NCBI RefSeq assembly: GCF_028532485.1 | Contig: NZ_CP116942.1 | Coordinates: forward strand, 4,030,001 to 4,094,000 | Reading direction: 5' to 3' | DNA: 64,000 bases | From: Iamia majanohamensis | GTDB taxonomy: Bacteria; Actinomycetota; Acidimicrobiia; Acidimicrobiales; Iamiaceae | Shown here: one piece after another, positions 1 to 64,000 of the stretch | Position numbering within the stretch: the first letter of the stretch is position 1 | Layout of the letters: each line of letters starts with the position of its first letter | The notes under the pieces: model-generated | Told to the model about the DNA's origin: nothing | The model's database searches: none | Seen by the model: the letters and a program-made list of their open reading frames with translations, nothing else | Translations under genes and position numbers: made by a program

Positions 1-2
1 CC

Positions 3-731
3 CTGCACGGCGGCCCGGTGGCCGCCCTCGTGGCCCGCGCCCTGGAGGGGGCGCTGGCCGACGCCGCCGGCCCCGACGACCCCGCCTTCGTGCCCGTGCG
101 CCTGGCCCTGGAGCTGGAGCGCCCCGTCGGCCTCGACCCGCTGGAGGTCCGCGCCGAGGTCACCCGACCCGGTCGCTCCGTGCGCAGCGCCGATGCCACC
201 CTCCTCGACGGGGACGGGCGCCGCCTGGCCCGGGCCACCCTCGTGGCCATCCGCCAGCGCGCCGAGCCCCTCGACCTCGGCGCCGCCGTGCTGCCCTCCG
301 ACGAGGCCCCGGCCCCGCCCGGCCCGCCGGCGGCGCCGTCGTGGGAGACCTACCCCGGGCCCGCGTTCCACCGCGACGCCGTCGAGCACCGCTTCGTGCG
401 GGGGTCCTTCGACGAGATCGGGCCCACGACGGACTGGATCCGCCTGCTCCTGCCGGTGGTGGCGGGCGAGGACCCGACCCCGCTGCAGCGGGTGGCGGCG
501 GCGGCCGACTTCGGGAACGGGGTGTCGGCCGCGGTCGACCACGCCACCCACACCTTCATCAACCCCGACCTGGTCATCACGCTGCTGCGCGTCCCCGAGG
601 GCACGCACGTCGGCCTCGAGGCGGTGACCCGGATCGACGCCGGCGGCGTCGGGCTGGCCGAGTCGACCCTGTGGGACGCCCGGGGCCGGGTGGGCGTGGC
701 CAGCCAGACCCTCGTCGTCGACGCCCGCTGA
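3..731 (+). CDS. Acyl-CoA thioesterase-like hotdog protein, 5' end outside window
   Basis: The frame is open from the left edge and begins with LHGGPVAALVARA, the HGG-type motif near the N-terminus of TesB-like double-hotdog thioesterases, so the true start lies upstream. The visible part is about 242 residues and ends VASQTLVVDAR, typical of the last strand of the second hotdog domain. Such enzymes hydrolyse acyl-CoA to free acid and CoA in the cytosol. A GTG at 18 could be taken as a start but would remove the HGG motif. The natural substrate cannot be told. Identification is by motif and fold pattern only. Confidence 0.7.
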   Translation: MHGGPVAALVARALEGALADAAGPDDPAFVPVRLALELERPVGLDPLEVRAEVTRPGRSVRSADATLLDGDGRRLARATLVAIRQRAEPLDLGAAVLPSDEAPAPPGPPAAPSWETYPGPAFHRDAVEHRFVRGSFDEIGPTTDWIRLLLPVVAGEDPTPLQRVAAAADFGNGVSAAVDHATHTFINPDLVITLLRVPEGTHVGLEAVTRIDAGGVGLAESTLWDARGRVGVASQTLVVDAR

Positions 732-746
732 GCCCCGCCGAGCGGA

Positions 747-1007
747 TCAGGCCCTGCTGGCCACCAGGTTGCGGCGCTCGGCCTCGCTCAGCCCACCCCA
801 GATGCCGTGGTTCTCACGGATCTTGAGGGCGTACTCGAGGCACGGCTCCTTGACGGTGCAGGTGCGACAGATCTCCTTGGCCCGGGCCTCCCGGGCGGAC
901 TTCTCGTCCCGCCTCTCGAGGCTCGTGGGCGGGTAGAAGGCGGCGGAGTGCGGGCCGCGGCAGGCAGCCCGGAGCTGCCAGTCGTCGTCGTGTCGCTGTG
1001 CGCTCAC
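747..1007 (-). CDS. WhiB-family iron-sulfur transcription regulator
   Basis: This 86-residue protein has the four WhiB cysteines (C16, C47, C50, C56, spaced CxxC-x5-C at the end), followed by the GIWGG turn at residues 68-72 and a basic tail. WhiB proteins bind a redox- or NO-sensitive 4Fe-4S cluster and act with the principal sigma factor. I chose GTG 1007 because GGAAGGGG lies 7-9 nt before it; a longer in-frame start at 1070 has no ribosome site. A promoter-like pair lies upstream at 1097-1125. Proximity to the ArsA-family ATPase pair recalls the mycobacterial whiB4-Rv3680-Rv3679 locus, so a WhiB4-like role is possible but not shown. Confidence 0.93.
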   Translation of the reverse strand: MSAQRHDDDWQLRAACRGPHSAAFYPPTSLERRDEKSAREARAKEICRTCTVKEPCLEYALKIRENHGIWGGLSEAERRNLVASRA

Positions 1008-1096
1008 AGATGACCCCTTCCGGAGCACCGGGCGGGGGCCGGGGTGCTCCCTCATGGGATGGGAGGGCACGGAGCTGCCCTCTCCGGAGGGTCACG

Positions 1097-1125
1097 ACCC
1101 TAGGACCGACGTCACATGCCGACAA
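1097..1125 (-). promoter_or_regulatory. Putative promoter of whiB
   Basis: On the minus strand TTGTCG (1120-1125) and TAGGGT (1097-1102) are separated by 17 bp, a sigma-A-like arrangement. Transcription would start near 1090 and leave a leader of about 80 nt before the GTG at 1007. The leader holds short GC-rich inverted repeats but nothing I recognise as a riboswitch. Confidence 0.55.
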
Positions 1126-1200
1126 GGGAAACCTTCGCGAGCGATCCCTTGCCGATCGCGAACAGAAGTGCAGGTCAGCGCCGGTCCGCCCGGGGCCGGC

Positions 1201-2553
1201 TCAGTCCTTCCGGTGCCGCTCCCGGTGGTCGGTGGCCGCCCCCTCGAGGGGCTCGACCTCGAGCAGGAGCCCGTCGACCTCCACCACCCGCACCGCCTCG
1301 CCGGCGGGCACCGGCGTGGCCCGGTTGGTGCGGGCCCGCCAGGGGGCACCCCGCACCGAGACGACGCCCTCGGGGTCGACGGCGGACACGGCCTCGCCCT
1401 CCTCGCCGATCATCCACCCCCGCCCGATGGTGGGGGTCGAGAAGCGGGTGCGGACCATGGCCGGCATGGCCCCGATCACGAACAGTAGCATCCCGGCGAT
1501 GCCGACCAGCAGCGTGATCCACGACAGCTCCAGGCCGTCGTAGAGGCGCAGCGAGCCCACGACAAGGGCGAAGGTGCCGACCGCGGTCCACACCCGGGGC
1601 ACACCGGTCTGGACGTCGACCGCGTAGCAGAGCACGGTGGCGACGAGCAGGGCCACGGCCCAGCCCCGCGCCGGCAGCACGGCCAGGCCGTAGCAGCCGA
1701 GCACCGTGCAGCCGGCGCCGACCACGCCGGCCACGCCGACCCCGGCGGTGTAGAGCTCGAACACGATGAGGGCGAGGCCGGCGAGGAGCAGGAGGTAGGC
1801 CACGGCCGGGCTGGCCACGGTGTGGAGGAGCTGGTCGACGATCGGCAGCTTGGAGAACACCGGGATGGAGTCGCCCGCCACCGCCCGCTGGGGCCGGCCC
1901 TCGGCGTCCTCCTGGACCTCGGTCTCCACCCCGTCGAGGCTGATGAGGAAGGCGCCCAGCACCGGGGCCTCGGTCTGGGCCAGGCCCAGCTCGAGCGCCT
2001 CGTCGGCGCCGACGGTGTCGCGCCGCAGCCGCTCGGCGGCCTCCTGGAAGGCGGGGGCCTGCTGGGCCGGCTCGACGACGGGCTCACCCAGGTCGCCGAG
2101 GCGGCTCCCCGGCGCCACGCCCACCCGGCAGGCCACCGAGGCCAGCTGGGCCATCCCCTCGGTGGCCCGGGTGCCCGACGGGCCCACCCAGAGGGCCACC
2201 GGCACGGTGGAGGTGCGGACCTCCTCCACCAGCCCGGCCAGGTCGTCGTCGGAGATCACGGTGCCGTTGCTGTTGGCCTGGAGGACGAGCCAGGCGGCGT
2301 CGTTCTCCTCGGCGGTGGCGATGCTGTCGCCGATGAAGCGGGCCAGGACCGGGTCGAGCAGGCCGCTGACGGTGATCACCGAGATCCGCCCACCGCCCGC
2401 GCCGGCATCGACGCAGGACTCCGTGGGCACGGCCGGGTCGTCGTCCTGGGCGCCGGCCGGCGCCGAGCCGCCCACGAGGAGCAGGGCGACCACGGCCGCG
2501 GCCGCGACGACGAGAGCGCCGGTGCCCCTGGTGGTGGTCGATAGCCTGCGCAT
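1201..2553 (-). CDS. NfeD family membrane protein with degenerate ClpP-like domain
   Basis: The 450-residue protein has a signal peptide (RRLSTTTRG then a hydrophobic run ending APAGA), a ClpP/crotonase-like domain to about residue 230, several membrane segments (about 245-370) and a C-terminal NfeD OB-fold (GWMIGEEGEAV to LLLEVEPLEG). Full-length NfeD proteins act at the membrane with stomatin-like partners. The usual TPGG loop reads NSNG, and the usual serine-containing RAASAG stretch reads RATEGM, so the protease is probably inactive. ATG 2553 has AAGGAG 8 nt upstream; ATG 2559 is too close to it. No stomatin gene is adjacent, and the gene is divergent from the ArsA pair with only 27 nt between starts. 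Confidence 0.85.
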   Translation of the reverse strand: MRRLSTTTRGTGALVVAAAAVVALLLVGGSAPAGAQDDDPAVPTESCVDAGAGGGRISVITVSGLLDPVLARFIGDSIATAEENDAAWLVLQANSNGTVISDDDLAGLVEEVRTSTVPVALWVGPSGTRATEGMAQLASVACRVGVAPGSRLGDLGEPVVEPAQQAPAFQEAAERLRRDTVGADEALELGLAQTEAPVLGAFLISLDGVETEVQEDAEGRPQRAVAGDSIPVFSKLPIVDQLLHTVASPAVAYLLLLAGLALIVFELYTAGVGVAGVVGAGCTVLGCYGLAVLPARGWAVALLVATVLCYAVDVQTGVPRVWTAVGTFALVVGSLRLYDGLELSWITLLVGIAGMLLFVIGAMPAMVRTRFSTPTIGRGWMIGEEGEAVSAVDPEGVVSVRGAPWRARTNRATPVPAGEAVRVVEVDGLLLEVEPLEGAATDHRERHRKD

Positions 2554-2580
2554 CGACATGACTCCTTGGTGCGCACGACG

Positions 2581-3597
2581 GTGAGCGGAGAGGGACCTGA
2601 CGGGTTCTTCACCGCATCTCGGGTCGTCATCGTCGCCGGGAAGGGAGGCGTCGGCAAAACGACGGTCACCGCCGCCCTGGCGCGCGCTGCGGCCGACCAG
2701 GGCCTGACGCCACTCGTGATCGAGCTGGAGGGGAAGTCGGGGCTGGCCGCCGTCTACGGCCGCGACCCCCTCGACTACACCGAGCAGGTGCTGGCCGAGG
2801 CCGACGCGGAGGCGGGCACCGGCGAGGTCCGGGCCCGCACCCTCACCCCCGACGACGCCCTCATCGAGTACCTCCAGGAGTCGGGCCTCAAGCGCCTGTC
2901 CAAGCGCCTGGTGTCCTCCGGCGTGGTCGACATGGTGGCCACCGCCATCCCCGGCATCCGCGACATCGTGGTGCTGGGCAAGGTGAAGCAGATCGAGAGG
3001 GCCATGGCCGCCGGGGCCGAGGGCATGCCCGACCTGGTCCTCATCGACGCCCCGGCCGCCGGCCACGCCATCTCGTTCCTCCGCTCGGCCCAGGGCCTCA
3101 TCGATGCCGTGCGGGTGGGCCCGATCCGGAGCCAGGCGGTCGACGTGCAGGCCATGCTCTCGGACCCCTCCCGCACCCAGGTCGTGCTGGTCACCCTGCC
3201 CGAGGAGACGCCGGTCAACGAGCTGGTCGAGACGGCCTTCGACCTCGAGGAGGAGATCGGGCTGAGCCTCGGGCCGGTGGTGGTCAACGGCCTCTACCCG
3301 CCCCTCGCCGGCCTGGGCACCGACCCCGCCGCCGCGGCCGAGGCGGCCGGGGCCGACCTGGCCGAGGGCGAGGCCGAGGCCCTCGCCGCCGCCGCCGACT
3401 TCCGCACCCACCGGGTGGCCCTCCAGGCCGAGCAGGTGGAGCGCCTGGCCGAGTCGCTCCCGCTGCCCCAGGTGCGCCTGCCGTACCTGTTCGAGGCCGA
3501 GCCCGACCCGGCCGGCCTCGCCGTGCTCGCCGCGGCCGTGCTGGAGGGCCTGGCCGCCGCACCCGAGGTCGAGGTCGACGGGGAGGCCGCACCGTGA
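2581..3597 (+). CDS. ArsA/Get3-like ATPase, first subunit
   Basis: The protein carries the deviant Walker A GKGGVGKTT (residues 20-28), with the signature lysine of the ArsA/Get3/MinD class, and the switch-like motif VLIDAPAAGHA near residue 160. Length is 338 residues from GTG 2581; TTG 2566 and GTG 2569 are alternative starts and none has a clear ribosome site. It overlaps the next ATPase gene by 4 nt (GTGA), so the two are coupled and probably form a heterodimer. Similar pairs in mycobacteria (Rv3679/Rv3680, BagA/BagB) are linked to stress tolerance and resemble Get3. No arsenite pump or ArsR regulator is present, so an arsenic role is unlikely. Confidence 0.85.
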   Translation: MSGEGPDGFFTASRVVIVAGKGGVGKTTVTAALARAAADQGLTPLVIELEGKSGLAAVYGRDPLDYTEQVLAEADAEAGTGEVRARTLTPDDALIEYLQESGLKRLSKRLVSSGVVDMVATAIPGIRDIVVLGKVKQIERAMAAGAEGMPDLVLIDAPAAGHAISFLRSAQGLIDAVRVGPIRSQAVDVQAMLSDPSRTQVVLVTLPEETPVNELVETAFDLEEEIGLSLGPVVVNGLYPPLAGLGTDPAAAAEAAGADLAEGEAEALAAAADFRTHRVALQAEQVERLAESLPLPQVRLPYLFEAEPDPAGLAVLAAAVLEGLAAAPEVEVDGEAAP

Positions 3598-4715
3598 GCC
3601 CCGACGCCCCCGCCGCCCCCCAGCCCCCGGCGGCGTCGCTGGCTGCGCTGGTCGACCGGGCCGAGATCGTCATCTGCTGCGGCTCCGGGGGCGTGGGCAA
3701 GACCACCTCCGCCGCGGTGCTGGCCACCCGCGCCGCCCGCCAGGGACGCCGGGCCGTGGTGGTCACCATCGACCCGGCCCGCCGCCTGGCCGACGCCCTG
3801 GGGCTGGAGGGCATCGGCAACACCCCGACCCGCATCCAGGGCGACTGGGACGGCGAGCTCTCCGCGGTGATGCTCGACACCAAGTCCACCTTCGACTCGG
3901 TGGTGCAGCGCTACGCCGAGGACGACGCCCAGGCCCAGCGCATCTTCGCCAACCGCTTCTACAAGAACCTCTCGGGCGCCCTGTCGGGGACCCAGGAGTA
4001 CATGGCCATGGAGAAGCTCTACGAGCTCCAGGCCGACGCCTCGTTCGACCTGGTCGTGGTGGACACGCCACCGACGCGCCACGCCCTCGACTTCCTCGAC
4101 GCCCCCCGCAACCTCACCCGCTTCCTCGACCACCGGCTCTACCGAGTGCTGACCGCCCCCACGCGGGGCGTGATGAAGGCGGTCAACAAGGCCGCCACCA
4201 CCTTCATCCGGTCGGTGACCAAGGTCGTCGGGGCCGAGGTCTTCGACGACGCCATCGCCTTCTTCCAGGCCTTCGAGGGCATGGAGGACGGGTTCCGGCA
4301 GCGGGCCGAGGCCGTGCTCCAGATCCTCGACGACCCCCGCACCGCCTTCGTGCTGGTGGCCTCGCCCCAGCGCGACACCGTCGACGAGGCCCGCTACTTC
4401 GCGCGGCGGCTGGCCGAGAACGACATCGCCGTCGCCGGGCTCGTCGTGAACCGGGTCCACCCCCGGTTCACCGAGGACGACCCGGCCACGCTGCGGGCCC
4501 GGGCCGAGGAGGTGGCCGGCACCGACCTGGCCGACCTCTACGACAACCTGGCCGACTTCGCCCTCGTCGCCGGGCGCGACGACGCCGACCTGGAGGGCCT
4601 GGCCGAGCAGGTGGCGCCGGCGCCCATCGCCCGGGTGCCGTTCCTGCGCTCCGACGTCCACGACCTCGACGGCCTGGCCGAGATCGGCCGCCACCTCTTC
4701 GCCGACGACGCCTGA
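3594..4715 (+). CDS. ArsA/Get3-like ATPase, second subunit
   Basis: This 373-residue protein starts at GTG 3594 inside the stop of its partner. Its P-loop is GSGGVGKTT (residues 30-38): the first signature lysine is replaced by serine, while the second remains. Other family signatures are VVTIDPARRLADALG near residue 58 and VVVDTPPTRHALDFLDAP near residue 155. A partner lacking the intermonomer lysine suggests an asymmetric heterodimer in which one subunit completes the other's active site. The long basic and hydrophobic stretch around 180-225 could bind a client. The gene is followed by a convergent STAS gene. Confidence 0.87.
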   Translation: MSPDAPAAPQPPAASLAALVDRAEIVICCGSGGVGKTTSAAVLATRAARQGRRAVVVTIDPARRLADALGLEGIGNTPTRIQGDWDGELSAVMLDTKSTFDSVVQRYAEDDAQAQRIFANRFYKNLSGALSGTQEYMAMEKLYELQADASFDLVVVDTPPTRHALDFLDAPRNLTRFLDHRLYRVLTAPTRGVMKAVNKAATTFIRSVTKVVGAEVFDDAIAFFQAFEGMEDGFRQRAEAVLQILDDPRTAFVLVASPQRDTVDEARYFARRLAENDIAVAGLVVNRVHPRFTEDDPATLRARAEEVAGTDLADLYDNLADFALVAGRDDADLEGLAEQVAPAPIARVPFLRSDVHDLDGLAEIGRHLFADDA

Positions 4716-4824
4716 GCCCCGCGCCGGACCCCCGGCGATCCGAGCTGGCCTCCGATGTGGGGGGCAGGGCCCCGGATCCCGGACCGGTTCGCCAGGGCGA
4801 GCGCCGGGGGACGACCTGTCGGTG

Positions 4825-5172
4825 CTAGGAGGACTGGCCGTCGGCCAGGACGGTGGCCGCGGCCTCGACGGTCTCCTCCACGGGCACGATGCGGTCGAAG
4901 CCGGTGGTGTGCAGGAGCCGGGTGAGCGTGGGGCGACCGCAGGCCACGGCCACCTCGCCGCCGGACTCGCGCGTGCGGCGGATGCCGCCGATGAGGGCGC
5001 CCAGCCCGGCCGAGTCCATGAACGGCACGTTCGAGAGGTCGATCAGGAGGTGGGTGGCCTCGGCCACGCCGCCCAGCGCCTCCCGGAAGTCGTTCACCGT
5101 GTAGGCGTCGAGCTCCCCCACGGGGCGGCACAGCGTGTAGTCCTCGGTCGCGGTGACCTCGATCTCGAGCAC
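4825..5172 (-). CDS. STAS domain anti-sigma factor antagonist-like protein
   Basis: At 115 residues this is a single STAS domain. The LDAYTVNDFREAL helix and the FMDSAGLGALI segment contain the serine (S54) that partner anti-sigma kinases phosphorylate in SpoIIAA/RsbV-type antagonists. GTG 5172 is chosen because GAGGAG lies 6 nt upstream; longer in-frame starts have no support. No anti-sigma kinase or sigma factor gene is adjacent, so the partner must be encoded elsewhere. The gene is divergent from a lone receiver domain at 5330, and the two may belong to one signalling module, which is inference. Confidence 0.88.
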   Translation of the reverse strand: MLEIEVTATEDYTLCRPVGELDAYTVNDFREALGGVAEATHLLIDLSNVPFMDSAGLGALIGGIRRTRESGGEVAVACGRPTLTRLLHTTGFDRIVPVEETVEAAATVLADGQSS

Positions 5173-5329
5173 GGGGGTCTCCTCGTCGGACGACGTCGGG
5201 GGGCCACCGGCGCCGGTGCCGGTCCCATCCGGGGTGGACCGGCATGGTACCGGTCGGCCCCGCCCCCGGTGGGGTGGGACGGGTCCCCGCCACGTGGAGC
5301 CCACGGGGGCCCGCCACTAGGGTCCACCC
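5173..5329. other. Divergent intergenic region rich in palindromes
   Basis: The gap between the STAS gene and the receiver gene contains a perfect 12-bp palindrome ACCGGCGCCGGT at 5206-5217 and a further inverted repeat GACCGG/CCGGTC around 5241-5259. These could be operator sites for the divergent genes. A TAGGGT box at 5318-5323 sits 6 nt before the receiver start, consistent with a leaderless transcript. Confidence 0.4.
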
Positions 5330-5755
5330 GTGCCCGCTGCCCGCACCGTGCTGCTCGCGACCGACGCCGACTGGATCGCCGACGACGTCGACGCCGCCCT
5401 GGCCGACGACGACACCGAGATCGTCCGCACCCGGGTGGGCAGCGACGTCCTCGACCTCACCCACGAGCTGGCGCCGGACCTCATCGTGCTCGACCTCCAG
5501 ATCGGCAACATGGGCGGCATGGCGGCCTGCATGGCCCTGCGCCTGGAGGAGGGCGCCGGCCGCCTCGAGCCCGTGCCGGTGCTGATGATGCTCGACCGGC
5601 CCCACGACCGCTTCCTGGCCCGCCGCTCGGCGGCCGACGGCTGGATCACCAAGCCGCTCGACCCCTTCCGCCTGCGTCGGGCCGCCACCGCCCTGCTCGA
5701 CGGCGGCGAGTGGCACGACGGGGTCGACCCGTCGCTCGACGCCGTCACCCCCTGA
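5330..5755 (+). CDS. Stand-alone response-regulator receiver-like domain
   Basis: This 141-residue protein has the receiver layout: acidic residues after strand 1 (TDAD, 11-14), the phospho-acceptor aspartate D55 in LIVLDLQIGNMGG, and the conserved lysine K108 in WITKPLDPF. The usual switch threonine after strand 4 is not evident (PVLMMLDRPHDR), so it is an atypical receiver. It has no output domain and no adjacent kinase. It may relay phosphate or bind a partner such as the divergent STAS system. GTG 5330 follows TAGGGT by 6 nt, suggesting a leaderless mRNA. Confidence 0.75.
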   Translation: MPAARTVLLATDADWIADDVDAALADDDTEIVRTRVGSDVLDLTHELAPDLIVLDLQIGNMGGMAACMALRLEEGAGRLEPVPVLMMLDRPHDRFLARRSAADGWITKPLDPFRLRRAATALLDGGEWHDGVDPSLDAVTP

Positions 5756-5786
5756 GCCCGGCGACACCGCCGCCGTCGCCATCCCA

Positions 5787-5817
5787 TTGGAGGGATCGGC
5801 GGGTGGAGCGGTAACGT
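5787..5817 (+). promoter_or_regulatory. Putative tRNA-Pro promoter
   Basis: TTGGAG (5787-5792) and TAACGT (5812-5817) precede the tRNA by 11 nt. The 19-bp spacer is longer than ideal, so the -35 assignment is weak while the -10 is credible. Confidence 0.45.
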
Positions 5818-5828
5818 CGTCTCCCTCA

Positions 5829-5905
5829 CGGGGTGTGGCGCAGCTTGGCAGCGCGCTTCGTTCGGGACGAAGAGGTCGTGGGTTCAAATCCCGCCACCCC
5901 GACCA
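5829..5905 (+). tRNA. tRNA-Pro, anticodon CGG
   Basis: A full cloverleaf can be drawn: acceptor CGGGGTG/CACCCCG, D-stem GCGC/GCGC, anticodon stem CTTCG/CGAAG with loop TTCGGGA, and T-stem GTGGG/CCCGC with loop TTCAAAT. The anticodon CGG (5863-5865) reads proline CCG codons. The CCA end is encoded (5903-5905). A terminator hairpin follows at 5918-5941. The last 18 nt of the tRNA recur twice downstream, at 5993-6010 and 6099-6116. Confidence 0.97.
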
Positions 5906-6151
5906 CCGCGAGACGACAGGGCCGGCCCCAGGGTCGGCCCTCGTCGCGCCCGTCGCGCCCGGACCCACCATCCGAGACGCCCTGGCCTTCACATCCCGCC
6001 ACCCCGACCACGCGAGACGACAGGGCCGGCCCCAGGGTCGGCCCTCGTCGCGCGCCCGGCGCGCCCGGACCCACCACCCGGGAGGCCGTGGCCTTCACAT
6101 CCCGCCACCCCGACCACGCGAGACGACAGGGCCGGCCCCAGGGTCGGCCCT
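5888..6151 (+). repeat. Tandem array of tRNA-Pro 3' end plus terminator
   Basis: A unit of 105-106 bp occurs about three times. Each copy begins with the last 18 nt of the tRNA (ATCCCGCCACCCCGACCA at 5888, 5993 and 6099), continues with a short GCGAGACGAC link and a terminator hairpin (5918-5941, 6022-6045, 6128-6151), then a region ending GGCCTTCAC. The second and third copies are remnants without the rest of the tRNA. They fill the gap to the next gene, which holds no ORF I believe. The pattern could come from slippage duplication or from successive integration and excision at a tRNA attachment site. Confidence 0.9.
5918..5941 (+). terminator. Rho-independent terminator of tRNA-Pro (first of three copies)
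   Basis: AGGGCCG and CGGCCCT form a perfect 7-bp stem that extends to about 10 bp with one G-U pair. The sequence after it is not T-rich, as is common in high-GC actinobacteria. Identical hairpins recur at 6022-6045 and 6128-6151. Confidence 0.7.
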
Positions 6152-6254
6152 CGTCGCGCCCGGACCCACCCTCCGAGACGGGTCCGGGAGGGCGTGCAAC
6201 GGGCGGTTGACGGGGTCCGACCACCCTGGCCGCATGACCAGGAGGAACCCCATC

Positions 6255-8053
6255 GTGACACCACATCGACGACCCCTCGCCCTCAGCGTGGCCGCCCTCG
6301 CCACCGCGCTGCTGCTCGGACTCGCGCCGGCGACAGCGACGGCGTCGCCGCCCGGACCGACCACACAGGTGACGGCCCCCGACCCCGACACGCGCTGCTA
6401 CGTGGGCCTGTCCCACTCGGTCTTCCTCGATCGCGCCGCGACCGAGCTGGAGCAGGCCGCCTGGGCCGACTCCTTCGCCTCGGGGACGCCGCTCTGGGCC
6501 CTCCCGGACCAGCTGGCCAACAGCGAGGAGTGGCTCACGGTGGTCGTCACCGGCCTCTACCGCGACGCCCTCGACCGAGAGCCGGAGCCGGCAGGGCTGG
6601 ACTACTGGGTCGGGCGCCTGCGCGCCGGTGAGAAGGTGAACCGGCTGGGCGCCCTCGTGTACGGCTCCGGCGAGTTCTACGGCAAGGCCGGTGGGACCGA
6701 CGAGGCGTTCGTCGACGAGCTCTACACCCGGATCCTGCACCGGTCCGCCGATGCCGCCGGCTCGGCCTACTGGGTCGGACGGGTCGGCGCCATCGGGCGG
6801 GGCTCTGTCGCCTCGTCGTTCTTCGCCTCGATCGAGTCGCGCGGCGACCGCGTCGACGCCCTCTACGACCAGATCCTGGGCCGCGCCGCCGACCCCGGGG
6901 GCCGCAGCTACTGGATCGATCGGCTGGCGACCGACAACGACGTCCGGCTGGCCGTGCTCCTCGCCTCGTCGGGCGAGTTCCGGAACCGGGCCCCACGGGC
7001 CTGCTGGCGCGTCGCCGACGTGACCGTCGACGCCGACGACAACGTCCTGCAGCCCACCATCGCAGGGGACGGCCAGACCATCGCCTTCGAGTCCGCGGCC
7101 TCGGGCCTCACGTCGGACGCCGACAACGGCGTCCGGGACATCTTCGTGGCCGGCGAGGGTGGAGCCCTCGTCAACATCACCCCTGGCGGTGACGCCGACT
7201 CGGAGGACCCGGCCATCTCCGGCGACGGGGGCCGCGTCGCGTTCATGTCGGGGGCCACCACCCTCACCGGCGATGCCGACAACGGCGTCCGCGACGTCTT
7301 CCTCTGGGAACGCGCCACCGGCACGACGGTCAACCTCACGCCCGGCGCCGACGACGATGCCTGGGCACCGGCGATCTCCGCCGACGGCACCACCGTGGCC
7401 TTCACGTCCGGGGCGACGAACCTCACGCCCGGCGACACCAACGGCGTCCTCGACCTGTTCGTGGTGACCGGTCTCGACACGCCCAGCCCCACCATCACCA
7501 ACGTCACCGCCGCAGGCGACGCCAACGCCAGCACCACGGCGCCGTCGCTCACCGCCGACGGTCGCGAGGTGGCCTTCGCCTCGGCGGCGTCGAACCTGGT
7601 CGCCGGGGACACCGGCGGCGTGACCGACGTCTTCGTCCACGACCAGGACGGCACGACCACGACGCGCGTGGCAACGAGAGCTCCCTGAAGGCGACCATCT
7701 CCGGCGACGGCTCGACGGTGGCGTTCGAGTCCCGCGCCACCGACCTGGTCGCCGGCGAGTCGGACTTCGGCACCGACGTCTACGTCGTCGACCGGGCCAG
7801 CGGTGCGATCGCCTCCCCCACCCCAGGCGACGTGTCCAGCTCGCTGGCCAGCCTCTCGCGCACGGGGCGGTTCCTCGCCTTCCAGCGTGACGGCCAGAGC
7901 ACCGTGCTGGACCGATCCACCGGTGCGGACCGCCCGATCCCGGTGGTCCCCGGCGGGGAGCCCGAGGTCGCGGCCGACGGTCGGCGGGTCGTGCTCACGG
8001 GCCGACGCGTCGACGGGGCCGTCCAGGCCCTGGTCGCGACCTACCTGGGCTGA
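6255..8053 (+). pseudogene. Secreted DUF4214 / TolB-like repeat protein, frameshifted
   Basis: GTG 6255 lies 8 nt after AGGAGG and begins a signal peptide (TPHRRPLALS, hydrophobic run, cleavage near ATA at 30). Residues about 45-240 hold DUF4214 repeats such as LYRDALDREPEPAGLDYWVG. The rest is a series of about 45-residue repeats built on GDGxxIAFESxASxL, like TolB/PD40 beta-propeller blades. The first frame stops at 7688, but the repeat continues in another frame (ISGDGSTVAFESRATDLV) to 8053. Loss of one G at about 7670 (GTG-GGC to GTG-GC) explains the break. Restored length would be 599 residues. It is either a recent pseudogene or a sequencing error. The function is unknown, probably cell-surface. 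Confidence 0.8.
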
Positions 8054-8075
8054 GCGGCCCGACGGTCGGCGGGCG

Positions 8076-8110
8076 CGGTCCCCGGGGTCCCTCAGCGATC
8101 CCGGGGACCG
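8076..8110. terminator. Bidirectional terminator overlapping a regulator 3' end
   Basis: Perfect 11-bp arms CGGTCCCCGGG (8076-8086) and CCCGGGGACCG (8100-8110) enclose a 13-nt loop. It lies between the convergent genes ending at 8053 and 8092, and the stop codon of the minus-strand regulator sits inside the loop. Confidence 0.65.
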
Positions 8111-11100
8111 GCCCGCAGCTGGCGGTCGAGGAGCTCGGTCCGGGGGTCCGGCGGGACGCCGAGGTCGTCGAGCACGTCCCGGCACCGCTGGAGGGCACGT
8201 CGCGCCGCCGCACGGTCCCCGGCCGCGACGTGGGCCGCCACCAGCAGCTGGTGGGCCCGCTCGCTCCACGGGTCGACCCGCACCAGCTGGAGGGCACGGT
8301 CGATGGCGTCGTCGGGTCGGCCGAGGACGAGGGCCTGCTCGCCGACCGCCTGGCCCGCAGCCAGGAACCGGCGCTCGCGGACCCGCCGGTGCTCGGCCAC
8401 GAAGGGGAGGTCGGGGAGATCCGAGAACGGCACACCTCGCCACCGGTCCAGGGCCTCGGGGAGGCCGTCGAGCCCACCCGTCCGCTCCCACCGGGCGACG
8501 GCACGGTCGAAGTCGGTGACGTCGGCCACGAGGTGGGGACGACCCACCAGGGCCAGGCCGTCGCCCTCGGCGCGCACCACGAAGCTGGCCTCGCCCGGAC
8601 GACGGCCGGGCTCGAGCACGTCGAGCAGGAGGCTCAGGTGGCTGCGCAGGTTGTGGGCGGCATCCGCCGGCGGCACCTCGGGCCACAGCTCGCGGGCGGC
8701 CTGCGCCCGGTCCAGCGGGCCCTCGAGCACGAGCAGGGCGCACAGGGCTCGGACCATCGGCCGCCGCCAGTCGGGGTGGACCACGGGCCGTCCCTCCACC
8801 ACCAGTGAGGACGGACCCAGCAGCCCCAGGGCGATGGTGGTTCCCGGGGGGAGCCCGGCCGACCCGAGCAGACCGCGGGCCCCCTCCGCCCACCACTCCC
8901 CACCCTCCGCCTCGGCGCGCAGCGCCGCCCGTCCGCGCTCCCGGTGGACGTCGACCAGACGCTGCCCGAGCAGTGCCCCCTCGACGGCCCCTCTGGTGTG
9001 TGCCGCGGCCGCAGCCACGGCCACCCACCGGAGGGGCAGCGCGGTGATCACCTGGTCGGGCGGGGGCCAGGTGCCCGGCGCAGGCCCTCCCGTGCCCTCT
9101 CGGGCGGCGACCACGGCGCGGGCTGCGGTGCGGGCCGGGACCAGCGCCGGACCGAGGTCCATGGCGTCGATGTGGGCCCGGGTCTCGGGCACCAGGACGT
9201 AGGGGAGCGCGGGGAAGTGGCGCAGCAGCCGGAGGCCCCCGGGGTCGTCGCCGTGGGGGCCGCAGACCTCTCGGAGGTGGTCGGCGGCCCGGACCTCGTC
9301 GCCCTCGGCGACGGCGAGGGCGGCCTCGGCCACCGCCACCGCGGCGGTGAAGGAGGCCTGCGCCGCCCCGAGGGAGCCGCCGCCGGCGGTCGCCAGCGCG
9401 AGACGGGCCCGGGCGACGTCGCCGGCCAGGCCCTGGATGGTGGCGCAGTGGCTGCCCAGCATCGTCTGGTCGACGCGGCTGAGACGGGCCTCCGGGACGG
9501 GGTCCGGCAGGGCGGCGAGGGCCGTCGCCGGCCGGCCGAGGAACCAGTCGACGATCGCGCCGGTGTAGCGCTCGTGGATCGACCCCGGCCCACCCAGGCG
9601 GATGCAGTCGGCGCACGCCTGGTCGGTGAGGTCCGGGTCGCCCTGGCGGCCGGCCGAGAGCAGCCGGAGGAAGGCCACCGCCGTCGACCACTCGGCGCTC
9701 AGGTCCTCGGGCCCCAGGGGCTCCAGGGTGCGCAGGACCCCGGCGTCGTCGCCCATCACGTCGAGCATGGCCGCCTCGGTCAGGCGGACGAACGGGGCCG
9801 CCACCGGGTCCTCGCTCGCCATCTCGGCCAGCCGGGTCATCACCTCGACCATCTGCGTCGCCTCCCCCCGGGCCCGGCAGACGTAGCCGTACTCCCCCAG
9901 GGCGGCCATCTCCCCCGGGAGGCTGCCGGCCTCCCTGTTGCGCCGGACGGCGGTGGCCAGCAGCTCCCGGGCCTCGTCGCCGAAGGTGTGCTGGATCCGT
10001 GCCGCGGCACCGCGGAGCAGCGTCCCGGCCGGGCTGTCGTGGCGGTCGGGCGGCAGCCGCTCGAGCCAGGACGCCAGGACGTCGAGGGGCACCCCGAGGT
10101 AGCCGCGCCGCCAGGTCTCGGCCACGGCCGCCTCGAAGGCCGGCCAGTCCCCGGCGTCGGCGAAGAGGGGGACCGCCCGCTCCAGGTCGCCCTGGGCGAG
10201 GAGGTGCTCGGCCGCCCGCCGCCGCACGGCCACGGCCTCCTCCGGCTCCCACGGGTCGCGGAGGACCTCGCCCCACAGCGGGTGGACCTGGAGGTCGCCG
10301 TCGTCGTCGAGCACGGTCATCGGCAGGTCCGCGGCGATGGCGGCGGTGTCGACGGGGCGGTCCAGCGCGTGCCCGAGCAGCCGGGCGGACCCGCCGCCCA
10401 CCGCCACCGCGGCCGCCAGGACCTCGCGGACCTCGGGCGGGACGAGCTCGACGACCTCCTCCTCGACGAAGGTCACCGCCCCGCGGAGCCCGAAGGAGAG
10501 GGCCAGGTCGACCAGGGCCGGCCAGCCCCCGAGGTCCCCGAGACCCGAGACCTCGGCGGCGGCGCTGCGGAGCGAGGCGAGGTCGGCCAGCTCGTCGTCG
10601 GCGAAGCGCAGGTCGTCCTCGCCGACCACCAGTCCCGGCTCGGGCGCCCCCGGCAGGAGGAGCCACCCGACGGGCGTCCGACTGGCCACGACGATGTGCA
10701 CCGACGGGGGCGCGACCGCGACGAGGTGGCCCAGCAGGCGTGCACCCGGGCTCCCCTCCAGCAGGTGGACGTCGTCGAGGACCAGGGCCGAGCCCAGCGG
10801 CGACGTCCGGGCCAGGTGCGCGAGGGCGCGCTCCACGCTCGCCTCCGGGTCGTCCCCGTCGCCCACGGGCCACCCCAGCGCCTCACCGAGGTCCCGGGCC
10901 AGACGGGAGGGGACGCGGTCGCGGTGGCGCAGGGACAGCCACCAGTCGACCCCGGAGGGCGCCAGGCGGTTCTCGGCCACGGCCTGGCGCAACGTGGTGG
11001 ACTTCCCGAAGCCGGCGCCGGCCACGAGCACGGTGAGCCGGACACCGAAGCGACCGCGGAGCCGGGCGATCAGCTCGCGGCGCGTGACCGCAGGTCGCGG

Positions 11101-11133
11101 CTCCGCCCCCGACCCCGCCCGCGCGCCGACCAT
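8092..11133 (-). CDS. Giant transcription regulator: MalT-like ATPase, TPR region, C-terminal SARP/BTAD
   Basis: The 1013-residue protein begins with a STAND-type NTPase: Walker A GAGFGKST (39-46) and Walker B ALVLDDVHLL near 115. A helical TPR-like middle follows (about 300-760). The C-terminus has an OmpR/SARP winged helix (LGLLGPSSLVVEGRPV to NLRSHLSLLLDVLEPG) and then a BTAD domain (FDRAVARWERTGG to the end). SARP regulators bind direct repeats near promoters and activate transcription. The order is the reverse of AfsR, where the SARP part is N-terminal. ATG 11133 has no clear ribosome site. A paralogue lies at 11691-14699, with a small putative lipoprotein between them. The inducer and targets are unknown. 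Confidence 0.82.
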   Translation of the reverse strand: MVGARAGSGAEPRPAVTRRELIARLRGRFGVRLTVLVAGAGFGKSTTLRQAVAENRLAPSGVDWWLSLRHRDRVPSRLARDLGEALGWPVGDGDDPEASVERALAHLARTSPLGSALVLDDVHLLEGSPGARLLGHLVAVAPPSVHIVVASRTPVGWLLLPGAPEPGLVVGEDDLRFADDELADLASLRSAAAEVSGLGDLGGWPALVDLALSFGLRGAVTFVEEEVVELVPPEVREVLAAAVAVGGGSARLLGHALDRPVDTAAIAADLPMTVLDDDGDLQVHPLWGEVLRDPWEPEEAVAVRRRAAEHLLAQGDLERAVPLFADAGDWPAFEAAVAETWRRGYLGVPLDVLASWLERLPPDRHDSPAGTLLRGAAARIQHTFGDEARELLATAVRRNREAGSLPGEMAALGEYGYVCRARGEATQMVEVMTRLAEMASEDPVAAPFVRLTEAAMLDVMGDDAGVLRTLEPLGPEDLSAEWSTAVAFLRLLSAGRQGDPDLTDQACADCIRLGGPGSIHERYTGAIVDWFLGRPATALAALPDPVPEARLSRVDQTMLGSHCATIQGLAGDVARARLALATAGGGSLGAAQASFTAAVAVAEAALAVAEGDEVRAADHLREVCGPHGDDPGGLRLLRHFPALPYVLVPETRAHIDAMDLGPALVPARTAARAVVAAREGTGGPAPGTWPPPDQVITALPLRWVAVAAAAAHTRGAVEGALLGQRLVDVHRERGRAALRAEAEGGEWWAEGARGLLGSAGLPPGTTIALGLLGPSSLVVEGRPVVHPDWRRPMVRALCALLVLEGPLDRAQAARELWPEVPPADAAHNLRSHLSLLLDVLEPGRRPGEASFVVRAEGDGLALVGRPHLVADVTDFDRAVARWERTGGLDGLPEALDRWRGVPFSDLPDLPFVAEHRRVRERRFLAAGQAVGEQALVLGRPDDAIDRALQLVRVDPWSERAHQLLVAAHVAAGDRAAARRALQRCRDVLDDLGVPPDPRTELLDRQLRAGPRDR

Positions 11134-11189
11134 CGTCGCGAGGGTACCGGAGGCCCCCCGGGCGCTGGCCGCTGCGGAGCCGGCGGGGG

Positions 11190-11627
11190 CTACCCGTCGT
11201 CGGAGGTGCACTCCTCCACGTAGTGGCGCTGCACCGTCTCGAGCGCCGCCGCGGCGTCGTCGAGCTGCTCCTGACCCACGGCCTCCTCGACCGCGGCCCG
11301 GGAGGCGTCGACGTCGAGGGTGTCCACGCCCTCGAGGGCGGCAGCAGCCTCGTCGAAGGTCGTGCCGATCTCGGCCAGCTCGTCGTCGAGGGTCCCGTCG
11401 TCGGCGGCCGCGAGGACCTCGACCGCGGCGCCGGCCCGGTCGAAGACGGGGGGCTCCTGCTGGAGGGCCCCGACCATGTCCGTGTAGGCCGCCCGCTCGG
11501 TGCAGAGGCCGGGACCTCCACCTGCGGCGTCGTCGTCGCTGCAGGCCGTGGCGCCGACGGCCAGAGCGGCGAGCGCAGCGAGGGAGAGGGCGGCGGAGAG
11601 GGGACGGGGGTGGCGCGTGTGGTGCAT
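11190..11627 (-). CDS. Small putative lipoprotein, helical
   Basis: This 145-residue protein starts at ATG 11627 with a basic n-region (HHTRHPRP), a hydrophobic stretch and a lipobox-like ATAC with the cysteine at 29. The mature part is acidic and alanine-rich, predicted largely helical, with two further cysteines (LCTERAAY and VEECTSDDG). I do not recognise a family. It lies on the same strand between two paralogous giant regulators, 63 nt from the upstream one and 56 nt from the downstream one. It could be co-transcribed and supply or sense a signal for them, but that is inference. Confidence 0.7.
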   Translation of the reverse strand: MHHTRHPRPLSAALSLAALAALAVGATACSDDDAAGGGPGLCTERAAYTDMVGALQQEPPVFDRAGAAVEVLAAADDGTLDDELAEIGTTFDEAAAALEGVDTLDVDASRAAVEEAVGQEQLDDAAAALETVQRHYVEECTSDDG

Positions 11628-11690
11628 GGCTCCAGGATCCGCCGGCCCCGCCCACCACCCGTTGCACCCGAGCACGGGCGCGGACCCTCG

Positions 11691-14600
11691 TCAGGAGCGC
11701 GCCGCGGCCTCGATCCGGGCCCGCACCCGGAGCGTCGCGGCCGACGGCTCGACCCCGTGCTCGTCGAGCAGGGCCACGCCGGTGTCGATCGCGCCGCGAG
11801 CGGCCTCGTGGTCCCCGGCCGCCAGGTGGGCGGTGGCGAGGTCCCGGTGGGCACCCTCGGACCACGGCTCGACGGCCACGGCGGCCTCCAACCGCTCGAT
11901 CGCCCTCTCCTCCTGGCCTGCGGCCAGCAGCACCTCGGCCGCCCGCCGCGAGGCCGACACGAAGCGGGCCGTCAGGCGGGCCCGTTCGAGGACGGCCGCC
12001 GGGTCGTCGAGGTCCGAGTAGGGCGTGCCCCGCCAGAGCACGAGGGCCGCCTCGTAGTGCGCGAGGGCCTCCGACGCGACCCCGGCGACTCGGGCCCGAT
12101 CACCCTCGCCCACCAGTCGGTCGAAGACCTGCACGTCGTGGCCCTCGGCGGCGCTGCCCACCAGGGCCAGCCCGCGGTGGTCCGCCTGCAGGCGCGAGGA
12201 GGGCGCACCGGGACGGCGATCCGGCTCGAGGGCGGAGGCCAGCTGGCTCACGGCCGCCCGGAGGTTGCCGTCGGCGCGCGCCTGGTCGGTGTCGGGCCAG
12301 AGCGCCCCGACGGCCTGGTCTCGGCTCACCGTGCCCCGCACCACGAGGAGGCAGGCCAGCGCACGGACGGCCCTCCGCCGCCACGCCGGGGTCTCCGAGG
12401 GGACGCCGGCCACGGTGAGCGTCGTCGGCCCCAGGACGCCGACGACGGCCCGGTCCGACGAGGACGGGGTCGTGGCCTGGCGCAGGCCTGCGACCGCCTC
12501 CTCGTCGACGTCCGCCACGTCGTCCAGCGCGGCCAGCAGCCGGGCGCCGTGCACGCGGGCGAGGGCTGCGACGAGCGGCCGAGCCCGCCGGTCGCCCGCC
12601 CCCTCCACCACCGAGGCCAGCTCGACCGCCCAGCGCAGCGGCAGCCCGCCGACGACCTCGCCCGGCGACGGGAGGTCCTCGTCGGCCGACCAGTCGCCGG
12701 CCCGGGCCACCAGGAGCGCACGAGCCGCCCGGAGGGCCGCGTGGTGGTCGGGCCCCGACACAACCTGGTCGACCGTGGACCTCGCCTCGGGCACGAGGAC
12801 GAGGACCGGCGCGAGGTGCGGCCGCGACCCGGGCAGCCACGAGCCGTCGCGTCCGACCAGAGGGGCCAGGGTGGAGGCCGCCGACCTCTCGTCACGGGCG
12901 GCCACGGCGACGATGGCGCGGGCCCCGGCCAGGTCCTCGCGCCCCCTCGGCCCCAGGCCGTCGGTGTCGGCCCCCTCGGCGAGAGCGACGGCGGCGATGG
13001 CCTCCTCGACCCGCCCCGCCCGGGCCAGCACCGTCGCGGCCCAGCACGCGGCCTCCACCCGTTCGCCAGGGGCGAGACCGCCGAGCGCGGCGAGGTCGGG
13101 GAGCTCCTCGAGGGCCTCAGCGGGCCGACAGGCCGCCCAGAGCGCTGCCGCCCGGACCGCCCGGGCACCGACGCCGCCCGCCGCCGGGCGCGGGCCCTGG
13201 CCGGGGGCGGGCACGGCGTCGGCCCCTCGACCCAGGAGGAGCAGGGCCCGTGCCCGCCGGAGGTCGCGCTCGGCCCGCCAGCCCGGGGAGAGCGTGCCGC
13301 CCACCACCGCGTCCAGGGCTGCGAGCGCGGCCTCGACGTCACCCTCCGCCTCGGCGGCCGCCGCCCGGGCCAGCCCCTGGAGGGCGATCGTCCGGGCGCC
13401 GCCGACCCCGGCCAGCTCACCGAGGCGGCGCCCGATCCCCCGCAGCGCGGCCGCGTCACCCCGGCCACGCTCCGGGGCGATCGTCGCCGCGAGCGCCATC
13501 ACCTCGCCCTCCTCGTCACCGCGCTGGTGGAACGCCCCCCGGGCGCGGTCGAGCAGCTGCACCGTCCCGTCGGACCAGGGAGCCTCGGCCACCGCCGCCA
13601 GTCCTCGGAGGAGCGAGGCCTCGGGGCCGCTCGTGGCGTCGTCGGGGAGGAGGGCGAGCCAGGACGCCGGCGTGGTCGGGGAGGGACGCTCCAGGGCCGC
13701 CTCGCAGCCCTTCCGGGCGGCTTGCGCCAGCGCCTCTCCGTCCGACGAGGGGGTGAGGGCCACCACCCGCTCGAGCTCGCCCGCCGCGAGGTGCCTCCGG
13801 GCCACCCGGCGCCGAGCGGCCTGGGCCTCGGCCGGGGTCAGCTCGTCGGCCAGGACCGTCCCCCAGAGCGGGTGGAAGGCACAGGTCCCGTCGCTCCGGA
13901 CCTCGGTGAGGGGGACGGCCTCGACGAGGGCCCGCCACGGGATCAGGTGGCTCTGGGCGGCCTCGACCGACCCGGGTGCGACGGCGCCGCCCGCGAGCAC
14001 CTCGGCGAGGGAGCGCCGGAGCTCCGGGGCCAGGGCCCGGCGGGCGAGGGCGGCGGTCGCGCCCGGGTCCCGGGTGCGGCAGGCGTGCACGGCCAGGGCG
14101 GGCCACCCTCCGTAGGGCGCGACGACGTCGGCCGCCACGCCGTGGTCCTCGGCCAGCTCCGCCTGCTCCTCGGGCGTCAGGCGGAGCTCCTCCTCGGTGA
14201 CGTCGACCACCAGTCCGTGGGCGCGCAGGCGCGCCAGGCCGGGGATCGGGCGCCGGGAGACCAGCACGAGGCGGACGGGCTCGGGCGCATCCCGCACCAG
14301 GTGGCGCAGCGGTCCGCTCCCGTCGCCCGTGAGGTGGTGCACGTCGTCGAGCACGAGGGTCCCCCCGTCGGGTCCCAGGCGGGCGACCCGGTCGAGGACC
14401 AGGTCGAGCGCCGCCGGGACGTCCACCGGCTCAGCCGCCCCGACCGCGTCGACCAGTCCGGACACGAGGTGCTGGGGGCGGGCGTCCGCCCGCTGGCACG
14501 CGTACCGGACGGTGCCGCGCCCCGTGCCGGCCTCGGCGGCCACCGCCTGGGCGACGGCGGTGGACTTCCCGAAGCCGGCACCCCCCACGACGGCCACCAC

Positions 14601-14699
14601 GCGCGCCGGTGCCCGCAGGCGCGCGACGACGCCGGACCGGTGCAGGTCCCGGTGGTCGGGGGCGGGTGGCCCCGTGCGGCTGCCGCCCGGCGCGGACAC
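11691..14699 (-). CDS. Giant transcription regulator, paralogue of 8092-11133
   Basis: The 1002-residue protein has the same architecture: STAND NTPase with Walker A GAGFGKST (40-47) and Walker B TLVLDDVHHL near 112, a long helical TPR-like region, and a C-terminal winged helix (VVGVLGPTTLTVAGVP to NLRAAVSQLASALEP) with a BTAD domain (FDRLVGEGDRARVAG to the end). The LDDVH motif is MalT-like. GTG 14699 has AGGA about 9 nt upstream. Sequence divergence from its neighbour is considerable outside the motifs, so the duplication is not recent. It probably responds to its own ligand; targets cannot be read from the sequence. Confidence 0.82.
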   Translation of the reverse strand: MSAPGGSRTGPPAPDHRDLHRSGVVARLRAPARVVAVVGGAGFGKSTAVAQAVAAEAGTGRGTVRYACQRADARPQHLVSGLVDAVGAAEPVDVPAALDLVLDRVARLGPDGGTLVLDDVHHLTGDGSGPLRHLVRDAPEPVRLVLVSRRPIPGLARLRAHGLVVDVTEEELRLTPEEQAELAEDHGVAADVVAPYGGWPALAVHACRTRDPGATAALARRALAPELRRSLAEVLAGGAVAPGSVEAAQSHLIPWRALVEAVPLTEVRSDGTCAFHPLWGTVLADELTPAEAQAARRRVARRHLAAGELERVVALTPSSDGEALAQAARKGCEAALERPSPTTPASWLALLPDDATSGPEASLLRGLAAVAEAPWSDGTVQLLDRARGAFHQRGDEEGEVMALAATIAPERGRGDAAALRGIGRRLGELAGVGGARTIALQGLARAAAAEAEGDVEAALAALDAVVGGTLSPGWRAERDLRRARALLLLGRGADAVPAPGQGPRPAAGGVGARAVRAAALWAACRPAEALEELPDLAALGGLAPGERVEAACWAATVLARAGRVEEAIAAVALAEGADTDGLGPRGREDLAGARAIVAVAARDERSAASTLAPLVGRDGSWLPGSRPHLAPVLVLVPEARSTVDQVVSGPDHHAALRAARALLVARAGDWSADEDLPSPGEVVGGLPLRWAVELASVVEGAGDRRARPLVAALARVHGARLLAALDDVADVDEEAVAGLRQATTPSSSDRAVVGVLGPTTLTVAGVPSETPAWRRRAVRALACLLVVRGTVSRDQAVGALWPDTDQARADGNLRAAVSQLASALEPDRRPGAPSSRLQADHRGLALVGSAAEGHDVQVFDRLVGEGDRARVAGVASEALAHYEAALVLWRGTPYSDLDDPAAVLERARLTARFVSASRRAAEVLLAAGQEERAIERLEAAVAVEPWSEGAHRDLATAHLAAGDHEAARGAIDTGVALLDEHGVEPSAATLRVRARIEAAARS

Positions 14700-14796
14700 C
14701 GGCTCATCCTGCCTGCTCGGGGCGCCGGCGCGCCTCGATCCCGGGGGGACCCCGCCCCGCCCCACGGCGGCGCCGCAGGTGCGAGGATGTCCGGCC

Positions 14797-15654
14797 ATGA
14801 CGACGCTGCCACCCGACACCCAGGTCCACTGGGCCTCGGAGACCGGGGCCCAGGAGGGCCCTGCCCCCGCCCGTGACGTGGTCGGCTGGATCCAGGGGGG
14901 CCACCTCCCCCGCACCACCCGGATCTGGTGGCCCGAGGCCGAGGGGTGGATCCCCGCCCCCGAGGTGCCCGGGTGGGGCGAGCTGCTCGCCCCGACGGCC
15001 ACGCCGGCGCCGCCCCCGGCCGCCGCCCCGCAGGCAGGGGCGCCGGCACCGGGGCAGGGGGGCGGCCACGCCACCGACGCCCTCATGGACGGGCTCACCG
15101 ACCAGGAGCTCGACGACGAGTTCATCGCCCTGGTCGACCGCAGCTGGGAGATGTACAAGGAGACCGAGAAGGCCGACACCATCGACGAGGCCATCGTGGG
15201 CGGCCTGGTCACGGCGCTGGTCGACAGTGGCTTCGTCCTCATCGACATCACCACCGGCCTCCGCCACTCGCTGCGCTTCGAGGTGCCCACCACCGGCGCC
15301 CGGGTCACCGTCGCCCTCCAGCACCTCACCCCGGGCCTGGCCGACGCCAAGGTGGTCGGCCACCGGGCCAACCTCACCGTGGGCTACGGCGAGCGCCTGG
15401 GCAACGCCGGCCAGATCGGCCAGGCCCTGCGCACCGAGGTGGCCAGCAGCTTCGTGGCCACCCCGGAGCCGGGCACGGTCAGCTTCGACGCCGACATCTC
15501 CTCGGGCTACGTCTACGCCAGCATCGACCTCTACCTGGAGCCCGAGCGCTACGTGGGCGACGACCTCGTCGTCGACCACGACCTGCTGCGGCGCCACGTG
15601 GCCGCCCTGGTCCACACCATGCGCACCTTCGTCCACACCCGCTTCGGCAGCTGA
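14797..15654 (+). CDS. Hypothetical protein with N-terminal GYF_2-like domain
   Basis: The 285-residue protein opens with a segment resembling GYF_2/DUF4339 domains (VHWASETGAQEGP, then WIQGGHLPRTTRIWWPEAEGWIPAPE, residues 10-55), usually a peptide-binding module. A proline/alanine linker (65-90) leads to an acidic helix and a C-terminal domain of about 180 residues rich in beta strands (GARVTVALQHL, GYVYASIDLYLEPERYVG), which is loosely YbjN-like. I cannot assign a function. ATG 14797 is the natural start. The next gene begins 10 nt after the stop and is probably coupled; together they may form a protein pair. Confidence 0.75.
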   Translation: MTTLPPDTQVHWASETGAQEGPAPARDVVGWIQGGHLPRTTRIWWPEAEGWIPAPEVPGWGELLAPTATPAPPPAAAPQAGAPAPGQGGGHATDALMDGLTDQELDDEFIALVDRSWEMYKETEKADTIDEAIVGGLVTALVDSGFVLIDITTGLRHSLRFEVPTTGARVTVALQHLTPGLADAKVVGHRANLTVGYGERLGNAGQIGQALRTEVASSFVATPEPGTVSFDADISSGYVYASIDLYLEPERYVGDDLVVDHDLLRRHVAALVHTMRTFVHTRFGS

Positions 15655-15664
15655 GGAGACCCCC

Positions 15665-16195
15665 GTGCCCCTGCTCAAGGCCCTCAACAACCACGCCCAC
15701 AAGACCGAGCTGCGCGAGTCCAAGGACGAGATCGTCGTGGGTGAGATCATCCGCGGCTTCTCCCACCAGGGCTGGGCCTGCCACCAGGTCGTGGCCGACG
15801 CCGACCGCCAGCAGGTCGGCTTCAAGCCCAAGGGCGACCCCGTCCTCTCGGCCGTCTACATCGTGGTCGACCGCCGCACCGGCACCGGCGCCGTCTCCGC
15901 TGCGCTGGGGTCCAAGACCACCGTCGCCATCTCGGCCGAGGCCCGCAACAAGGTCTCGGACCCCGACGACCTGGCCGCCATGTGGCGCACCGACCTGGCC
16001 AACCTGTTCAAGGTGCCGGTCCACGGCGAGGTCCGGATCAACCACCAGCTGAACAAGATCGTGGCCCGCACCCACCACCTGGTCGACCTCGACCACTACG
16101 TGCAGGGCACCCACGTCGACACCTCCCAGCTGGTGCCGTGGCTGGTGGGCCAGGTCGACAACCTGCGCCAGCACCTCGCCCCCCACAAGAAGTAG
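15665..16195 (+). CDS. Hypothetical protein paired with the GYF_2-like gene
   Basis: GTG 15665 has GAGGAG about 7 nt upstream and follows the previous stop by 10 nt. The 176-residue product has no signal peptide or membrane segment and is mixed alpha/beta. It has a central strand pair (VYIVVDRRTGTGAVSAALG) and a long histidine-containing C-terminal region (ARTHHLVDLDHYVQGTH). I do not recognise the family. Similar size and strand content to the C-terminal part of the preceding protein hint that the two may be distantly related or form a complex. It ends with a hairpin at 16205-16223. Confidence 0.72.
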   Translation: MPLLKALNNHAHKTELRESKDEIVVGEIIRGFSHQGWACHQVVADADRQQVGFKPKGDPVLSAVYIVVDRRTGTGAVSAALGSKTTVAISAEARNKVSDPDDLAAMWRTDLANLFKVPVHGEVRINHQLNKIVARTHHLVDLDHYVQGTHVDTSQLVPWLVGQVDNLRQHLAPHKK

Positions 16196-16204
16196 GCGGC
16201 GCAG

Positions 16205-16223
16205 CGCACCCTCCTAGGGTGCG
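16205..16223 (+). terminator. Short hairpin after the hypothetical pair
   Basis: CGCACCCT and AGGGTGCG form a perfect 8-bp stem with a 3-nt loop just after the stop at 16195. The right arm overlaps a TAGGGT box (16215-16220) that could serve as the -10 element of the next gene, so it may be attenuator, terminator or coincidence. Confidence 0.4.
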
Positions 16224-16227
16224 AGCC

Positions 16228-16509
16228 GTGGAGATCGCCGAGTTCCAGCGCCGCATCGGGGCCACCTTCGGGGCGCGCGACGCCGAGCGGGGCCGCCCCG
16301 CCACCGTGGCCTGGCTGGCCGAGGAGGTCGGCGAGCTGGCCCAGGCCACCCGGAAGGGCACGGCCGACCAGCAGCTCCACGAGCTGGGCGACGTGCTGGC
16401 CTGGCTGGCGTCGCTCGCCGAGCAGCTGGGCCTCTCCCTCGAGGAGGCGGCCCAGCGCTACGCCGACGGCTGCCCCCGCTGCGGCACCACCCCCTGCACC
16501 TGCCCGTAG
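16228..16509 (+). CDS. MazG-like nucleotide pyrophosphohydrolase
   Basis: The 93-residue protein matches a single MazG domain. WLAEEVGELAQATRK supplies the EExxE metal ligands and ELGDVLAWLASLA supplies the ExxD motif. A C-terminal CPRCGTTPCTCP tail could bind zinc, as in several small actinobacterial and archaeal MazG-like proteins. These enzymes hydrolyse (d)NTPs to monophosphate and pyrophosphate, which is house-cleaning. GTG 16228 lies 7 nt after TAGGGT, suggesting a leaderless mRNA; GTG 16219 lies inside a hairpin and is less likely. Confidence 0.82.
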   Translation: MEIAEFQRRIGATFGARDAERGRPATVAWLAEEVGELAQATRKGTADQQLHELGDVLAWLASLAEQLGLSLEEAAQRYADGCPRCGTTPCTCP

Positions 16510-16536
16510 CCGCTCGTGACACCCCGGCGGGGAACC

Positions 16537-16575
16537 TGCGGCAGATGAGGGCGGTCTCGTCCCGAAGGTGCCGCA
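16537..16575. terminator. Hairpin between convergent mazG-like and Nudix genes
   Basis: TGCGGCA (16537-16543) and TGCCGCA (16569-16575) are perfect inverted arms around a loop that itself folds (GGG and CCC segments). It is placed to end transcription from both sides. Confidence 0.45.
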
Positions 16576-16601
16576 AGGTCGCGGTGCTTCCCCGACGTGG
16601 G

Positions 16602-17408
16602 TCAGTCGTGGCCGAGCTCGCCGCGGGCGACGGTGCCGGTGACCAGGCCCAGCAGCTGGCGGAGCATCGCCGCGGTGGCCCCCCACACGGTGTCGCCGAC
16701 GAGGTCGAAGAACACGATCGGGCGGTGGATGCCGCCGAGGTCCCAGACCTCCTCCCGGAACACGCCGGGGAGCATGAGCTCCGACAGCGCCACCTCGATG
16801 ACCCCGTCGACCTCCACCGAGCGGGGGCGCACGTCGGGCGGCTCCGGGAGGGCCCCGACCCAGGGGATGATGAACGAGCCGCTGGTGATGGTGGCCAGGT
16901 GGTCGAGCTCCCCGATGATCTCCACCGAGCCGGGGTCGAGACCGATCTCCTCCTCGGACTCCCGCAGCGCGGTGTGCACCAGGTCGCGGTCGCCCGGCTC
17001 CCGCCGACCGCCGGGGAAGCTGATCTCGCCGGCGTGGGCGCGCATGGCGAGCCCCCGGCGGGTGAGCACCACCCAGGCCTCGCCGTCGCGCTCGTAGAGC
17101 GGCGCCAGCACGGCCGAGGGCACCGGGGGCCGGTCGCCGGCGGGCATGAGCCGCCGCACGCTGGCGGGGATGGAGGCCGCGGCCTCGAACCCGCCTCGCT
17201 CCACGGGTGACTCCACCGCGGGGCCGGCGGCCGCGAGGGCGGCGCGCACGTCGGCGAGGGTGGGGCGGCGGAGGTCGTCGGCCAGGTCGGCCCAGGGGGC
17301 GCCCGCGCCCGGACGGGACCCGCCCTCCGGCACCGGGATGCGCTGGGGACCCCCGCGCCGGGGGGTGGGGTCGGCGGCCTCGGTGGCCGGGTCAGGCGGA
17401 GGCGTCAC
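16602..17408 (-). CDS. Nudix hydrolase, CoA pyrophosphatase type
   Basis: The 268-residue protein has a Nudix box at about residues 133-157: GGRREPGD, then ALRESEEEIGL, which fits GX5EX7REUXEEXGU. The preceding LTRRGLAMRAHAGEISFPGG is the NuCoA-like motif of the NUDT7/NudL group, which cleaves CoA to 4'-phosphopantetheine and 3',5'-ADP. An N-terminal proline-rich extension of about 90 residues is not part of the fold. GTG 17408 overlaps the upstream gene by 17 nt; a later start is possible. It is co-directional with the small gene at 17392-17709 and probably shares its transcript. Confidence 0.86.
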   Translation of the reverse strand: MTPPPDPATEAADPTPRRGGPQRIPVPEGGSRPGAGAPWADLADDLRRPTLADVRAALAAAGPAVESPVERGGFEAAASIPASVRRLMPAGDRPPVPSAVLAPLYERDGEAWVVLTRRGLAMRAHAGEISFPGGRREPGDRDLVHTALRESEEEIGLDPGSVEIIGELDHLATITSGSFIIPWVGALPEPPDVRPRSVEVDGVIEVALSELMLPGVFREEVWDLGGIHRPIVFFDLVGDTVWGATAAMLRQLLGLVTGTVARGELGHD

Positions 17409-17709
17409 CGCTCGCCGCGGCCTGGGCCAGGCTCTCCAGGAGGACCGGGGCGCCCTCGTCGCGCAGCACCTCGAGGAGCGGCAGCGGCGGCCGGTTGCCG
17501 GTCTCCCACTCCATCCACGACGCCAGCATGGCCGTGGCGTCGGTGCCCTCGGGCCCCGTGGCGTCGGGGTCGCCGGCCAGGTGCTCGATGATGTCGCGCA
17601 TGCCGCCGGTCTTCAGGTCGGCCACCACCCGCCCGGGCGTGGACGCCTCGGTCTCCCAGTCGCGCCAGGACGACAGCAGCTTGGCCGGGTCGGCGGGAGG
17701 ACGGTCCAT
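17392..17709 (-). CDS. Small hypothetical protein with internal repeat
   Basis: The 105-residue product contains two similar segments, LLSSWRDWETEASTPGRVVADLKTGGM and MLASWMEWETGNRPPLPLLEVLRDEG (each cited here only as a pattern of S-W-x-x-W-E followed by a helix). It has no signal peptide. I do not recognise a family. ATG 17709 follows TAGGAT (17717-17722) by 7 nt, the leaderless arrangement seen elsewhere in this window. It overlaps the start of the downstream Nudix gene, so the two are likely expressed together. Confidence 0.65.
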   Translation of the reverse strand: MDRPPADPAKLLSSWRDWETEASTPGRVVADLKTGGMRDIIEHLAGDPDATGPEGTDATAMLASWMEWETGNRPPLPLLEVLRDEGAPVLLESLAQAAASGDASA

Positions 17710-17760
17710 GGCCGTCATCCTACGGGGCGCCGCCCGCCGCCGTGCCGGTCCCGGACGCGC

Positions 17761-17789
17761 CGAGGCCCGGGCGCAGGGCCCGGGCCTCG
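17761..17789 (-). terminator. groESL terminator
   Basis: Arms of 12 bp (GAGGCCCGGGC and GCCCGGGCCTC plus one flanking pair) enclose a 5-nt loop, 47 nt after the groEL stop. There is no T-tract, as usual for this genome. Confidence 0.7.
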
Positions 17790-17835
17790 ACGTCACGCTG
17801 GTCGCTCGCAGGGCGAGCGGATCAGGTGGAGGGGA

Positions 17836-19784
<1,949 letters not shown>

Positions 19785-19826
19785 GGTGCCTCCGTTGGTT
19801 CTCGTGTCCCCAGGACATGGGGCCGG

Positions 19827-19853
19827 TTGGCACTCTCTCGTGCCGACTGCCAA
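19827..19853 (-). promoter_or_regulatory. CIRCE-like HrcA operator, promoter-proximal copy
   Basis: TTGGCACTC and GACTGCCAA are separated by 9 nt; a perfect palindrome would need GAGTGCCAA, so there is one mismatch. The CIRCE consensus is TTAGCACTC-N9-GAGTGCTAA. It overlaps the transcription start region of groES. Confidence 0.8.
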
Positions 19854-19881
19854 CCCTACGGCCGCCCGCTGGCACTCGCAA
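19853..19881 (-). promoter_or_regulatory. groES promoter
   Basis: On the minus strand TTGCGA (19876-19881) and TAGGGT (19853-19858) are separated by exactly 17 bp. The -35 box falls inside the upstream CIRCE-like element and the -10 box abuts the downstream one. Confidence 0.72.
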
Positions 19882-19895
19882 GCCCCGACTGCCAG
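19869..19895 (-). promoter_or_regulatory. CIRCE-like HrcA operator, upstream copy
   Basis: CTGGCACTC and GACTGCCAG are separated by 9 nt, and the centre lies exactly 42 bp from the other copy, about four helical turns. It covers the -35 box. Two in-phase operators suggest cooperative repression by HrcA and heat induction; no hrcA gene is in the window. Confidence 0.75.
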
Positions 19896-19935
19896 GTCCG
19901 ACCGGACCGCGCGGCCCGACCGGCCGGGGGCGGGG

Positions 19936-20427
19936 CTACGCGTCGGTCGGGTACGGGAAGGCGGTGCCGCCCGGGCTGCGGGCCAGGGTCTGGTAGCGGC
20001 GCGCCGCGAACCGCCAGCCATCGGGGGTGCGGGCGTAGCGGTCCCGGTAGAGGCCGAAGGCGCGCGACTCCTCGCCGTCGACGTCGGTGCGCAGCTCGCA
20101 CATGGCCAGGCGGGCGGTGGCCGCGTCGGTGTCGCCGTCGGGCCACAGCTCCACGTGGCTGGAGAGGATGGCGAAGGAGAAGTGGGCGAAGCGGGCCATG
20201 GCCGGCTCGATGAAGGCCACCAGCCCCTCGGCCCCGTCGAGGTCGAACGGCCCCCGGTCGACCAGGTCGAGCCGGATCGGGGCCCCGGGGAGGAAGAGGC
20301 CCGTCACCGTGGCCCAGTCCCGCCGGTTGATGGCATCGGCGTAGGCGTGCTGGAGCCGGGTGACGCCCACGTGGTCGACGGCCTCGGCCAGGGCGGCGTC
20401 GGAGGGCGGAGGCGGGTGGGCGGCCAC
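19936..20427 (-). CDS. SnoaL/NTF2-like protein
   Basis: The 163-residue protein has the SnoaL_4 pattern: [24 protein letters not shown], then [23 protein letters not shown]-like strands and [19 protein letters not shown]. The fold is a cone-shaped alpha+beta barrel used by ketosteroid-isomerase-like enzymes, dehydratases and ligand-binding proteins, so the activity cannot be told. GTG 20427 follows TACGGT (20435-20440) by 7 nt. It is divergent from the DinB-type gene at 20475 with a 47-nt gap. Confidence 0.78.
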
Positions 20428-20474
20428 GGACCCGACCGTAGGCGGGGGACGGGTCGCGGTGGGAGACTCCGCCC

Positions 20475-21113
20475 GTGCCGACGGACCCGCCCACCGACAC
20501 CGTCTGGTCCTGGGTGGCCGAGGAGCGCGTGGCCCTGGCCAGCCGGCTCGACGCCCTCGACGCCGACGCATGGGAGCAGCCCAGCCTGTGCGCCGGCTGG
20601 CGGGTCCGCGACGTGGTCGCCCACCTGGTGTGGCTGGCCGAGGCCAGCCGGCCCTCGGTCGTGCGCGACGTGGCCCGCGAGCTGCGCCCGCCGGAGACGG
20701 CCATCGCCCGGGTCGCCCGCCGGCTGGGCGACGAGGAGCCACGTGCCCTCGTGGCCCGCCTCCGTGCCGCCGCCGACGGGCGCTTCGTCGTGCCCGGCCT
20801 GCCGCCCGCCTACGCCCTGGGCGAGGTGCTGGCCCACGGCTCCGACGCCCTCCGGGGCGCCGGGGCACCCACCCGCCCGGCCGACGAGCGCACCCGCGTC
20901 GCGGCCGAGGCCTACCGCCGGACGGGTCTGGTCTTCGGCGTGCGCCGAGCGGGGCGGGCCCGGCTCACCGCCAGCGACGCCGGCTGGTCGGTGGGCCCCG
21001 AGGACGGGCCTGCGGCCTCGGGGCCCGGCGAGGCCGTGCTCCTGGCCCTGGCCGGCCGCCCGGAGGGCACCGCCGAGCTCGACGGCCCCGGCACCGAGCT
21101 CCTCGCCCCCTGA
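20475..21113 (+). CDS. DinB/maleylpyruvate isomerase-like (TIGR03083 type) protein
   Basis: The 212-residue product contains the mycothiol-dependent maleylpyruvate isomerase N-domain pattern: an N-terminal helix ERVALASRLDALDADAWEQ, then LCAGWRVRDVVAHLVWL (about 38-54) with the metal-binding histidine, and a second histidine in EVLAHGSDALRGA near residue 121. Members use mycothiol or another thiol in isomerase or transferase reactions, and many are uncharacterised. Presence fits an actinobacterium. The third metal ligand is not obvious. It is divergent from the SnoaL-like gene. Confidence 0.8.
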   Translation: MPTDPPTDTVWSWVAEERVALASRLDALDADAWEQPSLCAGWRVRDVVAHLVWLAEASRPSVVRDVARELRPPETAIARVARRLGDEEPRALVARLRAAADGRFVVPGLPPAYALGEVLAHGSDALRGAGAPTRPADERTRVAAEAYRRTGLVFGVRRAGRARLTASDAGWSVGPEDGPAASGPGEAVLLALAGRPEGTAELDGPGTELLAP

Positions 21114-21205
21114 CGAGAGGGGCGAGGCCACGGCCCGCCCAGCCCCGGCGGCCCGTCACCCCAGGACGTGGTCGGTCACGGTCCGGGCGGGGCGGCCCCC
21201 TCGGG

Positions 21206-21631
21206 TCAGCTCACGGGGCCGCCGGAGATCGGCGGACCGTCGGGCCCGGGTCGGTCCCTTCGCCGACGCAGCACCAGCCGCGCCACCACCACGACAGGGA
21301 TGGCGAGCACCGCGTAGAGGGCGGCGACCAGGGCGACCGGCCGCAGCCAGCCGACGTCCTCGGTGCGGCCGTCGGCGCTCACGCACTGCATGGTGAACCT
21401 GATGCTGGTGCTGCCCCGGGGGCTCTCGATGGTGGCGCCGGTGTCGTACTCCTCGTACAGGACGAAGGCGTCGGGCCGGGCGTCGTCGCAGAGGACGTGT
21501 CGGGTGACCGTCGCCTGGCCGGGCCAGACGGTCGTCGACAGGACCACCAGCACGACCAGGGCCACGAGCCCCGGCAGGAGCAGACCCGGGAGCGTCCGCC
21601 ACCCGTGCCGGGGAGGCCGGCGGTCGCTCAC
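21206..21631 (-). CDS. Small two-helix membrane protein, unknown
   Basis: The 141-residue protein has a membrane segment at about 14-37 (LPGLLLPGLVALVVLVVLS), an extracellular-looking domain of about 60 residues with two cysteines (LCDDARPD and MQCVSADG), a second segment at about 100-120 and a basic cytoplasmic tail. GTG 21631 overlaps the upstream lipoprotein stop by 4 nt (GTGA), so the two are translated together. No family is recognised. The two cysteines probably form a disulfide. Confidence 0.72.
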   Translation of the reverse strand: MSDRRPPRHGWRTLPGLLLPGLVALVVLVVLSTTVWPGQATVTRHVLCDDARPDAFVLYEEYDTGATIESPRGSTSIRFTMQCVSADGRTEDVGWLRPVALVAALYAVLAIPVVVVARLVLRRRRDRPGPDGPPISGGPVS

Positions 21632-22215
21632 GGATCCTCCACGCCGACGAGGTCACCGTCACGGGTGAAGACCACCTGGCGGCGGTCGGCCCCGGCGCGG
21701 ACGGCCACCACGATGCGCACGCCGTCCCCCCGGTCGGCGACGAGGATCCCCGACACCGAGCCGCCGTCGAGGGCTGCGGCCACCACCGCCTCCTCGCCCA
21801 GCTGGTCGGTGCGGTCGAGGGCGGGCACGTCGTCCGTGGTGAAGGTCCGGCCGCCGAGGTCGGCGGCGGCCTCGGCGGGCACCGAGCCGGGGCCGGTCAG
21901 CTCGGTGCCGTCCCAGCGCCAGGACTCGACCTGGGTGGCGTCCTCGGCGACGGGCACCCAGTAGGTGACCAGCGGCAGGTCGAAGGTGATCCGGGCGACG
22001 CGGACCTCGGGGGTGCCCAGCTCGGACGCCAGCTCGGCGGCACCGTCGAGGGCCCGGCTCGACGGGATGTCGGCCCGCCGGGACTGCAGCTCGGCCTCGA
22101 GCTCCTCGGCGTCGAGGGCGCCGACGCAGCCGGTGAGGGCGAGCACGAGGGCCAGGGCGATCACCGACATCGCTGTCGGCTGGTGCCCCCGCCGGCGGGA
22201 CCAGGTCGTCGTCAC
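21628..22215 (-). CDS. Putative lipoprotein, unknown
   Basis: The 195-residue product has a positively charged n-region (TTTWSRRRGHQ), a hydrophobic core and a clear lipobox LTGC with the cysteine at about residue 30. The mature part is acidic with several beta strands and ends GDLVGVEDP. GTG 22215 gives the best signal peptide; GTG 22233 is possible and ATG 22170 lacks the basic residues. A strong GAGGAGG overlaps GTG 22215, so the start is uncertain. It is coupled to the small membrane protein downstream, and the pair may act together at the cell surface. Confidence 0.68.
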   Translation of the reverse strand: MTTTWSRRRGHQPTAMSVIALALVLALTGCVGALDAEELEAELQSRRADIPSSRALDGAAELASELGTPEVRVARITFDLPLVTYWVPVAEDATQVESWRWDGTELTGPGSVPAEAAADLGGRTFTTDDVPALDRTDQLGEEAVVAAALDGGSVSGILVADRGDGVRIVVAVRAGADRRQVVFTRDGDLVGVEDP

Positions 22216-22367
22216 CTCCTCAAGGTACGGCACCCGTCCCCGTGGGCGACCGCCCGGCGGCCACGGGGACGCCGCCGCCGGGTCGACCGATCGGCTCCTG
22301 CCCCCGCAGGCGGGCCGACGGAGCCCTGGACCCCTCCGGTCGACCGGCGACCTAGCGTCGGGCGGCC

Positions 22368-23531
22368 GTGGACACCCTCGAGACCCCGTGGGGTCCCCTC
22401 GCCCTGGCCCGCCACCCCGAGCGGCCCGACGACCCCCTCCGGGCCTTCGACGCCGGCGACGCCCTCGCCCTGGCCCACCTGCACGACGAGGGCGTCGACC
22501 GGGCCGGTCAGGTCGTGGTCCTGGCCGACACGTGGGGTGCGCTGGGCGCGGCCCTGGCCCTGCGGGGCACGGGGGGTCCGGTGCCGGTGGTGGTCACCGA
22601 CTCCCACCGCACCCGCCGGGCGGTGGCGGCCAACCTGGCCCGCAACGACCTCCCCGCCGACGCCGTGGAGGTCCGCTCGCCGCTCGACCCGCTCCCCGAC
22701 CGCATCGACGTGTGCCTCGTGCGCCTGCCCAAGGCCACCGACCTGCTCGACCACCTGCTCCGCCAGGCCCGACCCGGCCTGCACGCGGGCACGGTGGTGG
22801 TCGGCGCGGCCATGGCCCGCCACGTCCACCGCTCGGGCCTCGAGCGCTTCGAGGCCCTGGTGGGACCGACCCGCACGTCGCGCGCGGTCCGTAAGGCCCG
22901 GCTGGTGCTCCCGGCCGTGGACCCCGACCTCGAGCCCGGCCCCGACCCCCGGCCCCGCACGACGGCGCTCGGACCCGACGGGGAGGAGGTGGTGGAGCAC
23001 GCCGGGGTGTTCTCGGCCGGGCGCCTCGACGCCGGGACGCGCCTGCTGCTGGCCTACCTGCCCGAGCCGGGCGCCCATCGCGACGTGGTCGACCTCGGGT
23101 GCGGCAACGGCATCGTGGGGCTGGTGGCCGCCCGGCGCGACCCGGCGGCCCGCATCACCGCCGTCGACGACTCGACCCTCGCCGCGGCCTCCGCGGCCGC
23201 CACCCTCGAGCGGGGCCTGGCAGCCGGGCGCACCGTCCGCGCCGTGGTCGGCGACGGCCTGCGCGACCTGGCCGAGGGCCCGCCGCTGGAGGAGGCGTCG
23301 GTCGACCTGGTCCTGGTGAACCCGCCGTTCCACCGCGACCACGGCGTGGGCGACGCCACCGCCTGGCAGATGTTCACCGAGGCCCGCCACGTGCTGCGCC
23401 CCGGGGGCGAGCTGCGGGTCGTGGGCAACCGCCACCTGGCCCACCACGCCAAGCTGTCCCGCCTCTTCGGCGCCAGCGAGGTGCTCTCGTCGGATCCGCG
23501 CTACGTGGTGGTCCGGGCCGAGCGCCGGTGA
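22368..23531 (+). CDS. rlmG: RlmG/RsmC-like rRNA guanine-N2 methyltransferase
   Basis: The 387-residue protein has the two-domain layout of RlmG/RsmC: an N-terminal degenerate methyltransferase-like domain and a C-terminal catalytic domain with the SAM motif DLGCGNG (242-248) and the N2-guanine motif NPPF (318-321, followed by H). RlmG methylates a guanine in 23S rRNA and RsmC one in 16S rRNA. Length close to the roughly 380 residues of E. coli RlmG favours RlmG, but the exact target is inferred. GTG 22368 follows TAGCGT (22353-22358) by 9 nt. It is convergent with the DUF427 gene. Confidence 0.82.
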   Translation: MDTLETPWGPLALARHPERPDDPLRAFDAGDALALAHLHDEGVDRAGQVVVLADTWGALGAALALRGTGGPVPVVVTDSHRTRRAVAANLARNDLPADAVEVRSPLDPLPDRIDVCLVRLPKATDLLDHLLRQARPGLHAGTVVVGAAMARHVHRSGLERFEALVGPTRTSRAVRKARLVLPAVDPDLEPGPDPRPRTTALGPDGEEVVEHAGVFSAGRLDAGTRLLLAYLPEPGAHRDVVDLGCGNGIVGLVAARRDPAARITAVDDSTLAAASAAATLERGLAAGRTVRAVVGDGLRDLAEGPPLEEASVDLVLVNPPFHRDHGVGDATAWQMFTEARHVLRPGGELRVVGNRHLAHHAKLSRLFGASEVLSSDPRYVVVRAERR

Positions 23532-23552
23532 GCCGCGGGCCCGGACGCCGGG

Positions 23553-24344
23553 TCAGACCTCGACGCCGTCGACCTCGGTGGTGACGCCGTCGGCGAGGAA
23601 GCACAGGTGGCCTGCGGCCGGGACGGTGGCGAGGAACGGCTCCTCGTAGCTCCACGCCACGTCGGCGGCCGAGCCGTCGGCCATCGACCAGTAGGTGGCC
23701 CACCCCTTGTAGGGGCAGTGGGTGCGGGTGGTCGACGCGGTGAGCAGGTCGGTGCGCACGTCGTCGACGGGGAGGTAGAAGCGGTTCGGGAGGCCGGTCT
23801 CGGACACGACGACGGGGCGGTGCGACTCGGCCACCACCTGCCCGCCGAGCGACACCCGCACGGCCCGGCTGCTGCGACGGGCGTCGACGCGGTGGTAGGG
23901 GTCGCGCAGGTGGCCCTCGACGTGCTCGTCCTCGTCGAACCAGGTGTCCATGGCCTCGAAGGGCAGGGCCTGGAGGCCCTGCAGCCAGGGCGCGGCGTCG
24001 AGCGGGTGCGGGTAGGCCCAGACCGCGTCGGTGGCGGTCCGGTCGCCCACCACCACCGACCAGTAGGAGGCGTCGCCCTTGAACGGGCAGTGGGTCGACG
24101 TGTCGGTGGCCACGAGCAGGTCCTGGCGGACGTCGTCCTCGGGCACGTAGAGGACCGGCAGCAGGTTGCTCTCGTGCAGCAGCCGGCCGCGGGTGGTGTC
24201 GAGCACCACCTCGCCGCCGAAGGTGGCGCGCACGCGACGGGGGAAGTCGGTGAGCAGCAGGCGGTGGGCGGGACCGTCGATGGCGTAGTTCGTGGTCTCC
24301 CGGGGCCGGGTGCCGAGGGGGGCGTCGCCGATGGTCAGGGTCAT
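23553..24344 (-). CDS. Protein with two tandem DUF427 domains
   Basis: The 263-residue protein contains DUF427 twice. Residues about 25-120 hold RRVRATFGGEVVLDTTRG and THCPFKGDASYWSV. Residues about 150-255 hold RAVRVSLGGQVVAES and THCPYKGWATYWSM. Each copy keeps the CPxKG motif. Family members are small cytosolic proteins of unknown role with few structural hints. ATG 24344 has GAGGTGA 5-6 nt upstream. The duplication within one chain suggests an intramolecular dimer. Confidence 0.88.
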   Translation of the reverse strand: MTLTIGDAPLGTRPRETTNYAIDGPAHRLLLTDFPRRVRATFGGEVVLDTTRGRLLHESNLLPVLYVPEDDVRQDLLVATDTSTHCPFKGDASYWSVVVGDRTATDAVWAYPHPLDAAPWLQGLQALPFEAMDTWFDEDEHVEGHLRDPYHRVDARRSSRAVRVSLGGQVVAESHRPVVVSETGLPNRFYLPVDDVRTDLLTASTTRTHCPYKGWATYWSMADGSAADVAWSYEEPFLATVPAAGHLCFLADGVTTEVDGVEV

Positions 24345-24375
24345 GGGGTCACCTCACGTGGACGGGCATCGTGCG

Positions 24376-24405
24376 CCTCGGGGTCAACCGAGTCCACCCC
24401 CGAGG
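24376..24405 (-). terminator. Terminator after tsaD
   Basis: CCTCGGGG and CCCCGAGG form a perfect 8-bp stem with a 14-nt loop, 38 nt past the tsaD stop and before the DUF427 start. Confidence 0.5.
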
Positions 24406-24442
24406 TGTTCCGCCGGGCGCCGCCGCGGCGGCCGCCCTGGGG

Positions 24443-25480
24443 CTAGAGGCCGAGGCCGGGGACGGCGCCGGTGTCGAGCGGGCTGGGGCCCACGGTGCGG
24501 AGGCGGTGCCACCCGGCCGCCGCGACCATCGCTGCGTTGTCGGTGCACATGGCGGGCGACGGCAGCGAGACCCGGAGCCCGGCCCGCCCCCCCGCCGCGG
24601 TGATCTGGCTGCGGAGCTGGGAGTTGGCGGCCACGCCGCCGCCGAGGCAGATGCCCCGGGCCCCCACCTGGGCCGCGGCCCGCAGGGCCTTGGCCTCGAG
24701 CACGTCGACCACCGCGGCCTGGAAGGAGGCGGCCACGTCGTCGGTGGTCACCTCGGGGTGGCGGCGGCAGTGGTTGATGACCGCCGTCTTCAGCCCGGAG
24801 AAGGAGAGCTCGAGGCCGTCGTCGAGCATGGCGCGCGGCAGGGGGACGGCGGTGGGGTCGCCACGCCGGGCGGCGACGTCGATGGCCGGACCCCCGGGGT
24901 AGCCCAGGCCGAGGAACCGGGCGACCTTGTCGAAGGCCTCGCCGGCGGCGTCGTCGAGGGTGCCGCCCAGCACCTCGTAGGAGCCGGGGGCGTCCATGGC
25001 CACCAGCAGGGTGTGGCCGCCGGAGACGAGCAGCACCACCACGGGCAGCTCGACGTCGGGGTCGTCGAGCAGGGCGGCGTGGAGGTGGGCCTCGAGGTGG
25101 TTGACGGCCACGAAGGGCACGTCCCACACCAGGGCCAGGGCCTTGGCCGTGGCCACGCCGACCAGCAGGGCACCGACCAGGCCGGGGCCGTAGGTCGCGG
25201 CCACCGCACCCACCTCCCGGTCGGCCACCCCGCTCTCGACCAGGGCCTCGGCCACCACCGGGGTGAGCAGGTCGACGTGGGCCCGGCTGGCGATCTCGGG
25301 GACGACGCCGCCGTAGCGCGCGTGCACGTCGACCTGGCTGGACACCACCGACGACAGCACCCGGGACCCGCCGACCACGACGGCCGCCGCGGTCTCGTCG
25401 CAGGAGGTCTCGATGCCGAGCACGGCCATGTCGGAGGGGACGGTGGCCCCCTCGGCGGGGGCGAGCTCGGTGGCGCTCAC
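24443..25480 (-). CDS. tsaD: tRNA t6A37 threonylcarbamoyltransferase TsaD
   Basis: The 345-residue ASKHA-fold protein has the TsaD/Kae1 signatures: LGIETSCDETA near the N-terminus, the iron-binding HLEAHLHA near residue 130, LLVSGGHT, FDKVARFLGLGYPGGP and GGGVAANSQLR. It transfers threonylcarbamoyl from TC-AMP to A37 of ANN-reading tRNAs, working with TsaB and TsaE. GTG 25480 has GAGGAG 5 nt upstream. It closes the tsaE-tsaB-rimI-tsaD cluster, 28 nt after rimI. Confidence 0.97.
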   Translation of the reverse strand: MSATELAPAEGATVPSDMAVLGIETSCDETAAAVVVGGSRVLSSVVSSQVDVHARYGGVVPEIASRAHVDLLTPVVAEALVESGVADREVGAVAATYGPGLVGALLVGVATAKALALVWDVPFVAVNHLEAHLHAALLDDPDVELPVVVLLVSGGHTLLVAMDAPGSYEVLGGTLDDAAGEAFDKVARFLGLGYPGGPAIDVAARRGDPTAVPLPRAMLDDGLELSFSGLKTAVINHCRRHPEVTTDDVAASFQAAVVDVLEAKALRAAAQVGARGICLGGGVAANSQLRSQITAAGGRAGLRVSLPSPAMCTDNAAMVAAAGWHRLRTVGPSPLDTGAVPGLGL

Positions 25481-25508
25481 GGGCGCTCCTCGGGGGTGGG
25501 TCGGGTGG

Positions 25509-26105
25509 TCATGCGGAGCGGACGCCCTGGAGCACGCTGGGCCGGGGCAGCGACGCCTCGATGCCGGCCAGGCGGGCCGCGTGCTCCTCCCCGGTCACGT
25601 CGATGGCCCACATGATGACGGCGTCCTCCCGGTTGTCGACGTAGTAGCCCTTGCGGATCCCGGCGGGGGCGAACCCGAAGCGGCCGTAGAGCGACTGGGC
25701 CTCCCGGTTGGAGGCCCGCACCTCGAGGGTGATCCGCTCGGCGCCGAGGGCGACGGCGTCGCGGACGAGCACCAGCAGGAGCCGGGTGCCGATGCCCTGG
25801 TGCTGGTGCGAGGGGGCGACGGCCACGGTGGTGACGTGGGCGTCGCCGGCGATGACCATGAGCCCGGCGTAGCCCACCACCTGGGTGCCCCGCCGGGCCA
25901 CGAGGTAGCTGCGCCCCTCGATCGTGGCCAGCTCGCCCAGGTAGAGGCCGAGGGACCAGGGCCGGGGGTACACGGCGTGGTCGATGCGGAGCACCTGGCG
26001 CAGGTGCCGACGCCGCATCGGCGTGATGATCGTCGGCGCCTCCTCCGGGGCGCGGGAGCCCCCGTCGGGCCCCGGTGGGGGCCAGGGGGTGGCCGCCGCG
26101 GCCAT
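25509..26105 (-). CDS. rimI: Ribosomal-protein-S18-alanine N-acetyltransferase RimI-like
   Basis: This GNAT acetyltransferase has 198 residues. VTTVAVAPSHQHQGIGTRLL is the acetyl-CoA-binding motif A (QxxGxG/A) and LEVRASNREAQSLYGRFGF with KGYYVDNREDAVIMW gives the RimI signature. Target choice (S18 or other N-termini) follows from the family and its standard place between tsaB and tsaD. An N-terminal extension of about 25 residues is proline-rich. ATG 26105 shares one nucleotide with the tsaB stop (TGATG). Confidence 0.9.
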   Translation of the reverse strand: MAAAATPWPPPGPDGGSRAPEEAPTIITPMRRRHLRQVLRIDHAVYPRPWSLGLYLGELATIEGRSYLVARRGTQVVGYAGLMVIAGDAHVTTVAVAPSHQHQGIGTRLLLVLVRDAVALGAERITLEVRASNREAQSLYGRFGFAPAGIRKGYYVDNREDAVIMWAIDVTGEEHAARLAGIEASLPRPSVLQGVRSA

Positions 26106-26827
26106 CAGTCGGCCGCCGGCTGGGGGCCGGGCACGCCCGCCCGCGTCGTCCAGTGGATCTCGGCGTCGGGCTTGCGCAGGTAGGTGGGGCTGACCTCCCA
26201 CGGCTGGACCCACTCCTCGCGGAGGGCCTGGTGGTGCGCCAGCAGGACGAGGTCGCGGGCCGAGGGGTGGGTGATGCCGTGGCTGCAGACCTCGGCCTTG
26301 CGCAGGTCGCGCAGCACCTCGGCGTGGCGGAGCGCCCCGTCGCCCACCAGCAGCATCTCCTCGCCCCGGGCCTGGAGCTCGCCCAGCAGCTCCTCGGGCG
26401 TGCTGACCCGGGCCTCGCCGATGCGCTGGACCCCGCCCGGGACCTGGCGGTAGAGCGCCCAGAAGACCTCGCCCCGGCGGGCGTCGATGACCGCGGCGAT
26501 GAGGCGGTCGGTGAAGCGGGCCGGGAAGGCCAGCAGGTCGAGGCTGGAGATCGGGATCACCGGCACCCGCAGGGCGTGGGCCAGGGCCTTGGCGGTGGCC
26601 ACGCCCACGCGGAGCCCGGTGAAGAGGCCCGGTCCGACGTCGACGGCCACGGCTCCCAGGTCGGCCAGCTCGACGCGGGCCTGGCGGCAGGCGAACTCGA
26701 TGGAGGGGACGAGGGACTCGGCGTGGCGCCGGGCGCGGGTGGAGTGGGCCGACGCCAGCACCCCCTCGTGGCCGCCGATGGCGCAGCCGACCTGGGCGGT
26801 GGCCGACTCGACGCCCAGGATCAGCAC
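26105..26827 (-). CDS. tsaB: t6A synthesis scaffold protein TsaB
   Basis: The 240-residue ASKHA-family protein begins VLILGVESATAQVGCAIGG and has DVGPGLFTGLRVGVATAKALAHAL, the TsaB signature. TsaB pairs with TsaD and, with TsaE, supports t6A formation. It lacks the HxxxH metal site of TsaD, as expected. GTG 26827 has GGAGG 7 nt upstream and overlaps tsaE by 7 nt, so expression is coupled. Confidence 0.95.
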   Translation of the reverse strand: MLILGVESATAQVGCAIGGHEGVLASAHSTRARRHAESLVPSIEFACRQARVELADLGAVAVDVGPGLFTGLRVGVATAKALAHALRVPVIPISSLDLLAFPARFTDRLIAAVIDARRGEVFWALYRQVPGGVQRIGEARVSTPEELLGELQARGEEMLLVGDGALRHAEVLRDLRKAEVCSHGITHPSARDLVLLAHHQALREEWVQPWEVSPTYLRKPDAEIHWTTRAGVPGPQPAAD

Positions 26828-27360
26828 GGCCCGACCTCCCAGCGGGCCAAGGCCGCCTCCATCCCCTCGACCCGGGCCGTCCACCGGGGGCCGACGGGGC
26901 GGAGCCGCCAGCGCCGCTCGTCGGGGTCGTCGACCACCGCGGCGGCGTCGACGGCCTTCTCGTCGCCGGGATGGGGGGTGGGGGCGAAGGTGATGCTGAT
27001 CTCCAGGTAGTCGGCCGGGAGCACCGGGCGCACGGCGTCGCCCCACTCGATGAGGACGACCGAGCCGTCGTCGAGCATCTCGGCCAGGCCGACGTCGAGC
27101 GCCTCGTGGAGGTGCTCGAGGCGGTAGACGTCGAGGTGGTGCAGCGGCAGGCGTCCGTCCTCGTAGGACTGGGCGATGGTGAAGGTCGGGCTGGTGATGC
27201 GGCCGTCGACACCCAGCCCCGCGCCGAGGCCCTGGGCGAAGGCCGTCTTGCCCGCACCCATCTCGCCGGTGAGCACGAGCAGGTCGCCGGGGCGCAGGAG
27301 GTCGGCGAGGGCCGAGGCCAGGTCGCGCGTGTCGTCGACGGAGGTGGTGCGGGCGAGCAC
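26821..27360 (-). CDS. tsaE: t6A synthesis ATPase TsaE
   Basis: The 179-residue P-loop protein has Walker A GEMGAGKT (32-39), the ITSPTFTIAQSY switch-like segment, LHHLDVYRLE and the IEWGDAV motif, all typical of TsaE. It hydrolyses ATP to reset the TsaB-TsaD complex. GTG 27360 is the first good start; the frame is open far upstream but that region is the divergent promoter region of the protease gene. A C-terminal extension of about 30 residues is not conserved. Confidence 0.95.
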   Translation of the reverse strand: MLARTTSVDDTRDLASALADLLRPGDLLVLTGEMGAGKTAFAQGLGAGLGVDGRITSPTFTIAQSYEDGRLPLHHLDVYRLEHLHEALDVGLAEMLDDGSVVLIEWGDAVRPVLPADYLEISITFAPTPHPGDEKAVDAAAVVDDPDERRWRLRPVGPRWTARVEGMEAALARWEVGPC

Positions 27361-27570
27361 GGCTCGTGGGGGTCGCGGTCGGGAGCGGGGGCGGCGGCGT
27401 CCTGCCGACGGGGCGGAGCAGCCTCCGGGGAGGCTACCGCCGCCACCTCGGGCGACCGCAGGCCGCTCGGGCCCGCAGGGCCCCGGGGCCGGGGCCGGAG
27501 GGGGCGGCGCTGACAGGTTTCTGGACGGCGTCGGGAGGAGGACCCCGGACGGGCGTCGAACGGGCCGGAC

Positions 27571-28425
27571 ATGACATCCCTCACACGTCCCCGCATCGCG
27601 GCCCTGGCGGCCGCCCTCGCCCTCGGCCTGGTGTCGTTCCTCTCCGCGCCGGCCTCGGCCGCCCCGACGTTCGCGCCGGCCGAGGAGGCGACCATCACCC
27701 CCGGGGTGATGATGTTCACCGAGGGGGCCCAGTGCACCGCCAACTTCATCTTCACCGACTCGGCCGACACCTACATCGGCTACGCCGCCCACTGCGCCGG
27801 CACCGGTGAGGCCACCGACACCGACGGCTGCCTGGCCGGCACCCTGCCCCTCGGCACCGAGGTGGAGATCGAGGGCGCGGACCAGCCCGGCACCCTCGCC
27901 TACTCGTCCTGGGCCGCCATGCAGGCCGCGGGCGAGACCGACGCGAACGCCTGCGCCTACAACGACCTCGCCCTGGTCCGCATCGACCCGGCCGACGTCG
28001 CCAAGGTGAACCCGTCGATCCCCCACTGGGGCGGCCCCACCGGCCTCAACACCGACGGCGTCCCCGCTGGCGAGCAGGTCTACAGCTACGGCAACTCCAG
28101 CCTGCGCCAGGGCATCGCCCTGCTGAGCCCCAAGACCGGCCTCAGCCTGGGCACCACCGGCGGCGGCTGGACCCACCCGGTGTACACCGTGACCCCCGGC
28201 ATCCCCGGTGACTCCGGCAGCGCCTTCCTCGACGCCGACGGCCAGGCCCTCGGCGTGCTCTCCACCCTGGCCCTGGCCCCGCTGCCGGCCAGCAACAACG
28301 TCTCGGACCTCAACATGGCCCTCGACTACATGCGCAGCCACGGCGGGCCCGACGCCACCGTGGCCCTCGGCACCGAGGACTTCGACGGCGCCCAGCTGCC
28401 CCTCGGCGTGGGCGGCCTGTTCTAG
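27571..28425 (+). CDS. Secreted trypsin-like serine protease
   Basis: The 284-residue protein has a signal peptide (TSLTRPRIAA, hydrophobic run, cleavage after APASA at 30) and the chymotrypsin-fold triad: H74 in AAHC, D132 in NDLALVRI and S215 in GDSGSAF. C55 and C75 probably form the usual histidine-loop disulfide. It should be exported and cut extracellular proteins. A Gly/Ala-rich C-terminal tail carries no anchor. A strong terminator follows at 28449-28482. It is divergent from tsaE with a 210-nt gap in which I see no convincing promoter. Confidence 0.9.
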   Translation: MTSLTRPRIAALAAALALGLVSFLSAPASAAPTFAPAEEATITPGVMMFTEGAQCTANFIFTDSADTYIGYAAHCAGTGEATDTDGCLAGTLPLGTEVEIEGADQPGTLAYSSWAAMQAAGETDANACAYNDLALVRIDPADVAKVNPSIPHWGGPTGLNTDGVPAGEQVYSYGNSSLRQGIALLSPKTGLSLGTTGGGWTHPVYTVTPGIPGDSGSAFLDADGQALGVLSTLALAPLPASNNVSDLNMALDYMRSHGGPDATVALGTEDFDGAQLPLGVGGLF

Positions 28426-28448
28426 GCCACCTCGCCCAACCCCCCGCC

Positions 28449-28482
28449 CCACCGCCGACCGGCCCCCACCGGTCGGCGGTGG
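28449..28482 (+). terminator. Strong terminator after the protease gene
   Basis: Arms of 14 bp (CCACCGCCGACCGG and CCGGTCGGCGGTGG) enclose a 6-nt loop, 23 nt past the stop. It is symmetrical and could also shield the convergent P1 peptidase gene. Confidence 0.85.
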
Positions 28483-28617
28483 CGCGCCCGGGAGGAGATC
28501 GCCGGGCGACGGCGAAACCTCTCACCACGGCGGATCCCGACGGGACGCCGCACAGCCGGTCGGTGCGCACCGCGGGAGGAGGCGCATCGGCCGGCCGTGC
28601 GCCCCGGCGGGCCGCGG

Positions 28618-29472
28618 TCAGGCGACGCGCCGCACGGCCCGCTCCACCGCGGCCACCGCCAGCACCCGCACCTGGTCGACGGCGGCGTCGACCTCACCCG
28701 TGGCCAGCGCCACCAGGGCGTCGCCGTCGACCCTGGTGTGGGCCGGGACGAGGCTGCGGCCCAGGCCGTCGTGGCCGCCCTGGGCCACGACCAGGCACCC
28801 CACCTTGTCGAGGCGGGCGTTGGTGGCGATCACCCCGATGGTGGTGTGGCCGAGCGGACCGTCCCCCACCGCTGCGCCGACCAGGTCCTCGATGGCGTCG
28901 AGCCCGCTGCCGTCGGTGTCCACGTCGCCGGCCGCGTTGACGGCGACGAGGGCCGAGACCACCAGGTCGCCGACCCGGGCCGTGGCCCCGCCGAGACCCG
29001 CAGGGCGCCCGTGCTCGGGCCCCCGCCAGGCGCCGACGGTGGCCCCGCAGCCGGCGCCCACCAGCCCGTGGGCGACCTCGCCGGCGGTGGCCGCCTCGCA
29101 CGCGGCCCGCCCCTCGGACGGCCCCGGCCGCACCGACGGCGACCCCACGGCCAGGTCGAACAGGGACAGACCGGGGACGATGGGCACCGGGCCGGCCGGG
29201 GTCGGGAAGCCACGGCCCCGCTCCTCGAGCCAGGCCATCACCCCGTCCGCCGTGGCCAGCCCGAAGGCCGAGCCCCCGGAGAGCACCACCGCGTCGATCC
29301 GGTCGACCAGCTTGTCGGGGGCCAGCAGGTCGAGGTCGCGTGTGGCCGGGGCCCCGCCCCGCACCTCGGCGGAGGCCACCGTGCCCTCGGGCACGAGGAC
29401 CACCGTGCACCCGGTGCGGGCCTCGGGGTCGGTCCAGTGGCCGACGGCGAGGCCGGCGACGTCGGTGATCAC
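28618..29472 (-). CDS. P1 family (DmpA-like) aminopeptidase
   Basis: The 284-residue protein fits the P1/DmpA fold of self-cleaving N-terminal nucleophile peptidases: ITDVAGLAVGHWTDPEARTGCTVVL, VDAVVLSGGSAFGLATADGV, ALVAVNAAGDV and TTIGVIATNARLDK, with the autocleavage and nucleophile site in the last segment. Members are L- or D-aminopeptidases acting on small peptides or amides. GTG 29472 has GGAGGAG 5 nt upstream. It follows the glycosyltransferase gene by 15 nt in an apparent operon. Confidence 0.87.
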   Translation of the reverse strand: MITDVAGLAVGHWTDPEARTGCTVVLVPEGTVASAEVRGGAPATRDLDLLAPDKLVDRIDAVVLSGGSAFGLATADGVMAWLEERGRGFPTPAGPVPIVPGLSLFDLAVGSPSVRPGPSEGRAACEAATAGEVAHGLVGAGCGATVGAWRGPEHGRPAGLGGATARVGDLVVSALVAVNAAGDVDTDGSGLDAIEDLVGAAVGDGPLGHTTIGVIATNARLDKVGCLVVAQGGHDGLGRSLVPAHTRVDGDALVALATGEVDAAVDQVRVLAVAAVERAVRRVA

Positions 29473-29487
29473 GGATCTCCTCCGGGG

Positions 29488-30627
29488 TCAGGTGCGGTCG
29501 GCGAGGGCCACGTCGTCGGGGACCTCCCCGGCGACGACCTGGGCCAGCACCCGGTCGTAGGCCGGGGCCAGGGCGGCCCAGTCGAAGCGGTCCATCGTGC
29601 AGGCCAGGCCGTCCACCGCGGCGCGGGCGGCGGGCAGGTCGGCGAGCACGTCCTGCAGGCGCCGCACCATGTCGCCGTAGGCGCCGTAGAGGACGGCGTC
29701 GTGGAAGCGGTCGGGGACGACCTCCGGGTACGACAGCGCGTGGGGCAGGAGCGGGACGGCGCCCGCGGCCATGGCCTCGACCATGGCGATGCCGAAGAAC
29801 TCGTGGACGGCGGTGGAGACCACCACCGACGACCGGCCGAGGAGCTCGACGTACTCGGCCCGGGGGAGGTGGCCGGCGTGGACGAGGCGCTCGCCGAAGC
29901 GCTCCTCGGCCTCGACGAACTCGCGGGGGTCGCCCCGGGCGTTGGCCCCGACCAGGGCGACGCGGAAGTCCACCCCCTCGTGGTCGAGGCGGCGCAGGGC
30001 CCGGAAGAACAGCTCGGGGGCCTTGTCGTGGTCCCACCGGTGGCTCCAGAGCAGGATCGGCGCCCCCTCGTCGGGCCGGGACCGGGCCGCGTGCACGGCG
30101 GCCACGTCGACCCCGACGGGCAGGAGGGTGGAGCGGGCCCGGACGTCGTCGAGGCGGTGGTCGTGGCGGTGGTCCGGGGGCCGACCGAGCAGGTCGGGGA
30201 GGGCGTCGAACAGCGCGTCGCGGTGGAAGGCGGAGTTCACGAAGACGTGGTCGGCGGCCACCATCGACGACCAGTTCCGGTAGGCCATGTCGTCGTCGAG
30301 GGCCTCCCCCGTGAGGGCGGCCCGGGCGGGCTGGGTCTCGTGCAGGTACAGGGCCACCGGCGCCGTCCCCACCCACGCCCGCGAGTGGCCCAGGAACGCG
30401 GGCACGTCGAGCATGGAGGAGGCCAGGACCACGTCGGGCGGACCGTGCTCGTCGACGACCGCGGCGGCCCGCTCGGCCAGGGTCACGGCCCCGCCCCGCA
30501 GGCGCCAGCGCCAGAACGCCCCCTCGTGGGCGACCAGGTGGACCTGGTGGCCGCTGTGGGTCGCGTAGCCCTCGGCCCAGGCCTGGTGCGAGCCGTTGAG
30601 CCAGGGCTCGATGAGCAGGACCCGCAC
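29488..30627 (-). CDS. GTDC1/QTMAN-like (DUF3524) glycosyltransferase
   Basis: The 379-residue protein begins RVLLIEPWLNGSHQAWAEGY, then HLVAHEGAFWRWRLRGGA. This closely matches the DUF3524 N-domain of eukaryotic GTDC1, the tRNA-queuosine alpha-mannosyltransferase (QTMAN). The C-terminal half is a GT4-type Rossmann domain (LLWSHRWDHDKAPELF; HEFFGIAMVEAMAAGAVPLLP with the EX7E pattern). Bacterial members may mannosylate queuosine tRNA or another acceptor; this is inferred from the family. GTG 30627 is 10 nt past the hydrolase stop. No queuosine gene is in the window. Confidence 0.82.
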   Translation of the reverse strand: MRVLLIEPWLNGSHQAWAEGYATHSGHQVHLVAHEGAFWRWRLRGGAVTLAERAAAVVDEHGPPDVVLASSMLDVPAFLGHSRAWVGTAPVALYLHETQPARAALTGEALDDDMAYRNWSSMVAADHVFVNSAFHRDALFDALPDLLGRPPDHRHDHRLDDVRARSTLLPVGVDVAAVHAARSRPDEGAPILLWSHRWDHDKAPELFFRALRRLDHEGVDFRVALVGANARGDPREFVEAEERFGERLVHAGHLPRAEYVELLGRSSVVVSTAVHEFFGIAMVEAMAAGAVPLLPHALSYPEVVPDRFHDAVLYGAYGDMVRRLQDVLADLPAARAAVDGLACTMDRFDWAALAPAYDRVLAQVVAGEVPDDVALADRT

Positions 30628-30637
30628 CCGGTGGCCC

Positions 30638-31636
30638 CTACGTCCCGGCGCCGACCGGTGCGGTGCGCGCCGCCAGGTCCCGGATGAGCCCGGCCAGCTC
30701 GTCGGGGCGCTCCTGCATGAGCTGGTGGCCGGCACCGGGCAGGACGGTGAGCTCGGCGTCGGGGAGGCCCTCGGCCATGGCCCGGGCGAACGGGACGGGG
30801 GTGAGGACGTCGCGCCGGCCCACGACGACGAAGGCGGGGGTGTCGACCTCGGGCAGCCCCTCGGTGGCGTCGTGGTCGAAGATGCCCACGAGCGAGCGCT
30901 GCAGGGCCTCGTCGTCGGTGGCCTCGATGGACGCCCGGACCTGCTCGATGGCGGCGCCGGAGGCCTCGCGGCCGAACACCGACCGGATGAGGAACAGCGA
31001 CAGGTCGTTGCCCGAGAAGCGGTAGGAGGGCACCGGCCGACCCGAGTCGAGGCGCTCCACGATCGTGCCGCCCAGGGCGGCGAGGCGGGGCACGAGGGCG
31101 TTCGGGAAGGGCCGGGCCGCAGCGGTCGCGACCAGGCCGAGGCCCGCGACCCGCTCGCGACGGACCTCGGGGTGGTCGACGGCGAAGGCGAGGGTGGCCA
31201 TCCCCCCCATGGAGTGGCCCACGACGAGGGCGTCGCGCAGGTCGATCTCGGTGAGCAGGGAGGCCACGTCGCGCCCGAGGACGTCCATGCCGTAGCCGTC
31301 GTCGCCGGGCACCGACCGGCCGTGGCCCCGCAGGTCGACGGCGAGGACCCGGTGGTCGCGCGCCAGGTCGTGCAGCTGGGGCGACCACAGCTCGGCGTTG
31401 AGGGTGATGCCGTGGAGCAGCACCAGCGGCCGCCCCTCGCCCCGCTCGACGACGTGGAGCTCGCCGCCGTCGTGCACCCGCACGGTGAGGTGGCGGACGT
31501 CGTCGGGCGGGGTGAGCAGGTGGTCGACCTCGGGCACGGTGCGGGACCGGACCCGGCGGGCCACCACCCGCTCGGCCACCACGCCGGCGGCGGCGACGCC
31601 GGCGAGGCGGAGCAGCGTGCGGGTGGTCGGGCGCAT
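30638..31636 (-). CDS. Alpha/beta hydrolase, membrane-anchored
   Basis: The 332-residue protein has an N-terminal hydrophobic helix (LLRLAGVAAAGVVAERVV) that may anchor it. A classic hydrolase core follows: oxyanion HGIT, nucleophile elbow GHSMGG, acid in VVGRRDVLTPV and histidine in GAGHQLMQE. Substrate is unknown. ATG 31636 shares one nucleotide with the alr stop (TGATG) and has AGGA 8 nt upstream; ATG 31645 is an alternative. In many actinobacteria a hydrolase follows alr in just this place. Confidence 0.88.
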   Translation of the reverse strand: MRPTTRTLLRLAGVAAAGVVAERVVARRVRSRTVPEVDHLLTPPDDVRHLTVRVHDGGELHVVERGEGRPLVLLHGITLNAELWSPQLHDLARDHRVLAVDLRGHGRSVPGDDGYGMDVLGRDVASLLTEIDLRDALVVGHSMGGMATLAFAVDHPEVRRERVAGLGLVATAAARPFPNALVPRLAALGGTIVERLDSGRPVPSYRFSGNDLSLFLIRSVFGREASGAAIEQVRASIEATDDEALQRSLVGIFDHDATEGLPEVDTPAFVVVGRRDVLTPVPFARAMAEGLPDAELTVLPGAGHQLMQERPDELAGLIRDLAARTAPVGAGT

Positions 31637-32793
31637 CAGGGCCATCCTGGCCGATCGGCGACCACGACGCGGGGGACGCGCCGCCCGAGCCCGCAGGTGA
31701 CCTCGTAGCCGATGGTGCCGAGCAGGCCGGCCCACTCCTCGGCGGTGACCTCCTCGTCGCCCTGGCGCCCGAGGAGCACGACCTCGTCGCCCCGGGCGAC
31801 CGGGGCGTCGGGCCCGCAGTCGACGGTGATCTGGTCCATGGTCACGGTGCCGGCGATCGGGAGGCGGCGCCCGCCGATGAGCACCTCGGCCCCGGCTGCG
31901 GCCAGCGACCGGCGCACCCCGTCGGCGTAGCCCACCGGCACGGTGGCCACCGTCGTGTCGCGGGTGACCTGGTAGCGCTGGCCGTAGCTGATGGCGCCGC
32001 CGGCGGCGACCGTCTTCACGTGGGAGACCCGCGACACCAGCCGCAGGGCAGGGCGGAGGTCGACGAGGCCGGCGAGCTCGGGGCTCGGGGCGATGCCGTA
32101 GACGGCGATGCCGGCCCGCACCCGGTCGAGGCGGGCCGCCGGGTGGGCGATGGCCCCGGCCGAGTTGGCCGCGTGGCGCAGCGGCACCTCCACGCCGGCG
32201 GCGGCCAGCTCGGCGCACGCCGCGTCGAAGCGGCGCAGCTGCTCGGCGGTGAAGTCCGAGGCGGGCTCGTCGGCCACGGCCAGGTGGGTCCACACCGATG
32301 CCAGCCGCAGGTCGGGGTGGTCCGCCACCGCTCGGCCCACCCGCACCGCGACCTCGGGGGTGGCCCCGACCCGGTGCATCCCGGTGTCGACCTTCAGGTG
32401 CACCGGCCAGGGTCCCCGCCCGGCGGCGGTGACCGCGTCGGCCACGGCGTCGACGACCTCGATCGAGTACGCCGTGGGCTCGACCGCTGCGGCGACGAGC
32501 CGGTCGGCGCCGCCCGGGGGCGGCTCCGACAGGAGCATGACCGGGGCGTCGATGCCGGCGGCCCGGAGCTCCTCGGCCTCCTCGACCAGGGCCACGGCCA
32601 ACCCCTCCGCCCCCGCGTCGAGCGCGGCCCGGGCCACCGTGGCCGCACCATGGCCGTAGCCGTCGGCCTTGACCACGGCCCACAGCGGGGCGGGGGCGAC
32701 GTGGGCGCGGAGCACCGAGACGTTGTGGGCCACGGCGGCCGGGTCGACCTCGATCCAGGTGGGGCGGGCGGGGGGCGCGCCGGTGCCGGTCAC
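31636..32793 (-). CDS. alr: Alanine racemase
   Basis: The 385-residue fold-III PLP enzyme has the cofactor lysine K42 in VVKADGYGHG, VHLKVDTGMHRVG, and the second catalytic region with GYADGVRR and the IAGTVTMDQ segment. It makes D-alanine for peptidoglycan. GTG 32793 is used. It lies 18 nt after the CBS gene in the acpS-nnr-CBS-alr-hydrolase run. This order is conserved in actinobacteria apart from the CBS gene. Confidence 0.96.
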   Translation of the reverse strand: MTGTGAPPARPTWIEVDPAAVAHNVSVLRAHVAPAPLWAVVKADGYGHGAATVARAALDAGAEGLAVALVEEAEELRAAGIDAPVMLLSEPPPGGADRLVAAAVEPTAYSIEVVDAVADAVTAAGRGPWPVHLKVDTGMHRVGATPEVAVRVGRAVADHPDLRLASVWTHLAVADEPASDFTAEQLRRFDAACAELAAAGVEVPLRHAANSAGAIAHPAARLDRVRAGIAVYGIAPSPELAGLVDLRPALRLVSRVSHVKTVAAGGAISYGQRYQVTRDTTVATVPVGYADGVRRSLAAAGAEVLIGGRRLPIAGTVTMDQITVDCGPDAPVARGDEVVLLGRQGDEEVTAEEWAGLLGTIGYEVTCGLGRRVPRVVVADRPGWP

Positions 32794-32811
32794 GGACGGG
32801 AGGGGGGCGGG

Positions 32812-33282
32812 TCAGCCGTCGGCGATCATGGAGCGGATCACGTCGCCCCGGGCCAGGAGGCCGACCAGACGGCCGTCGTCGTCGACCACCGGGAGCCGGG
32901 AGACGTCGTTGGCGTGCATCAGCGTGGCTGCGTCCTCGAGGGTGGCGTCGGGGCCGATGGTGTGGGGGTCGCGGGTCATGAGGTCCGCCACCTGGCCGCC
33001 GAGGGACTTGCGCAGGTCCTCCTCGAAGCGCTTCCGCTCGCCCGGGAGCTCGAAGGACGCCCCCAGCAGGCTGATGACGGTGGGGACGTGGACCTTGCCC
33101 TCGGCCACGATCAGGTCGCCGGTGCTGATCAGGCCCACCACCACACCGGCCTCGTCGACCACGGGGGCGGCGTCGACGTCCCGCTCGACCAGGGCCTGCA
33201 TGGCCGCCCGGACCTCCTCGGCGGGACCGAAGGAGAGGACGTCGGTGGTCATCAGGTCACGCACGGGCAGGGAAGGGGGCAC
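32812..33282 (-). CDS. CBS-domain pair protein
   Basis: The 156-residue protein consists of two CBS motifs forming one Bateman module: VRDLMTTDVLSFGPAEEVRAAMQ with PVVDEAGVVVGLISTGDL, and VADLMTRDPHTIGPDATLEDAA with LPVVDDDGRLVGLLARGDV. Such modules bind adenine nucleotides and regulate partners. No enzyme domain is attached. GTG 33282 is 1 nt from the nnr stop, so the gene is tightly coupled to it. It is possibly a sensor for cell-wall or redox metabolism, but the partner is unknown. Confidence 0.92.
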   Translation of the reverse strand: MPPSLPVRDLMTTDVLSFGPAEEVRAAMQALVERDVDAAPVVDEAGVVVGLISTGDLIVAEGKVHVPTVISLLGASFELPGERKRFEEDLRKSLGGQVADLMTRDPHTIGPDATLEDAATLMHANDVSRLPVVDDDGRLVGLLARGDVIRSMIADG

Positions 33283-33283
33283 G

Positions 33284-34678
33284 TCAGTCCTCCGGGAGCT
33301 CGGTCAGGGCCGCGGGAAGGTGGGCGGCGACGTCGCCGGCGACCAGGCCGCGGCGCCAGGCTAGGGCGCCGGCCCGGCCGTGGAGGTGGGCGGCCGCGGC
33401 GGCGGCCTCGAAGGGGGCCAGCCCCTGGGCGAGGAGGGCGGCGAGGGCGCCGGTGAGCACGTCACCGGTGCCGGCGGTGGCCAGCCGGGCGTCCCCCGCG
33501 GTGACCAGGACGACGCGGCCGTCGGGGTCGGCGACGACGGTGGGCGAGCCCTTGGAGAGCACCACCGCCCCTCGGCGGGCGGCGAGGTCACGCACCGCGG
33601 CCAGGCGGTCCGGGGCGCCGGGCTCGCCGCCGAGGCGGGCCATCTCGCCGTCGTGGGGCGTGAGGACCACGGTCGGCCCGGTCGCCGGGCCGTGGCCGGG
33701 GCGGGCCCGGGCGGTGGTCAGGTCGCCGTCCACGTCGTCGGCCAGGGCCGTGAGCCCGTCGCCGTCGACCACCACCGGGGGCCGGTCGGCCGCGCCCACC
33801 AGGGCCCGCACCCCCGCGGCGGCGGCGTCGCCGGTGCCCAGGCCGGGGCCGACGGCGACCGCCACGATGCGGTCGACGCCGTCGAGGACGCGGTCGGCCC
33901 ACCCCTCGGCGGGGAGCTCGACGCCCACCACCTCGGTGGGCGCCCCGGGGTCCTCGGCCAGGCCGGGCGTGGAGAGGCGGACGTAGCCCGCCCCTGCCCG
34001 CTGGGCCCCGGCGGCGGCCAGGTGGGCGGCGCCGGTCATCCCCGGCGAGCCGGCCACCACCCAGCACGCGGCGCGCCACTTGTGCGCGTCGCGGGGCCGG
34101 TCCGGCAACCAGCGGGCCACGTCGGCGCCCTCGACGACGTGGGCCCGGGCCCCGGAGACGTCGAGGCCGATGTCGGCCACCTCGACGGTGCCGGCGAGGC
34201 TCGGCCCGTCGCCCAGCAGCAGGCCGGGCTTGAGGGCGGCGAAGGTGACGGTGCGGTCGGCGGCCCAGGGCCTGCCGTGGGCCTCGCCGGTGAGGCCGTC
34301 GACGCCGGAGGGGACGTCGACCGCGAGCACGGCCGCGCCCTCGGGGGCCGCCGGGGGGGTCCAGTCCCCCCGGAAGCCGGTGCCGTAGGCGGCGTCGACC
34401 AGCAGGTCGGCGGCGGGGAGGTGGTCGGGCAGGTCGGCGGCGTCGAGCACCTCGAGGCGGACGCCCCGGCGCCGGAGGCGGTCGGCCGCGGCCCGGCCGT
34501 CGGCCCCGTTGTTGCCCTTGCCCGCGACGACCACGACGCGCCGCCCGTAGGCCCCGCCCAGCAGGTCCAGGGCGGCCCGGGCGGTGGCGGCCCCGGCCCG
34601 GCCGACGAGCACCTCGGTCGGCTCGGGGGCGGCGGCGTCGACGGCGCCCATCTCCTCGGGGGTCACGACGGGGATCAC
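33284..34678 (-). CDS. nnr: Bifunctional NAD(P)H-hydrate repair enzyme
   Basis: The 464-residue protein fuses an N-terminal YjeF_N epimerase (VVVAGKGNNGADGRAAADRL, VDAAYGTGFRG, LAVDVPSGVDG) to a C-terminal ribokinase-like dehydratase (VVAGSPGMTGAAHLAAAGAQRAGAGYVRLS, TPHDGEMARL, TAGTGDVLTGALAALLAQG). Together they convert damaged NAD(P)HX back to NAD(P)H using ATP or ADP. GTG 34678 has no clear ribosome site, so the exact start is uncertain. Its place between acpS and alr is standard. Confidence 0.95.
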   Translation of the reverse strand: MIPVVTPEEMGAVDAAAPEPTEVLVGRAGAATARAALDLLGGAYGRRVVVVAGKGNNGADGRAAADRLRRRGVRLEVLDAADLPDHLPAADLLVDAAYGTGFRGDWTPPAAPEGAAVLAVDVPSGVDGLTGEAHGRPWAADRTVTFAALKPGLLLGDGPSLAGTVEVADIGLDVSGARAHVVEGADVARWLPDRPRDAHKWRAACWVVAGSPGMTGAAHLAAAGAQRAGAGYVRLSTPGLAEDPGAPTEVVGVELPAEGWADRVLDGVDRIVAVAVGPGLGTGDAAAAGVRALVGAADRPPVVVDGDGLTALADDVDGDLTTARARPGHGPATGPTVVLTPHDGEMARLGGEPGAPDRLAAVRDLAARRGAVVLSKGSPTVVADPDGRVVLVTAGDARLATAGTGDVLTGALAALLAQGLAPFEAAAAAAHLHGRAGALAWRRGLVAGDVAAHLPAALTELPED

Positions 34679-34900
34679 CCGGCCATGCTGCCCGCTCGGG
34701 CCGGCCCCACGCAGCGCCCGACGACCGTGACACGTCCCCACCCGTCCCGGCCCCCGCCCTCCTCGGGACCGATCACGCCCGGGACCGGCCCCATCCGTCC
34801 CGAGGACCGATCGACGCCGGATCCGGCAAGCCGGACCGCGGACGCACCGACGGGGGACGGCTCGGTCCGGGCCGTGGCGGTCCCGCCCTACTGTCGGGCG
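34679..34900. other. Divergent region with repeated GGGACCG elements
   Basis: Between nnr and a divergent hydrolase lie several copies of GGGACCG or GGACCGATC (near 34766, 34780, 34803) and an inverted pair CTCGGGAC/GTCCCGAG (34762-34769 and 34797-34804). No ORF or RNA is credible here. They may be operator half-sites. Confidence 0.35.
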
Positions 34901-35794
34901 GTGCCCGCCCCGCCCCCCACGCTGGTCACGCTGCCCGACGGCCGCAGGCTCGCCGTCGACGACGTGGGCGACCCCGACGGCGTGCCCGTCCTGTGCCTCC
35001 ACGGCACCCCCGACTCGCGCCGGGCCCGCCACCCCGACGACGGGGTGGCGGCGTCCGCCGGCGTCCGCCTGCTCGCCGTCGACCGCCCCGGGTGCGGGGG
35101 CAGCGACCCCCACCCGGGGCGGACGCTCGGGTCGGTGGCCGACGACCTGGCCGCCCTCGCCGGGCGCCTCGGCGTCGGGCCGGTGGGCGTGCTGGCCTGG
35201 TCGGCCGGCGCGCCCTACGCCGCCGCCCTCGCCGCCCGCCACCCGGACCTGGTCGCCGCCGTGACGCTGGCCGCCCCCCTCGTGCCGGTGACCGCCTACG
35301 CCGACCCCGCGGTGGCCGAGGCCGCGGGCCCGGGGCGCCGCCTGTTCGCGGAGATGGCCGCCGAGCTGGCCCCCGGCGAGGTCGCAGCCGAGGTCGCGCC
35401 CTACCTCCTGCCCGACCCGGCCACGCCCGAGGCGGTGGCCGCCCACCTGGCCGGCGAGGCCGACGCCGCCCGGGAGGCCGACCTGGCCCGCGTGCCGGGC
35501 GGGGCCGAGGCCCTGGTCGCGGCGACGGTGGAGGCGGTGGCCCGGGGCCGGGAGGGGCTCCACGACGACGTCGCCACCCAGGCCGCCGTCCCCGACGTCG
35601 ACCTGGCGGCCTGCGTCGCCCCCACCCGCGTCCTCTGCGGCACCGCCGACGAGGTGGCGCCGCCGGCCTTCGGGCGGTGGTGGGCCGACCTGCTGCCCGA
35701 CGCCCGCCTCGAGGTGGTGGAGGGGGCCAGCCACGTCCTCGCCCTCACCCACTGGTCGTCGCTGCTCGCCGGCCTGGCCGCCCCCCTCCGCTGA
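34901..35794 (+). CDS. Alpha/beta hydrolase
   Basis: The 297-residue soluble protein has the oxyanion motif CLHGTPDSR, nucleophile elbow AWSAGA, an acid in LCGTADEVAPP and a histidine in EGASHVLALTHW. The HGTP variant and GCGGSDPHPG loop resemble short-chain esterase or epoxide-hydrolase-like members, but no substrate can be given. GTG 34901 follows TACTGT (34889-34894) by 6 nt, suggesting a leaderless transcript. It is convergent with acpS across a duplicated hairpin element. Confidence 0.85.
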   Translation: MPAPPPTLVTLPDGRRLAVDDVGDPDGVPVLCLHGTPDSRRARHPDDGVAASAGVRLLAVDRPGCGGSDPHPGRTLGSVADDLAALAGRLGVGPVGVLAWSAGAPYAAALAARHPDLVAAVTLAAPLVPVTAYADPAVAEAAGPGRRLFAEMAAELAPGEVAAEVAPYLLPDPATPEAVAAHLAGEADAAREADLARVPGGAEALVAATVEAVARGREGLHDDVATQAAVPDVDLAACVAPTRVLCGTADEVAPPAFGRWWADLLPDARLEVVEGASHVLALTHWSSLLAGLAAPLR

Positions 35795-35800
35795 CCCCAC

Positions 35801-35930
35801 CCACCGGAGCTGCGACCCTCCCGGGCGCCAGGCGCCCACCAGCGCGGCGGTGTCCGGGGACCACCCGGGCCCACCGAGACCGCGACCCTCACGGGCGCCA
35901 GGCGCACCCCAGGGTGGCGGTCTCCGGGGG
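35801..35930. repeat. Two copies of a 60-nt direct repeat, likely double terminator
   Basis: Units at 35801-35860 and 35871-35930 are nearly identical, sharing GCGACCCTC, CGGGCGCCAGGCGC and GTCTCCGGGG-like ends, with a 70-nt period. In the second unit GAGACCGCGACCCT pairs with AGGGTGGCGGTCTC over 13 of 14 positions, giving a strong hairpin; the first unit forms a weaker one. The element lies between convergent genes, so it could be a tandem bidirectional terminator. It may also belong to a dispersed repeat family. Confidence 0.75.
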
Positions 35931-36296
35931 CTACTCGGCGGCGGCGACGGCCTGGGCGACGAGGTCCGAGTGCGACAGGGAGAGGTGCCAGGTGGTGACG
36001 CCGGCGGCGTCGGCCAGGGCCGCGGCCCGGCCGGTCACGCGCAGGCGAGGCCGGCCCGAGGGCTCCCGCACCACCTCGACGTCGTGCCAGTCGATGGCGC
36101 CGAGGCCCACCCCGAGGACCTTCATCACCGCCTCCTTGGCCGCGAAGCGCACGGCGAGGGCGGGCACGGGGTCGCGCCGCTGGTCGGCCACCTCCCGCTC
36201 CCCGTCGGTGAACAGGCGCGCCCGCAGCGCGGGGGTGCGCTCCAGCACGGTGCGGAAGCGGTCGATGTCGACCACGTCGGTGCCCAGGCCGATCAC
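35931..36296 (-). CDS. acpS: Holo-acyl-carrier-protein synthase
   Basis: The 121-residue protein matches AcpS: GLGTDVVDIDRF (magnesium ligand D10), AVRFAAKEAVMKVLG with the second metal ligand, and WHLSLSHSDLVAQAVA. It transfers 4'-phosphopantetheine from CoA to apo-ACP. GTG 36296 has AGGAGG about 9-10 nt upstream. It sits between glmS and nnr, the common actinobacterial order. Confidence 0.96.
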   Translation of the reverse strand: MIGLGTDVVDIDRFRTVLERTPALRARLFTDGEREVADQRRDPVPALAVRFAAKEAVMKVLGVGLGAIDWHDVEVVREPSGRPRLRVTGRAAALADAAGVTTWHLSLSHSDLVAQAVAAAE

Positions 36297-36381
36297 CGGC
36301 GCCGCCCTCCTGCGCCCGGCGCGGGGCGCGCCCTCGCCCCGACCCGGGGCCCGTCCGCGTCGGCCACCGGCGACCGCCGGG

Positions 36382-39300
36382 TCAGGCCGGCGCCGAGCGC
36401 CAGCGCTCGGCCAGCACGTACACCGGCGAGGTCAGCAGCTCGATGATGGGGATCTCGCCCAGGAGGTCGTCGCGGAAGGTGGGCTCGGTCTCGGTGACGG
36501 CGTCGGTCAGGGCCGACATCCGGGTGCGGTACTGCTCCAGCACCGAGCGGGCCCGGGCCGCGGGCAGCACGTCGGCGAACCGGCAGTGCAGCAGCGTCAG
36601 CCCGGTGCACACCGTGCCCCGGGCCTCGGGGACGATCACGATGGTGCGCCCGTCGCTGCGGCCCACGGCCACGGTGACCTCGCGCTCGGTGGCCACCCGG
36701 TGCTTGGTGCCTCGGAGGATCGGGTTGCGCTGGGTCCGCAGGGGGATGTCGCGGGAGATGCCGCCCCGGTCGACCACCTGCACGGTGGCCTCGTGGGTGT
36801 CGATGCGGCCCTCGATGGCGTAGCGGGTGAAGCCGATGACCTCCTCCACCGCCGGGTCGAGCCCGGCCAGGGTGCGCAGGGCCCGGTAGCTGACCCGGTC
36901 CCGCGGCGCGCCGGCCTCGAGGGTGGCCGCCACCAGGGGCACCTGGAGGAGGCCCTCGTCGCTGCGGGAGATGCCCACGGTGACCGTCTTGGCCTGGTGC
37001 TTGATGGCGTCGACGGGGCGGGTGAGCTCCTCGATGCCGGTGGTGAGGGCGCTGGTGAGGTCCTCGACCAGGGCCACGGGCGAGCCGGCCCGACCGTGCT
37101 CGACCTCGTAGGCCTCCAGGGGCACCAGCCCGGTGGCGTAGCGGAGGAGGGAGGAGAGCCGCACCGCGGTGCCGGCCTCCAGGGTGCCGTCGTAGGTGCG
37201 GCCCCGGACGCCCTCGAAGAACCGGGTGGCGAGGGGGGCGAAGTCGGTCCGGAGGTCGGCCAGGAGGCGGTCGCCGTCGGGCACGTCGGAGCCCGCCACC
37301 CGGCGCTCGATGGCGGCCCGGGCCTCGCGGAGGGGCAGGGCCGAGGCGTCGATGGCGAGGGCGGCCTCGTAGCCGAAGAGGTGGCCGACGACGGTGGCCA
37401 GGACGAAGGCCAGGTCGGGGTCGACCGCGGGCACGGTGAGGACCCGGAGGGCGGCGGAGAAGCGCTCGTCGCCCTCGGAGGCGATGACCACAGGCGAGGC
37501 CTTGTGGGCCCGGTAGATGGCCACCTCCTTGGCCACGTCGTCGGCGTTGGAGCCCTGGAGCCCCGCGGCGCACACGATGATCAGCGGCTCCGAGGAGAGG
37601 TCGATGTGCTTCTTGTCCTCGGTGGCGTCGCAGGCGATGGCCTTGTAGCAGAGCTCCGACAGCTTGATCCGCAGCTCCTGGGCCGCGATGCGGTCGGCCC
37701 CCGAGCCGACGATGGCCCAGTAGCGCTTGGACGGGGCCAGCTCCTGGGCCGCGGCGGCGATGGCCGGGCGGGTGGCCAGCACCTGCTCCATGGCGTCGGG
37801 CAGGGCCCGCAGGCCGGTGAGCAGCTTGGAGCGGTCCGCCGCCCCCTCGCCGGAGGTGTCGACCTCGGCGGCGATGGCCGCGGCCAGGACGACGCCCGCC
37901 GCGACCTGGGCGTAGAACGCCTTGGTGGAGGCCACGCTCATCTCCACGTCGCGGCCGTCGGAGGTGTAGAGCACGCCGTCGGAGCGGTCGGTGAGGTCGC
38001 TGCCCCGCCGGTTCACGATGCTGATCACCGTCGCGCCCCGGGACCGGGCCAGGTCGACAGTGCGGTTGGTGTCGGTGGTGGTGCCGCTCTGGCTCACGGC
38101 CACGACGAGGGTGTCGGCCATGTCGGGCCGCAGCGAGAACCCGCTGAGCTCGGTGGCCAGCCGGGCCTCGACGCGGAGGTCGGAGCCGAGGGTGAGCGAG
38201 GTGAGGGTGGAGGCCAGGGCCTGGCCCGCCACCGCGGCGGTGCCCTGGCCGATGGCCAGCACCCGGGTGATGCCCCCGCCGGCCAGGGCCGAGCGGGTGG
38301 CCGCCGGGAGGGTGTCGACGCCCAGCCGGGCCTCCAGGCGCCCGCCGTCGGAGACGATCTTGCCCAGCAGCGTCTTGCGGAACGACGTGGGGGACTCGGT
38401 GATCTCCTTGAGCAGGAAGTGCGGGTTGTCGCCCCGGTCGATGTCGCGGGTGGTGACCTCGGCCCGGGCCAGGTCGTCCTCGCCGACGGGCAGCTCGACG
38501 CCCGAGTACGAGAGGCGCCGGATGCCCTCGACGGTGCCGGCCTCGGCGGTGCGCAGGACCACGACCTGGCCCCGACTGCCGGTGGGGTCGGCCTCGTCGG
38601 CCGCCGTCTCGCCGTCCATGCGCAGGTACCGGTCGCACTCCTCGACGACGCCGTAGGGCTCGGACGCGACCAGGTAGAGGTCGGGGGCGAGGCCGACGTA
38701 GAGGGCCTGGCCCGACCCCCGGAGGGCGAGCAGCAGCTCGTCGGGGTGGGAGGCCACCGACGCGCCGATGGCGACGGAGCCGTCGAAGGAGGCGACGGTG
38801 CGGCGGAAGGCGTCGGTGGGGTCGTCGGCCCCGGCCGCGGCCCGGGAGACGAGGGTGGGGATGACCTTGGCGTCGGTGGTGATCTCGGCCGCGTAGGCCA
38901 GCCCGGCCCGGGCCTTGAGGTCGGCGAAGTTGTCGATGTCGCCGTTGAGGGCGGCGGTGACGTAGGGCCCGGCCCCGTCGGGGGCGTCCTCGTCGCTGTT
39001 GACCGGGTGGGCGTTGGCTTGGGAGATGATGCCGACGCTGGCCCAGCGGGTGTGGCCCAGCACCAGGACCTCCGCCTGCTCCGCGGCCAGGGCCCGGTGG
39101 AGCAGGTCGTCGCCGGTGATGCCGGCCCGCAGGGTGGCGGTGTTGTCGCCCAGCTCGCCGATCTCCGCTGCGGCCTTGTAGACGAACGACAGGCAGCCGT
39201 CGGCCACCCGCACCGACCCGGAGCCGAAGGCCGGGTCGGCGCCCCGCTCGGCCACGGCCGCGGCCATGCCCGGGCCGTCGACGTCGAGGCCGTGGCCCCG

Positions 39301-39840
39301 CACCAGGAGGGTGAGCCCGGCCGAGTCGCGCCCCCGCACCTCGAGGCGGTCGAGGGCCGAGAGGGCGGCCTGCACCGAGGTCATGGCCTCGATGGCGGCC
39401 GGGCCCGCGCCCGGTCCGGCGAGGCCGGCCACCGCCCGCGCCGTGCGCAGGCGGTCGTGGCCGATGGCCCAGGCACCGTCGCGCACGCCGACCAGCGCTG
39501 CGTTCACCGCCTCGATCTCGCTCGGGGCCCGGTCGAGGAGCAGGTCCTCGAGGACGGCGTCGAGGGCGGCCAGGGCGTCGTCGACGGCCCCCAGGTGCGC
39601 CTCGAGCCCGGAGGCCAGGGTGTCGTCGCCCAGCAGGGCGCGGACCCCGGCGGTGCCCCGGAGCCGGCGGTCGGCGTCGGCCAGGCGGGCGCCGGCCGCC
39701 TCCAGGGCCTCGTGCAGGTCGGGCGCCGAGGCCGCGCCCGCGACCAGTCCGGCGGCCTCCTCGACCAGGGCGAGCAGGGGCTCGGCGGCCGGTGGCGTGC
39801 GGTCACCCGGTCGGCGGGCGACGGCGATGATGCCGCACAT
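36382..39840 (-). CDS. glmS: Oversized glucosamine-6-phosphate synthase-like protein
   Basis: The 1152-residue protein begins MCGIIAV with the glutaminase cysteine C2. The next GATase motif, RGRDSAGL, is at 169-176, not near residue 30, so about 140 helical residues are inserted. HTRWAS (263-268), NAHPV and LNGDIDNF (298-305) complete the glutaminase. Two SIS domains follow, with SQSGTT (583-588) and EDKKHIDLSSEPLIIV near 740-757. A further stretch of almost 300 residues lies beyond the usual end. Normal GlmS is about 610 residues. Context after glmM supports glucosamine-6-phosphate synthesis for peptidoglycan. A TAGGAT box lies at 39877-39882 upstream. Confidence 0.88.
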   Translation of the reverse strand: MCGIIAVARRPGDRTPPAAEPLLALVEEAAGLVAGAASAPDLHEALEAAGARLADADRRLRGTAGVRALLGDDTLASGLEAHLGAVDDALAALDAVLEDLLLDRAPSEIEAVNAALVGVRDGAWAIGHDRLRTARAVAGLAGPGAGPAAIEAMTSVQAALSALDRLEVRGRDSAGLTLLVRGHGLDVDGPGMAAAVAERGADPAFGSGSVRVADGCLSFVYKAAAEIGELGDNTATLRAGITGDDLLHRALAAEQAEVLVLGHTRWASVGIISQANAHPVNSDEDAPDGAGPYVTAALNGDIDNFADLKARAGLAYAAEITTDAKVIPTLVSRAAAGADDPTDAFRRTVASFDGSVAIGASVASHPDELLLALRGSGQALYVGLAPDLYLVASEPYGVVEECDRYLRMDGETAADEADPTGSRGQVVVLRTAEAGTVEGIRRLSYSGVELPVGEDDLARAEVTTRDIDRGDNPHFLLKEITESPTSFRKTLLGKIVSDGGRLEARLGVDTLPAATRSALAGGGITRVLAIGQGTAAVAGQALASTLTSLTLGSDLRVEARLATELSGFSLRPDMADTLVVAVSQSGTTTDTNRTVDLARSRGATVISIVNRRGSDLTDRSDGVLYTSDGRDVEMSVASTKAFYAQVAAGVVLAAAIAAEVDTSGEGAADRSKLLTGLRALPDAMEQVLATRPAIAAAAQELAPSKRYWAIVGSGADRIAAQELRIKLSELCYKAIACDATEDKKHIDLSSEPLIIVCAAGLQGSNADDVAKEVAIYRAHKASPVVIASEGDERFSAALRVLTVPAVDPDLAFVLATVVGHLFGYEAALAIDASALPLREARAAIERRVAGSDVPDGDRLLADLRTDFAPLATRFFEGVRGRTYDGTLEAGTAVRLSSLLRYATGLVPLEAYEVEHGRAGSPVALVEDLTSALTTGIEELTRPVDAIKHQAKTVTVGISRSDEGLLQVPLVAATLEAGAPRDRVSYRALRTLAGLDPAVEEVIGFTRYAIEGRIDTHEATVQVVDRGGISRDIPLRTQRNPILRGTKHRVATEREVTVAVGRSDGRTIVIVPEARGTVCTGLTLLHCRFADVLPAARARSVLEQYRTRMSALTDAVTETEPTFRDDLLGEIPIIELLTSPVYVLAERWRSAPA

Positions 39841-39911
39841 GGGCTCTCCCGGAGGGGTGGTCGACGACGGGCGACGATCCTACCGGGGGCCCCGCACCCG
39901 CCCGCCGTCGG

Positions 39912-41243
39912 TCAGGGGGCGAGGGCGGCGGCCAGCTCCTCGGCCACCCGGCGGGCCTCGTCCTCGGTGGGGGCCTCGACCATCACCCGGACCAGCGGCT
40001 CGGTGCCGCTGGGCCGGACCAGCACCCGGCCCCGGCCGGCCAGGGCGATCTCGGCCCGGCTCACGTCGGGGGCGATGCGCTCCAGGAGGTCCGGCGAGCG
40101 CTCCACCGGGACGTTCACCAGCACCTGGGGCAGGCGGGTCATGACCCCGGCCAGGTCCGCGAGCGGGCGCTCGGTGCGGACCATGGCGTCGAGCACGGAG
40201 ATGCCGGTGAGCAGGCCGTCGCCGGTGGTGGTGCGGTCGCGCAGGATGATGTGGCCCGACTGCTCGCCGCCGAGGGCCAGGTGGCGCTCCTCCAGGGCGG
40301 CGAGGACGTGGCGGTCGCCGACCGGGGTGTCGACCACCTCGATGCCGTGGGCGGCCATGGCCTGGCGGAACCCCAGGTTGGTCATGACCGTGACGACGAC
40401 GGCGCCCCCGTGCAGCAGGCCCTGGTCGCGGAGGTCGAGGGCCAGGAGGGCGAGGATCTGGTCGCCGTCGACGAGCTCGCCGGCGGCGTCGACCATCACC
40501 ACCCGGTCGGCGTCGCCGTCGAAGGCCAGGCCGACGTCCGCGCCGCGGGCCACCACCGCGGCCTGGACCGTCTCGGGGTGGCCGGAGCCGCACCGGTCGT
40601 TGATGTTGGTGCCGTCGGGGTCGGCGTGGAGCACGGTGACCGTGGCGCCGAGGCGGGCCAGGACCCGGGGGGCCACGGCGGAGGCGGCCCCGTGGGCGCA
40701 GTCGACCACGACCCGCAGGCCGGCCAGGCGCCGGCCCTCGAGGACGCCGTCCTCCAGGTGGACGGCGTAGCGCTCCCACGCGTCGGGCGCGCTGCGCAGC
40801 GACCCGACCAGCGGGCCGCCCGGGCGGTGGGGGGAGCCGGGGATGCCCTCGGCCTCGATGGCCTCGAGGGCGGCCTCGACCTCGGCCTGGCGCGGGTCGT
40901 CGAGCTTCAGCCCCCCGGTCTGGAACAGCTTGATGCCGTTGTCGGCGAAGGGGTTGTGCGACGCCGAGATCATGGCGCCGGGCACCTGGTCGGCCGCGCA
41001 GAGGTGGGCCACGCCCGGCGTGGGCACGACCGCGAGGTCGACGGCGTCGGCCCCCTCCGAGGCCAGCCCGGCCGCGAACGAGGCCTGGAGCAGCGGCCCC
41101 GATGCCCGGGTGTCGCGCCCCACCAGCCAGGGCCCCTGGCCCAGGGTCTGGGCCGCGGCGCGGCCCAGGGCCATGGCCAGCTCGGGCGTGAGCTCGGTGT
41201 TGGCCGCGCCCCGCACCCCGTCGGTGCCGAAGCGGAGCGTCAC
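39912..41243 (-). CDS. glmM: Phosphoglucosamine mutase
   Basis: The 443-residue protein has all four sites of the alpha-D-phosphohexomutase family: catalytic S95 in ISASHNP, the magnesium loop DGDADR (242-247), the sugar loop GGEQSGHII and the phosphate loop RPSGTEPLVRVM. It interconverts glucosamine-6- and -1-phosphate for UDP-GlcNAc. GTG 41243 is 10 nt past the rpsI stop. A longer in-frame start would run into rpsI and is rejected. Confidence 0.97.
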   Translation of the reverse strand: MTLRFGTDGVRGAANTELTPELAMALGRAAAQTLGQGPWLVGRDTRASGPLLQASFAAGLASEGADAVDLAVVPTPGVAHLCAADQVPGAMISASHNPFADNGIKLFQTGGLKLDDPRQAEVEAALEAIEAEGIPGSPHRPGGPLVGSLRSAPDAWERYAVHLEDGVLEGRRLAGLRVVVDCAHGAASAVAPRVLARLGATVTVLHADPDGTNINDRCGSGHPETVQAAVVARGADVGLAFDGDADRVVMVDAAGELVDGDQILALLALDLRDQGLLHGGAVVVTVMTNLGFRQAMAAHGIEVVDTPVGDRHVLAALEERHLALGGEQSGHIILRDRTTTGDGLLTGISVLDAMVRTERPLADLAGVMTRLPQVLVNVPVERSPDLLERIAPDVSRAEIALAGRGRVLVRPSGTEPLVRVMVEAPTEDEARRVAEELAAALAP

Positions 41244-41253
41244 GTCGCCAGGA

Positions 41254-41643
41254 TCAGCGCTTCGAGTACTGCGGGGCCTTGCGGGCCTTCTTGAGGCCGT
41301 ACTTCTTGGACTCCTTGGCCCGGGCGTCCCGGGTGAGGAAGCCGGCCTGCTTGAGGGCGGCGCGGTCCTCGGGGTCGAGCTCGGCCAGGCCCCGGGCGAT
41401 GCCGAGGCGCATGGCGCCGGCCTGCCCGGTGGGGCCACCGCCGTCCATGGTGGCGTCGATGTCGTAGCGGTCGGCGGCCTCGGCCACCCGCAGCGGCTCG
41501 GTGAGGATCATCCGGTGGGTGTCGTTGGGGAAGTAGTCCTCGACCGTGCGGCCGTTGACGGTGATCTTCCCTTCCCCGGCGCGGAAGCGCACCCGGGCGA
41601 TGGCGCTCTTGCGGCGGCCGGTGGTCTGGACGAGGGGCTTCAC
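41254..41643 (-). CDS. rpsI: 30S ribosomal protein S9
   Basis: The 129-residue protein matches S9: [49 protein letters not shown] and the C-terminal RKAPQYSKR, whose basic tail reaches the tRNA in the P site. It follows rplM by 9 nt and precedes glmM. Confidence 0.98.
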
Positions 41644-41652
41644 GAGGATCTC

Positions 41653-42105
41653 CTACGCAGGACGGTGCTGGGCGCCGTCGATCACGAGCGGCTCGGGGGT
41701 CTGGGCGGTGTGGGGGTGGACCGGCCCCGCGTACACCTTGAGCTTGGTGAGCTGCTGGGCCCCCAGGCGGGTCTTGGGGAGCATCCCCCGGATGGTGCGG
41801 CGGACGGCGTCGGCCGGCTTGCGCTCGAGGGCGTCGGCGTAGGACTGCTCCCGGATGCCGCCGGGGTAGCCGGAGTGGTCGTAGACCTTCTTGCGGTGGG
41901 CCTTGCCCGCGGTGAGCACGACCTTCTCGGCGTTCACGATGATCACGTGGTCGCCGGTGTCCATGTGGGGGGCGAAGCCGGGCTTGTGCTTGCCGCGCAG
42001 GATGCGGGCGACCTCGGTGGCCATCCGGCCCAGCACCAGGCCCTCGGCGTCGACGACGTACCAGCGGCGCTGGATCTCGCTGGCCTTCGGTGAGTAGGTG
42101 GGCAC
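41653..42105 (-). CDS. rplM: 50S ribosomal protein L13
   Basis: The 150-residue protein matches L13: RRWYVVDAEGLVLGRMATEVARIL, GDHVIIVNAEKVVLTAGK, YDHSGYPGG and RGMLPKTRLGAQQLTKLKVYAG. L13 is an early assembly protein of the large subunit. GTG 42105 has AGAGGA 5 nt upstream. The gene is first in the rplM-rpsI-glmM run and has a leader of about 100 nt with a GNRA hairpin. Confidence 0.98.
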   Translation of the reverse strand: MPTYSPKASEIQRRWYVVDAEGLVLGRMATEVARILRGKHKPGFAPHMDTGDHVIIVNAEKVVLTAGKAHRKKVYDHSGYPGGIREQSYADALERKPADAVRRTIRGMLPKTRLGAQQLTKLKVYAGPVHPHTAQTPEPLVIDGAQHRPA

Positions 42106-42168
42106 GGGTGTCCTCTCGGGTCCGGCCGGGGCCGGGGGAGCGTTCGGGTCGCGGGCCGGGATCGTCCG

Positions 42169-42184
42169 TGCGGCTCGCGCCGCA
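42169..42184 (-). promoter_or_regulatory. GNRA hairpin in the rplM leader
   Basis: On the transcript TGCGGC and GCCGCA close a GCGA tetraloop with a 6-bp stem, about 65 nt before the rplM start. Leader hairpins can mediate ribosomal-protein autoregulation, but this one matches no family I can name. Confidence 0.4.
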
Positions 42185-42209
42185 GGAGGGCCTTCCAGGC
42201 CGACGGAAG

Positions 42210-42239
42210 ACCCTACGAGGTCCGGGGCGCGGCCATCAA
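42210..42239 (-). promoter_or_regulatory. Putative rplM-rpsI promoter
   Basis: TTGATG (42234-42239) and TAGGGT (42210-42215) on the minus strand have an 18-bp spacer. It should drive rplM, rpsI and probably glmM. Confidence 0.6.
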
Positions 42240-42322
42240 CCCGGGCGCACCGTGGGGACCGACCACGCCCAGGGGCAGGGCGCCGACTCAAGGTCCTGGC
42301 CCTCGCTCCGACGGGTGAGGCC

Positions 42323-43945
42323 ATGGTGCCCCACCGGACCGCGCCCGCCCGCCATCCTCACGGGAGGGTGGCCGTGGCCCTCCTGGCGGTGGCCTCCCTG
42401 CTGGTGGCGGCCTGCACCGGCTCCGACGACGACGCCGACACCCCGGCCGCGACGGAGGGGACGGTGGGCTCCCTCCCCGACGGCATGGTCGAGGTGATGG
42501 ACCGGGACCCCTACGGCCACGCCCGCTGGGGGGTGCTGGTGGAGCCCCTCGACGAGGGCGAGCCGGTGGTCTCCCGGGGCGCCGAGGAGCTGTTCGGGAT
42601 GGGCTCCAACACCAAGCTCTACACGGTGGGCACCTACCTCGACGCCGTCGGCGCCGACCACCGGATCACCACCCCCGTCCACCAGCAGGGCGACGACCTG
42701 GTGCTGGTCGGGATGGGCGACCTGGTGATGGGCGGCCGCGACGCCGGCGCCGACCAGCTCGGCTACAGCATCCCGCCCCAGCCCGACGCCGGTCTGCTCC
42801 CCGGGACGAAGCCGGCGCCGGGCGACCCCCTGGCCGGCCTCGACGACCTCGCGGGACAGGTCGCGGCCGCGGGCGTGACCGAGGTGCCCGGCGACGTGGT
42901 GGTCGACGACCGCCTGTTCGAGCCGTGGTCGACCCAGGGCGCGACCATCAGCCCCATCGTGGTCAACGACAACCTGGTCGCGGTCGAGGCCACGCCGGCC
43001 GAGGAGGGCCAGCCGCCCACGCTGCGGGTGGTGCCCGAGACCGCGGCGTTCACCGTCGAGAACCGGGCGACCACCGGCGCCGCCGGGGGCGACACCACCG
43101 TGGCCCTGGCCCCGGCCGAGACGGACGTGGAGGGCGACCCCGAGGGCAGCACCCTGGTGCTCTCCGGGGAGGTCCCGGCCGACGCCGAGCCCTTCCTCAC
43201 CGTGTTCGACGTGCCCGACCCGGCGTCGTTCGCCCGCACCCTGTTCATCGAGGCGCTGCAGCGGGCCGGCGTCGCCGTGGCCGCCGACCCGACCGCAGGG
43301 AACGACACCGGCGACCTGGCGCCCTTCGGCTCCGAGCCGGGCGATCCGGTCGCCACCCTCACCGGCCCCACCAGCGCGCAGGTCGCCACCCTCATCTGGA
43401 AGATCAGCTTCAACGTGGGCGCCAACCTCCTTACCTGCCTGCTGGCCGTCGAGGGCGGGTCCACCGAGTGCACCGATGGGCTGGCCGCGGTCCACGACCG
43501 CCTCGGCGACATCGACGTGGCCGACGAGGAGGTCTGGATGCTGAACGGGGCCGGGGCCGAGTTCTCGTCGACCACACCCGAGGCCATGGTCGCGTGGCTG
43601 CGGTGGATGCGCGACCAGGACTGGGGCGAGGACCTGGAGCAGATGCTGCCCATCATGGGGGTGGACGGCTCCCTGGGGCTCTCCCAACAGGACACGCCCT
43701 CGACGGGGAGGATCCAGGCCAAGACGGGGACGTGGGCCGGTGGCGACCCCGGGACCGGCGACCTGCTCCTCCCGGGTCTGGGCCTGGCCGGGTTCATGCA
43801 GGGCCCCGACGGCCGCGACCACGTCTTCGCCGTCTACATGAACGGGGCCACCTTCCCGGGCGACCCCGGCGAGGCGGTGCTCCGGTCGACCTTCGACATG
43901 TCCGACGTGGCCGCCGCCCTCCAGCAGGCGCTGCCCGAGGCCTGA
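42323..43945 (+). CDS. PBP4/DacB-like D-alanyl-D-alanine carboxypeptidase (S13)
   Basis: The 540-residue lipoprotein has a lipobox LVAAC (cysteine 31) and the penicillin-binding motifs SNTK (S95 nucleophile, K98), SFN within KISFNVGANLL, and KTG (467-469). The large insert between SxxK and SxN is typical of peptidase family S13. It trims D-Ala from peptidoglycan peptides outside the membrane. ATG 42323 has GAGG only 2 nt before it; GTG 42326 is an alternative. The gene is divergent from rplM and followed by ilvA-like on the same strand. Confidence 0.9.
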   Translation: MVPHRTAPARHPHGRVAVALLAVASLLVAACTGSDDDADTPAATEGTVGSLPDGMVEVMDRDPYGHARWGVLVEPLDEGEPVVSRGAEELFGMGSNTKLYTVGTYLDAVGADHRITTPVHQQGDDLVLVGMGDLVMGGRDAGADQLGYSIPPQPDAGLLPGTKPAPGDPLAGLDDLAGQVAAAGVTEVPGDVVVDDRLFEPWSTQGATISPIVVNDNLVAVEATPAEEGQPPTLRVVPETAAFTVENRATTGAAGGDTTVALAPAETDVEGDPEGSTLVLSGEVPADAEPFLTVFDVPDPASFARTLFIEALQRAGVAVAADPTAGNDTGDLAPFGSEPGDPVATLTGPTSAQVATLIWKISFNVGANLLTCLLAVEGGSTECTDGLAAVHDRLGDIDVADEEVWMLNGAGAEFSSTTPEAMVAWLRWMRDQDWGEDLEQMLPIMGVDGSLGLSQQDTPSTGRIQAKTGTWAGGDPGTGDLLLPGLGLAGFMQGPDGRDHVFAVYMNGATFPGDPGEAVLRSTFDMSDVAAALQQALPEA

Positions 43946-43984
43946 GCCACCGGCGATCCGTCACCGGCTGGGTACCGTCGCGGC

Positions 43985-45199
43985 GTGCCGGACCCCGCCC
44001 TCGTCGACCTGGAGATGGTGCGCCGGGCCGCAGCCGACCTGGCCGGGGTGGTCCGGGCCACCCCCTCCCACCGCTCGGACACGCTCACGCGCATCACCGG
44101 GCGGGAGGTGTGGCTCAAGCCCGAGCACCTGCAGCGGACGGGATCGTTCAAGATCCGGGGGGCCTCCCACCACATCCGCCACCTGCCCGCCGACGGGCGA
44201 CCCGTCATCGCCGCCTCGGCCGGCAACCACGCCCAGGGGGTCGCCCTGGCCGCGGCCCTGGCGGGACGGGCGGCCACCGTGCTCATGCCCGAGTCCGCAC
44301 CCCTGCCCAAGGTCGAGGCGACCCGGTCCTACGGCGCCGAGGTGCGCCTGGTGGGGTCGGTCGTCGACGACACGCTGGCCGCGGCGCAGGCCGAGGCGGC
44401 GGCGCGGGGCAGCCACCTGGTGCCACCCTTCGACGACCCCCTGGTGATCGCCGGGCAGGGCACCGTGGGCCTGGAGGTCGCCACCGAGGCCCGCGACGTC
44501 GAGGCCGTGCTGGTGCCGGTGGGCGGCGGCGGCCTGCTGGCCGGCACCGCCGTCGCCCTGCGGGCCCTGCGGCCCGAGGTGCGCATCGTCGGCGTGGAGG
44601 CCGCCGGGGCCGCCGCCGTGCGGGCGTCGCTGGCCGCCGGCCACCCCGTGACCCTCGAGCAGGTCGACACCATCGCCGACGGGATCGCCCTCAAGTCGCC
44701 CTCGGCCCGCACCCTCGCCCACATCGAGGCCCTCGTCGACGACGTCGTCACCGTCACCGACGAGGAGATCGCCCGCACCCTCGTCCTGCTCCTGGAGCGG
44801 GGTAAGGCGGTGGTGGAGCCGGCGGGGGTCGTGGGCCTGGCCGCCCTCCTCGCCGGCCGGGTGCCGGGCACCGGGCCGGCCCTGGCGGTGCTCTCGGGCG
44901 GCAACGTCGACCCCCTGCTGCTGGCCAAGCTGATCGAGCACGGCCTGGCCGCGGCCGGGCGGTTCGTGCGGGTCCGGGTGGTGGCCCAGGACCGGCCCGG
45001 CGCCCTGGCCCGCATCACCGGCGCCATCGCCGCCCTCGGCCTCAACGTCCTCACCGTCGACCACCTGCGGGCCGCGGCCCGGGTGGGCGTGGACGAGGTC
45101 GAGGTGGTGCTGACCCTCGAGACCCGGGACCCGGACCAGCGCCAGGAGGTCGTCGACCGCCTGCGGGCCGACGGCCACCGGGTCGAGCTCCTGGCCTGA
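43985..45199 (+). CDS. ilvA: Threonine ammonia-lyase with ACT domain
   Basis: The 404-residue fold-II PLP enzyme has the cofactor lysine K56 in GSFKIRGA, SAGNHAQG (78-85), and the glycine loop VPVGGGGLLAG. A single C-terminal ACT-like domain (RVRVVAQDRPGALARITGAIA, about 330-404) follows. It converts threonine to 2-oxobutyrate and ammonia. With one ACT domain and about 400 residues it resembles the catabolic-type or short biosynthetic enzymes, so the role in isoleucine synthesis is likely but not certain. GTG 43985 follows TACCGT (43973-43978) by 6 nt. Confidence 0.9.
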   Translation: MPDPALVDLEMVRRAAADLAGVVRATPSHRSDTLTRITGREVWLKPEHLQRTGSFKIRGASHHIRHLPADGRPVIAASAGNHAQGVALAAALAGRAATVLMPESAPLPKVEATRSYGAEVRLVGSVVDDTLAAAQAEAAARGSHLVPPFDDPLVIAGQGTVGLEVATEARDVEAVLVPVGGGGLLAGTAVALRALRPEVRIVGVEAAGAAAVRASLAAGHPVTLEQVDTIADGIALKSPSARTLAHIEALVDDVVTVTDEEIARTLVLLLERGKAVVEPAGVVGLAALLAGRVPGTGPALAVLSGGNVDPLLLAKLIEHGLAAAGRFVRVRVVAQDRPGALARITGAIAALGLNVLTVDHLRAAARVGVDEVEVVLTLETRDPDQRQEVVDRLRADGHRVELLA

Positions 45200-45231
45200 G
45201 CGCCAGGGACCGGCGCGCTGCGGGCCCGACG

Positions 45232-45256
45232 TCACGAGGTGCCCGGCACCTCGTGA
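45232..45256. terminator. Bidirectional terminator between ilvA and truA
   Basis: TCACGAGGTGC (45232-45242) and GCACCTCGTGA (45246-45256) form a perfect 11-bp stem with a CCG loop, between convergent genes. Confidence 0.82.
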
Positions 45257-45268
45257 TGCCGGGGGGCG

Positions 45269-46102
45269 TCAGGCGTCGGGGACCGAGGACCAGTCGCCGT
45301 AGCGGACGGTCCAGAGGGTGAGGCCGTGGGGCGGGGCCAGGTCGCCGGCGCGGGACCGGTCCCTGGCGTCCATGGCCGCCCGCACCTCGCCGGCCGCCAT
45401 CCGCCCCAGACCCACGGCGACGAGGGTGCCGACCAGGGCCCGCACCATCTGATGGCAGAAGGCCGACGCCTCCACCTCGAAGCGCAGGCGCCCGTCGCCG
45501 TCGTCGTGCCAGGCGGCCTCGGTGACCCGCCGCACCAGACTGGCCTCCACCTCCCGGCCCTTGGGGCGACGGCAGAAGGTGGAGAAGTCGTGCTCGCCGA
45601 TGAGCGGGTCGCAGCCCAGCCGCAGGGCGGGCAGCGACAGCGGCCGGGGCACGTGCCACGCCGTCCGGGCCGAGAAGGGGTCGGGCTCGGGGTGGTTCCA
45701 CACCAGGTAGCGGTAGCGGCGGGCGGTGGCCGAGAAGCGGGCGTCGACGTCGTCGCCCACCAGGGCGGGGTCGCGCACCGCCACCTCGGGACCGCACATG
45801 CGGTTCACGGCCCGGACCAGGGCGGTGAGGTCGTCGTCGCGGGTCACCCGGTCGGCGGCCACGTCGAGGGTGACGACCTGGCCCTGGGCGTGGACGCCCC
45901 GGTCGGTGCGGCCGGCGCAGGTGAGGTCGACGGGGTGGCCCAGGTGCCGGGCCAGGGCCTCGGTGAGGGTGCCGGCCACGGTGCGCACGCCGACGTTGCG
46001 GGCGAAGCCGTGGAACCCGCTGCCGTCGTAGGCGACGGTGAGGCGGAGCCGCCGGGTGGGGCCGGTGGGGGCCTCGGCCTCCGCCGGGTCGAAGAGGGTC
46101 AC
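45269..46102 (-). CDS. truA: tRNA pseudouridine(38-40) synthase TruA
   Basis: The 277-residue protein has the catalytic aspartate D67 in CAGRTDRGVHAQGQV, the N-terminal YDGSGFHGFARN and the HDFSTFCRRPKG segment. It modifies U38-40 in the anticodon stem. GTG 46102 follows TAGCGT (46111-46116) by 8 nt. In other actinobacteria truA directly follows rplQ; here about 6.6 kb of other genes intervene. Confidence 0.96.
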   Translation of the reverse strand: MTLFDPAEAEAPTGPTRRLRLTVAYDGSGFHGFARNVGVRTVAGTLTEALARHLGHPVDLTCAGRTDRGVHAQGQVVTLDVAADRVTRDDDLTALVRAVNRMCGPEVAVRDPALVGDDVDARFSATARRYRYLVWNHPEPDPFSARTAWHVPRPLSLPALRLGCDPLIGEHDFSTFCRRPKGREVEASLVRRVTEAAWHDDGDGRLRFEVEASAFCHQMVRALVGTLVAVGLGRMAAGEVRAAMDARDRSRAGDLAPPHGLTLWTVRYGDWSSVPDA

Positions 46103-46148
46103 GGCGCCCGACGCTACCCAGGGCCGCGGGCGCGGCGCGAGGACGCCC

Positions 46149-47021
46149 CTACCGGGTCAGGCGCCGGACCCGGCCGCCGACCAGGTCGTCGGGCGGCACG
46201 TCGTCGACGGGGAGGAGGACGCCCCGGGCCACCAGGCGGCCGATGGCGGTCTGGGCCTGCTCGACCGACCAGCCGAGGCGGGCCGTCACCGTGGCCTGGT
46301 CGACGCGGCCGGCCATGGCCACCAGCACGGCCCAGGTCGCCTCGTCCATCGGACCGGTCGGCGCCGAGGGGCTGAGACGCCACCGCACGCGATCGTCGCC
46401 GGGGTCGGCCTGCTCGACCGCCTCGGCGGGGGGCGGCGTCGGGTCGGCGGCCACCTCCGGGCCCGGCGGAGGGCCGGAGGGGTCGGGCACCGAGGGGTCG
46501 GGGCCCAGCCGGGGCGGGGGGCGGCCGTCCACGCTGGCCGGGGCTCGGGGGGCCCGACCGTCGAGGGCGCCGTCGCCGGCGGCCGGGGAGCCCTCGGTCG
46601 CGGGGCCTGCGGCCCCGGCTCCGTCCTCGTCGGCGGTCGCCGGGTCGGGCCCGGCGTCGGCCAGCAGGTCGTCGACGGGCCAGCGCCACAGCCCCTGGGC
46701 CGGGTGCTCGGTCAGGTGGTGGAAGAAGTACCAGCCCTGCTCGCGCCCGAGGGCCTCGGCCAGGACCGTCACCGACGCAGGCCGGAGGCGCTCCTCGTCG
46801 GCCCGTCGCGCCGCCTCGAAGGCGGCGTCGTCCATGGCGTCGTCGATGCCCAGGTCGGGGTCCTCGCCCGCCCGGACGGCGAGGTAGACCGCCCCGTCGT
46901 CGAGGTAGATGCAGAGGGTCGGGCCGCCGTCGATCTCGATCCCCCCGGTCAGGCGCTCGGCCGCCGCGGTCCGGAGGACGTCGTCGAGGCGGTGGTGGGC
47001 CAGCTCCCCGCGGTGCATCAC
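46149..47021 (-). CDS. DUF4388-like protein with C-terminal winged-helix region
   Basis: The 290-residue protein begins with a DUF4388/PATAN-like domain (HHRLDDVLRTAAAERLTGGIEIDGGPTLCIYLDDGAVYLA). A helical segment, a 100-residue proline/alanine-rich linker (about 120-220) and a C-terminal helix-turn-helix-like part (ATVTARLGWSVEQAQTAIGRLVARGVL) follow. DUF4388 domains occur in signalling proteins of gliding and other bacteria. It may be a regulator, but no target is evident. GTG 47021 or ATG 47018 begins the frame. It is divergent from the oxidoreductase-sigma operon. Confidence 0.7.
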   Translation of the reverse strand: MMHRGELAHHRLDDVLRTAAAERLTGGIEIDGGPTLCIYLDDGAVYLAVRAGEDPDLGIDDAMDDAAFEAARRADEERLRPASVTVLAEALGREQGWYFFHHLTEHPAQGLWRWPVDDLLADAGPDPATADEDGAGAAGPATEGSPAAGDGALDGRAPRAPASVDGRPPPRLGPDPSVPDPSGPPPGPEVAADPTPPPAEAVEQADPGDDRVRWRLSPSAPTGPMDEATWAVLVAMAGRVDQATVTARLGWSVEQAQTAIGRLVARGVLLPVDDVPPDDLVGGRVRRLTR

Positions 47022-47154
47022 GGCGCCGGCACCTCGGAGACGGCACCGTCCACGCGGCAGGAACGAGGGGCGGGGGAGGCGGAGGGCACGGCAGGTCCTG
47101 GTCGTCGATGACGTCCACCCCTCGCGTCGGCCGGCGACGCCCGGCCTTGAGGGG

Positions 47155-47181
47155 TGTCACACCGGGGGTCCCTGCGTCGTC
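47155..47181 (+). promoter_or_regulatory. Putative ECF41 (SigJ-type) promoter
   Basis: TGTCACA (47155-47161) is followed after 16 nt by CGTC (47178-47181). This is the -35/-10 signature described for ECF41 sigma factors. It lies 39 nt before the first gene of an operon whose second gene is an ECF41 sigma factor, so autoregulation is likely. A second CGTC at 47175 offers a 13-nt spacing. Confidence 0.72.
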
Positions 47182-47220
47182 GAGGGGGTGACCGCCCTGC
47201 GCCCACCCGAGGAGGCCCCC

Positions 47221-48543
47221 GTGGCCCCGACCGAGCTCCCCCGCCGCCCCGTCCCCGACGCCCCGGTCGACGTGGCCGTCCTCGGGGGCGGTCTCGCCGG
47301 CCTGGCGGCCGCCGCCACCGCGGCGCGCGCCGGCGCGTCGGTGGCCCTGGTCGAGCCCCACCCCCTCGGGGGACGGGCCCGGGCCGACGTCGTCGACGGC
47401 TTCACCCTCAACCGCGGTCCCCGCGCCCTGTACCTCGACGGGGAGGGCGCGGCCGTGCTCGATGCGCTGGGGGTCCCGTGGCGCAGCGGCGGGCCGCCCC
47501 GGCTCGACGGTGGCCTGGCCCTCCGCGCCGGCCGCACCCACACCTTCCCCACGGGGCCCGGGAGCCTGCTCCGCACCGGCCTGCTGTCGGGCGCCGAGCG
47601 CCTCCGGGCCGCGGCGCTGCTGGCCCGCCTGTCGCGCCCCGACCGGCGGGGTCGCGACCGCGACCTGGTGGGCCGGACGGTCGGGTCCTGGCTCGAGGAG
47701 GTCGCCCCCAGCCCCGCCCTGGCCGACCTCCTCGCCGCGGTGGTGCGGCTCACCACCTACGTCGAGGCGCCCGCCGAGCTCGACGCCCACGCCGCGGTGA
47801 CCCAGGTCCGCCGGGGGCTCGGGGCGGGGGTGCGCTACCTCGACGGCGGGTGGCAGTCGCTCGTCGACGCCCTGGCGGGCATCGTCGCGACGGCGGGTGG
47901 CGTCCAGGTCGCATCCCGCGCCACCGCCGTCCACGAGGACGACGGCGGCGTCGAGGTGGAGACCGCCGAGGGCACGGTGCGGGCCCGGGCCGCGGTGGTG
48001 GCCCTCGGGTCACCGGGTGCGGCCGCCGCCCTCCTCGGCGGTCGGCCCGAGGGGTGGCCGACGGAGGACCGGCCGGCCACCGCGGCCTGCCTGGAGCTGG
48101 GGCTGCGGCGCGACCCCGCGCACCCCTTCCTGCTCGGCGCGGACGAGCCCGTGTACCTGAGCACCCACGCCCCGCCGGCCCGGCTGGCCCCCCCGGGCGG
48201 CGCCGTCGTCCACCTGCTCCGCTACCACGGGCCCGACGAGGACCAGTCCGCAGCGGACCAGCGGGCGAGGCTCCGGCAGGTCGCCGCCGAGGCCGGCATC
48301 GGCGACGACGACGTCGTGGTGGCGCGGTTCCAGGCCCGCATGGTGGTGACCGCAGCCCTGCCCCGCGCCGGCTCCGGCGGCCTGGCCGGGCGTCCGCCGG
48401 TGGCGGTCCCGGGCCGACCCCGGACCGCCCTCGCCGGTGACTGGGTCGGCCCCGCAGGGATGCTGGCCGACGCCGCCCTGGCCAGCGGGGCGGCCGCGGG
48501 CCGGCGTGCTGCGGCACCGCTCGCGAGACTGGTGGCGCCATGA
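47221..48543 (+). CDS. FAD-dependent oxidoreductase, phytoene desaturase/amine oxidase-like
   Basis: The 440-residue protein has the dinucleotide motif VAVLGGGLAGLAAA (22-27 for GGGLAG), an adenine-binding acidic residue in ALVEPHPLGGRAR and the C-terminal flavin segment ALAGDWVGPAGMLADAALASG. This is the layout of NAD(P)/FAD amine-oxidase and phytoene-desaturase proteins. The substrate is unknown. GTG 47221 follows AGGAGG by 6 nt and is preferred over GTG 47188. The gene overlaps the sigma factor by 4 nt (ATGA). ECF41 factors are typically paired with such oxidoreductases. Confidence 0.87.
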   Translation: MAPTELPRRPVPDAPVDVAVLGGGLAGLAAAATAARAGASVALVEPHPLGGRARADVVDGFTLNRGPRALYLDGEGAAVLDALGVPWRSGGPPRLDGGLALRAGRTHTFPTGPGSLLRTGLLSGAERLRAAALLARLSRPDRRGRDRDLVGRTVGSWLEEVAPSPALADLLAAVVRLTTYVEAPAELDAHAAVTQVRRGLGAGVRYLDGGWQSLVDALAGIVATAGGVQVASRATAVHEDDGGVEVETAEGTVRARAAVVALGSPGAAAALLGGRPEGWPTEDRPATAACLELGLRRDPAHPFLLGADEPVYLSTHAPPARLAPPGGAVVHLLRYHGPDEDQSAADQRARLRQVAAEAGIGDDDVVVARFQARMVVTAALPRAGSGGLAGRPPVAVPGRPRTALAGDWVGPAGMLADAALASGAAAGRRAAAPLARLVAP

Positions 48544-49424
48544 CCGCCACCGCCGCCAGCGAGGCCACCTTCGCGGCGGAGCGCGACCGCCTGGTCGGGG
48601 TCGCCTACCGGATGACGGGGAGCCGGGCCGAGGCCGAGGACGTGGTCCAGGACGCCTGGCTGCGGTGGCAGCGGGCCGACACCGAGGAGGTGGCCTGCCC
48701 CGCGGCCTGGCTGACCACCGTCACCAGCCGCCTCGCCCTCGACCGCCTCACCTCGGCCCGGAGCCGGCGCGAGGCCTACGTCGGCCCCTGGCTCCCCGAG
48801 CCGGTGGCGACCGACCCCGACCCGGCCGACCGGGCCGAGCTGGCCGAGTCCCTGTCGCTCGGGTTCCTCGCCGTCCTCGAGCGGCTGGGCCCGGTGGAGC
48901 GGGTGGTGTTCCTGCTGGCCGACGTCTTCTCGGTGCCCTTCGACGAGATCGCCCGGGTGGTGGACCGCTCCCCCGCCGCCTGCCGCCAGGTCGCGTCCCG
49001 CGCCCGGCGGCGGGTGCGCCAGGACCGTCCCCGCTTCCACCCCACCGACGCCGAGGCGCGCCGGGTGACCGAGGCGTTCCTCGGCGCCGTGGCCGTCGGC
49101 GACGTCGACGGCGTCACCGCCCTCCTCGCCCCCGACGTCGTGTGCGTGAGCGACGGGGGCCCCGACCACCACGCCGCCCGCCGCCCGGTGCGGGGACCGG
49201 AGCGGGTGTGCCGCCTGCTCGTGAACCTCACCCGTCGCCTCCCCGCCGCCGAGGCGTCCATCACGCCCCAGGACCTCAACGGCCAGCCCGGCGTGGTCGT
49301 CGAGGCGGAGGGCCGCACCCTGCTGGCCCTGGCCTGCTCGGTGGTCGACGGGGTCGTCGACCGGGTCTGGATCGTGGTCAACCCGGAGAAGACGGCTGCG
49401 CTGCAGGGCCCGCCGGTCACCTAG
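48540..49424 (+). CDS. ECF41/SigJ-family sigma factor with SnoaL-like C-domain
   Basis: The 294-residue protein has sigma region 2 (LVGVAYRMTGSRAEAEDVVQDAWLRW, 18-43), region 4 (about 105-160), and between them the ECF41 linker WLPEP (84-88). A SnoaL-like domain (175-290) contains a DGG segment (205-207) that corresponds to the family's DGGGK motif. In ECF41 factors this C-terminal domain tunes activity in place of an anti-sigma factor. ATG 48540 overlaps the oxidoreductase gene, so both are made from one transcript, apparently under an ECF41-type promoter at 47155-47181. Confidence 0.93.
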   Translation: MTATAASEATFAAERDRLVGVAYRMTGSRAEAEDVVQDAWLRWQRADTEEVACPAAWLTTVTSRLALDRLTSARSRREAYVGPWLPEPVATDPDPADRAELAESLSLGFLAVLERLGPVERVVFLLADVFSVPFDEIARVVDRSPAACRQVASRARRRVRQDRPRFHPTDAEARRVTEAFLGAVAVGDVDGVTALLAPDVVCVSDGGPDHHAARRPVRGPERVCRLLVNLTRRLPAAEASITPQDLNGQPGVVVEAEGRTLLALACSVVDGVVDRVWIVVNPEKTAALQGPPVT

Positions 49425-49425
49425 C

Positions 49426-50112
49426 TCAGCGCAGGTTGGCGAAGGCCTCCGCCACGCGCGCCTCGGCCGCCACCAGCAGGAGGTCCCCCTCCTGCACCAC
49501 CGTCTCGGCGGTGGCGTAGGTGAAGGTCTGGCCCACCGGCTTGATGCACACGATGGTCACCCCGTGGCGCTGGCGGGCCCCGCTCTCGCCGATGGTGCGA
49601 CCCACCATGTCGGCCGGGGCCGTGGTCTCGACCAGGGCGAAGTCGTCCTCCAGCTGGATCCAGTCGATCATCCGCCCAGTGACCTGGTGGGCCACCCGGT
49701 CGCCCATCTCCCGCTCGGGGAACACCACGTGGTGGGCGCCGACCCGGTCGAGGATGCGGGCGTGGGAGGCGGTCAGCGCCTTGGCCCAGATGGAGGCGAT
49801 GCCGAGGTCGACCAGCGCGCTAGTGGTGAGGATGCTGGCCTCGATGTCGGTGCCGATGGCCACCACGGCCACGGCGACGTCCTTGGCGCCGATCTCCTCC
49901 AGGGTCTCGATGCGGGTCGAGTCGGCCTGGAGGACGTGGGTCAGGCGGCTGGCGTGGTCGGCGACGATGCCCTCGGACGCGTCGACGCCCAGCACCTGGT
50001 GGCCCATCTCCTCGAGGGTGGTGGCCACGGCGGAGCCGAACCGGCCCAGGCCGATGACGATGGCGGCGTCGCCCGCCCGGAGGCGCAGGCGGGGTGCGGT
50101 GTGGTCAGCCAA
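49426..50112 (-). CDS. ktrA: KtrA/TrkA-type potassium channel regulatory subunit
   Basis: The 228-residue protein has a TrkA-N Rossmann (RCK) domain with VIGLGRFG (GxGxxG, near residue 20) and the acidic GVDASE, then a TrkA-C domain (about 140-228). It binds NAD(H) or ATP/ADP and gates the membrane subunit. TTG 50112 is the only plausible start and overlaps ktrB by 8 nt, with GGAG about 10 nt upstream. Together with 50105-51454 it forms a two-gene potassium uptake operon. Confidence 0.93.
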   Translation of the reverse strand: MADHTAPRLRLRAGDAAIVIGLGRFGSAVATTLEEMGHQVLGVDASEGIVADHASRLTHVLQADSTRIETLEEIGAKDVAVAVVAIGTDIEASILTTSALVDLGIASIWAKALTASHARILDRVGAHHVVFPEREMGDRVAHQVTGRMIDWIQLEDDFALVETTAPADMVGRTIGESGARQRHGVTIVCIKPVGQTFTYATAETVVQEGDLLLVAAEARVAEAFANLR

Positions 50113-51454
50113 CGAGGGGACGCTCCTCCGGGTAGCGGTAGCGCGAGTCTCGCTCGCGGAGCACCAGGGCCGCGGCCAGGGTGACCGGGCCGGCCCGGCC
50201 CGCGAACATGAGCACGCCGAGGACGACCTCCGACGGTCCCCCGAGCGTGTCGGTGACGCCGGTGCTGAGCCCGACGGTGCTGAACGCGCTGGTGGTCTCG
50301 AACAGCCCGGAGGTGAGGTCGATGCCCGAGAGGGTGACGAGGGCCAGGGTGCCCGCCACCACCGCGGCCACGCCGATCAGGGCCACGGCGAGGGCCTGGC
50401 GCTGGGCCGTCCCCGGCAGCCGGCGCCGGAACGCCTCCACCTCGCGCTGGCCCCGCACCTCGGCCCAGATGGCGAAGCCGAGGAGGGCGAAGGTGGTCAC
50501 CTTGATGCCGCCCCCGGTCGAGCCCGACGCGGCGCCGATGAACATGAGCACGACGGTGACGAGGAGCGTCCCCTCGCGGAGGGCGCCGTAGTCGAGGCTG
50601 TTGAACCCGGCGGTGCGGGGGGTCACGCCCTGGAACCAGGAGGCCGTGAGCTTGTCGCCCACGCCGAGGGCCCCCAGGGTGTCGGGGTTGGTCCACTCCA
50701 GGGCCAGGACGGCCAGGGCCCCCAGGGCGAAGAGCGACAGGGTGGTGGTGAGGGTCATCTTGGTGTGCACCGACCACCATCGGGGCGAGCCCAGCTGCCG
50801 TCGCAGCTCCATCAGCACCGGGAAGCCCAGCCCGCCGAGGATGATGGCCACGCTGATGATCCCCGTCGTCCAGGGGTCGTCGACGTAGCGCTCCAGGCTG
50901 TCGGACTGGAGCGCGAACCCGGCGTTGTTGAAGGCGGAGACCGAGTGGAACAGCCCCATCCACGTGCCGCGCGCCAGGCCCTCGCCGTGGATCACCACGA
51001 AGCCCCCGGACAGCAGGACCGCAGCGGCCCCCTCCACGACCAGCGACCAGCCCACGACCCCGAGCACCACCGACCGCAGGTCGCCGAGGCGGAGGGCGCC
51101 GGTCTCGGCCTGGGCGGCCATGCGGTGGCGCAGGCCGATGCGCCGGGCGAGGACCACGGCGACGACCGACGACACCGCCATCAGCCCGAACCCGCCGACC
51201 TGGATGAGGGCGAGGATCACGACCTGGCCGAAGGTCGTCCAGGCCGTGCTCGTGTCGACCACGATGAGCCCCGTCACCGTGGCCGCCGAGGTCGAGGTGA
51301 AGAGGGCCTCCCGGAGGCCGATGTCGGCGCTCGGCTCGGACGCGATCGGCAGGCGCAGCAGCACCGTGCCCACGCCGATCACGGCGAGGAAGCCGAGCAC
51401 GACGACCTGGGTCGGGTGGCGACGGCCCAGGATCGTCTGCCGCCCACCGCGCAC
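50105..51454 (-). CDS. ktrB: KtrB/TrkH-type potassium transporter
   Basis: The 449-residue integral membrane protein has four M1-P-M2 repeats whose filter glycines can be seen in TSTSAATVTGL, SAFNNAGFAL, TPRTAGFNSLD and SAFSTVGLSTG. It imports potassium, often with sodium. GTG 51454 follows TACCCT (51462-51467) by 7 nt, which suggests a leaderless message. Length and lack of an N-terminal extension favour Ktr over Trk. Confidence 0.94.
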   Translation of the reverse strand: MRGGRQTILGRRHPTQVVVLGFLAVIGVGTVLLRLPIASEPSADIGLREALFTSTSAATVTGLIVVDTSTAWTTFGQVVILALIQVGGFGLMAVSSVVAVVLARRIGLRHRMAAQAETGALRLGDLRSVVLGVVGWSLVVEGAAAVLLSGGFVVIHGEGLARGTWMGLFHSVSAFNNAGFALQSDSLERYVDDPWTTGIISVAIILGGLGFPVLMELRRQLGSPRWWSVHTKMTLTTTLSLFALGALAVLALEWTNPDTLGALGVGDKLTASWFQGVTPRTAGFNSLDYGALREGTLLVTVVLMFIGAASGSTGGGIKVTTFALLGFAIWAEVRGQREVEAFRRRLPGTAQRQALAVALIGVAAVVAGTLALVTLSGIDLTSGLFETTSAFSTVGLSTGVTDTLGGPSEVVLGVLMFAGRAGPVTLAAALVLRERDSRYRYPEERPLVG

Positions 51455-51498
51455 ACCGGAGAGGGTACGCCCGGCGGGACGGGTGGGACTGCGCCCGC

Positions 51499-52377
51499 TC
51501 AGCCGTCGATGGTCTCCTGGGGCCGGGTGCGACCCCGGAAGTCGTCCATGGTGCGGTTCACGCCGAGCAGGTCGGCGGCCGCGTCGAAGGCCCGCACCGG
51601 CAGCATCCGCATGAGCGGCAGGGTGCCGACGAGCGGGGGCAGGTGGAGGCGGGCGCGGCCCTTCTCCACCGCGGCCCAGGTCTTGTCCACGACGTGGGCC
51701 GGCTCGAGGATCGGGAGGAGGACCTCGACCTTGCTCCGCACCCCCGAGAACATGCCGGTGTCGATGTAGTACGGGCACACCACGGTGGTGGCCACCTTGC
51801 TCCCGCGGGCCCGCAGCTCGACCCGGAGCGACTCGTCGAAGCCCATGGCCGCCCACTTGCTGGCCGAGTAGTCGGTCAGCCGGGCCACGCCGATCAGGCC
51901 CGAGGCCGAGGCGATGGTGACCACCCGGCCCCGGTCGCGCTCGACCATGTGGGGCAGGAGGGCCTGGGTCACCCAGTAGAGGGCGAGGGTGTTGACCTCG
52001 AAGGTCCGCCGCACGTCGGCCTCCTCCAGGTCGGTGAGCCACTTGCCGCTGACCACGCCGGCGTTGTTGACGAGGACGTCGATGCCGCCGGTCTGCTCGA
52101 TGGCGACCTCGGCCGCCTCCCGCACCGCGTCGCGGTCGGTGACGTCGACCAGCTGGGCGACCGGCGCCTCGGCCGGTCCGGTGCGGGCGGCGTCGACCAC
52201 GTCGACGGCGTCGTCGAGGGCCCCCGCGTCGCGGTCCCACAGCACGACCGTCGCCCCCTTGCGTGCGGCCTCGGTGGCCAGGCCCAGGCCGATGCCCGAG
52301 GCCGCGCCGGTGATGAGGACGGTGGCCCCGTGGAGCGAGGTGCCACGGGGGGACGAGCGACGGGCCAAGGGGATCAC
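51499..52377 (-). CDS. Short-chain dehydrogenase/reductase
   Basis: The 292-residue SDR has the cofactor motif TGAASGIG (23-30), NNAG (104-107), catalytic serine near 157 and YSASK (Y170, K174). The aspartate in LWDRDAG after strand 2 suggests NAD(H). A C-terminal extension (about 250-292, MRMLPVRAFDAAADLLGVN) is seen in SDRs related to human DHRS/RDH10-type retinol or steroid dehydrogenases, but the substrate here is unknown. GTG 52377 is used; TTG 52368, with AGGTGA before it, is also possible. Confidence 0.9.
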   Translation of the reverse strand: MIPLARRSSPRGTSLHGATVLITGAASGIGLGLATEAARKGATVVLWDRDAGALDDAVDVVDAARTGPAEAPVAQLVDVTDRDAVREAAEVAIEQTGGIDVLVNNAGVVSGKWLTDLEEADVRRTFEVNTLALYWVTQALLPHMVERDRGRVVTIASASGLIGVARLTDYSASKWAAMGFDESLRVELRARGSKVATTVVCPYYIDTGMFSGVRSKVEVLLPILEPAHVVDKTWAAVEKGRARLHLPPLVGTLPLMRMLPVRAFDAAADLLGVNRTMDDFRGRTRPQETIDG

Positions 52378-52748
52378 CTGCGGAGGTCGGGGCCGGGGCC
52401 CCGAGGCTAGGGCGACGGGGGGCGGTGGCCGGTGGCCGGTCGTCGGGTGCCCCTCGGGCGGCGGGGGGTTGCCCGGGGGGTCGAGGGGCCTGTAGCAACG
52501 CACGGGGACCGGGCGCGAGGCCGGTCGCGCTGGTGTCGGCGGGTCGGGGTGGACCGTGGTGGCAGGTGAGGTGGGCGAGCGGGCGGTGGAGCACCTCCGT
52601 CGCGCCGCGGCCCGGTACCCGCCCGCAGCCCTCGCCATCGTCGGCGTCGCGCTCCTCGCCGGGGGGGGCGGGGGGGGCGGCGACGTCGGGCGGAGCGGTG
52701 ACGCCGCCCCGGGGACCCGGAGGGCGCGCCCGTCCGGGCGGGAGACCC
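52378..52748. other. GC-rich spacer between the SDR gene and rplQ
   Basis: This 371-nt gap has a TAGCCT box at 52404-52409 that could start SDR transcription. It also has G-tracts of 7 and 8 near 52664-52678 and a CGCCCG/CGGGCG hairpin (52727-52740) just after the rplQ stop that may end the ribosomal operon. A plus-strand reading frame from GTG 52556 encodes a charged helix and a short hydrophobic segment before the G-tracts, but I do not regard it as a proven gene. Confidence 0.4.
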
Positions 52749-53105
52749 CTAGACCAGCTCGATGCGGGCCATCGGCGCGCTGTCGCCGGGCCGGGGGCCG
52801 ATCTTGAGGATCCGGGTGTAGCCGCCGTTGCGGTCGGCGTAGCGGGGGCCCAGCTCCTCCATGAGCTTGGCCGCGGCCTCCTTGTCGCCGGCCAGGGCCG
52901 ACACCACCTGGCGGTGGTTGTGGAGGCCGCCCTTGCGGGCCTTGGTGATCAGCTTCTCGGCCACCGGGCGCAGGGCCTTGGCCTTGGCCTCGGTGGTGGT
53001 GATGGCCTCGGCCGCCACCAGGGAGGCGACGAGGTTGGCCATCATGGCCTTCTGGTGCGAGGCGCTGCCGCCGAAGCGGCGCCCCTTCTTCGGGGTGGCG
53101 GGCAC
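52749..53105 (-). CDS. rplQ: 50S ribosomal protein L17
   Basis: The 118-residue protein matches L17: [46 protein letters not shown] and the C-terminal [25 protein letters not shown]. It begins 1 nt after the rpoA stop and is the last gene of the alpha operon, followed by a possible hairpin. Confidence 0.98.
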
Positions 53106-53106
53106 G

Positions 53107-54045
53107 TCAGTCCCTGCCCTTCAGGGCCAGGCCCCGCTCGTCCAGCTTCACCAGCACCTCGTCGAGCGACTTCTGGCCGAAGTTGGTGATGGCCAGGAGG
53201 TCGTCCTCGGTCTTCTGCAGCAGCTCGCCCACGGTGTTGACCTGGGCCCGCTTGAGGCAGTTGCGGGGGCGCTCGGAGAGGTCGAGGTCCTCGATGGGCA
53301 GCTCGAGGTCGGGCGAGCCGGTGGTGGCCGCGTCGGCCTCGGTGAGCACCAGGCCCTCGGGCTCGTCGCTCATGCCCTCGATCAGCTCGACCAGGGCCTT
53401 GAGCGTCGCACCGGCCGAGGCCAGGGCGTCGCGGGGCGTGATCGACCCGTCGGTCTCGATGTCGAGCACCAGCTGGTCGTAGTCGGTGTCCATCTCGACC
53501 CGCGTGGGCTGGATGTCGAAGGCGACCCGGCGCACCGGCGAGAAGATGGAGTCGACCGGGATGATCCCGATGGTGGCGCCGTCCTTGGTGCGGTCGGCCG
53601 ACACGTAGCCGCGGCCCCGCTCGACGGTGATGTCGACGGCCAGGCGGCCCTTGCTGTTCAGGCTGGCCAGGTGCAGCTCGGGGTTGAGCACCTCGACGTC
53701 GGCGGTGAGCTGCAGGTCGGCCGCGGTGACCTCGGCCGGGCCCTTCGCATCGAGGCGCACCGTGACCGGGGCGTCGGACTCGGAGGTGAGGACCAGGTCC
53801 TTCAGGTTCAGGATGATGTCGGTGATGTCCTCGGTGACGCCGGGGACCGTGTCGAACTCCTGGATGGCGTCGTCGAAGCGCACCTCGGTGACCGCGGCGC
53901 CGGGGATCGACGAGAGCAGCGTGCGCCGCAGCGAGTTCCCGATGGTGTGGCCGAAGCCGGGCTCGAGGGGGCTGATGGAGAACCGCTGGCGGTTGTCCTG
54001 CTCCTCGTCGAGGGCTTCGACCGTCGGTCGCTGGATGACGAGCAT
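53107..54045 (-). CDS. rpoA: RNA polymerase alpha subunit
   Basis: The 312-residue protein has the dimerising N-domain ([32 protein letters not shown] near residue 25) and the C-terminal DNA- and activator-binding domain ([41 protein letters not shown], about 245-305). It nucleates RNA polymerase assembly. ATG 54045 follows rpsD by 62 nt. Confidence 0.99.
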
Positions 54046-54107
54046 CTGGGGCCTTCCTCAGGGTGTTGCGGGGGGAGCGAGCGGGGGCGGGGCGGGTGCC
54101 CCGGGGA

Positions 54108-54725
54108 CTACTTGGAGTACAGCTCGACGATGAGCTGCTCGCGCACCGGCACGTCGATCTGCGGGCGGGTGGGCAGATCGGCGACGGTGGCGGCGAAGCC
54201 GTCGTCGGCGCCGGTCTCGAGCCACTCGGGGCTGCGGCGGTCGAGGGTGTCGAGGTTGTGGCGGATCACGATCATCCCCCGGGCCTTCTCGGTGAGGGCG
54301 ACCACGTCGCCCTTGCGCACCCGGTAGCTGGGGATGTCGACCTTGCCGCCGTTGACGGTGACCATGCCGTGGCCGACGAACTGGCGGGCCTGGGGCCGGG
54401 TGGAGGCCCAGCCGGCCCGGAACACCACGTTGTCGAGCCGCAGCTCGAGCATGCGCAGCAGGTTCTCGCCGGTGACGCCCTGCTGGCGGGTGGCCTCCTC
54501 GTAGAGGTTGGCGAACTGGCGCTCGAGCAGGCCGTAGATGTGCTTGGCCTTCTGCTTCTCCTGGAGCTGCAGCAGGTACTCGGAGGGCTGCCGGCGGCGG
54601 GCCCGCCCGTGCTCACCCGGGGGGTAGGGCTTGCGGTCCAGCATGCGCTGGCCCTTGTCGTTCTCGAAGATGTTCACGTTCAGGCGACGTGAGATCTTCA
54701 CCTTGGGACCGGTGTAGCGAGCCAT
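54108..54725 (-). CDS. rpsD: 30S ribosomal protein S4
   Basis: The 205-residue protein matches S4: [15 protein letters not shown], the S4 RNA-binding domain ([31 protein letters not shown], about 90-120) and the C-terminal [12 protein letters not shown]. It initiates 30S assembly. The N-domain has no zinc cysteines, so it is the C-minus form. It lies 13 nt after rpsK. Confidence 0.98.
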
Positions 54726-54738
54726 GTGTCGTGTCCTC

Positions 54739-55137
54739 TCAGACCCGGCGCCGCTTGGGCGGGCGGCAGCCGTTGTGGGGCACGGGGGTGACGTCCTTGA
54801 CGCCGGTGACCTCGATGCCGGTGTTCTGGATCGACCGGATGGCGGTCTCGCGGCCGGAGCCGGGGCCCTTGGTCTGCACGTCGACCTTGCGGACGCCGTG
54901 CTCCATGGCCCGGCGGGCGGCCTGCTCGGCGCACATCTGCGCCGCGTACGGCGTGGACTTGCGGGAGCCCTTGAAGCCGACGTTGCCAGAGGACGCCCAG
55001 GCGATGACGTTGCCCTCCTGGTCGGTGATCGAGACGATCGTGTTGTTGAACGTGCACTTGATGTGCGCCACCGCGTGGGTGACGTTCTTGCGCTCGCGCT
55101 TGCGGGGGCGGCGACCGCCCGGAGCTGGCTTGGCCAT
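54739..55137 (-). CDS. rpsK: 30S ribosomal protein S11
   Basis: The 132-residue protein matches S11: [43 protein letters not shown] and the C-terminal [18 protein letters not shown]. It sits in the 30S platform near the mRNA exit. ATG 55137 overlaps the rpsM stop by one nucleotide. Confidence 0.98.
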
Positions 55138-55514
55138 TACTTGCGCACCTTCTTCTTGCCGGCCACGGTCTTCTTCGGGCCCTTGCGGGTCCGGGCGTTG
55201 GTCTGGGTCCGCTGCCCGTGCACGGGCAGGCCGCGGCGATGCCGCAGGCCCTGGTAGCAGCCGATCTCCATCTTGCGCTTGATGTCCTGCTGGACCTCGC
55301 GCTTCAGGTCGCCCTCGACCTTCAGGTTCTGGTCGATGTGGGCCCGGATGCGGTTCACCTCGGTGTCGGTGAGGTCGCGGACCCGGGTGTCGGGGTCGAC
55401 GCCCGTCTCCTCGCAGATCTGGCGGGCGACGGACTGGCCCACGCCGAAGACGTAGGTGAGGGAGATGACGAGGCGCTTCTCCCGGGGGAGGTCGACGCCG
55501 GCGATGCGGGCCAT
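55137..55514 (-). CDS. rpsM: 30S ribosomal protein S13
   Basis: The 125-residue protein matches S13: [55 protein letters not shown] and a lysine-rich tail. It contacts tRNA and L5 across the subunit bridge. It lies 40 nt after rpmJ. Confidence 0.98.
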
Positions 55515-55554
55515 GCTCAGGCTCCTCGGAGGACGGTGGTGGAGGGGGACACGA

Positions 55555-55668
55555 TCAGCCCTGCCGCTGCTTGTGGCGGGGGTTGGTGCAGATGACCTGC
55601 ACCCGGCCGTGGCGACGGATGATCTTGCACTTCTCGCAGATCGGCTTGACGCTGGGACGAACCTTCAT
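55555..55668 (-). CDS. rpmJ: 50S ribosomal protein L36
   Basis: The 37-residue protein starts at ATG 55668 and is the zinc-binding form of L36: C11, C14, C27 and H32 give the CxxC-x12-C-x4-H site. It is too short for usual gene length filters. The sequence begins [15 protein letters not shown] and ends RHKQRQG. It lies 60 nt after infA, in the standard infA-rpmJ-rpsM order. Confidence 0.97.
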
Positions 55669-55728
55669 CGGGACACTTTCGGGTTGCCCGGGGCCGGGGG
55701 CCGGGGGCGGGCGGGTCGGAGGGGACGG

Positions 55729-55953
55729 CTACTTGAAGCGGTAGGTGATGCGGCCGCGGGACAGGTCGTAGGGGGTGAGCTCGACCTGGACGCGGTCACC
55801 CGGGAGGATGCGGATGTAGTGCATCCGCATCTTCCCCGAGATGTGGGCGAGCACGGTGTGCCCGTTCTCGAACTCCACCTTGAACATGGCGTTGGGGAGC
55901 GACTCGAGGACGGTCCCCTCGAGGACGATCGCGTCTTGCTTGGGCTTGGGCAG
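55729..55953 (-). CDS. infA: Translation initiation factor IF-1, probable CTG start
   Basis: The 74-residue OB-fold protein matches IF-1: [62 protein letters not shown]. The normal N-terminus (PKPKQD) is preceded in frame by CTG at 55953, with AGGAG at 55961-55965, 7 nt upstream. No ATG, GTG or TTG lies at that position; the nearest in-frame alternative is a GTG at 56016 without a ribosome site, which would add 21 unusual residues. I therefore infer a CTG start. IF-1 cooperates with IF-2 and IF-3 at the ribosomal A site. Confidence 0.93.
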
Positions 55954-56030
55954 CGTTCCACTCCTGGCCGAGTCGGCGGTCGATCCGGGGCCTCCACGCA
56001 GGGACGCGGGGCGCACCGGGCCGACGGACG

Positions 56031-56060
56031 AGACTAGACGCGCGCCGGCAGAGGTTCCAA
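56031..56060 (-). promoter_or_regulatory. Putative promoter of the infA-rplQ operon
   Basis: TTGGAA (56055-56060) and TAGTCT (56031-56036) on the minus strand are 18 bp apart. Transcription would start near 56024, giving a leader of about 70 nt before infA. Confidence 0.62.
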
Positions 56061-56158
56061 CCCGCCGGATCGACCAGTCTGGCCGGGTCGTCGGGACGGG
56101 TGGTGGATGCCGGGCCTCGACCCGGCGGAGCGCACCCTAGCGCCGGGTGCCGAGGCCC

Positions 56159-56203
56159 GCGGGCCGCACCGCGGCCCGCCGCGGAGGCGGGCCCGGGCCC
56201 GCC
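56159..56203 (-). terminator. Terminator hairpins after the solute-binding protein gene
   Basis: An 18-bp perfect palindrome of G and C lies at 56186-56203, 12 nt after the stop. A second hairpin with 9-bp arms GCGGGCCGC/GCGGCCCGC lies at 56159-56179. They would separate the sugar transporter operon from infA. Confidence 0.68.
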
Positions 56204-56215
56204 CCGGGTCGGGCG

Positions 56216-57685
56216 TCAGCCGCCGCCGGTGGGGGCGTCGGCGTTGTCCTCGGCGTAGCGCTCGAGGGCGGCGGTGAGGGCGGCGTCGGCCTCGGCTGCC
56301 GCGGCCGCGGGGTCGGCGCCGTCGCGGACGACCTGGCCGAGGGCGGACTCGAGGATGGCGCCGTAGTCCTCGCGGGGCCCGACCAGCGGCGGGGGCTGGT
56401 CGGCACCGACCGCGAGCAGCTGGTCGGTGGCGACCTCGAGCAGGCTGCCGGCCAGACCCGAGTCCCAGAACTCGGTGAAGGCCGGGTCCTCGGTGGCGCC
56501 CTCGACGATCGGGAGGTAGGAGCCCTGGGTGTGCCACTGCACCTGGCTGGCCTCCGTGGCCATGTACCGGGAGAAGGCCCACGCCGCGGCCTGCACCTCG
56601 GGGGGGCTGCTCGCCGGCATGAAGAAGGCGCCGCCGCCGATCTGGGCCTGGCCCGGCTCCTCGACCCCCGGGAACGGGGCCGCGCCCACGACGATGTCCT
56701 CGGCCGACAGGTCGACGTCGGGGGTGGCGGCCCCACCGGTGTCGACCTCGCCCCCGCCCAGGAGGGTGGCGATGGTGGTCGAGGCAGTGGAGGTCTCGAT
56801 GAGCATCGACGCCTGCTGGGAGGCGACGGCCAGGTACTGGTCGATGCCCCCGGTGTTGAACGGGCTGACCAGGCCCTCGTCGGCCATGGTCGAGAGCCAC
56901 TCGAACACCTCGATGGTGGCCGGGTTGTCGAGGGTGGCCTCGGTGGCCAGGCCGTCGCGCCCGTTGGCGTTGTTGACGAGCGTCTCCCCCGCGCCGCCGA
57001 CCCAGTACTCCATGAAGCCGGGCGACAGCAGCAGCGACAGCGGGGTGGCGATCCCGGCCTCGCTCTGGATGGCCCGGGAGGCCTCCAGCACCTCGTCGAG
57101 GGTCTCCGGCGGGTCCTCGGGGTCGAGCCCGGCCCGGGCGAAGTGGGCCTTGTTGTAGTACAGGATGTTGGTCGAGACGGTGGCCAGGGTGGGCCAGTAG
57201 GTGCCCTCCGAGCTGAGGCCGCTCTGGACCGAGGGCAGGACGTCGGGCTCGAGGCCCTCGGCGTCGTAGCACTCCTGGCCCGGCCGCAGGGTGTTGGTGT
57301 CGATGAGCACCTGCAGGTCGTTGAGGTCCATGTGCACCAGGCCCGGCAGGGAGCCGCCGGCGATGCCCTGGATGTAGGCCTGGCGGACCTCGGGGTAGGT
57401 GGTGCCCTGGGACAGGACCTCGACCTCGACCTCGTCCTGCTCGGCGTTGAACTGAGCGGCCAGGTCCTCGAGGGTGGTCTTGGCCTCGGCGTTGAGGGCG
57501 TGCCACAGCTCGAGGGTCACCGGCCCGGCCGCCGGGTCGCGCTCCTCCAGCGGGGTGAGGCAGGTCTCGCCCTCGTCGAGGGCGTCGACCTGCACGCCCA
57601 GCGACCGCTCGGAGCGGACGCACCCGGCGGCGACGAGGGCGAGGACGACGAGCAGGGCGACGGTCCGGGTCGTGCGGCGCATCAC
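56216..57685 (-). CDS. UgpB-like extracellular solute-binding lipoprotein
   Basis: The 489-residue protein has a lipobox VAAGC (cysteine 22) and the fold of family 1 solute-binding proteins: VTLELWHALNAEAKTTLEDLAAQFNAE near residue 55, ILYYNKAHFARAGLDPEDPPETLDE near 180, and the C-terminal QVQWHTQGSYLPI. The WHAL segment is typical of glycerol-3-phosphate-binding UgpB. Several sugar or glycerophosphodiester ligands are possible. GTG 57685 follows AGGAGG by about 10 nt. It is the last gene of the transporter operon, separated from the permease by a 121-nt gap. Confidence 0.88.
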   Translation of the reverse strand: MMRRTTRTVALLVVLALVAAGCVRSERSLGVQVDALDEGETCLTPLEERDPAAGPVTLELWHALNAEAKTTLEDLAAQFNAEQDEVEVEVLSQGTTYPEVRQAYIQGIAGGSLPGLVHMDLNDLQVLIDTNTLRPGQECYDAEGLEPDVLPSVQSGLSSEGTYWPTLATVSTNILYYNKAHFARAGLDPEDPPETLDEVLEASRAIQSEAGIATPLSLLLSPGFMEYWVGGAGETLVNNANGRDGLATEATLDNPATIEVFEWLSTMADEGLVSPFNTGGIDQYLAVASQQASMLIETSTASTTIATLLGGGEVDTGGAATPDVDLSAEDIVVGAAPFPGVEEPGQAQIGGGAFFMPASSPPEVQAAAWAFSRYMATEASQVQWHTQGSYLPIVEGATEDPAFTEFWDSGLAGSLLEVATDQLLAVGADQPPPLVGPREDYGAILESALGQVVRDGADPAAAAAEADAALTAALERYAEDNADAPTGGG

Positions 57686-57806
57686 GGCCCCATCCTCCTC
57701 GTCGACGCGACCGATGTCCGGTCACCCTTGGTCGACAGCGAGGCCGCCCCGACGACACGGGGGCGCGGGTCCGAGGCGCCAGCCGAGGACATCGGGGTCC
57801 GGCGCA
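57686..57806 (-). other. Intra-operon gap with a perfect inverted repeat
   Basis: CCGATGTCC (57711-57719) and GGACATCGG (57787-57795) are perfect 9-bp inverted repeats 67 nt apart, between the permease and binding-protein genes. They could form an mRNA stem that limits readthrough or stabilises one cistron. Confidence 0.4.
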
Positions 57807-58631
57807 TCAGCCCTTCACCGCCCCTGCGGTGAGGCCGCGGACGATGTGGCGCTGGAAGAGGATGAGCAGCACGATCATCGGGGCCGCGATGACCAGGGCG
57901 CCGGCCACGATCAGGTTGGCGTTCTCGGGGTTGCTGGTGAGGCTCTGCACCGCGATGGGGGCCGTGCCCCACTCCTCGGGCCGGGTGGTGATGATCCGGG
58001 GCCACAGGTACTGGTTGTAGGCCCCCAGGAAGGCGAGCAGGACGAAGGCCGCGATCACCGGCCGCGACAGGGGCACGGCCAGCCGTGTGAGCAGCTTCCA
58101 GTGGCCCCACCCCTCGAGCCGGGCCGCGTCGCGCAGCTCGGAGGGCACGCCGAGGAAGGCCTGGCGGATCAGGAACGTCCCCAGGGCGGTGGCGAGGAAG
58201 GGCACCACCAGGCCCTGGTAGCTGTCCTTCCAGCCCCAGTTGGAGATGGTGGCCAGGTTGGGCAGCACCGTGACCTCCAGCGGGAGCAGCAGGGTGGCCA
58301 TGAACAGGGCGAACACCGTGCGCTTGAAGGGGAACCGCAGGTAGGCGAAGGCGTAGGCCGCGAGGATCGAGGTGAGCAGCTGGGCCACGGTGATCACCAC
58401 GGTGACGACCAGGCTGCGGCCCAGCGCGCCCCCGAGGTTGGCGTTGGTCCAGGCCCGGGAGAAGACGTCCCACTCCACGTCCTGGGGGGTGAGGAGGCTG
58501 CCGCCGGAGAAGATGCTCGACGGGGCCGAGATGGCCCGCACGAAGGTGAAGTACACGGGGAGGAGCACGACCGCGGCCATGGCGGTCAGCAGCGCGTACC
58601 AGCCGGCCTTCCTCCAAGTCTCAGTCGCCAT
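57807..58631 (-). CDS. UgpE-like ABC transporter permease
   Basis: The 274-residue protein has six membrane helices and the inner-membrane ABC signature LRDAARLEGWGHWKLLTRLAVPLSRP (EAA loop, about 165-190) that docks on the ATPase. It begins [12 protein letters not shown] and overlaps the partner permease by 11 nt. It belongs to the MalG/UgpE subfamily of carbohydrate importers. Confidence 0.92.
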   Translation of the reverse strand: MATETWRKAGWYALLTAMAAVVLLPVYFTFVRAISAPSSIFSGGSLLTPQDVEWDVFSRAWTNANLGGALGRSLVVTVVITVAQLLTSILAAYAFAYLRFPFKRTVFALFMATLLLPLEVTVLPNLATISNWGWKDSYQGLVVPFLATALGTFLIRQAFLGVPSELRDAARLEGWGHWKLLTRLAVPLSRPVIAAFVLLAFLGAYNQYLWPRIITTRPEEWGTAPIAVQSLTSNPENANLIVAGALVIAAPMIVLLILFQRHIVRGLTAGAVKG

Positions 58632-59525
58632 AGTGGACCCGCTTGTCGAGGATCGTGAACTGGGCCAGCGCGACCACGAAGCTCACCAGGAACAGCCCGA
58701 CCGACATGATCGAGCCGGCGCCGAGGCGGTCCGGGGTGCGGTTCTCGAAGATCTTGAAGACCAGCGTCTCGGTGGAGCCGTCGGGCCCGCCCGGGGGCTG
58801 GGTGAGGGCGTCGATGATGGCGAAGGCCTGGATGGCGTTGATCACCAGGTAGATCGACAGGAACAGCAGCACCGGCGACAGCAGCGGCAGGGTGACGGTG
58901 AAGAACCGGCGCAGGGCGCTGTGGCCGTCGAGCTGGGAGGCCTCCTCGACCTCCCGGGGGATGGCCTGGAGCCCGGCCAGGACGATCACGAACGACACGC
59001 CGAGCGTCTGCCAGGTGGAGGCCAGGGCGACGCCGGCCATGGCGGTGTCGGGGTCGGCCAGCAGGTCGGGGCTCTTCAGCACGCCGATCACCGGGTTGAT
59101 CACGGCGAGGAAGAGGAACCCGGCGACGGCGGTGGAGCTGGCCACCGTCGAGGTGAAGATCGTCTGGAAGATCTTGATGCCCCGGAGCTGGCGGTTGGCC
59201 AGGAGGGCGAGGAGGATGCCGAGGACCAGTCCGGCGGGCACCGTGTAGACGAGGAACAGGAAGCTGTTCCAGAGGCCGCTGCGGAACTCGTCGCCGCCGA
59301 GGACGTCGCTGTACTGGCTCCAGCCCACGTAGCGGAGGTTGTCGCCGGCGATGTTGTTGCGGTAGAGGCCCCGCAGCACCAGCTGCTCGAACGGGTAGTA
59401 GAAGAACACCGCGAACACGCCCAGCGAGGGCGAGAGGTAGAGCAGCGCCAGCCCGGCCTCCTTCCAGCGGGAGGAGTCGCTGACCCTGGCCCCCTCGGTG
59501 TCGCCCAGCCGGCGACGGATCGCGG

Positions 59526-59529
<4 letters not shown>
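58621..59529 (-). CDS. UgpA-like ABC transporter permease
   Basis: The 302-residue permease has six helices and the EAA-loop [26 protein letters not shown] (about 195-220). GTG 59529 overlaps the ATPase stop by 4 nt (GTGA). An internal GTG 15 codons later is possible. It belongs to the MalF/UgpA subfamily and forms a heterodimer with the next permease. Confidence 0.92.
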
Positions 59530-60716
<1,187 letters not shown>

Positions 60717-60730
60717 GGCCGCGCACCCTA

Positions 60731-61017
60731 CGCCAGCCCGCCACACCCCGGTGACCCCCACACGACCCCGTCGTGACCCCCCGGTGAACTTCGGGTCCGC
60801 GTCGTCGGCCGGCGCCGTTCCGAGGTGGACGCACCCGAGGGGGATCACGTCGCCACGCATGCGGGGCCGGCTCTGCCGCTGGGGGGTGCGGGGGGTCTCC
60901 CCCCGCAGAGGCAGGTGGCTGCGAGGCACGAGTCGCCACCTGCCGGGGGACCTTCGGCGCGGCCGCGGGCCGCACGCCCAGCTCGTAGGAACGGAGCGAG
61001 CGCAAGCGAGCGAGTGA
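60731..61017. other. Hairpin-rich spacer between ugpC and map
   Basis: Two strong hairpins stand out: 9-bp arms TGCGGGGGG/CCCCCCGCA with a TCT loop at 60887-60907, and 10-bp arms GGCAGGTGGC/GCCACCTGCC at 60910-60944. On the minus strand just after the map stop lies a CTCGCT-rich segment (about 60980-61017) with repeated CGCTCGCT and partly inverted CGTAG/CTACG ends. Repeated GTGACCCC motifs near 60751-60780 may be operators for the transporter operon. No gene is seen. Confidence 0.6.
60887..60944 (-). terminator. Double hairpin, probable terminator of secY-adk-map
   Basis: Two adjacent perfect hairpins (9-bp and 10-bp stems) lie about 75-130 nt past the map stop. They would end the ribosomal transcript before the ABC transporter operon. 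Confidence 0.6.
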
Positions 61018-61776
61018 CTACGAAGTCAAGATCTCCGGGCCGTCGTCGGTGACGGCGATGGAGTGCTCGGCGTGGGCGGCCCAGGTGCCGTCGAGGGTGA
61101 CGACGGTCCAGTCGTCGTCGAGGACGTCGGTCTCGGGCGTCCCGATCGCCACCATGGGCTCGACGGCGAGCACGTTGCCCGGGCGCAGACGGGGCCCGCG
61201 GCCGGGCCAGCCCACGTTGGGCACCGACGGGGACTCGTGCATGGCCTGGCCGATGCCGTGGCCGGTGTAGCCGTCGACGACCCAGAGGCCCTCGGCCTCG
61301 ACGACGCCCTGCACGGCGTGGCCGATGTCGCCCAGGTGCCCGCCGGGCACCATGGCCGCGATGCCGGCGCCGAGGGCCGCCTCGGTGACGTCGATCAGGT
61401 GCTGGGCCTCGGCTGAGATGGTGCCGACGCCGGCGGTGTAGGCGGCGTCGCCGTGCCAGCCGTCGACCACCGCCCCGCAGTCGACGGAGATGATGTCGCC
61501 CTCCTCCAGCACCCGGTCGCCGGGGATGCCGTGGACGACGACCTCGTTGGGGGAGGCGCAGATCACCGCCGGGTAGGTGCCGGCCACGCCGAGGAAGTTG
61601 GAGGTCGCGCCGCGGGCGGCCAGCACCTCGCGACCGATGCGGTCGAGGTCGCCGGTGGTGACGCCGGGGCGCAGCGCGGCGCGGGTGCGCTCGTGCATCT
61701 CGGCCACCACCCGCCCGGCCCGGCGCATCATCGCCACCTGCTCGAGGGTGCGGCGGGCGATGCCGCCCAGCTTCAC
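61018..61776 (-). CDS. map: Methionine aminopeptidase, type I
   Basis: The 252-residue protein has all five metal ligands: D99 and D110 ([13 protein letters not shown]), H173 (GYTGHGIG), E206 (AVEPM) and E237 (AEHS), with the catalytic histidine in VVHGIPGD. It removes the N-terminal methionine from new proteins. GTG 61776 lies 4 nt after the adk stop. There is no N-terminal SH3-binding or zinc-finger extension. Confidence 0.97.
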
Positions 61777-61780
61777 CGGA

Positions 61781-62428
61781 TCAGCCCCGGTCCGCGGTGC
61801 GGGCGTCGACGACGGCGAGGATGCGGGCGAACACCTCGTCCTCGGTGCCCAGGCCGTCGACGGTCTCCAGCAGGCCCTGGGCCCGGTAGTGGTCGACCAG
61901 GGGGGCGGTCTCCTGCTCGTAGAGGTCGAGCCGCCGCTGGATGGCCTCGGGCTGGTCGTCGTCGCGCAGCACCGGGTGGCCACCGCACTTGGGGCAGGTG
62001 CCGTCGGCGATGGCCGCGTCGTCGGCCCGGTAGATCGTGCCGCAGCCGGGGCAGACCCGGCGGGAGGAGATGCGCTCGATGACCACGGCGTTGTCGACGG
62101 CGAGGTCGACGACGACCTCGAGGGGCGCGCCGGCCGTGATCTCGGCCAGGGCCTCGGCCTGGCCGACCGTGCGGGGGAAGCCGTCGAGGATCCAGCCCCG
62201 CTCGGCGTCGGGCTCGTGGAGGCGGTCGTCGACGATGCCGACCATGACCTCGTCGGGGACGAGGTCGCCGGCGTCCATGATCTGCTTGGCCCGGCGGCCG
62301 AGGGGGGTGCCCTCGCGCACGGCGGCCCGGAGCATGTCGCCGGTCGAGATGTGGGGCACGGCGCAGAGCCGCCCCAGGCGCTCGGCCTGGGTGCCCTTCC
62401 CGGCGCCCTGGCGGCCGAGGATCAGCAT
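61781..62428 (-). CDS. adk: Adenylate kinase
   Basis: The 215-residue kinase has the P-loop GRQGAGKGT (5-13), the signature ILDGFPRTVGQAEAL and a zinc-binding LID with C126, C129, C145 and C148. The zinc LID is more common in Gram-positive thermophiles and Firmicutes than in actinobacteria such as Mycobacterium. It interconverts ATP+AMP and 2 ADP. ATG 62428 gives the family length. GTG 62470, which overlaps the secY stop as GTGA, would add 14 residues and is an alternative. Confidence 0.95.
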   Translation of the reverse strand: MLILGRQGAGKGTQAERLGRLCAVPHISTGDMLRAAVREGTPLGRRAKQIMDAGDLVPDEVMVGIVDDRLHEPDAERGWILDGFPRTVGQAEALAEITAGAPLEVVVDLAVDNAVVIERISSRRVCPGCGTIYRADDAAIADGTCPKCGGHPVLRDDDQPEAIQRRLDLYEQETAPLVDHYRAQGLLETVDGLGTEDEVFARILAVVDARTADRG

Positions 62429-62466
62429 GCGGACGCCCGGGTGGCCCGGCTCGCCCTCTCGCTCGC

Positions 62467-63816
62467 TCACGTCTTCAGGAAGCCCTCGTAGTTGCGCATC
62501 ATCAGCTGGCTGTCGATCTGCTTCATGGTCTCGAGGGCCACGCCCACCGCGATCAGGATCGACGTGCCGAAGAAGCCCAGCTGCAGCCCGGCGCTGCCGC
62601 TCAGGGTCTGGCCCAGGACGACGGCGGGCAGCAGGGCCACCATGGCGATGAAGAGCGCGCCGGGCAGGGTGATGCGGTTCAGGATCCGTCCGAGGTAGCG
62701 CTCGGTCTGGATGCCGGGGCGGATGCCGGGGATGAAGCCGCCCTGCTTGCGGATCTGGTCGGCCTGCTTGTGCGGGTCGAACTGGATGGCCGCGTAGAAG
62801 TAGGCGAAGCCGATGATGAGCACGAAGTAGGTGCCCAGGTAGATCGGGCTGGTGCCGCCCTCGAAGTTGTCCCGGATGAACTCCTGGGCCTGGTAGGCCC
62901 AGTTGCCGCCGCCGTCGGCGTTGGTCTCGGCCGGGAGCACCGAGCTGATCATCACCGGCAGGTAGAGCATCGAGTTGGCGAAGATGATGGGGATCACGCC
63001 GGAGGCGTTGACCTTGAGCGGGATGTAGGTGTTCTGGCCGCCGTACTGCTTGCGGCCCACCTGGCGCTTGGCGAACTGGACGGGGATGCGGCGCTGGCCC
63101 TGCTCGACGAACACGATGGCGACGAGCACGCCCGTGAACAGCAGGACGACCCCGAGCATGGCGATCGTGCCGGACTCGGCCCGCACGGCACCGAAGTTGG
63201 CCGGCAGCTGGCTCACCACCGAGGCGAAGATCAGCAGCGACATGCCGTTGCCGATGCCCCGCTGGGTGATGAGCTCGCCCATCCACATGATGAGGGCGGT
63301 GCCGGCGGTGAGGCTGATCACCACGATCAGCACCCGGCTCCAGTTGTAGTTGCCGCCGAAGAGGTCGAGGTCGAAGGGGTTGCCGCCGGCGAAGCCCTGG
63401 CCGCCCTCCTTGAAGAGGAAGGTGAGGCCGGTGGACTGCATCACCGCGATGGCGACGGTGAGGTAGCGGGTCCACTGGGTGATCTTCCGCTGGCCGACCG
63501 CCCCCTGCTGCTGCCACTGCTCGAGCTTGGGGATCACCACGGCGAGGATCTGCATGATGATCGACGAGGTGATGTAGGGCATGACGCCCAGGGCGAACAC
63601 CGCGAACTGGGTGATGGCCCCGCCGGAGAAGAGCCGGAGGAACTGCAGCGGTCCGCTGTCCTCGGCCTGGTCGCGCAGCGTCTGGAGGGTGGAGACGTCG
63701 ATGCCGGGCACCGGCACGTGGGCACCGAGCCGGTAGAGCAGGATCATGAAGATGGTGAAGGCGATCTTGTTGCGGAGATCCTCCACCTTGAACATGTTCT
63801 TCATGCTCGACAGCAA
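62467..63816 (-). CDS. secY: Protein translocase subunit SecY
   Basis: The 449-residue protein has ten membrane helices and the SecY signatures VPVPGID, FALGVMPYITSSIIMQIL near residue 80, GELITQRGIGNGMSLLIF near 185 and the C-terminal RNYEGFLKT. It forms the export channel with SecE and SecG. TTG 63816 has AGAGGA 7 nt upstream and is preferred over ATG 63804. Confidence 0.98.
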   Translation of the reverse strand: MLSSMKNMFKVEDLRNKIAFTIFMILLYRLGAHVPVPGIDVSTLQTLRDQAEDSGPLQFLRLFSGGAITQFAVFALGVMPYITSSIIMQILAVVIPKLEQWQQQGAVGQRKITQWTRYLTVAIAVMQSTGLTFLFKEGGQGFAGGNPFDLDLFGGNYNWSRVLIVVISLTAGTALIMWMGELITQRGIGNGMSLLIFASVVSQLPANFGAVRAESGTIAMLGVVLLFTGVLVAIVFVEQGQRRIPVQFAKRQVGRKQYGGQNTYIPLKVNASGVIPIIFANSMLYLPVMISSVLPAETNADGGGNWAYQAQEFIRDNFEGGTSPIYLGTYFVLIIGFAYFYAAIQFDPHKQADQIRKQGGFIPGIRPGIQTERYLGRILNRITLPGALFIAMVALLPAVVLGQTLSGSAGLQLGFFGTSILIAVGVALETMKQIDSQLMMRNYEGFLKT

Positions 63817-63865
63817 GGTGCGTTCCTCTCGGTCTGACCCAGGCCGGTGCCGGGCCGGGTGCCGC

Positions 63866-64000
63866 TCAGCGGTTGGTCAGGTGGTTGCCCTGCGCCGGCG
63901 GGCGCCGATCTCCCCAGGGGGCGGGCACGACGGTCACGCTACCCCCCGCTGCGGTGATGGCGGCCTCGGCCGAGGCCGAGAAGGCGTGGGCCGAGACGTC
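63866..64000 (-). CDS. rplO: 50S ribosomal protein L15, C-terminal part
   Basis: The last 44 codons are visible and the gene runs off the right edge. VSAHAFSASAEAAITAAGGSV matches the end of L15. About 20 further residues (VVPAPWGDRRPPAQGNHLTNR) extend past the usual terminus. The position directly upstream of secY is the conserved spc-operon order. Confidence 0.92.
   Translation of the reverse strand, partial: DVSAHAFSASAEAAITAAGGSVTVVPAPWGDRRPPAQGNHLTNR

Follow-up and report, generated by a model that had tools for sequence, protein, structure and literature searches.

A probable two-gene ECF41 sigma factor operon in Iamia majanohamensis, with a broadly conserved promoter and a lineage-specific change in the sensor loop

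Genes and features of the locus

The window, i.e., the whole 64,000-nt stretch that was analysed (genome positions 4030001-4094000), comes from the single 4.58-Mb contig of the Iamia majanohamensis genome and holds a gene for an FAD-dependent oxidoreductase followed by one for a sigma factor of the ECF41/SigJ type, with an ECF41-type promoter sequence ahead of both (Table 1). ATGA at 48540-48543 is common to the stop of the first open reading frame and the start of the second, which bears out the 4-nt overlap given in a first-pass annotation of this DNA. Two genes most likely make up the transcription unit, because both nearest neighbours face the opposite way and neither the DUF4388-like gene nor the TrkA-domain gene has a homologue in the flanks of the other loci examined. 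Pfam revealed no antagonist or anti-sigma gene among the neighbours scanned, and searches for Rfam matches (46900-47400) and terminators (46900-49700) found none. Two start codons come into question for the FAD gene, the GTG at 47221 and an in-frame GTG at 47188-47190, 7 nt past the -10 box; transcription starting at the latter codon would make the FAD message leaderless.

Table 1. Features of the ECF41 locus and its immediate surroundings, in window coordinates
Feature	Position	Strand	Details
ECF41-type promoter TGTCACA-N16-CGTC, TGTCACACCGGGGGTCCCTGCGTCGTC	47155-47181	+	-35 box 47155-47161; -10 box 47178-47181
FAD-dependent oxidoreductase, 440 aa	47221-48543	+	GTG start; PF01593 E=5.3e-13
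ECF41/SigJ-type sigma factor, 294 aa	48540-49424	+	ATG start; NCBIfam NF007214, Pfam, PDB 5xe7
DGGPD codons, changed DGG loop of the SnoaL-like domain	49152-49166	+	residues 205-209
NPEK codons, C-terminal ECF41 motif	49380-49391	+	residues 281-284
DUF4388-like gene (sub-threshold Pfam)	46149-47021	minus	nearest upstream neighbour
TrkA-domain gene	49426-50112	minus	nearest downstream neighbour, Pfam
truA	45269-46102	minus	homologue present in 7 other loci

The sigma factor is the only one of 17 matches to the NCBIfam SigJ model NF007214 in the host genome to exceed the cut-off (341.4 bits versus 271). Within NCBIfam, a check for other ECF groups brought up only the related SigX4 model TIGR02957, a narrow miss at 321 bits against a cut-off of 323.25, with no further model near its own cut-off. 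Pfam recognises Sigma70_r2 and Sigma70_r4_2, and SnoaL_2 scores 24.3 bits (E=4.9e-5), below the Pfam cut-off of 27. WLPEP, named as characteristic of ECF41 (PMC3426412), is kept, as had been claimed, within YVGPWLPEP at the sigma2-sigma4 linker from residue 80, and the N, P, and K of the C-terminal NPEK each recur in 74/74 comparison ECF41s. SigJ is the best solved relative (5xe7; 193.9 bits over residues 9-285), with SigG1 at 42.8 bits, and a predicted model has SigJ and SigG1 as its top structural matches, with NTF2/ketosteroid-isomerase-type and ECF structures next; its whole-chain TM to SigJ is low (0.33, with a pTM of 0.48) because the domain arrangement is poorly predicted. Family score, WLPEP, a SnoaL-like C-domain, NPxK, the promoter, and a COE partner without an anti-sigma gene were thus all found, and the first-pass assignment to ECF41 is supported by, among others, the NF007214 score and SigJ as best solved relative.

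The partner enzyme carries PF01593 and NAD_binding_8 domains and an N-terminal FAD motif, and no NCBIfam equivalog comes near its cut-off (the best, HpnE, reaches 56.8 bits against 283). Foldseek gave roughly equal matches (TM ~0.5-0.6) to monoamine oxidase, NicA2, phytoene desaturase, protoporphyrinogen oxidase, and Rab GDI, from a model that speaks to fold class only because it rests on a 7-sequence alignment with a mean pLDDT of 72.7. Amine oxidases usually have a catalytic lysine, and no lysine is invariant in the seven aligned relatives. Judged from sequence and model, the enzyme appears assignable to superfamily level, with no substrate nameable. The description of the partner as being of the phytoene desaturase/amine oxidase kind therefore stands for the superfamily, by PF01593 and fold, and falls as a departure from known ECF41 partners, because Amino_oxidase is already among the ECF41-linked oxidoreductase domains (PMC3426412).

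The promoter and the gene pairing across genomes

Within the window, TGTCACA-N15-17-CGTC matches once (shuffle mean 0.09, with 9/100 shuffled windows containing one match), and genome-wide the exact N16 form occurs once, at this locus, in 4.58 Mb. The other matches are two TGTCACA-N15-CGTC sites and one N16 site with TGTCACG; of these, one N15 site (1325503) and the TGTCACG site (3662733) seemingly lie within open reading frames, as called by a GC3-based ORF caller. The lone N16 site is weak evidence by itself, because about one would be expected by a rough estimate, and it is from this single site that the cassette may be inferred to be "self-contained", as it had been termed. A second CGTC beside the site at 47155 permits an N13 reading, over which N16 is favoured because 50/52 good sites in related loci are N16. 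No E. coli-type sigma-70 boxes were found in a scan of 46900-49700, which has low power at this G+C, shuffles also yielding 0.0.

The strongest and deciding evidence for the promoter is its conservation. We compared 53 loci (the window's and 52 others) with an FAD homologue (tblastn >140 bits) and an ECF41-type gene on the same strand, and scored the 11 box positions of the best site in the ~260 nt that lead up to the FAD match. Among these loci, which are related and not independent (the chain L173, L128, L083, L063, and L062 is >90% alike), 30 scored 11/11, 17 scored 10/11, five scored 9/11, and one scored 8/11, i.e., 52/53 reached at least 9/11 and 47/53 at least 10/11, versus 15.6% and 1.4%, respectively, of dinucleotide shuffles of the same regions (n=5300). 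The 52 good sites, the window's included, comprise 50 with N16 and two with N17 spacers, and the locus at 8/11 (L171) has an 11/11 N16 site directly beyond the scan edge. By per-position information content, the spacer is mostly variable across the 53 loci and the boxes are nearly constant. The TGTCACA-N16-CGTC sequence described upstream of the FAD gene is thus not only present there but conserved in related loci.

The FAD gene comes first in 51/53 linked loci, and the sigma gene in L149 and L150; in L149 (G019), a 10/11 site stands before the sigma gene and an 11/11 site before the enzyme. Two further loci, L157 (G016) and L158 (G012), have a neighbouring ECF41 gene that is frame-broken or matched over its second half only, and keep the promoter at 10/11 and 11/11, respectively, despite these damaged or partial sigma genes. 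Separately, a scan, run without a shuffle control, of 900 nt upstream of 14 unlinked ECF41 genes of the order (L144, L203, L204, and L214 among them) gave seven sites of at least 10/11, four of them 11/11 at ~0.5-0.65 kb upstream, with that of L214 preceding a CMD gene.

To follow the pairing, we used samples of 298 genomes from the order and 396 from the phylum. An FAD homologue at E<=1e-45 occurs in 47/298 order genomes and a sigma match at the same threshold in 62/298, with not all of the matches belonging to the WLPEP type. An ECF41-type gene adjoins the FAD homologue in 42/47 genomes, counted as 41 at E<=1e-45 plus G012, whose sigma match has E=5e-39. The five FAD-bearing genomes with no sigma match at E<=1e-45 differ among themselves: G117, G175, and G251 have no motif of at least 9/11 within 260 nt of the FAD gene; G237 has the motif at 11/11 on a contig that ends inside the FAD gene, so that its sigma gene may be unassembled; and G026 has the motif at 10/11, no sigma match, and DNA present both upstream and downstream, which is evidence against a simple operon picture. 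Both L177 (G175) and L181 (G117), which have neither motif nor sigma match, include a flavodoxin-like gene at a distance of no more than a few kb (Pfam was run for L177 only).

Across the phylum sample, an FAD homologue at E<=1e-40 occurs in 9/396 genomes, four of which, the host included, were already counted. All five new FAD loci, which lie outside the order, have the promoter at 10 or 11/11 and a sigma-factor neighbour, the latter weak in L264 (78 bits), and the sigma gene precedes the enzyme in L262 and L264. A shared message is accordingly not universal, because the sigma gene is first in L149, L150, L262, and L264. A limited literature search found no work pairing Acidimicrobiia with ECF sigma factors, from which it does not follow that the clade is new to the literature.

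A candidate second target was also considered and not accepted. The N15 match at genome positions 700369-700394 (minus strand, L001) precedes an MMPL-family gene and could, from its sequence, be an ECF41 site: it scores 11/11 in the host, 10/11 in G001, and 9/11 in G007, three genomes with an FAD-linked ECF41 factor; G002 and G003, both of which lack the FAD homologue, score 8/11. Against this, G013 and G014 have a linked factor yet score only 8/11, the spacer is inconsistent (N15, N16) among relatives, and the conserved part of the MMPL upstream region is another element, approximately GTGACcGACGTCATCTGGACA, that is kept where TGTCACA is absent (10 aligned regions). This element (L001, with relatives in L242-L252) may itself act as an operator or promoter, and it overlaps the near-perfect ECF41-like site in the host genome and G001. 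The MMPL site counts against a single-target reading of the sigma factor.

The DGG loop of the C-domain

The loop at residues 205-209 reads DGGPD, with DGG kept and the third glycine replaced by P208. Among 74 comparison ECF41s, i.e., the best 80 of a longer match list minus two duplicates and four FAD-linked factors, the third G is present in 74/74, the first G in 57/74, and the K in 36/74. The loop had been described as a variant of DGGGK; it is indeed altered, and by these counts DGGGK overstates the consensus. The consensus used here derives from these 74 loci; the text of PMC3426412 mentions three C-domain motifs, whose letters were not found in that text.

We assembled 151 WLPEP-type sigma factors, 53 scored as FAD-linked and 98 as unlinked, the unlinked set leaning on the best 80 of the longer match list. 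Relative to the 53 promoter loci, the linked rows add L221 and L173_1 and drop L157 and L158 (sigma pieces <200 residues); L173_1, which is truncated and lies 6.7 kb away from the enzyme, has an unreadable motif, which leaves 52 readable linked rows. The third glycine is replaced in 50/52 of these (27 P, 19 A, 2 R, and 2 S), the in-order exceptions that keep G being L169 and L190, and in 6/98 unlinked factors, or 6/24 among those in the order. FAD-linked factors outside the order have DGGG in 4/4 readable cases, and four unlinked factors that lie outside the clade described below (L144, L214, L216_1, and L218) lack the third glycine; L214 and L218 have confirmed CMD partners.

When the motif columns were left out of tree building, the smallest clade to contain the linked non-G rows had 55 members (support 91), namely all 53 linked rows plus the unlinked L203 and L215, both non-G. 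A wider FastTree tree, approximate and with several long branches, shows six linkage changes and five glycine changes, and an independent-pairs test of loop against FAD partner has only two usable pairs. The association of loop and partner amounts to one event, because both traits sit essentially on one clade. From these comparisons, we conclude that the loop change is a lineage trait not tied to the FAD partner, and that ECF41 factors either acquired the FAD partner on more than one occasion or lost it several times. A partner-motif link as initially seen (non-G in FAD-linked factors, G in 74/74 others) is weakened by L169, L190, and the unlinked non-G rows, and further by one clade carrying both traits and by the four FAD-linked DGGG factors outside the order. 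The altered DGG motif of the first-pass annotation is hence a real change that belongs to a clade and is peculiar neither to this protein nor to the FAD partner. The clade suggests that the loop can dispense with its third glycine, and because this residue is lost, C-domain control may differ here from that in the studied species.

Interpretation and comparison with known ECF41 systems

We consider it highly probable that the locus is a two-gene autoregulatory ECF41 operon behind its own promoter. RNA polymerase with this sigma factor would start at TGTCACA-N16-CGTC and produce a single transcript that covers both the enzyme gene and its own gene, i.e., autoregulation, with no anti-sigma factor involved. 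The SnoaL-like domain, via the WLPEP linker and the NPxK end, would keep the sigma factor at low activity, a state from which a small ligand or redox change could release it by reshaping the protein, and the flavoenzyme might act on the signal compound or its product, thereby closing the loop. The sequences show the gene content, the overlap, the conserved promoter, and the single N16 site in the genome; recognition of the promoter, a single target, and control by a C-domain that would both permit and restrain activity are taken over from Wecke et al. 2012 (PMC3426412) and later reviews; which ligand and which enzyme substrate take part can be guessed at, as can a C-domain that would bind a small molecule tied to the flavoenzyme reaction.

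It seems very unlikely that the operon is real yet driven by a housekeeping promoter, with the TGTCACA site a chance occurrence or relic. Chance gains some ground from the ~1 match expected, by rough estimate, per genome of such size and composition, from the two N15 matches and one TGTCACG N16 match elsewhere in the genome, and from G026, which keeps 10/11 without a sigma match, but it fits poorly with 47/53 linked loci at 10/11 or better, nearly always with N16, against 1.4% of shuffles; for the housekeeping promoter itself, the sigma-70 scan came up empty, albeit with low power at this G+C. Placement of the sigma factor in another SnoaL-bearing group (ECF56, ECF205, ECF294, or ECF295) strikes us as exceedingly improbable. 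SnoaL-like extensions are found in those groups as well (PMC7730460, PMC8999054), and the low SnoaL_2 score and changed DGG loop would suit such a placement, but the SigJ model is over its cut-off, YVGPWLPEP, NPEK, and an ECF41-type promoter are all present, and SigG1 (ECF56) is without NPDKL (PMC7730460) and matches less well than SigJ (42.8 versus 193.9 bits).

With respect to the loop, we consider it unlikely that it co-evolved with the FAD partner in this clade, tuning the sigma factor to the substrate or product of the enzyme. The replacement of the third glycine in 50/52 linked versus 6/98 unlinked factors is what such co-evolution would leave behind, but the 55-row clade (support 91) makes this a single event, all four readable FAD-linked factors from outside the order retain DGGG, L169 and L190 keep G within the order, and the unlinked L144, L214, L216_1, and L218 lost the glycine outside the clade. 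Tentatively, and as something we hold rather unlikely, the clade may have a re-tuned sensor on an unchanged promoter, i.e., another ligand or mode of control, with the flavoenzyme making or consuming that ligand.

Read as an autoregulatory ECF41 operon, the locus is a sound, ordinary member of its group with a lineage-specific sensor-loop change of putative effect. Added here are the broad conservation of promoter and pairing and the finding that the loop change goes with a clade and not with the partner. The ~50 natural loop variants beside one conserved flavoenzyme and promoter provide a comparative set for finding the signal that ECF41 factors sense. Further, different partner enzymes behind one promoter make crosstalk possible where several ECF41 factors coexist, and genomes with several such factors may show it.

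Among known systems, the ECF41 loci of Wecke et al. 2012 (PMC3426412) have this gene order, promoter, and spacer: >COE> >ECF> is the commonest partnered layout there (107/373 loci, summed from the table), the promoter precedes COE in 97/107 such loci, and 5'RACE and lacZ data are given for two species. Trimming part of the C-domain increased activity ~20-fold in B. licheniformis and ~120-fold in R. sphaeroides, and full removal of the extension abolished ECF41 activity in both species (PMC3426412). A review describes the extension as inhibitory via linker contact (PMC8999054).

The flavoenzyme shares PF01593, the N-terminal FAD motif, and the fold class with the flavin amine oxidase/protoporphyrinogen oxidase/phytoene desaturase superfamily and differs from it in the lack of an equivalog match and of an invariant lysine among its relatives. 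Compared with the ECF41 systems of Bacillus licheniformis and Rhodobacter sphaeroides (PMC3426412), the fused C-domain, WLPEP, the lack of an anti-sigma gene, and a TGTCACA -35 box and N16 ± 1 spacer ahead of the partner gene are the same, whereas the partner in both studied species is a carboxymuconolactone decarboxylase and here a PF01593 flavoenzyme, with the loop DGGPD. SigG1 (ECF56, Streptomyces tsukubaensis) is without NPDKL and has an antagonist, RsfG, that controls it (PMC7730460), in contrast to NPEK and no antagonist among the neighbours scanned by Pfam at this locus. SigJ of Mycobacterium tuberculosis (5xe7) has the same sigma2, WLPEP, sigma4, and SnoaL-like domain, and its aligned loop, DSNGK, has G where this protein has P208.
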